From a virus, in IMG/VR virus record IMGVR_UViG_3300040811_000502, positions 1 to 21,523 of that record: 21,523 nt of DNA. One strand, written 5' to 3'. Within the stretch, counting starts at the first letter, position 1. The number at the start of each line of letters is the position of its first letter. Below, piece after piece: positions 1 through 21,523 of this stretch. The notes beneath the pieces are model-generated. The model searched no databases, had not been told where the DNA came from, and was given only the letters and a program-made list of their open reading frames with translations. The translations under genes were made by a program, and so were the position numbers.

Positions 1-621
1 GGTAATGGTTCTAACGCTACTGTTGGACACGGGTTATCCTCTACACCTGAAATGATTATATTTAAAAACAGAACAAGTTCAGGCAATAGCTGGGTTGTTT
101 ACTCATCTGAATTAGGAGCAACTAAGTATTTGCTTTTGAATTCAACTGTCGCGGCTGGAACTTATAATCACTTCCAAAATACAACGCCGACATCATCTGT
201 TGCTTATATTACGGGTGGCGCAACGGCTGTAAACGCGAATACAAATAACTACATAGCCTACTGCTTCCACTCTGTTGAAGGCTTCTCAAAGTTCGGAAGC
301 TACACCGGAAACGGAAGCACTGACGGTCCTTTTGTTTACACAGGGTTTAGGCCAGCGTTTGTGATGATTAAAGTAGTAAATTTGGATGGAGGACATTGGG
401 TAATCCACGATTCTGGAAGAGATGAATTTAATGAATCTCAAAAATGGTTATTCCCAAGTGGTTCGTCTGCTGAGCAAACAGCCACATATTCTAAGATAGA
501 TTTGTTGGCTAATGGTTTTAAAATTAAATCAGCGCCGCCAGACAACGTAAATTATTCTGGATATAACTTTATTTACATGGCATTTGCAGAGATGCCCTTT
601 AAGTATTCCTTGGGGCGCTGA
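1..621 (+). CDS. Tail fibre/structural protein, DUF7483-like C-terminal part (5' partial)
   Basis: The reading frame is open from the first base, so the N-terminus lies outside the window; the ATG at 52 is internal. The visible 206 residues are a beta-rich module typical of DUF7483-type domains on marine phage tail and fibre proteins. It opens with a GNG...HGL.S.PEMIIFKNR segment, has a central CFHSVEGFSKFGSYTGNG segment, then FRPAFVMIK, and ends in an IYMAFAEMPFKYS-like terminus. The domain is usually C-terminal in a longer virion protein. The protein is probably a tail-tip or fibre component exposed on the particle, but its ligand is unknown. The family call rests on remembered motif similarity, not a search. 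Twenty-five bases separate its stop from the next gene. Confidence 0.7.
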   Translation, partial: GNGSNATVGHGLSSTPEMIIFKNRTSSGNSWVVYSSELGATKYLLLNSTVAAGTYNHFQNTTPTSSVAYITGGATAVNANTNNYIAYCFHSVEGFSKFGSYTGNGSTDGPFVYTGFRPAFVMIKVVNLDGGHWVIHDSGRDEFNESQKWLFPSGSSAEQTATYSKIDLLANGFKIKSAPPDNVNYSGYNFIYMAFAEMPFKYSLGR

Positions 622-646
622 CATGGAGCGTAGAGAAGGAATTACA

Positions 647-1123
647 ATGGGTCAGCCGCCAAAGTATATTGGCTATGAAGACGAGGTGTACAAGGTAACT
701 GGCATCTCAGACGAAACCGAGAAGAACGGCGCATTACTATATGAATGTGAATGTAAGTCATGTGGCGGCACTCACTTGCGTAATGCTAAACACTTAAAGC
801 AGGGCATCCGCTCACAAGAGTGTGACAAATACAGGTCTTGGAATTGGACTGGCCTTGATAGATGGGACGCAATTGTAAGACGTACTTATGGCATAACGCT
901 TGATGACTATAAATCCATGCTAGAAGAACAAGGTGGCGGCTGTGCTATATGCGGCAAAACTGAAGAGCAAGAAGGACGTAGGCTAGCTATTGACCACTGC
1001 CACACTAGCGGGAAAGTTCGCGGTGTATTGTGCGGCAAATGTAATCAGGTATTAGGCATGATGGATGACGACTCAGAGCGTTTAATCAAAGCATCTAAAT
1101 ACTTAAATTCTAACGCGAGGTAA
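647..1123 (+). CDS. Endonuclease VII-like HNH nuclease with N-terminal zinc-ribbon-like domain
   Basis: The protein has 158 residues. The C-terminal half fits the recombination endonuclease VII family: YGITLDDYKSMLEEQGG leads into C99-x2-C102, then D116-H117-C118-H119, then C129-x2-C132-N133. This is the zinc-binding and His-Me-finger catalytic layout of T4 gp49. The N-terminal part carries C34-x-C36-x2-C39 and C59, resembling the small zinc-ribbon-like DNA-binding domains found on phage homing nucleases. The start at 647 was chosen because AAGGA lies 6 bases upstream; in-frame ATGs at 584 and 623 lack such a site and 584 overlaps the previous gene. Known family members cut branched or site-specific double-stranded DNA. 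Its position between fibre genes, away from replication genes, suggests a free-standing homing-type endonuclease rather than the phage's resolvase; that role is inferred. Confidence 0.85.
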   Translation: MGQPPKYIGYEDEVYKVTGISDETEKNGALLYECECKSCGGTHLRNAKHLKQGIRSQECDKYRSWNWTGLDRWDAIVRRTYGITLDDYKSMLEEQGGGCAICGKTEEQEGRRLAIDHCHTSGKVRGVLCGKCNQVLGMMDDDSERLIKASKYLNSNAR

Positions 1124-1128
1124 CTAAA

Positions 1129-1653
1129 ATGGCATGGAAACACAACAACCGCGTTATCCGCGAAGGTCGAAGTTGGACTGATGACAACGGAGTAACGCAC
1201 CCGACTAACTGGGGATCGTGGTCGGAGTCTGAGAAGACTGCGGCTGGTCTCGTGTTTGAGGCTGATCCAGCACCCTTTGACTCACGGTTCTTCTGGGACG
1301 CGAATACACCTAAGGCGCTGGATGACGTTAATGAGGTTGATGAAAACGGTGATCCCGTATTAGACGAGGATGGTAACCAAGTCGTCACCAAGGGTCTGAA
1401 GTCTACCTTCAAGGCGCAGGTCAAGTCGCAGGCTGGAGGATTACTCCAGAACACCGACTGGTACATTGTCCGTAATGCGGAGTCTGGCACTGCTGTACCG
1501 ATTGAAGTAAGCAACTACCGCAGTGCAGTTCGGAATTACTCTGGATTTCTTGAGGGTGAGATTGACGGTGCAGTAGATCACGATGCATTCGTTGCGTTGT
1601 TTGAGTCAACTGAAGATGATATTTCAATCTTTGCTAATTGGCCAAATGAATAA
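1129..1653 (+). CDS. Tail fibre assembly chaperone-like protein (first copy)
   Basis: The 174-residue protein has an N-terminal region starting MAWKHNNRVIREGRSW and rich in Asp and Glu. The C-terminal part (about residues 94-145) reads VKSQAGGLLQNTDWYIVRN...PIEVSNYRSAVRN. This LL..TDW...Y R..(L/V)R pattern is the signature of the phage tail assembly chaperone family (PF16778 type, T4 gp38-like role). Members help fold or trimerise the fibre encoded next door and are usually not abundant in the virion. The gene starts 5 bases after the HNH gene. Its natural partner may be the DUF7483-type protein upstream, with the HNH gene lying between the two. The family call is from motif recognition; the client is inferred. 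Confidence 0.65.
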   Translation: MAWKHNNRVIREGRSWTDDNGVTHPTNWGSWSESEKTAAGLVFEADPAPFDSRFFWDANTPKALDDVNEVDENGDPVLDEDGNQVVTKGLKSTFKAQVKSQAGGLLQNTDWYIVRNAESGTAVPIEVSNYRSAVRNYSGFLEGEIDGAVDHDAFVALFESTEDDISIFANWPNE

Positions 1654-1707
1654 ATAATGGCGATCGCGTTAGTATATTTGATAGGATAAACTAAAAAGGA
1701 AAACTAA

Positions 1708-2133
1708 ATGCCATTTCTCGGAGTAACACCAACTGATAAGTTTGCTTCTCTCGAAAAGCAAACGATTATCGGTAATGGTGGATCAACATACACATTGAAT
1801 AATCCAGTGTCGTCTCCGACGGACATTGCGTTGTTTATCAACAATGTGAGACAGGAACCAACTGTCGCCTATACAATTACTTCAGGAACTACATTATCTC
1901 TAACAGGAAACATCACTTCTGGTGATAATTGTTACTTGGTCTACATAGCAAGAACCTTTCAGTCTCGATCAACTGACGTGACGACAAAGGGTGTATTCTA
2001 TGAAAACAATCAGACGTTATATGAAAATGTCACGATTGATATAAACAAGAGTGCAATGGTAACAGGACCATTAACAATCGCTGATGGAGTGACCTTTACG
2101 ATTCAAACTGGCGCACGGGTGGTTATACTGTAA
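1708..2133 (+). CDS. Short tail fibre-like structural protein
   Basis: The 141-residue protein has two visible parts. Residues 1-88 start MPFLG.TP and contain FINNVRQEP..AYTI.SGTTLSLTG and YLVYIAR; a similar module opens the longer fibre gene at 3590. Residues 98-141 (YENNQTLYENVTI...AMVTGPLTIADGVTFTIQTGARVVIL) form a short beta-solenoid-like tip seen on many marine phage fibre proteins. A site with AAAAGGA lies before the ATG. The stop overlaps the next start in TAATG, so translation is probably coupled. It is probably a small virion protein at the baseplate or a fibre. No enzymatic motif is visible. Confidence 0.65.
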   Translation: MPFLGVTPTDKFASLEKQTIIGNGGSTYTLNNPVSSPTDIALFINNVRQEPTVAYTITSGTTLSLTGNITSGDNCYLVYIARTFQSRSTDVTTKGVFYENNQTLYENVTIDINKSAMVTGPLTIADGVTFTIQTGARVVIL

Positions 2134-2519
2134 TGGGACATTACGCAAAAGTACAAGACGGAACAGTAACTCAGGTAATCGTAGCGCAAGCTGATTTCTT
2201 TGATTCCTTTGTAGATACTAGTCCAGGACAGTGGATCAAAACTTCTTATAATACAAGAGGTGGCGTTCATTATCAACCAAATACAAATACACCATCTGAA
2301 GATCAGAGTAAAGCATTGCGCAAGAACTATGCAGGCATTGGGTTTGCATATGATGCTTCGAGAGATGCATTTATTCCACCACAACCATTTGCTAGTTGGA
2401 CGTTGAACGAGGACAGTTGTCTATGGGAGTCACCTGTTCCATATCCCGATGATGGGAATATGTATCGTTGGGATGAAGATACTACCAACTGGGTATTAAT
2501 CGAGGATGAGACCCCCTAA
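2133..2519 (+). CDS. Conserved marine-phage protein of unknown function, fibre-associated
   Basis: The 128-residue protein begins MGHYAKVQDGTVTQVIVAQ and contains LRKNYAGIGFAYD.SRDAFIPPQPF..W.L, then WESP.PYP and YRWDEDTTNWV. I recognise this as a family recurring in marine T4-like phages, usually among fibre or baseplate genes, with no assigned biochemical role. Aromatic and acidic residues dominate the second half. There is no signal peptide, membrane segment or catalytic motif. It overlaps its neighbours by one base at both ends (TAATG at 2131-2135 and 2517-2521), so it is translated as part of the fibre operon. A virion-decorating or assembly role is inferred from context only. Confidence 0.7.
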   Translation: MGHYAKVQDGTVTQVIVAQADFFDSFVDTSPGQWIKTSYNTRGGVHYQPNTNTPSEDQSKALRKNYAGIGFAYDASRDAFIPPQPFASWTLNEDSCLWESPVPYPDDGNMYRWDEDTTNWVLIEDETP

Positions 2520-3577
2520 TGGCAATTTCTAAGATTCCAAGTAAATCTATTTCAGAGTTTGATAACTTTGTTTTGCCTTCAGGAACAACTGCTGAAAGAC
2601 CTGCTAGTCCTGCGAATGGTTATATTCGTTTTAATACCACTTTAGGTCAAGTTGAGTATTACTCTGCTACAGCAGCTGCGTGGCGTACTACAGATCAAGA
2701 CGTTGTATCCGCGTCTGGTGGTACGGAAACAACAATTACTGTCGGCGGTGTTGATTACAAAGTTCATACATTTACATCGTCAGGGACGTTAACAGTTGCT
2801 AATGGTGGAGAAGTCGAATATCTAATAGTTGCTGGCGGCGGTGCTGGTGGTGCAGATATTGGCGGCGGTGGCGGCGCTGGTGGTTTATTATCTGGAAATA
2901 CTTCTGTCACCAGCACCACTTATTCCATTGTAGTGGGCGCTGGAGCAACTGGACAACAAGCAACCAATGAAGCTGGATCAACTTATGGTCCTAATGGTAG
3001 TGACAGTACTGCGCTAAGTTTGACCGCTGTGAGTGGCGGAGGAGGAGGAGCTGAAAACGACCCTAACTCTAAAATTGGTAAAGACGGTGGATCGGGAGGT
3101 GGCGCTGGATATAGGGATAGTACTGGCGGTTCCGGAACAACTGGACAAGGCAACTCGGGTGGAACATCAAACACCGTATGCGGCGGTGGCGGTGGCGCAG
3201 GTGGCGCTGGCGGAAATGGTTCAGGTGCACAAGGCGGCCATGGTGGAGATGGGGTGCAATCGAGCATTGATGGCACTACTTATTACTATGCTGGTGGAGG
3301 TGGTGGTAATGGATGGACAACGGCTACTTATGGCGGTGATGGTGGATTAGGCGGTGGTGGTGGTTCTGGGGGAGTGAACAATGATTGGCGAAACCCTGGT
3401 TCTGGTGGCGGTAGTGCTAGGAACAGTGGAACCAATGGTAGTAGCGGTAATGGTGGCAACGGCGGCGCAAATACAGGCGGTGGTGGTGGTGGCGCTGCTG
3501 AGGCAAACGATTGGTCAGGTGGTTTTAAAGCTGGTAACGGCGGCTCAGGCATAGTAATCATTAGGTACAGGGTTTAA
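2519..3577 (+). CDS. Glycine-rich tail adhesin-like protein (first)
   Basis: The 352-residue protein has an anchor-like N-terminus (MAISKIPSKSI) and then GTTAERP..P.NGYIRFNTTLGQVEYYS...W, a module common at the head of marine phage fibre proteins. From about residue 100 (VEYLIVAGGGAGG) to the end (GSGIVIIRYRV) the protein is dominated by Gly runs broken by short Asn, Ser or aromatic stretches. This is the organisation of glycine-rich domains that fold as packed polyglycine II helices, as in gp38-type adhesins of some T4-like phages. Receptor binding at a fibre tip is the likely job; the receptor is unknown. Glycine codons here are mostly GGC and GGT, unlike the second glycine-rich gene. Translation is coupled to the upstream gene through TAATG. 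Confidence 0.75.
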   Translation: MAISKIPSKSISEFDNFVLPSGTTAERPASPANGYIRFNTTLGQVEYYSATAAAWRTTDQDVVSASGGTETTITVGGVDYKVHTFTSSGTLTVANGGEVEYLIVAGGGAGGADIGGGGGAGGLLSGNTSVTSTTYSIVVGAGATGQQATNEAGSTYGPNGSDSTALSLTAVSGGGGGAENDPNSKIGKDGGSGGGAGYRDSTGGSGTTGQGNSGGTSNTVCGGGGGAGGAGGNGSGAQGGHGGDGVQSSIDGTTYYYAGGGGGNGWTTATYGGDGGLGGGGGSGGVNNDWRNPGSGGGSARNSGTNGSSGNGGNGGANTGGGGGGAAEANDWSGGFKAGNGGSGIVIIRYRV

Positions 3578-3589
3578 GAGGAAATATAG

Positions 3590-4702
3590 ATGCCATTTAT
3601 AGGTAAACAACCAGCAGTAGGTGCATATTCGTTGATGGATAGTATCACTACGTCCGCAACAGCAACATATGCATTAACTGTCAGCGGCGTTGCTTATTTT
3701 CCAGAGAGTCCAAGACATTTAATCGTCTCTCTGAATGGTGTCATACAAGCACCTGAAGATGCATACACTGTTTCTGGATCAAACATCATATTCGACTCAG
3801 CACTTACAGTAAGTGATGAGATCAATTATATTCTTGCTCTTGGTGATGTGCTGGACATCGGCACTCCAAGTGATGGTACTGTCGGAACAGCGCAGATGAA
3901 TTATCCACTGGATAATTTTAGTTCGACAGGTATTGATGACAACGCCACAAGCACTGCGATCACGATTGATGCTAGTCAGAATGTTGGTGTTGGCACTGCG
4001 AGTCCAGACGGAAAACTAAATGTGTTTTCTGCAAGTGCAGGCAGTGTTAGTGCGGATGCCGACGCTGATGAACTTGTTTTAGAAAACAGCGGCAATGTTG
4101 GTCTTAGTTTATTAACTACTTCAACCGGCGAAAGTGGAATTTATTTTGGTAATCCTGGCACTAATGGACAAAAGGATTTTCACTTAAAGTTTTACCACGA
4201 ATCACACGCAACAACAGCGAACCGTAGAGCCTTTACGTTTAATACAGCTTCCACAGAGCGTATGCGCATCGATGCCAGTGGTCGTGTTACGACACCGTAT
4301 CAGCCAGCGTTTCAAGCGTATGCAAACAGTGGCGGTAACGAATATTTCGCTCTCGGATCAAACCCTAGTTTTAATTTGATAACAACTAACGTCGGCAACC
4401 ACTTTGACGGAACTACATTTACTGCTCCAATAGCTGGTCAGTATCTGTTTTTCTATAGTATCTTGGCAGGTAGCGCAGGGGATTACGGTCTTATCGCGTT
4501 ACATGTCAACGGGAGTTCACCAGCATCTACCCAAAATTGGTCACAGCATCACGTCCACTTCGGCAACGATCAACAGAACAGCTCGCAACAAATACTTACG
4601 TTATCGGCAAACGACCAAGTCAATTTAAAAATTCACCCAAGCTATAACCATTTTTACTGGAACGGTCAGTACAGCAAGTTTGGCGGTTACTTACTAGGAT
4701 AA
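3590..4702 (+). CDS. Tail fibre protein with C-terminal C1q-like head
   Basis: The 370-residue protein has three parts. Residues 1-95 (MPFIGKQPAVGAYSL...LIVSLNGVIQAPEDAYTVSGSN...) form an N-terminal module related to that of the short gene at 1708. The middle contains the phage fibre motif NVGVGTASPDGKLNV and ERMRIDASGRV. The C-terminus from about residue 238 (PAFQAYANSGG) runs through FTAPIAGQYLFFYSI, LHVNG, LSANDQVNL and ends YSKFGGYLLG. This is the C1q/TNF-like jelly-roll pattern used as a trimerising ligand-binding head. An RBS with AGAGGAAA precedes the ATG. The likely role is a trimeric fibre or spike whose C1q head contacts the host surface; the target is not inferable. Confidence 0.8.
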   Translation: MPFIGKQPAVGAYSLMDSITTSATATYALTVSGVAYFPESPRHLIVSLNGVIQAPEDAYTVSGSNIIFDSALTVSDEINYILALGDVLDIGTPSDGTVGTAQMNYPLDNFSSTGIDDNATSTAITIDASQNVGVGTASPDGKLNVFSASAGSVSADADADELVLENSGNVGLSLLTTSTGESGIYFGNPGTNGQKDFHLKFYHESHATTANRRAFTFNTASTERMRIDASGRVTTPYQPAFQAYANSGGNEYFALGSNPSFNLITTNVGNHFDGTTFTAPIAGQYLFFYSILAGSAGDYGLIALHVNGSSPASTQNWSQHHVHFGNDQQNSSQQILTLSANDQVNLKIHPSYNHFYWNGQYSKFGGYLLG

Positions 4703-4706
4703 ACAA

Positions 4707-5183
4707 ATGGCAATTCAGAAAATTACAAGTCGTTTGATGGATAGTGATTTGTCTATTCAAACCCTAACTGTAAACAACACGTTTACGCAGGGAACTACCA
4801 ACTATGTTCAGAACATGTATATCATGCATGGTTCGACGACTAATTCCACCGAAACAGAAATCTTCAGCATCAATAATAATTCTAGAATTCCAGTACCAAC
4901 TGACTCAACGATTTTCTATGAAGCATCAATTGTTGCACGAAGAACAGACGCCACAGGAGAAAGTGGTGCTTGGCACTTGAAAGGTTGCGCAGACAACTTC
5001 TCTGGAACTGTCGCCGATGTTGGTGATGTATATGAAATAGCAGTATCACAGGATGATATTAACTGGGCAGTTGATATCAGAGCCGATGATAGTGATAATA
5101 GTATTGATGTATTCTGTACGGGATCCGCAAACAAAGATGTTAACTGGACAGCAGTTATAAAAACTATTGAGGTACATCAATAA
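4707..5183 (+). CDS. Small fibre/virion structural protein
   Basis: The 158-residue protein starts with an anchor-like segment (MAIQKITSRLMDSDLSIQTLTVNNTF). It continues with the module TIFYEASIVARRTDATGESGAWHLKGCADN, IAVSQDDINWAVDIRAD and NWTAVIKTIEVHQ. This beta-rich domain is recurrent at the C-terminus of phage fibre or tail proteins, where the FYEA.(I/V)VARRTDA segment is the hallmark. No enzymatic motif is seen. It starts 5 bases after the C1q fibre gene, and its stop overlaps the next start (TAATG). It is probably a short fibre tip or partner of the adjacent fibres. The function is inferred from motif and position. Confidence 0.6.
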   Translation: MAIQKITSRLMDSDLSIQTLTVNNTFTQGTTNYVQNMYIMHGSTTNSTETEIFSINNNSRIPVPTDSTIFYEASIVARRTDATGESGAWHLKGCADNFSGTVADVGDVYEIAVSQDDINWAVDIRADDSDNSIDVFCTGSANKDVNWTAVIKTIEVHQ

Positions 5184-6703
5184 TGGCAAGGCGTAGACGA
5201 AGTTTCTTTTTCGATAATATTAATAAAAGATTATTATCGAATACAACAAAGAATACTAAAGAATCTAAAATAGAAGCAGATGCTGGATTAACTGTTGCAG
5301 AAGATATATTAAAAAAGTCTCAAGTAGATAGTGATATCGACGCTAGTCTTGCAAATCTTGTTAACTCTGCTCCTGCTACTCTTGACACACTGAACGAACT
5401 CGCCGCTGCACTTGGTGATGATGCAAACTTTAGCACAACTGTGACTAACTCCATCGCCACCAAATTAGCAAAATCCTCTAATCTATCAGATCTAACTGAT
5501 GCATCGACAGCACGTACTAACTTGGGTTTAGGAACTGCTGCCACGACTGCATCGACTGATTATGCCACTGCAGCGCAAGGTTCAAAAGCAGATACTGCAC
5601 ACGGTTGGGGTAATCACGCGAATGCAGGTTATGGTACATCTAACTTTAGTGGCGCTTATGCTGATCTCAGTGGTAAGCCTACTATCCCAACCAACAATAA
5701 TCAGCTGACGAATGGTGCTGGATACATTACTTCTGCTGATGGGGGTAATGCTGATACTGTGGATGGTGTGCATGCCTCTTCTTTTCTACGTTTAGATGCA
5801 AATGGTACAATTCCAGATGGTGTAAAACACACATATGAATGTTATGGTAATATTGCAACGTCATCTGGTTATCAAAGCTCATTAGAAATTTTCAATAGTG
5901 GTTCTGGAACTGATGCATTTTTGACTTTTCATGTTGGTGGCGATTATGCTGCCTACCTTGGTGTAGATGGTGGTATAAATGATTTGGCGTATGGCGGTTG
6001 GTCCGCTGGAGCCGCTAGTTATCGAGTATATCATGCTGGCAATACGCCAAGTCAAACAGTAACTGTCGCAGGTGTAGGAAGAAGCTCCCACCACACTGGG
6101 CATTTAGTGGGTTCTTACAATAGTGTTGGTGCAAACAGTTACAAGTCAAATCCAATCTATACTATCGGATCAAGTTATAATCCAAGCGATGCTGCTTTGG
6201 GTAATATGTATGGTATTGGATATACGCATACTAATGCTTCTTTTATTAGTTTAAGCGGTGCCAATGGGTGGGGAATGTATGTAGCGTCGGACGGCGATGC
6301 TCGTATTTACCTTTGCGGTGAAAACGGTGCAATCTCTGCTACAGGAAATATTGTTGCTTATGCCTCTGATGGCAGACTAAAAACTAATATAGCTCCTATT
6401 GAAAACGCTATAGATAAAGTTAAAAGGATTAGAGGTGTAACATTTGATTGGGTTGATAATATTACCTCTGAATATGATTTCCATCCATCTTCAATGCATG
6501 AGCACGGTGTAATTGCGCAAGAAATTCAAGAAATTATTCCAGATGCAGTAGTTACTGCTCCGTTTAATGGCAACTACACTATGAAATCAGGAACAGACCA
6601 TAATTTCTTGACAGTTGATAAAGAAAAGTTAATACCCCTATTAATAGAAGCAATCAAAGAGCAACAAGCTCAAATTGAAGAACTCAAAGAGAAATTGAAA
6701 TGA
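5183..6703 (+). CDS. Tail fibre with C-terminal S74 intramolecular chaperone
   Basis: The 506-residue protein has a basic N-terminus (MARRRRSFFF). Residues about 60-115 form a fibre repeat (ATLDTLNELAAALGDDANF, DLTDASTARTNLGLG). Further fibre modules follow (GKPTIPTNNNQLTNGAGYIT; GGNADTVDGVHASSF). The C-terminal part from about residue 393 is a peptidase S74 domain. It contains S395-D-G-R-L-K400-TNI, with Ser and Lys five residues apart as in the endosialidase cleavage dyad. GVIAQEIQEIIPDAV and a terminal helix rich in Leu, Gln and Glu (LIPLLIEAIKEQQAQIEELKEKL) follow. Family members trimerise the fibre and then cut themselves off at the Ser. Here cleavage would release about 112 residues. 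The dyad is intact, so self-processing is expected. Confidence 0.88.
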   Translation: MARRRRSFFFDNINKRLLSNTTKNTKESKIEADAGLTVAEDILKKSQVDSDIDASLANLVNSAPATLDTLNELAAALGDDANFSTTVTNSIATKLAKSSNLSDLTDASTARTNLGLGTAATTASTDYATAAQGSKADTAHGWGNHANAGYGTSNFSGAYADLSGKPTIPTNNNQLTNGAGYITSADGGNADTVDGVHASSFLRLDANGTIPDGVKHTYECYGNIATSSGYQSSLEIFNSGSGTDAFLTFHVGGDYAAYLGVDGGINDLAYGGWSAGAASYRVYHAGNTPSQTVTVAGVGRSSHHTGHLVGSYNSVGANSYKSNPIYTIGSSYNPSDAALGNMYGIGYTHTNASFISLSGANGWGMYVASDGDARIYLCGENGAISATGNIVAYASDGRLKTNIAPIENAIDKVKRIRGVTFDWVDNITSEYDFHPSSMHEHGVIAQEIQEIIPDAVVTAPFNGNYTMKSGTDHNFLTVDKEKLIPLLIEAIKEQQAQIEELKEKLK

Positions 6704-6936
6704 GCGTAACATACACATATAACGCACCAGAAGGTGAAAATACAACTGTAGAGGTAACTTTTACAGATGAAACAATTACACACACTCGCGGCGTAAATGC
6801 AGTATTTACTGATGGAGCATACGATGCGGAAGCTACAGAAATTCGTGTTTCTGAAGTAGCGAGAGGTGTTGAACACAAGATTGCTGTTGGTGCAATTACT
6901 GCTCTGGCAGAAGACCCCGTTGAGACCCTGGAGTAA
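6700..6936 (+). CDS. Small conserved phage protein in fibre operon
   Basis: The 78-residue protein starts at an ATG overlapping the stop of the S74 fibre gene (ATGA). It contains VEVTFTDETITHTRGVNAVF.DGAYD...TEIRVSEVARGVEHKIAVGAI. I recognise this as a small conserved protein of marine T4-like phages found beside fibre genes, with no known function. It is acidic, with no Cys and no membrane segment. The overlap means it is translated with, and probably in proportion to, the fibre. A fibre assembly or connector role is possible but unproven. Confidence 0.6.
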   Translation: MSVTYTYNAPEGENTTVEVTFTDETITHTRGVNAVFTDGAYDAEATEIRVSEVARGVEHKIAVGAITALAEDPVETLE

Positions 6937-6942
6937 TAAACT

Positions 6943-7884
6943 ATGGCTTTACCTAGTAGCGGAGTAATTAGCCTCAATGCCATACATATAGAAGCGGGTG
7001 GGTCTAGTGGCACACTAGCTACTATTAATGATTCGGATATTCGTGGACTAATAGGCAAGGCTTCTGGAGCGGTTATGTCCTTTAGTGAGTGGTATGGAGC
7101 TAGTAATTCCGTTCCTTTTGACATTAGAGTTTGGGGAGGAGCCGGAGGAGACCTAAACTATCAAGGAGGTTATGGAGGCTATACTAGACTTTTGGGCTCC
7201 GTTGCTGGAGGTACAGTAATCCGAATGGTATCTGGAAGCGCAGGAGGTAATCCAACTCAGCCCTACGGCCGAATTGCGGATCGCCAGCCTGGCGGAGGTG
7301 CTGCATCAAACGCAAAGATTGCGGGAACTCTTGTTGCTATTGGTGGGGGAGGCGGTGGCTCCTCGTATTGGTCTGTAGGTGGTGCAGGCGGAGGTGGCAA
7401 TGCAGGCGGGGGAAATGGAGTTGATGGATTTGGTGGTGGAGGCACAGCAGGAGGAGGTTCAGGAGGTGTAGGAGGTGCTGGAGCTCTTGGTAATAGGCAC
7501 TGGGGCTCGAATGGAAGCTCACAAGCAGGTGGTACAGGTTCGGGAGTGGGCTCAACAAATGCTGCCAGAGGGCTAAATGCCGATCAATATAATGGAGGCC
7601 TCGGAGGAGATGATGCTCCTCATGGAGATGCAGGCGGTGGTGGAGGCGGTGGAGGCTACGGCGGTGGAGGCGGTGGAGGCACCGGTAATTCAGGCAGTGG
7701 TAGTAGCGGAGCCGGAGGAGGCGGATATGTACGAACCTCTACAAATAATGCAGCTATATGGACATATAGCTCTTCCTCAGGCAGCTCCGGAAATCGTAAC
7801 GCAACTGGACGGGCTCGACTATATATAAACGGAACATTGGTAGTTAATATAAGTGGTAATTCTTCCACTAACTATACTGTTTGA
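6943..7884 (+). CDS. Glycine-rich tail adhesin-like protein (second)
   Basis: The 313-residue protein begins with MALPSSGVISLNAIHIEAGGSSG...INDSDIRGL and MSFSEWYGAS. This N-terminal module recurs on marine phage adhesin-like proteins. From about residue 65 (VWGGAGGDLNYQGGYGGYTRLLG) the chain is largely polyglycine with scattered Asn, Ser, Ala and Tyr. It ends in a beta segment (GRARLYINGTLVVNISG). This layout suggests a polyglycine II sandwich bearing variable recognition loops. Unlike the gene at 2519, many Gly codons are GGA, suggesting separate ancestry or recent import. The assembly chaperone-like gene follows 11 bases downstream and is its probable partner. The exact receptor role is inferred. 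Confidence 0.75.
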   Translation: MALPSSGVISLNAIHIEAGGSSGTLATINDSDIRGLIGKASGAVMSFSEWYGASNSVPFDIRVWGGAGGDLNYQGGYGGYTRLLGSVAGGTVIRMVSGSAGGNPTQPYGRIADRQPGGGAASNAKIAGTLVAIGGGGGGSSYWSVGGAGGGGNAGGGNGVDGFGGGGTAGGGSGGVGGAGALGNRHWGSNGSSQAGGTGSGVGSTNAARGLNADQYNGGLGGDDAPHGDAGGGGGGGGYGGGGGGGTGNSGSGSSGAGGGGYVRTSTNNAAIWTYSSSSGSSGNRNATGRARLYINGTLVVNISGNSSTNYTV

Positions 7885-7895
7885 AAGGGACCTTT

Positions 7896-8450
7896 ATGAA
7901 TTATTCTTATGAAATTTTAAATGCAGAACCTCAACATAAGTTTTTATCTGTTCGATACTTTGCGGAAGGCCGGGACAATTTTTTTAAAAACTTTAACCCA
8001 GAAGATTGGTCATCTGCCGAAGCTTTAGTACAGATTATTGAAAACTTCGCTCCTTATGTAATTGCACATTGGATATATCAGGAGTCTGCAGAGTCCTCGA
8101 GTCCTCTAGCTATAGGAGATATTAATACTTCCTCTGCAGAGGCTCTTACAGAGATTATCTATACTACTGCCGATATGCCTGAGTTTAATAATATGACCCA
8201 TTGGCCAGAGCGAAATGAAGAGCCCGACTCAAATAATGTGTATCAATGGACACTGCATGAGCATACGCTAGAAGCCAAGGCGGAGATAGCAAGAGAGATA
8301 AGAAATGAAAAACTTCAGCATACTGATTATCTTGCCATGGCAGACCAAACTCTTTCTACTGAAATGGCAGCGTATCGTCAAGCACTTAGAGATGTACCCG
8401 CTCAAGCAGGATTCCCTATCAATGTAGTATGGCCAACTAAACCTGCGTAA
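7896..8450 (+). CDS. Tail fibre assembly chaperone-like protein (second copy)
   Basis: The 184-residue protein starts at the ATG at 7896, with AAAGGGA 5 bases upstream; an earlier TTG at 7881 overlaps the previous stop and is less likely. The N-terminal domain (MNYSYEILNAEPQHKFLSVRYF) is followed by an acidic middle. The C-terminus contains LQHTDYLAMADQTLSTEMAAYRQALRDV...GFP.NVVWPTKP. That ending is the classic signature of the phage tail assembly chaperone family (PF16778 type). Members assist folding or oligomerisation of the adjacent fibre or adhesin, here probably the glycine-rich protein just upstream. It is only distantly similar to the first copy at 1129, so the two are likely dedicated to different clients. 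Confidence 0.75.
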   Translation: MNYSYEILNAEPQHKFLSVRYFAEGRDNFFKNFNPEDWSSAEALVQIIENFAPYVIAHWIYQESAESSSPLAIGDINTSSAEALTEIIYTTADMPEFNNMTHWPERNEEPDSNNVYQWTLHEHTLEAKAEIAREIRNEKLQHTDYLAMADQTLSTEMAAYRQALRDVPAQAGFPINVVWPTKPA

Positions 8451-8453
8451 CAG

Positions 8454-8461
8454 TATAAATA
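8454..8461 (+). promoter_or_regulatory. T4-type late promoter box upstream of the neck genes
   Basis: There is an exact TATAAATA, the T4 late promoter core recognised by the gp55 sigma-like factor with gp33 and the sliding clamp. With the box at about -13 to -6, transcription would start near 8467, giving a leader of about 23 nt with AAAGG before the ATG at 8490. It marks the border between the fibre and neck/terminase modules. Confidence 0.75.
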
Positions 8462-8489
8462 GAAGTAAAGATTTCAAAGGTACACCTCA

Positions 8490-8801
8490 ATGGCACTAAC
8501 AAATTTAACAAGATTGGGTGCAAATGCGATTGATAGTGCAGACACTATTCCTTCCGCAAAGTTAAGACCCACAGGAGTAGTGGCAGGATCTTATGGTTCG
8601 GCATCACTGGTGCCAGTATTCACAGTTAATGCTCAGGGACAGTTAGACAGCGCTGGCACAGTATCAGTTGCTGGAGTCTCTGCATTTGGATATGATTCTG
8701 CAACTACTACTCTTACGATCGGCACAGCAGATGGTGGATCATTCCCAGTCAACTTGAGTATACCAAAGGTATACGATGCTTCTGGCACTCTGCTGAATTA
8801 A
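8490..8801 (+). CDS. Short fibre-like protein of unknown function
   Basis: The 103-residue protein begins MALTNLTRLGANAIDSADTIPSAKL, an N-terminal anchor-like motif of marine phage fibre proteins. A beta-rich segment follows (VAGSYGSASLVPVFTVNAQGQLDSAGTVSV). Nothing resembling a receptor-binding head follows; it looks like a fibre N-terminus and one repeat only. It could be a small neck or whisker component, since T4 encodes fibritin near this position, or a degenerate fibre left as a short gene. It is the first gene behind an exact late promoter and sits 9 bases before gene 13. The reading frame is intact and well expressed by context; its role is unknown. Confidence 0.6.
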   Translation: MALTNLTRLGANAIDSADTIPSAKLRPTGVVAGSYGSASLVPVFTVNAQGQLDSAGTVSVAGVSAFGYDSATTTLTIGTADGGSFPVNLSIPKVYDASGTLLN

Positions 8802-8810
8802 AGGTAACGC

Positions 8811-9563
8811 ATGGCAATTACATCCAGACAAGGTTTGATCGACTACTGTCTCCGAAGATTGGGAGACCCAGTAATTGAAATTAATGTAGACGATGATCAA
8901 ATCGAAGATAAAGTCGATGATGCGTTACAAGTTTATCAAGAGTTTCACTCAGATGCTACTGTAAGGTTGTATTTGTCTCATGAGATTACTGCCGATGACG
9001 TATCAAACAAATACATTCCAATCTCAAATGACGTAATTTATGTCTCTAGATTGTTCCCTGTTGATGCTTCTTTTATCAACAGCACCAATATGTTTTCATT
9101 TAAATATCAATTTGCATTGAGTGACTTTCATCACCTTCCGCAAATGAATGGTGGTTTGGCATATTATGACCAAACAATGCAATACCTATCTCTTTTAGAC
9201 ATGAAACTCAATGGCACGCCTCAAGTGCAGTTCTCCAGAAGGCAGAATCGTTTGCATATTTTCGGTGACTTTGCTGATGGTGATCTAAAAGCAGGAGAAT
9301 ATGTTGTTGCTGAGATCTACCAGATCGTAGACCCAGAGTCTTTCACAAGTGTATATAATGATATGTTTATGAAAGATTATACCACTGCGCTTATTAAACA
9401 GCAGTGGGGAGCAAATATGATGAAGTTTGATGGTATGCAATTACCAGGCGGTGTACAAATTAATGGTCGACAGTATTTCGATGACGCCACAGGCGAACTA
9501 GAAATGCTGAGAGAAAGACTTAGACTGGAGCAGGAGTTGCCGCCAGACTTCTTCGTGGGGTAA
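8811..9563 (+). CDS. 13: Neck protein gp13
   Basis: The 250-residue protein begins MAITSRQGLIDYCLRRLGDPVIEINVDDDQIEDKVDDALQVYQEFHSD. That segment and the YIPISNDVIYVSRLFPV segment are recognisable from gp13 of marine T4-like phages. It ends in acidic and Leu-rich sequence (ELEMLRERLRLEQELPPDFF). T4 gp13 is 309 residues; the marine versions are shorter. With gp14 it binds the portal vertex after packaging, retains DNA and gives the platform to which the tail joins. It starts after AAAGGTAA and is followed 3 bases later by gene 14, the canonical order. The identification is strong from order plus sequence. Confidence 0.85.
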   Translation: MAITSRQGLIDYCLRRLGDPVIEINVDDDQIEDKVDDALQVYQEFHSDATVRLYLSHEITADDVSNKYIPISNDVIYVSRLFPVDASFINSTNMFSFKYQFALSDFHHLPQMNGGLAYYDQTMQYLSLLDMKLNGTPQVQFSRRQNRLHIFGDFADGDLKAGEYVVAEIYQIVDPESFTSVYNDMFMKDYTTALIKQQWGANMMKFDGMQLPGGVQINGRQYFDDATGELEMLRERLRLEQELPPDFFVG

Positions 9564-9566
9564 TAC

Positions 9567-10493
9567 ATGGCGACTAATCGTTACTTCAGTCAAAAAGTCA
9601 GATCCGAACAAAGACTCTATGAAGATTTAATCATAGAATCTTTGCAGTTCTACGGACAAGACGTCTACTATATTCCTCGCGAAGTTATCTCCAAAGATGT
9701 TATCTTCAGTGATGCCGAACTTTCTCGGTTTGATCATGCATACAAAATTGAAATGTACATCGAAAATATCGAAGGATTTGATGGTGAGCAAGATCTGTTC
9801 ACTAAGTTCGGTGTAGAAATTCGCAACTCTGCAACCTTCGTCATGGCAAGGAGAAGGTTCAACCAAGAAATTGGTAGTAAAGAAAACGGCGGGGATCCAA
9901 ATAAGTATTATCGTCCAAGAGAAGGCGATCTAATTCACCTACCACTCTCGAACTCAACGTTTGAGATTATGAGAGTGTTTGATGAAACGCCGTTCTATCA
10001 ATTAAGTCAGCTGCCAGTATTCACGCTCAGTTGTGAGTTGTTTGAATACAACGACGAAGATTTCGATACTGGTGTCGCGGAAGTTGATAATATCGAGAAC
10101 TTTGCTGCCTATCAGTATGTTCTCACAATGGACTCTGCGAGCAATGGATACATTATTAACGAACCAGTAACGCAGACGTTCGATGATTATACAATTTCCG
10201 CCGAAGTTGTCAAGTGGTCAGACTCAGATAATAAACTTTATCTTGCTCATGTTGGATCTACTGATGGACTCTATAGACAATTTACCACTACAAGACAAGT
10301 TATACAATCCGTTTTGTTTAATGAAGCGGGTGAAGAAATTGTAACAGCAGCGACTCCATCACTAGTAGAAGAACTACAAAATATACAACAAAACTCTGCT
10401 GGTGGTTCGAATGATGAAATACCGACTTTCGATGTCAGTGCGTTTGAGTTTATTGACTTCAGTGAGAGCAATCCATTCGGAGACCCACAATAA
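9567..10493 (+). CDS. 14: Neck protein gp14
   Basis: The 308-residue protein begins MATNRYFSQKVRSEQRLYEDLIIESLQFYGQDVYYIPR. It contains the FGVEIRNSATFVMARRRFNQE segment and the YRPREGDLIHLPLSNS.FEIMRV segment, and ends in SNPFGDPQ. All match gp14 of T4-like phages; the marine forms are longer than T4 gp14 (256 residues). gp14 forms the lower ring of the head completion complex with gp13 and contacts the tail terminator gp15, encoded next. The stop overlaps the gene 15 start as TAATG, consistent with coupled synthesis of interacting proteins. Confidence 0.88.
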   Translation: MATNRYFSQKVRSEQRLYEDLIIESLQFYGQDVYYIPREVISKDVIFSDAELSRFDHAYKIEMYIENIEGFDGEQDLFTKFGVEIRNSATFVMARRRFNQEIGSKENGGDPNKYYRPREGDLIHLPLSNSTFEIMRVFDETPFYQLSQLPVFTLSCELFEYNDEDFDTGVAEVDNIENFAAYQYVLTMDSASNGYIINEPVTQTFDDYTISAEVVKWSDSDNKLYLAHVGSTDGLYRQFTTTRQVIQSVLFNEAGEEIVTAATPSLVEELQNIQQNSAGGSNDEIPTFDVSAFEFIDFSESNPFGDPQ

Positions 10494-11278
10494 TGTTCGG
10501 TGATCATTTCTACAATCAGAGAGTAAGAAAGTCAGTCGCAGTATTTGGTTCTCTGTTTGATAACCTATATGTGGTTCGAACTTCTGGTGGAAGTTCTTAC
10601 AGTCAGACTAAAGTTCCTCTGAGTTATTCACCAAAGAGAAAGTTTCTCGAACGTATCGCTGAAATGAACAACGGCGAAGATTCAGAGAGACAATTGGCAA
10701 TCAAACTCCCAAGGATGTCATTTGAAATCCTAGGAATTAATTACGATCCAACTCGACAGTTACCCAAGACGAATAACTACAAAAGGTCAGTTCCGACTGA
10801 CGAATCTAAACGAAAACAATATTATATCGGCGTGCCTTATGTCATTGCGTTCCAACTAAACATCTATGGCAAGACGCAGGACGACGCTCTCCAGATCGTA
10901 GAGCAAATTATTCCTTATTTTAATCCTCAGTACACGGTCTCGATGAAACCCTATGACGGTGTCGACGATATCGTAGAGGACGTACCAATTATTCTTACTG
11001 CTGTTTCTTTCTCTGATGATTATGAGGGGGATATGGCACAAAGAAGAACGATTGTATATACTCTTGATTTTGAAATGAAAATTGGTTTCTACGGACCAGC
11101 ACCATCCGATGGTTCGAATGTTATCACGCAGGTCGATGTCAACTTGTTCAACATGGATGCTGGTATTGCAGATTCAGATCTATTCTTGACTGCATTAAGC
11201 ATTACTCCAGATCCTCTGGTGACAGGTGATAGTGATTACTCGTTAATTATTACTCACCTAGATACAGAGCAACCTTAA
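10493..11278 (+). CDS. 15: Tail terminator / sheath stabiliser gp15
   Basis: The 261-residue protein begins MFGDHFYNQRVRKSVAVFGSLFDNLYVVR. It has the conserved KVPLSYSPKRKFLERI segment, the LPRMSFEI motif, and VPYVIAFQLNIYGKTQDDALQIVEQI.PYFNPQYTVS. These features and the length fit T4 gp15 (272 residues). gp15 forms the hexameric ring that caps the tail tube and sheath at the head-proximal end and joins the tail to gp13/gp14. It sits between gp14 and gp16 as in T4. Confidence 0.9.
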   Translation: MFGDHFYNQRVRKSVAVFGSLFDNLYVVRTSGGSSYSQTKVPLSYSPKRKFLERIAEMNNGEDSERQLAIKLPRMSFEILGINYDPTRQLPKTNNYKRSVPTDESKRKQYYIGVPYVIAFQLNIYGKTQDDALQIVEQIIPYFNPQYTVSMKPYDGVDDIVEDVPIILTAVSFSDDYEGDMAQRRTIVYTLDFEMKIGFYGPAPSDGSNVITQVDVNLFNMDAGIADSDLFLTALSITPDPLVTGDSDYSLIITHLDTEQP

Positions 11279-11297
11279 ATGATTTGTGGATTATACT

Positions 11298-11672
11298 ATG
11301 TCAAAAAACCTTCCGAGCAAAGAAACCAACTTCTTTGACTCAGATTATAACTTTTCTAAAGAAACGTATTACTCTTTAATCCGAAAAGGACAGCAGGGCA
11401 TTGAAGAAATGCTCGAGGTTGCTGCCGCATCTGAACACCCACGTGCTTATGAAGTTCTTTCTAAACTTATTAAAGACGTCAGTGATGTAAACGATCGACT
11501 GATGGACTTGAATAAGAAAAAGAAAGACTTGGAAAACGCAGATAAAAAACACACAGAAAATACTACGAACAATGTGTTTATTGGAAGCACTACTGAATTA
11601 CAACGATTACTACATCGAGAAAAACTCGGCATAAAAGATATAACACCAAAGGAATCTGATGAAAGTTTATAA
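11298..11672 (+). CDS. 16: Terminase small subunit gp16
   Basis: The 124-residue protein has the central helical pair EVLSKLIKDVSDVNDRLMDLNKKKKDLE, likely coiled-coil, and a conserved NNVFIGSTTELQRLL segment near the C-terminus, as in gp16 of T4-like phages. T4 gp16 has 164 residues; marine relatives are shorter. gp16 forms oligomeric rings that recognise DNA and regulate gp17 ATPase and nuclease. I chose the ATG at 11298 over an in-frame GTG at 11286; neither has a strong Shine-Dalgarno sequence. Its 3' end overlaps the methyltransferase-like gene by 14 bases, which separates it from gene 17. Confidence 0.82.
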   Translation: MSKNLPSKETNFFDSDYNFSKETYYSLIRKGQQGIEEMLEVAAASEHPRAYEVLSKLIKDVSDVNDRLMDLNKKKKDLENADKKHTENTTNNVFIGSTTELQRLLHREKLGIKDITPKESDESL

Positions 11673-12228
11673 GTACGAAAATTACGATCATTATGTTCAA
11701 GAACAAACTTCTGCTAATGAAAGAAAAATAAAATGGAAGTGGGTTCAGGAAGATACAATATCGGAAATTCATCAGTTACAACCAGTAGCATATAAAATTC
11801 TTTGTCATGGCACAAGGAATGCTGCTGAGCAAAAGTATTTTAAAAAATACTACGAGGAAGCAGAAATTATCGGTAGTGAGATATCACATACTGCAAGTGA
11901 TTTTCCTATGACAGTACAACATGATTTTCATGAGGTGAAAGAAGAGTGGGTTGGTCAATTTGATATTGTCTACAGCAACTCGTTTGATCATAGTTATGAC
12001 CCAGAAAAATGCATCATCACATGGAAAGATCAACTATCTGAAAATGGTTTTATGTATATTGAACACGGATATGCTGAAGATATCAATGTTTGTAAAAGCA
12101 GTGATCCTTTGCAAATTTCTCCAGAAGAATTATTAGAACTATTTGACAAGGTTGGTCTTGAGTATAAATCAGATTTTCATAATGATAAAAAAGTTTCAAG
12201 AATTTATCAGTTGCATAAGAGAGTCTGA
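11659..12228 (+). CDS. Class I SAM-dependent methyltransferase-like protein between genes 16 and 17
   Basis: The 189-residue protein looks like a compact Rossmann-type methyltransferase. After a helical N-terminus, KILCHGTRNAAEQ (about 46-58) sits where motif I should be. IIGSEIS (70-76) gives the acidic end of the second strand, with E74 a candidate ribose ligand. DFHEV (89-93) and FDIVYSNSFDHSYDP (101-115) follow as the motif II-IV region, then W.DQLSENGFMYIEHG. Motif I lacks the usual GxGxG and reads H-G-T-R-N; I recall that variant from a phage-associated methyltransferase-like family. The substrate is unknown (DNA, protein and small molecule are all possible). The start has AAAGGA 5 bases upstream and lies inside gene 16; the stop overlaps the gene 17 start (TGATG). 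Confidence 0.65.
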   Translation: MKVYKYENYDHYVQEQTSANERKIKWKWVQEDTISEIHQLQPVAYKILCHGTRNAAEQKYFKKYYEEAEIIGSEISHTASDFPMTVQHDFHEVKEEWVGQFDIVYSNSFDHSYDPEKCIITWKDQLSENGFMYIEHGYAEDINVCKSSDPLQISPEELLELFDKVGLEYKSDFHNDKKVSRIYQLHKRV

Positions 12229-13844
12229 TGACTGACTCATATCAGGGTAATCCAAATGTAAAGGCAGACGGTGTACAGGAGCATTGGGACGACCACAAAG
12301 TCCGAGAATATGCTAAGTGCATGCAAGATCCTGCCTATTTCGCCAGAGAATATGTTAAGATTATCTCGCTTGATAAAGGTTTGGTTCCTTTTGAATTGTA
12401 TCCATATCAGGAGGATATGTTTCACCATTTCAACGATAATCGTTTTTCTATCGTCCTTGCTTGTCGTCAATCAGGTAAGTCTATTTCTTCTGTCGTTTAC
12501 CTTCTTTGGTACGCACTATTCAATCCTGAGAAAACAATTGCTATTCTAGCAAACAAAGGTGCAACTGCGAGAGAAATGCTTGCACGTGTAACACTCGCAC
12601 TGGAAAATTTACCATGGTTTCTACAGCCAGGATGTCGTGCTCTAAACAAAGGTAGCATTGAGTTTAGTAATAATAGTCGTATTGTTGCAGCAGCAACCAG
12701 TGGTTCCTCTATTCGTGGTATGTCAGTAAACTTACTATTCCTCGATGAGTTTGCTTTTGTTGAACGTGCAAGTGAGTTCTATACTTCGACATATCCAGTA
12801 GTATCTTCTGGTGTTGACACAAAGGTTATTATTACCTCGACGGCAAACGGTATTGGTAACACTTATCATAAGATTTGGGAAGGTGCGAATCAAAACACTA
12901 ATGAATATAAACCATTTAGAGTAGACTGGTGGGACGTTCCTGGAAGAGATGAAAAGTGGAAGCAAGAGACAATTGATAATACATCTCAATTGCAGTTTGA
13001 TCAGGAATTCGGAAACACGTTCTTCGGAACGGGCGATACACTTATTAGCAGTGAGAAACTGCTAAACTTACGAGCAAAAAACCCTTCAGAAATTTTGGAG
13101 GGTGGGTCGGTTTTGGTCTACGAGAGACCAAAAGATGGACACAATTACATAATGTGTGTCGATGTAAGTAAAGGAAGAGGACAGGACTATTCGACTTTTA
13201 ATCTTATCGATATTAGCGAGCGACCTTTTAGGCAAGTAGCTGTGTATCGCAATAATACTATTTCTCCACTACTCTTCCCAGATATTATCTATAAGTATGC
13301 AAATCTCTACAACCAAGCATATGTGGTTATAGAATCAAACGATCAAGGTGCTGTTGTTTGTAATGGTTTATATTATGACCTAGAGTACGAGGAAGTGCAT
13401 ATTACTTCCTCGACCAAGTCTTCAGGCATCGGTGTTGAAATGACAAGACGAACAAAACGACTCGGTTGTTCTGGTTTTAAAGACTTGATGGAAACTGATA
13501 AACTAGAAATTGTCGACGAAAATACTATCCTAGAAATATCTACATTTGTTGTAAAAGGCAAATCATATGAAGCATCCGAAGGAAACCACGATGATTTGGT
13601 AATGAACCTTGTGATGTTCGGATTCTTTACAACCAGTCCATTCTTCCGAGAGTTGACTGACATCAATATTAAGAAAATGATGTATGAACAAAGAGTGGCA
13701 GAAATCGAAGCAGATGTGCCGCCATTCGGATTCATACAAAAGGCAGAAGAACCTGCAACAATAGAGGAATTAAACGATCCGTGGTCTGTATTAGAGTTTA
13801 AGGATGCTGACGGGAATACGAGACTGGTCACTGAAGATTGGTAA
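12228..13844 (+). CDS. 17: Terminase large subunit gp17 (packaging ATPase-nuclease)
   Basis: The 538-residue protein has an N-terminal ATPase with Walker A C79-RQSGKS85, Walker B LLFLD173-E174-F and the coupling motif TSTANG. The C-terminal RNase H-like nuclease has D312 in CVDVSKGRGQDYS, E369 in VIESNDQG and D455/D456 in NHDDLVMN. These are the three conserved acidic positions of T4 gp17 (610 residues). gp17 docks on the portal, translocates DNA and makes headful cuts. All catalytic residues are present and there is no intein or intron. The start overlaps the methyltransferase-like stop (TGATG) and has only a weak RBS, so translation is probably coupled to that gene. Confidence 0.97.
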   Translation: MTDSYQGNPNVKADGVQEHWDDHKVREYAKCMQDPAYFAREYVKIISLDKGLVPFELYPYQEDMFHHFNDNRFSIVLACRQSGKSISSVVYLLWYALFNPEKTIAILANKGATAREMLARVTLALENLPWFLQPGCRALNKGSIEFSNNSRIVAAATSGSSIRGMSVNLLFLDEFAFVERASEFYTSTYPVVSSGVDTKVIITSTANGIGNTYHKIWEGANQNTNEYKPFRVDWWDVPGRDEKWKQETIDNTSQLQFDQEFGNTFFGTGDTLISSEKLLNLRAKNPSEILEGGSVLVYERPKDGHNYIMCVDVSKGRGQDYSTFNLIDISERPFRQVAVYRNNTISPLLFPDIIYKYANLYNQAYVVIESNDQGAVVCNGLYYDLEYEEVHITSSTKSSGIGVEMTRRTKRLGCSGFKDLMETDKLEIVDENTILEISTFVVKGKSYEASEGNHDDLVMNLVMFGFFTTSPFFRELTDINIKKMMYEQRVAEIEADVPPFGFIQKAEEPATIEELNDPWSVLEFKDADGNTRLVTEDW

Positions 13845-13846
13845 AG

Positions 13847-13854
13847 TATAAATA
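13847..13854 (+). promoter_or_regulatory. T4-type late promoter box for tail sheath gene 18
   Basis: An exact TATAAATA begins 2 bases after the gene 17 stop. The predicted start is near 13860, giving a leader of about 78 nt before gene 18. A dedicated late promoter here fits the large amounts of sheath and tube protein required. Confidence 0.8.
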
Positions 13855-13865
13855 CTCGTAAGTGA

Positions 13866-13889
13866 TTAAACCCCACAGCGGGGATTTAA
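13866..13889 (+). promoter_or_regulatory. Hairpin at the 5' end of the gene 18 leader
   Basis: TTAAACCCC pairs with GGGG-A-TTTAA: nine base pairs with one bulged A and the loop ACAGC. It begins about 6 nt after the predicted late transcription start. No U-tract follows, so it is not an intrinsic terminator of gene 17. A 5' mRNA-stabilising or translational control element is the more likely reading; this is inference. Confidence 0.45.
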
Positions 13890-13937
13890 CCCGCGTATTA
13901 TGAAAACTTATCATTAGACTACGAAAGGAATAAAACC

Positions 13938-15722
13938 ATGGCATTATTCTCACCTTCCGCGTCTCCTGCGATTACAGTTAGAGAAATCGATCTTACTGGT
14001 GTTTCACCAAACGTCGAAACTTCCCTTGCTGGTCTTGTAGGTGACTTTCAGTGGGGTCCAGTCAATGAGATTGTTAGAGTACAAAACGAAGCAACTCTCA
14101 CTGAGAAATATGGACAACCAAAACTAACCAATGCTGTAGACTTTTTGTCTGCTGCGCAGTTTTTGCGTTATTCGCAAAACCTTCTCCTTTGCCGAACAGT
14201 TAACAACAATGTAAGTGTTGGTGACAGCGCACAAAATGCAACCTCTGGTTCTGTAGAACTTCAGATCGACAATGAAGATGACTATGATGGTCAAAAGTCT
14301 TCTATCGATGGTGACGCTACAGGTATGTGGATTGCTAAGTATCCAGGTGCACTGGGTAACAGTCTGTCTGTCTCTATGCTTCCTTGCTTGTCTTCGGCGG
14401 ATTCTACGTCAACCATCTTTAATGGTTGGCAGTATAAAGACAAATTCGATGCTGCTCCTGGAACTTCCAGTTGGGCAGAAGGTCGTTCAGGCACGATTAC
14501 CAATGACGAAGTACACATTGCTGTGATCGATGAAGACGGTCTAATTTCTGGTTCTAAGGGCACTGTCCTCGAAACATTCCCATTTGTTTCTTTGGCAAAA
14601 GGTGCAAAGACTTCTGACGGCGGCACTAACTTCTATCCTGATGTTATCAACCGTGCTTCTGAGTATATCTGGTTCGGTGGTCTTGATTCTGCCAACCATC
14701 TGTATGGTTCAAACTGGAATACTCAACTGGCAGACTCTGCTGGTGAGACTGTAGACTTTGCTTCTGGCGTTACTTACAACGTCGGTGCTGGAACCAAGTC
14801 ACTTTCTGGTGGTAAAGATACATCTGCACTGGACGCATCCTCAATTACCACTGCGTTTGACAAGTTTGAAGATCCCGATCAGGTTGATGTTCAAATCTTG
14901 ATCGCTCCAGGTATGGCTTCTCAGTTGGCACAAACGACTGTTGTAAACGATCTTGTTGGTATCGCAAAAGATACTCGTAAGGATTGTATTGTTGTAACTT
15001 CTCCAGATCGTGCTGCTGTTGTTAACAACGCTGATGTTGTAAACGACACTGTCACAACTGCTGAGACATTTACTGCGTCTAACTACTTGGTAGTTGATAA
15101 CAACTATCTGTATGTTTATGACAAGTTCAATGACCAGTATGTTTACATCCCTGCTGCATCTTCCACTGCTGGTTTGATGGCTGCAACGGACGCAAACTTT
15201 GGTCCTTGGTTCTCTCCTGCTGGACAAAAACGTGGTCAGTACTCAGGTGTTGCTGGACTAGCATATTCTGCAACTAAGACTGAGCGTGACACTCTGTACA
15301 AGGCGGGTATAAACCCAATCGTACAACTTCCTGGTCAGGGAACTATCCTGTTTGGTGACAAGACCAAAGAGTCTCGTCCATCAGCATTCGATCGTATCAA
15401 CGTTCGAAGATTGTTCCTCGCGATTGAGAAATCAATCTCTCTGGCAGCAAGAAACATCATGTTCGAATTTAACGATGAATTCACTCGTGCTGAATTCGTT
15501 GGTATTATCGAACCAGTACTGCGTGAGATTCAAGCACGTCGCGGTATCCAAGACTTCTTGGTACAGTGTGACGAGCGAAATAACACGCCTGCTGTTATTG
15601 ACCGTAACGAACTGATTGCAACGATCTTCGTGAAACCTGCACGTTCTATCAACTACATTACTCTTAACTTTGTAGCAGTTAGAACTGGCGTTTCCTTCGA
15701 AGAAATCGTTGGCACAGTTTAA
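13938..15722 (+). CDS. 18: Tail sheath protein gp18
   Basis: The 594-residue protein begins MALFSPSASPAITVREIDLTGVSPN and continues with SLAGLVGDFQWGPVNE. The C-terminal domain contains RINVRRLFLAIEKSI..AARN.MFEFND, VEP-like IIEPVLREIQARRGI.DFLVQCDERNNTP and NYITLNFVAVRTG.SFEEIVG. This is the conserved contractile-sheath signature; T4 gp18 has 659 residues, the difference lying in variable outer domains. gp18 polymerises around the gp19 tube and contracts during infection. The RBS AGGA lies 8 bases before the ATG. A dedicated late promoter and a 5' hairpin precede the gene. Identification is firm. Confidence 0.97.
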   Translation: MALFSPSASPAITVREIDLTGVSPNVETSLAGLVGDFQWGPVNEIVRVQNEATLTEKYGQPKLTNAVDFLSAAQFLRYSQNLLLCRTVNNNVSVGDSAQNATSGSVELQIDNEDDYDGQKSSIDGDATGMWIAKYPGALGNSLSVSMLPCLSSADSTSTIFNGWQYKDKFDAAPGTSSWAEGRSGTITNDEVHIAVIDEDGLISGSKGTVLETFPFVSLAKGAKTSDGGTNFYPDVINRASEYIWFGGLDSANHLYGSNWNTQLADSAGETVDFASGVTYNVGAGTKSLSGGKDTSALDASSITTAFDKFEDPDQVDVQILIAPGMASQLAQTTVVNDLVGIAKDTRKDCIVVTSPDRAAVVNNADVVNDTVTTAETFTASNYLVVDNNYLYVYDKFNDQYVYIPAASSTAGLMAATDANFGPWFSPAGQKRGQYSGVAGLAYSATKTERDTLYKAGINPIVQLPGQGTILFGDKTKESRPSAFDRINVRRLFLAIEKSISLAARNIMFEFNDEFTRAEFVGIIEPVLREIQARRGIQDFLVQCDERNNTPAVIDRNELIATIFVKPARSINYITLNFVAVRTGVSFEEIVGTV

Positions 15723-15747
15723 TCGCCCGCTATAGGAGACTTAACAA

Positions 15748-16287
15748 ATGGCAATTTTAAGAGTAGATGACTTCAAAGGTAAGTTGACTGGCGGCGGTGC
15801 TAGACCTAACCTCTTTGATGTCAACATCAACTTCCCAGCATACGTTTCGACCGTATCTGGTAACGTCACAGAAATTACAAACTTTCTGTGTAAAGCAGCA
15901 CAACTTCCTGGCTCTACGATGGGAATGATTCCTGTTCCTTTCCGTGGTCGTCAGATCAAGGTTGCTGGTGATAGAACGTTCGAACCTTGGACAATCACCA
16001 TCATCAATGATACTGACTTCGCGATCCGTGATGCGTTCGAAGTATGGATGAACGGTATCAATGGACATGAGTCTAACACTGGTTTGACCAACCCAGTAAC
16101 TTATCAGTCTGACATGGATGTACGTCAACTTGATAAGGATGGGGACGTCCTTAAAACTTATCGTCTGCGTGGAGCATTCCCAACGGCGATCACTCCAATT
16201 GATCTGGCATACGATGCGAACGACGCAATCGAAGAGTTCCAGGTTACTTTGGAATTCCAGTACTGGGTAAGTGGAACTACTTCCTAA
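15748..16287 (+). CDS. 19: Tail tube protein gp19
   Basis: The 179-residue protein contains RPNLFDVNINFP, the segment CKAAQLPGSTMGMIPVPFRGRQIKVAGDRTFEPWTITI-like core, DFAIRDAFE.WMNGIN and a terminal FQVTLEFQYWVSG. These are hallmarks of T4-type tail tube proteins (T4 gp19 is 163 residues). Hexamers stack to form the inner tube through which DNA passes. The gene follows gene 18 after 25 bases, with TAGGAGA upstream of the ATG. Its stop codon lies in the loop of a perfect hairpin, and a strong intrinsic terminator follows within 20 bases, closing the sheath-tube transcription unit. Confidence 0.96.
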   Translation: MAILRVDDFKGKLTGGGARPNLFDVNINFPAYVSTVSGNVTEITNFLCKAAQLPGSTMGMIPVPFRGRQIKVAGDRTFEPWTITIINDTDFAIRDAFEVWMNGINGHESNTGLTNPVTYQSDMDVRQLDKDGDVLKTYRLRGAFPTAITPIDLAYDANDAIEEFQVTLEFQYWVSGTTS

Positions 16288-16295
16288 GAAGTAGT
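16276..16295 (+). repeat. Perfect hairpin with the gene 19 stop codon in its loop
   Basis: ACTACTTC (16276-16283) and GAAGTAGT (16288-16295) pair perfectly over 8 bp around the loop CTAA. The loop contains the gene 19 TAA (16285-16287). There is no U-tract, so it is not itself a terminator. Possible roles are 3' mRNA protection or influence on termination of translation; a chance product of Thr-Thr-Ser codons cannot be excluded. Confidence 0.5.
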
Positions 16296-16302
16296 ATAGA
16301 TA
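16295..16302 (+). promoter_or_regulatory. Possible variant late promoter box before gene 20
   Basis: TATAGATA differs by one base from the T4 late core TATAAATA. It is the only near-match in the 16288-16359 gap and could supply transcripts for gene 20. Its predicted start (near 16308) would fall inside the left arm of the terminator. It is weak evidence on its own. Confidence 0.25.
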
Positions 16303-16303
16303 T

Positions 16304-16336
16304 ACAGGGAGTCGGGAAACCGCTCCCTGTCTTTTT
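16304..16336 (+). terminator. Intrinsic terminator after gene 19, GAAA tetraloop
   Basis: ACAGGGAG pairs with CTCCCTGT (8 bp). After one unpaired T, CGG pairs with CCG around a GAAA tetraloop. The stem is followed by CTTTTT. It should end the sheath-tube transcript and limit read-through into the portal gene 20, as suits proteins needed in very different amounts. Confidence 0.88.
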
Positions 16337-16359
16337 GTAATGAGAATATAGGAAAAAAC

Positions 16360-17937
16360 ATGGCAGACGATTCATTCAAATTGTTCGGGTTTGAGATCAA
16401 AAGATCTAAACCAAAACAAGAAACACAAATTAAATCTGTTGTTCCCCCAACCGACGACGATGGCGCAGGATATGTAACTTCTGCACATGGTGGTTATTTT
16501 GGGCATTATGTCGATATTAGTGGGCAGAATGAAGCAAAAGACAACGTACAACTTATCAAAAAGTATCGTTCTATTGCCACCCACCCCGAAGTCGATCAAG
16601 CGATCGAAGAGATTTGTAACGAGGCAATTGTCACTGGTGACAATATATCTCCTGTCGAACTCAATCTAGAAAATTCTGGTTTAAGCGCTGGGATCAAGAA
16701 AAAAATTACTGTAGAGTTTGATAACATTTGTTCAATGCTCAACTTTAAAGAGTTGGGTCACGATATTTTTAGGTCTTGGTATATCGATGGTAGAGCATAC
16801 CATCACCTTATGGTAGACGAGAAAAATACCAAAGCAGGTATTCAAGAAATTAGATACATCGATTCTACCAAAATCAGAAAAGTCAAGAATGTAAAGTATA
16901 AAGAAGATGCCCCCACTGGCGCAAAGGTTGTTGACACGGTAGAAGAATTCTACATTTATAACAACTCTCCAAAGTCTAGAGGGGCAACTAATCCAACTAG
17001 TGGTATTACCACTAACGGTATTAAACTTTCTCCTGATTCAATCAGTTATGTAACTTCTGGTCTGCTCGACGAAGGTAGAACAAAAGTTGTATCTTATTTG
17101 CACAAAGCAATCAAGTCGGTAAACCAATTGCGTATGATGGAAGACTCTCTGGTCATCTATCGTCTCGCTCGTGCACCTGAAAGAAGAATTTTCTATATTG
17201 ATGTCGGTAATCTGCCAAGAGGAAAGGCAGAACAATACATGAAAGATATCATGGCAAGATATCGTAACAAACTTGTCTATGATGCAAACACTGGTCAGAT
17301 TAAAGACGACCGCAAGCATATGTCAATGCTTGAAGATTTCTGGTTGCCTCGTAAAGAAGGCGGTCGTGGTACAGAGATTTCTACACTCCCAGGCGGACAA
17401 AACCTTGGTGAAATCGACGACATCCTCTATTTCCAGAAGCAAGTATTCCGTGCGCTGAATGTTCCTGCTGATCGACTGGAGCAAGAGTCTAGTTATGCTC
17501 TTGGTCGTTCAACAGAAATTCAACGTGACGAAGTTAAATTCCAAAAGTTTATTAATCGACTGCGCACCAGATTCTCCAAGTTGTTTATGGAGATTCTACA
17601 TAAGCAGTTGGTGTTGAAAGGAATAATCACTGAAGAAGATTGGTCAGATATCAAGGAAAATATTTTTGTTGATTATCAGAAGGACAATCACTTCAGTGAA
17701 TTGAAGAGTCTGGAGATGATGCGTGAGAGAATGAACATCATTGATCAATCGTCTCAATACATCGGACAACTATACTCCAAAGAGTATCTAATGCGTGAAG
17801 TCCTCAAGTTATCTGAGGAAGAAATTGCTCGAATGCAGAAAGAAATTAGTGCTGAGGGCGAGCAAGGTGAAGAACAACAGCAACAAAATGATCAACAAGA
17901 TGATGGTGAAAACCAAGGAGACAATGATGGAAGATGA
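16360..17937 (+). CDS. 20: Portal vertex protein gp20
   Basis: The 525-residue protein has length and sequence matching T4 gp20 (524 residues). Recognisable segments are IATHPEVDQAIEEICNEAIV, FDIFRSWYIDGR-type sequence (HDIFRSWYIDGRAYHH), IRYIDSTKIRKV, LVIYRLARAPERRIFYIDVGNLP, the KAEQYMKDIMARYRNKLVYD core, LPGGQNLGEIDDI, and ALNVP..RLEQES. The C-terminal tail is a Gln, Asp and Glu-rich disordered stretch from about residue 490. The dodecameric portal nucleates prohead assembly and docks the gp17 motor. AGGA lies 7 bases before the ATG. A terminator separates it from gene 19, and its 3' end overlaps gene 67 by about 11 bases. Confidence 0.97.
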   Translation: MADDSFKLFGFEIKRSKPKQETQIKSVVPPTDDDGAGYVTSAHGGYFGHYVDISGQNEAKDNVQLIKKYRSIATHPEVDQAIEEICNEAIVTGDNISPVELNLENSGLSAGIKKKITVEFDNICSMLNFKELGHDIFRSWYIDGRAYHHLMVDEKNTKAGIQEIRYIDSTKIRKVKNVKYKEDAPTGAKVVDTVEEFYIYNNSPKSRGATNPTSGITTNGIKLSPDSISYVTSGLLDEGRTKVVSYLHKAIKSVNQLRMMEDSLVIYRLARAPERRIFYIDVGNLPRGKAEQYMKDIMARYRNKLVYDANTGQIKDDRKHMSMLEDFWLPRKEGGRGTEISTLPGGQNLGEIDDILYFQKQVFRALNVPADRLEQESSYALGRSTEIQRDEVKFQKFINRLRTRFSKLFMEILHKQLVLKGIITEEDWSDIKENIFVDYQKDNHFSELKSLEMMRERMNIIDQSSQYIGQLYSKEYLMREVLKLSEEEIARMQKEISAEGEQGEEQQQQNDQQDDGENQGDNDGR

Positions 17938-18265
17938 AGTAATTAATGAACCAGAAGTGGAAAAGGCAGAACCAGAGGTAACTCAACAAGATCGTATCAA
18001 CGATATGATTGCTGCTGCACTGAAGGGTGATTATGTTAATGCTAATGATCAATTCAACGGTATTCTAGGCGATAGAGTATCTGATGCGCTCGATCAAGAG
18101 AAAATTCGCATTGCTTCCTCTGTATATGGCGATGCAGAATTAGCACCTGATGACGATTCTGAAGATATTTCTGACGAAGAAATCGAAGCAGAACTCGAAG
18201 ACGACGAGTCAGAAGAGTCAGATACTACCGAAACTGAAGAAATTTCAGACCAAGAAGAAGATTAA
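17927..18265 (+). CDS. 67: Prohead core protein gp67-like (acidic)
   Basis: The 112-residue protein has an acidic N-terminus and then a conserved helical unit DRINDMIAAALKGDYVNANDQFNGILGDRVSDALDQEKIRIASSVYG. This is the fold-defining part of gp67-type core proteins. A C-terminal tail of about 40 residues is almost entirely Asp, Glu and Ser. T4 gp67 is a small, highly acidic inner prohead core protein that is degraded by gp21. The position directly after gene 20 fits. Two adjacent ATGs (17924 and 17927) are possible; AAGGAG is 3 and 6 bases upstream respectively, so I chose 17927. The open frame extends further upstream inside gene 20 without an RBS. The identity is inferred from composition, motif and synteny. 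Confidence 0.65.
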   Translation: MEDEVINEPEVEKAEPEVTQQDRINDMIAAALKGDYVNANDQFNGILGDRVSDALDQEKIRIASSVYGDAELAPDDDSEDISDEEIEAELEDDESEESDTTETEEISDQEED

Positions 18266-18287
18266 TACAAGTAGCAGATTTTATTTG

Positions 18288-18295
18288 TATAAATA
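18288..18295 (+). promoter_or_regulatory. T4-type late promoter box immediately before the 18301 gene
   Basis: There is an exact TATAAATA. With standard late-promoter geometry the transcript starts at about 18301, which is the A of the following ATG. Transcripts from it would be leaderless for the first gene but would carry genes 21, 22 and 23, which have their own ribosome binding sites. Confidence 0.75.
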
Positions 18296-18300
18296 TTCTT

Positions 18301-18516
18301 ATGAAAACTTTTAGTCAGTTGCGGGAACGTCGTTCTCTTAAAAAAGTTAAAGGAACGCAAGTCTTTGACCAAAAAGTCAAGGGCGTTCAACTGTCTATAA
18401 TAAAAGATAAAAATAAGTTCTCCGTTCATATTGACGGAGATGAGTTAGATTCATACACATCTCTTGCGCAAGCAAAAAGAATGGGTATGGAATTCGCAAA
18501 GGAAGTCGGCAAATGA
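18301..18516 (+). CDS. Small basic protein of unknown function at the gene 68 position
   Basis: The 71-residue protein begins MKTFSQLRERRSLKKVKGTQVF. A predicted beta-hairpin segment (VQLSIIKDKNKFSVHIDGDEL) and a helix (SLAQAKRMGMEFAKEVG) follow. It is basic, unlike its acidic neighbour. It lies where T4 has gene 68 (prohead core, 141 residues), but I see no convincing similarity and it is half the length. The MKTFSQL-type start is common among small proteins of marine T4-like phages. No Shine-Dalgarno sequence precedes the ATG, which coincides with the predicted start of a late transcript. Its stop overlaps gene 21 (ATGA). A prohead core or DNA-binding role is possible but unproven. Confidence 0.7.
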   Translation: MKTFSQLRERRSLKKVKGTQVFDQKVKGVQLSIIKDKNKFSVHIDGDELDSYTSLAQAKRMGMEFAKEVGK

Positions 18517-19172
18517 AATTAATCTCCGAATTTGTAGAAAACGATCTTCAGTGTATCGTCGAAGAAAAGGAAAATGGTAAGAAGTCTTTTGCCATTGAAG
18601 GAGTATTTGCTGTCGCCGAATCCAAAAACCGAAATGGTCGAATCTATCCTAAGAATGTGATGGAGAGAGCAGTCGGTACTTATAAGAAAGAACAGGTTGA
18701 CACTGGTCGTGCTGTTGGTGAGTTGAATCACCCAGATGGACCAACGATCAACCTTGATAAAGTTTCGCATCGTATTACTGATCTTCGTTTCGAAGGCAAT
18801 AATGTGATCGGAAAGGCATCTATACTTGAAACTCCTATGGGCAAAATCGTGAAAGGTTTGTTGGAAGGGGGTTGTCATCTAGGTGTCTCAACTCGTGGTA
18901 TGGGAAGTCTTGAGCAACGTGATGGTGCAATGTACGTCAAAGACGACTTTATTCTTAGTACGGTTGATATCGTACAAGATCCATCCGCCCCTGGAGCATT
19001 TGTTAATGGCATTATGGAAGGGGTAGACTGGGTCTGGGATAACGGCATTATCAAGGCACAAGAAATTGAGAGAGCAGAGACTGAAATCAAACGTGCGCCA
19101 AAAAGTCGCCTCTATGAGACGCAAGTGCGCGAGTATAAGAATTTCCTCTCATCGTTGAAAAAAACACTATAA
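18513..19172 (+). CDS. 21: Prohead core protease gp21
   Basis: The 219-residue protein has AIEGVFAVAESKNRNGRIYP, then GELNH73PDGPTI, then HLGVS126TRGMG, and VDIVQDPSAPGAF. His73 and Ser126 are the expected catalytic pair of the T4 gp21 family (S80 type, herpesvirus-protease-like fold), with an acidic partner likely nearby. T4 gp21 has 212 residues. The enzyme is packaged in the prohead, cleaves scaffold, core and capsid N-termini after (I/L)-x-E, then degrades itself. AAGGA lies 9 bases before the ATG, which overlaps the preceding stop. Substrates gp22 and gp23 are encoded next. Confidence 0.95.
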   Translation: MKLISEFVENDLQCIVEEKENGKKSFAIEGVFAVAESKNRNGRIYPKNVMERAVGTYKKEQVDTGRAVGELNHPDGPTINLDKVSHRITDLRFEGNNVIGKASILETPMGKIVKGLLEGGCHLGVSTRGMGSLEQRDGAMYVKDDFILSTVDIVQDPSAPGAFVNGIMEGVDWVWDNGIIKAQEIERAETEIKRAPKSRLYETQVREYKNFLSSLKKTL

Positions 19173-19185
19173 TCAAGGAGTCCAC

Positions 19186-20127
19186 ATGGATAACCAAGAA
19201 GTAGAACTCCACGATGATGAGAATTCAGTCGTGGACGTGCAAGAGGCAGAAAAGATGCCAGTAGGCACCGAAGAGGAGTCTATTGCTTCTGTTTCCAAAG
19301 CAGAAGATGGCGGAAAGAAAGCTAAGGCACGAAAGGGCGATAAGTCCAACAGCGAAAAAATGGACAAGGTGCAAGCAGGTGATCCTGATAAGCACTCTGA
19401 GTCTTATGATTTCGAAGCTGGTCTTAATGGTCTCATGGAAGAAGAAGCAACTTTGTCTGAAGAATTCAAGGCAAAGACTGCTGTTATCTTCGAGGCTGCT
19501 CTGAAGTCTAAACTCTCTGAAGAAGTATCAAGATTAGAAGAAGAGTATGAAACTCGACTCAATGACGAAGTAAGCGGCATGCACGCTGAAGTCGTTGAGA
19601 AGGTTGATTCTTATCTTAACTACGTTGTTGAGAACTGGATGGAAGAGAACAAGATTGCAATTCAGAACGGTCTCCGTACTGAAATTGCTGAAGACTTTAT
19701 GACTGGACTCAAGGGTCTGTTCGAAGAGTCTTACATCGATGTTCCTGAATCCAAGGTTGACCTAGTTGATGGTCTCGCTGAGCAAGTTGAAGAACTTGAA
19801 GAGAAACTCAACACAACGACCGAGCAAGTTATTTCTATGACTGAAGAACTCGTCCAGTACAAGCGTGCAGCAATCGTTCGCGAAGCTGCTGAAGGTCTGG
19901 CCGCGACTCAGGTAGAAAAACTTAACTCTCTTGTTGAGAGTCTTGACTTTGAAGACGAAGAAACTTTCGCTAGCAAAGTTGCGACTGTCAAAGAGTCTTA
20001 CTTTAAAAAGGCGCAAACATCAAGTGAAGAACTTGTAGAAGAAACTAGCGAAGATGCTGACGATGTCGTCGTGTCCTCCTCTTCTATGGATCGTTACTTG
20101 TCAGCGCTTCGACAAACAAACCGATAA
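19186..20127 (+). CDS. 22: Scaffold (major prohead core) protein gp22
   Basis: The 313-residue protein is highly charged and mostly helical. The N-terminal 75 residues are acidic and Lys-rich. The central part has coiled-coil segments (LSEEVSRLEEEYETRL; LAEQVEELEEKL) flanking the conserved WMEENKIAIQNGLRTEIAEDFMTGLKGLF unit and IDVPE.K. The C-terminus is acidic and Ser-rich, ending in MDRYLSALRQ. T4 gp22 has 269 residues. It forms the assembly core on which gp23 polymerises and is then digested by gp21; several LSE-type cleavage motifs are present. AAGGAG precedes the ATG. Confidence 0.93.
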   Translation: MDNQEVELHDDENSVVDVQEAEKMPVGTEEESIASVSKAEDGGKKAKARKGDKSNSEKMDKVQAGDPDKHSESYDFEAGLNGLMEEEATLSEEFKAKTAVIFEAALKSKLSEEVSRLEEEYETRLNDEVSGMHAEVVEKVDSYLNYVVENWMEENKIAIQNGLRTEIAEDFMTGLKGLFEESYIDVPESKVDLVDGLAEQVEELEEKLNTTTEQVISMTEELVQYKRAAIVREAAEGLAATQVEKLNSLVESLDFEDEETFASKVATVKESYFKKAQTSSEELVEETSEDADDVVVSSSSMDRYLSALRQTNR

Positions 20128-20149
20128 TATCCTTTAAGGAGCAATAAAA

Positions 20150-21505
20150 ATGGAAATGAATTTTCAACATCTCGTGGAGAAGTGGGCACCAGTGCTCAAC
20201 GAAGAATCCGCTGGTAAGATCGAAGATCGCCATCGTCGTAACGTAACTGCAGCAGTTCTTGAGAACCAAGAGCAAGCAATGCTGTCAGAGCGTAACGCAG
20301 AGCAAGGTTTCATCACTGAAACTGCTGCAAACTCTAACGCTGCTGTAACTGGTGGTGTTGGTTCCGCTGGTGCAGGTTGGGATCCAGTCCTGATCTCTCT
20401 CGTCCGTCGTGCTATGCCTAACCTGATGGCATATGACGTATGTGGTGTTCAGCCAATGTCTGGTCCAACTGGTCTCATCTTCGCGATGAAGTCTCGTTAC
20501 AAGACCACTCGTGGTGGTGCTACTTCTGGCGACGAAGCAATGTTCAACGAAGCAGTAACGCCATTCTCTGGTGACTCTAGCGCTTCTCAGTCTGGTGGTC
20601 CTTCTGGTCTGTCTGGTCTGACTGACTCTAACGGCGACTCTTCAATCGACAACGATCGTACTGGTCCTTCGTTCGGTTCTGGTATGCCAACTGCTGATGC
20701 AGAAGCACTGGGTAACACTGGTTCTGATTTCGCAGAAATGGGTTTCAACATCGAGAAAGCAACTGTAACTGCTAAGTCTCGTGCGTTGAAGGCAGAGTAC
20801 ACTCTGGAACTGGCACAAGACCTGAAAGCAATCCACGGTCTTGACGCTGAGACAGAGTTGGCAAACATTCTGTCTACGGAAATCCTCGCGGAAATCAACC
20901 GTGAAGTAATCCGCACCATCAACAGCCAAGCAAAGACTGGTTGCCTCCAGTCTAACACTGCTATCAACGGTATCTTCGACCTGTCTTCTGACGCTGATGG
21001 TCGTTGGTCAGTTGAGAAGTTCAAGGGTCTGATGGTTCAACTCGATCGTGAAGCAAACGTAATCGCGAAAGAAACTCGTCGCGGTAAGGGTAACGTAGTA
21101 ATCTGTTCTTCAGACGTTGCTACTGCTCTGAACGCTGCTGGCATGCTCGACTACACTCCTGCTCTGTCTGCTAACCTTCAGGTTGACGACACTGGTAACA
21201 CTTTCGCAGGTGTACTGAACGGTCGTATGCGTGTATACATCGATCCATATGCGGCAACTGACTATGTAACCGTTGGTTACAAGGGCACGAACCCATATGA
21301 CGCAGGTGTATTCTACTGCCCATACGTTCCTCTGCAAATGGTTCGCGCAGTTGGCGAGAACGACTTCCAGCCACGTATCGGGTTTAAGACTCGTTATGGC
21401 ATGGCGTCTAACCCATTCGTAGGCAACACGCCTGCTGATGGTCTTGCTTCTGCTAAGAGCAATCAGTACTACAGGATCTTTAGGGTAGATAATATCCTTG
21501 CATAA
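20150..21505 (+). CDS. 23: Major capsid protein gp23
   Basis: The 451-residue precursor has an N-terminal domain (NFQHLVEKWAPVLN) ending at GFITE57, which aligns with the FLTE gp21 cleavage site of T4 gp23; the mature chain would start at Thr58. Then come LVRRAMPNLMAYDVCGVQPMSGPTGLIFA, the MGFNIEKATVTAKSRALKAEYTLELAQDLKAIHGLDAE segment and the C-terminal HK97-fold core. T4 gp23 has 521 residues; the shortfall lies mainly in the insertion region, here a Ser/Gly-rich linker at about 131-193. Codons are strongly biased (CTG, CGT, GGT, AAC), as expected for the most abundant product. AAGGAG lies before the ATG. The start of a downstream spacer is visible to the window end. Confidence 0.97.
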   Translation: MEMNFQHLVEKWAPVLNEESAGKIEDRHRRNVTAAVLENQEQAMLSERNAEQGFITETAANSNAAVTGGVGSAGAGWDPVLISLVRRAMPNLMAYDVCGVQPMSGPTGLIFAMKSRYKTTRGGATSGDEAMFNEAVTPFSGDSSASQSGGPSGLSGLTDSNGDSSIDNDRTGPSFGSGMPTADAEALGNTGSDFAEMGFNIEKATVTAKSRALKAEYTLELAQDLKAIHGLDAETELANILSTEILAEINREVIRTINSQAKTGCLQSNTAINGIFDLSSDADGRWSVEKFKGLMVQLDREANVIAKETRRGKGNVVICSSDVATALNAAGMLDYTPALSANLQVDDTGNTFAGVLNGRMRVYIDPYAATDYVTVGYKGTNPYDAGVFYCPYVPLQMVRAVGENDFQPRIGFKTRYGMASNPFVGNTPADGLASAKSNQYYRIFRVDNILA

Positions 21506-21523
21506 GGTTCAATAATAAAAAGA

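Follow-up and report, generated by a model that had tools for sequence, protein, structure and literature searches.

A methyltransferase-fold gene between the terminase genes of a T4-like phage is probably passenger cargo with kin in glycan clusters

The window, that is the whole stretch of DNA that was analysed (21,523 nucleotides, IMGVR_UViG_3300040811_000502), is a 21.5 kb virus record of a T4-like phage. The following features, all on the plus strand, make up its terminase locus.

11286..11672, + strand: TerS, gp16-like (PHROG 445, E 1.7e-39; PF11053, E 2.9e-5; relatives aligned)
11649..11654, + strand: AAGGAA, putative Shine-Dalgarno-like sequence of the methyltransferase gene, within the 3' end of TerS
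11655..11662, + strand: TCTGATGA, 8-base direct repeat, left copy, which covers the start codon of the methyltransferase gene
11659..12228, + strand: ORF of 189 aa, ATG to TGA, with a predicted class I SAM-dependent methyltransferase fold; probable glycan-associated cargo
11803..11829, + strand: residues 49-57, C-H-G-T-R-N-A-A-E, the family form of SAM motif I, at the end of beta-1 and the start of helix A
11959..12003, + strand: residues 101-115, FDIVYSNSFDHSYDP, motif IV region, strongly kept across the family
12224..12231, + strand: TCTGATGA, 8-base direct repeat, right copy, which covers the start codon of TerL
12228..13844, + strand: TerL, gp17-like, intact (PF03237, E 1.7e-20; PF17289, E 3.8e-18)

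The first-pass annotation had described a 189-residue ORF that lies between the two terminase genes and shares 14 bases with TerS and one with TerL; these coordinates were confirmed, the 1-base overlap being TGATG, and the profile matches identified its neighbours as TerS and TerL. Alignment with relatives indicated that the ATG at 11298 is a likelier start of TerS than position 11286, and that the ends of both terminase genes are intact. The nearest annotated phage is C48C1, whose TerL is 71.5% identical to that of the window. The AAGGAA sequence before the methyltransferase start and an AGAGAG sequence upstream of the TerL start make it likely that both the methyltransferase ORF and TerL would be translationally coupled to their upstream neighbours. 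A twin contig with other ends (IMGVR_UViG_3300040809_000228) carries the same junction, with one mismatch in 14,972 bases, and this rules out an assembly chimera and shows that the junction is real. Elsewhere in the window, at 584-1123, an Endonuclease VII-like ORF (PHROG 2914, E 1.6e-32) overlaps a tail-fibre-type ORF. On the twin contig (L307, reverse complement 15076-15702) a 208-aa ORF, which resembles a GIY-YIG homing endonuclease by eye, is located past the major capsid gene, just outside the right end of the window.

The structure of the 189-aa protein was predicted with AlphaFold2 from an alignment of the window and IMG/VR sequences, and the model (pLDDT 83.2, pTM 0.84) arranges its strands in the order seen in class I methyltransferases. 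When the model was compared with the PDB using Foldseek, the top matches were nearly all SAM methyltransferases (TM about 0.6-0.7; best E 8.4e-10, TM 0.69), and the matches in BFVD were mostly viral methyltransferases. Searches by sequence gave fainter signals: Pfam, PHROGs and NCBIfam returned only weak or sub-threshold matches to this protein, those from Pfam being methyltransferases, while among solved structures only weak matches to glycine-sarcosine methyltransferases were found (E 0.12). The Rossmann-methyltransferase layout proposed at the outset is thus borne out by prediction, and the protein very probably adopts the class I SAM methyltransferase fold. It shares with the Methyltransf_11/31-type enzymes the predicted fold, the order of the strands, an acidic residue closing strand 2 and the position of motif IV, while it differs from them in motif I and in scoring under the Pfam cut-offs.

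The glycine-rich GxGxG of motif I is replaced in this protein by C-H-G-T-R-N-A-A-E. The earlier description of motif I as atypical is correct to the letter (HGTRN versus GxGxG), but it does not mark an oddity of this gene, because the variant G-x-x-x-[GA]-x-E is found throughout the family. The core C-H-G-T-R-x-[GA]-x-E is shared by bacterial relatives from Cyanobacteria, Proteobacteria, Verrucomicrobia, Nitrospirota, Patescibacteria and others, and occurs with few changes in the viral ones. CHGTR is therefore a family signature, and the unusual motif I is no sign of lost function. Departures from GxGxG do occur among methyltransferases, so the claim about the fold stands. The acidic end of strand 2, where the ribose would be contacted, is intact as had been noted: E74 is invariant in alignment A1 and is replaced by D in one member of alignment A4. 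Together with the YSNSFDHSYDP block it is strongly conserved, and E57 is invariant in the family. The relatives are 43-66% identical to the ORF in viruses and 35-50% in bacterial genomes; the uncharacterised bacterial family (ICHGTRRGxEQ...YSNSFDHSYDPEKCLNAWMSC) shares its motifs, while its members are mostly 204-267 aa long, with extended termini, and often lie among polysaccharide genes of the host.

The lack of GxGxG and the Pfam scores under the cut-offs could be explained if the gene were an inert or decaying passenger, which retained the fold and lost catalysis. This is highly improbable, since the motif is conserved in both bacteria and viruses, the residues E57 and E74 are invariant or nearly so, and the ORF contains no stop or frameshift. 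Moreover, pN (0.25-0.33) was well below pS (0.62-0.75) in comparisons with all five relatives tested. A decayed enzyme was accordingly rejected as an explanation of the motif I sequence. Identity as a DNA methyltransferase was rejected as well, because by inspection the catalytic [NDS]PP[YFW] or PC motif is absent, and the 189 aa form one domain, too small to include a target-recognition domain.

To place the gene among its relatives, three scans of IMG/VR and two narrower ones were combined, which gave 91 distinct viral proteins, all in uncultured contigs, many of them short. GT25 genes were assigned in the flanks of the relatives with a profile grown from four Pfam-confirmed seeds, and T4 core genes with the proteins of C48C1 and of the window. 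The data showed that GT25-like genes flank 68 of the 91 viral relatives. Among 136 near neighbours searched with Pfam there were 37 GT25 and 15 Methyltransf_24 proteins, along with TylF, epimerases, mannose-6-phosphate isomerase and others; nucleotidyltransferases were also present in these glycan clusters. The neighbours of bacterial relatives likewise include GT2, GT4, FkbM and polysaccharide-biosynthesis proteins. T4-core operons hold 13 of the 91 copies, that of the window included, one further copy is beside phoH without GT25, and the remaining nine were assigned to none of these classes. The core sites are the TerS-TerL junction of the window, and, for the other 12 copies, those between gp4 and gp2, between gp2 and a gp54-like gene, between uvsY and uvsW, where an FkbM methyltransferase gene follows, and around regA (eight members). 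The phage with the gp4-gp2 insertion has GT25 genes elsewhere on the same contig, while several core-inserted copies are in short contigs without GT25. The window copy itself is not beside glycosyltransferases: its neighbours are virion genes, no glycan genes were recognised in the window and 5 kb beyond, and GT25 was absent from the 22.8 kb twin contig. When three members of the family were used as tblastn queries against 50,697 phage records, no match was obtained at E 0.01, and IMG/VR queries with single distant members recovered near copies only. These searches define a conserved, uncharacterised methyltransferase family, which is common to phages and many bacterial phyla and whose genomic setting gives a strong hint of a role in glycan modification.

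Two of the lone core copies (L232 and L041) occupy adjacent junctions of one operon, gp4-gp2 and gp2-gp54-like, and belong to different parts of the tree. One virus contig (L006, shared with L007 and L289) encodes at 365-1420 a 351-aa ORF similar to the RuBisCO large chain (PF00016, E 6.9e-25), near a nucleotidyltransferase gene, GT25 genes and a relative of the methyltransferase.

The place of the gene had suggested a DNA- or terminase-modifying role, and a tie to the terminase genes was examined in the best 80 TerL loci in IMG/VR, one of which was the twin contig. In all 79 others, which are the closest TerL relatives, TerS and TerL overlap directly and the site is empty, as it is in C48C1; within this set the insert is found only in the window virus and its near-identical twin. 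The first-pass annotation had named beforehand, as an outcome that would speak against its proposal, the occurrence of the gene at sites with no link to terminase, and this is what the genomes revealed: glycan clusters, the gp4, gp2 and uvsY junctions and the regA region. A terminase-linked function was rejected on the basis of this survey and of the family contexts, which corrects a tempting reading.

In a wider form, that reading would have the enzyme methylate phage DNA, gp16, gp17 or another protein of the head or the DNA end, with its place tying it to packaging. The tight overlaps with TerS and TerL are in keeping with it, and it is retained at a low probability because two other lone insertions adjoin gp2, the DNA end protector, and gp4, which acts in head completion. 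It is nonetheless very unlikely, since a single viral lineage among the 91 relatives is at the terminase site, other core sites are at uvsY and regA, the gene and the T4-type TerL are about 13-80 kb apart in large records that contain both, bacterial kin are near polysaccharide genes, and the NPPY/DPPY or PC motif of DNA methyltransferases is lacking.

The history of the gene was analysed using a maximum-likelihood tree of 98 rows, with the core groups named after the contexts had been viewed and before the tree was made. The window copy fell into a starred set of four together with three copies from glycan clusters (95/81). The core-inserted copies required five changes on the tree, at least three of them forced by well-supported branches, and one single clade of such copies was rejected (p-AU 0.00014). 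Hence, the core-gene copies have several origins. The regA group is a long-standing clade (8 rows, 100/99), formed by T4-like contigs L258, L261, L264, L266, L270, L275, L292 and L305. In at least two of the regA-region contigs gp44 and regA are separated by an IMP dehydrogenase gene, and in at least one a 2OG-oxygenase-like ORF adjoins it. The old and stable position of this clade beside replication genes suggests that another substrate could be possible there.

Of the window's 26 predicted genes, the methyltransferase ORF is the poorest in G and C, both overall (GC 32.5%) and at third codon positions (GC3 24.2%), a composition in keeping with foreign origin. When the flanks are joined at TCTGATGA, TerS ends in ITPKESDD before its stop, close to the end of the relative L103 (DITPSAEE before the stop), and the restored TerS-TerL overlap is 8 bases, equal to that of C48C1. 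The repeats are suggestive of a clean insertion at this junction. Their reading as an insertion scar goes no further than that, because runs of 8 or more bases are shared by 4 of the window's 276 pairs of gene starts, and no comparable repeats were found at the other core insertions that were checked.

The site has precedents. The gp16-gp17 gap of cyanomyoviruses is a hot-spot for acquired genes (PMC3037559, Sullivan 2010), for which that paper credits Millard 2009, and these phages have 4-14 genes between g15 and g18 (PMC2984593, Clokie 2010). In S-TIM4 and Syn33 the gap spans about 6 kb and contains plastoquinol oxidase, pcyA, plastocyanin and ferredoxin genes, while Mosig and Melnitz have single inserts between gp16 and gp17. 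The earlier premise that an insert here would be new for T4-like phages is therefore wrong for cyanophages. The window resembles this hyperplastic region in that the two terminase genes of a T4-like phage are separated by an accessory gene, and its nearest TerL relative, C48C1, which is listed with no host, belongs to Kyanoviridae, the family of the hot-spot phages. It differs in that one gene overlapping both neighbours stands in place of 4-14 genes over several kb, and in that the site is empty in the rest of its TerL clade. The hot-spot of marine T4-like phages thus also accommodates one lone cargo gene that overlaps its neighbours, in a lineage where every other sampled member has the site vacant.

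Large T4-like cyanophages (P-SSM2, S-SM2, S-SSM7) contain LPS clusters near phoH or hli03 (PMC3037559). The relatives of the methyltransferase are similarly located in clusters of GT25 and methyltransferase genes, several of them downstream of a PhoH gene, while the window copy is alone and the family was found in no isolate of the phage collection. A literature search on glycan methylation in phages found no paper that deals directly with the CHGTR methyltransferase family. Because the hot-spot and the LPS clusters are both published, the insertion is at a known place, and its gene belongs to the kind of cargo that such phages exchange. The gene is probably passenger cargo and no new part of the packaging machine, because its kin are mostly in glycan clusters and the spot is known to collect foreign genes.

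The explanation we favor, with a probability of roughly 55% for the statement as a whole, is that the T4-like phage horizontally acquired a small stand-alone class I SAM-dependent methyltransferase gene, probably from the glycan-modification clusters of related viruses, with their GT25 glycosyltransferases, other methyltransferases, epimerases and nucleotidyltransferases. It would have entered cleanly between TerS and TerL, with neither terminase gene damaged, perhaps through recombination at the short repeat that surrounds the start of TerL, and would be read off the late-gene messenger through the start/stop overlaps with its neighbours. Its product would most likely methylate, late in infection, a sugar or sugar-linked group of a virion or host-surface glycan, and neither terminase nor DNA. 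The neighbours at the terminase site, which are all virion genes, argue against a glycan substrate, and guilt by association with GT25 genes names no substrate.

The main rival is that the enzyme methylates a small metabolite of the host, a free nucleotide-sugar or a lipid, and not a glycan polymer. The structural matches are mostly small-molecule methyltransferases and weak profile matches include the OvoA C-terminal and glycine-sarcosine methyltransferases; the regA-region copies accompany the IMP dehydrogenase gene and 2OG-oxygenase-like ORF, and the cyanophage hot-spot holds metabolic genes. Such fold matches are generic, however, and the genomic company is mainly glycosyltransferases, which leaves this rival possible but clearly the less likely. 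The metabolic or host-directed role that the first-pass annotation had offered as an alternative is counted as supported.

It could also be considered, rather doubtfully, that this is a roaming family of T4-like phages, which repeatedly enters core junctions with neighbours left intact and, at such late-gene or head-assembly sites, may modify a virion component instead of a cell-surface sugar. The insertion in the window is ordinary in kind, and the interesting part is the repeated clean entry at core-gene junctions; the locus offers a tractable case in which to ask how a lytic phage can take a single gene into a junction of overlapping core genes and keep the junction unbroken. In the replication region of phage C48C1 (OQ984149, L229:20481-24227), genes for a DNA methyltransferase, primase, nucleotide-sugar epimerase and UDP-glucose dehydrogenase are found together.
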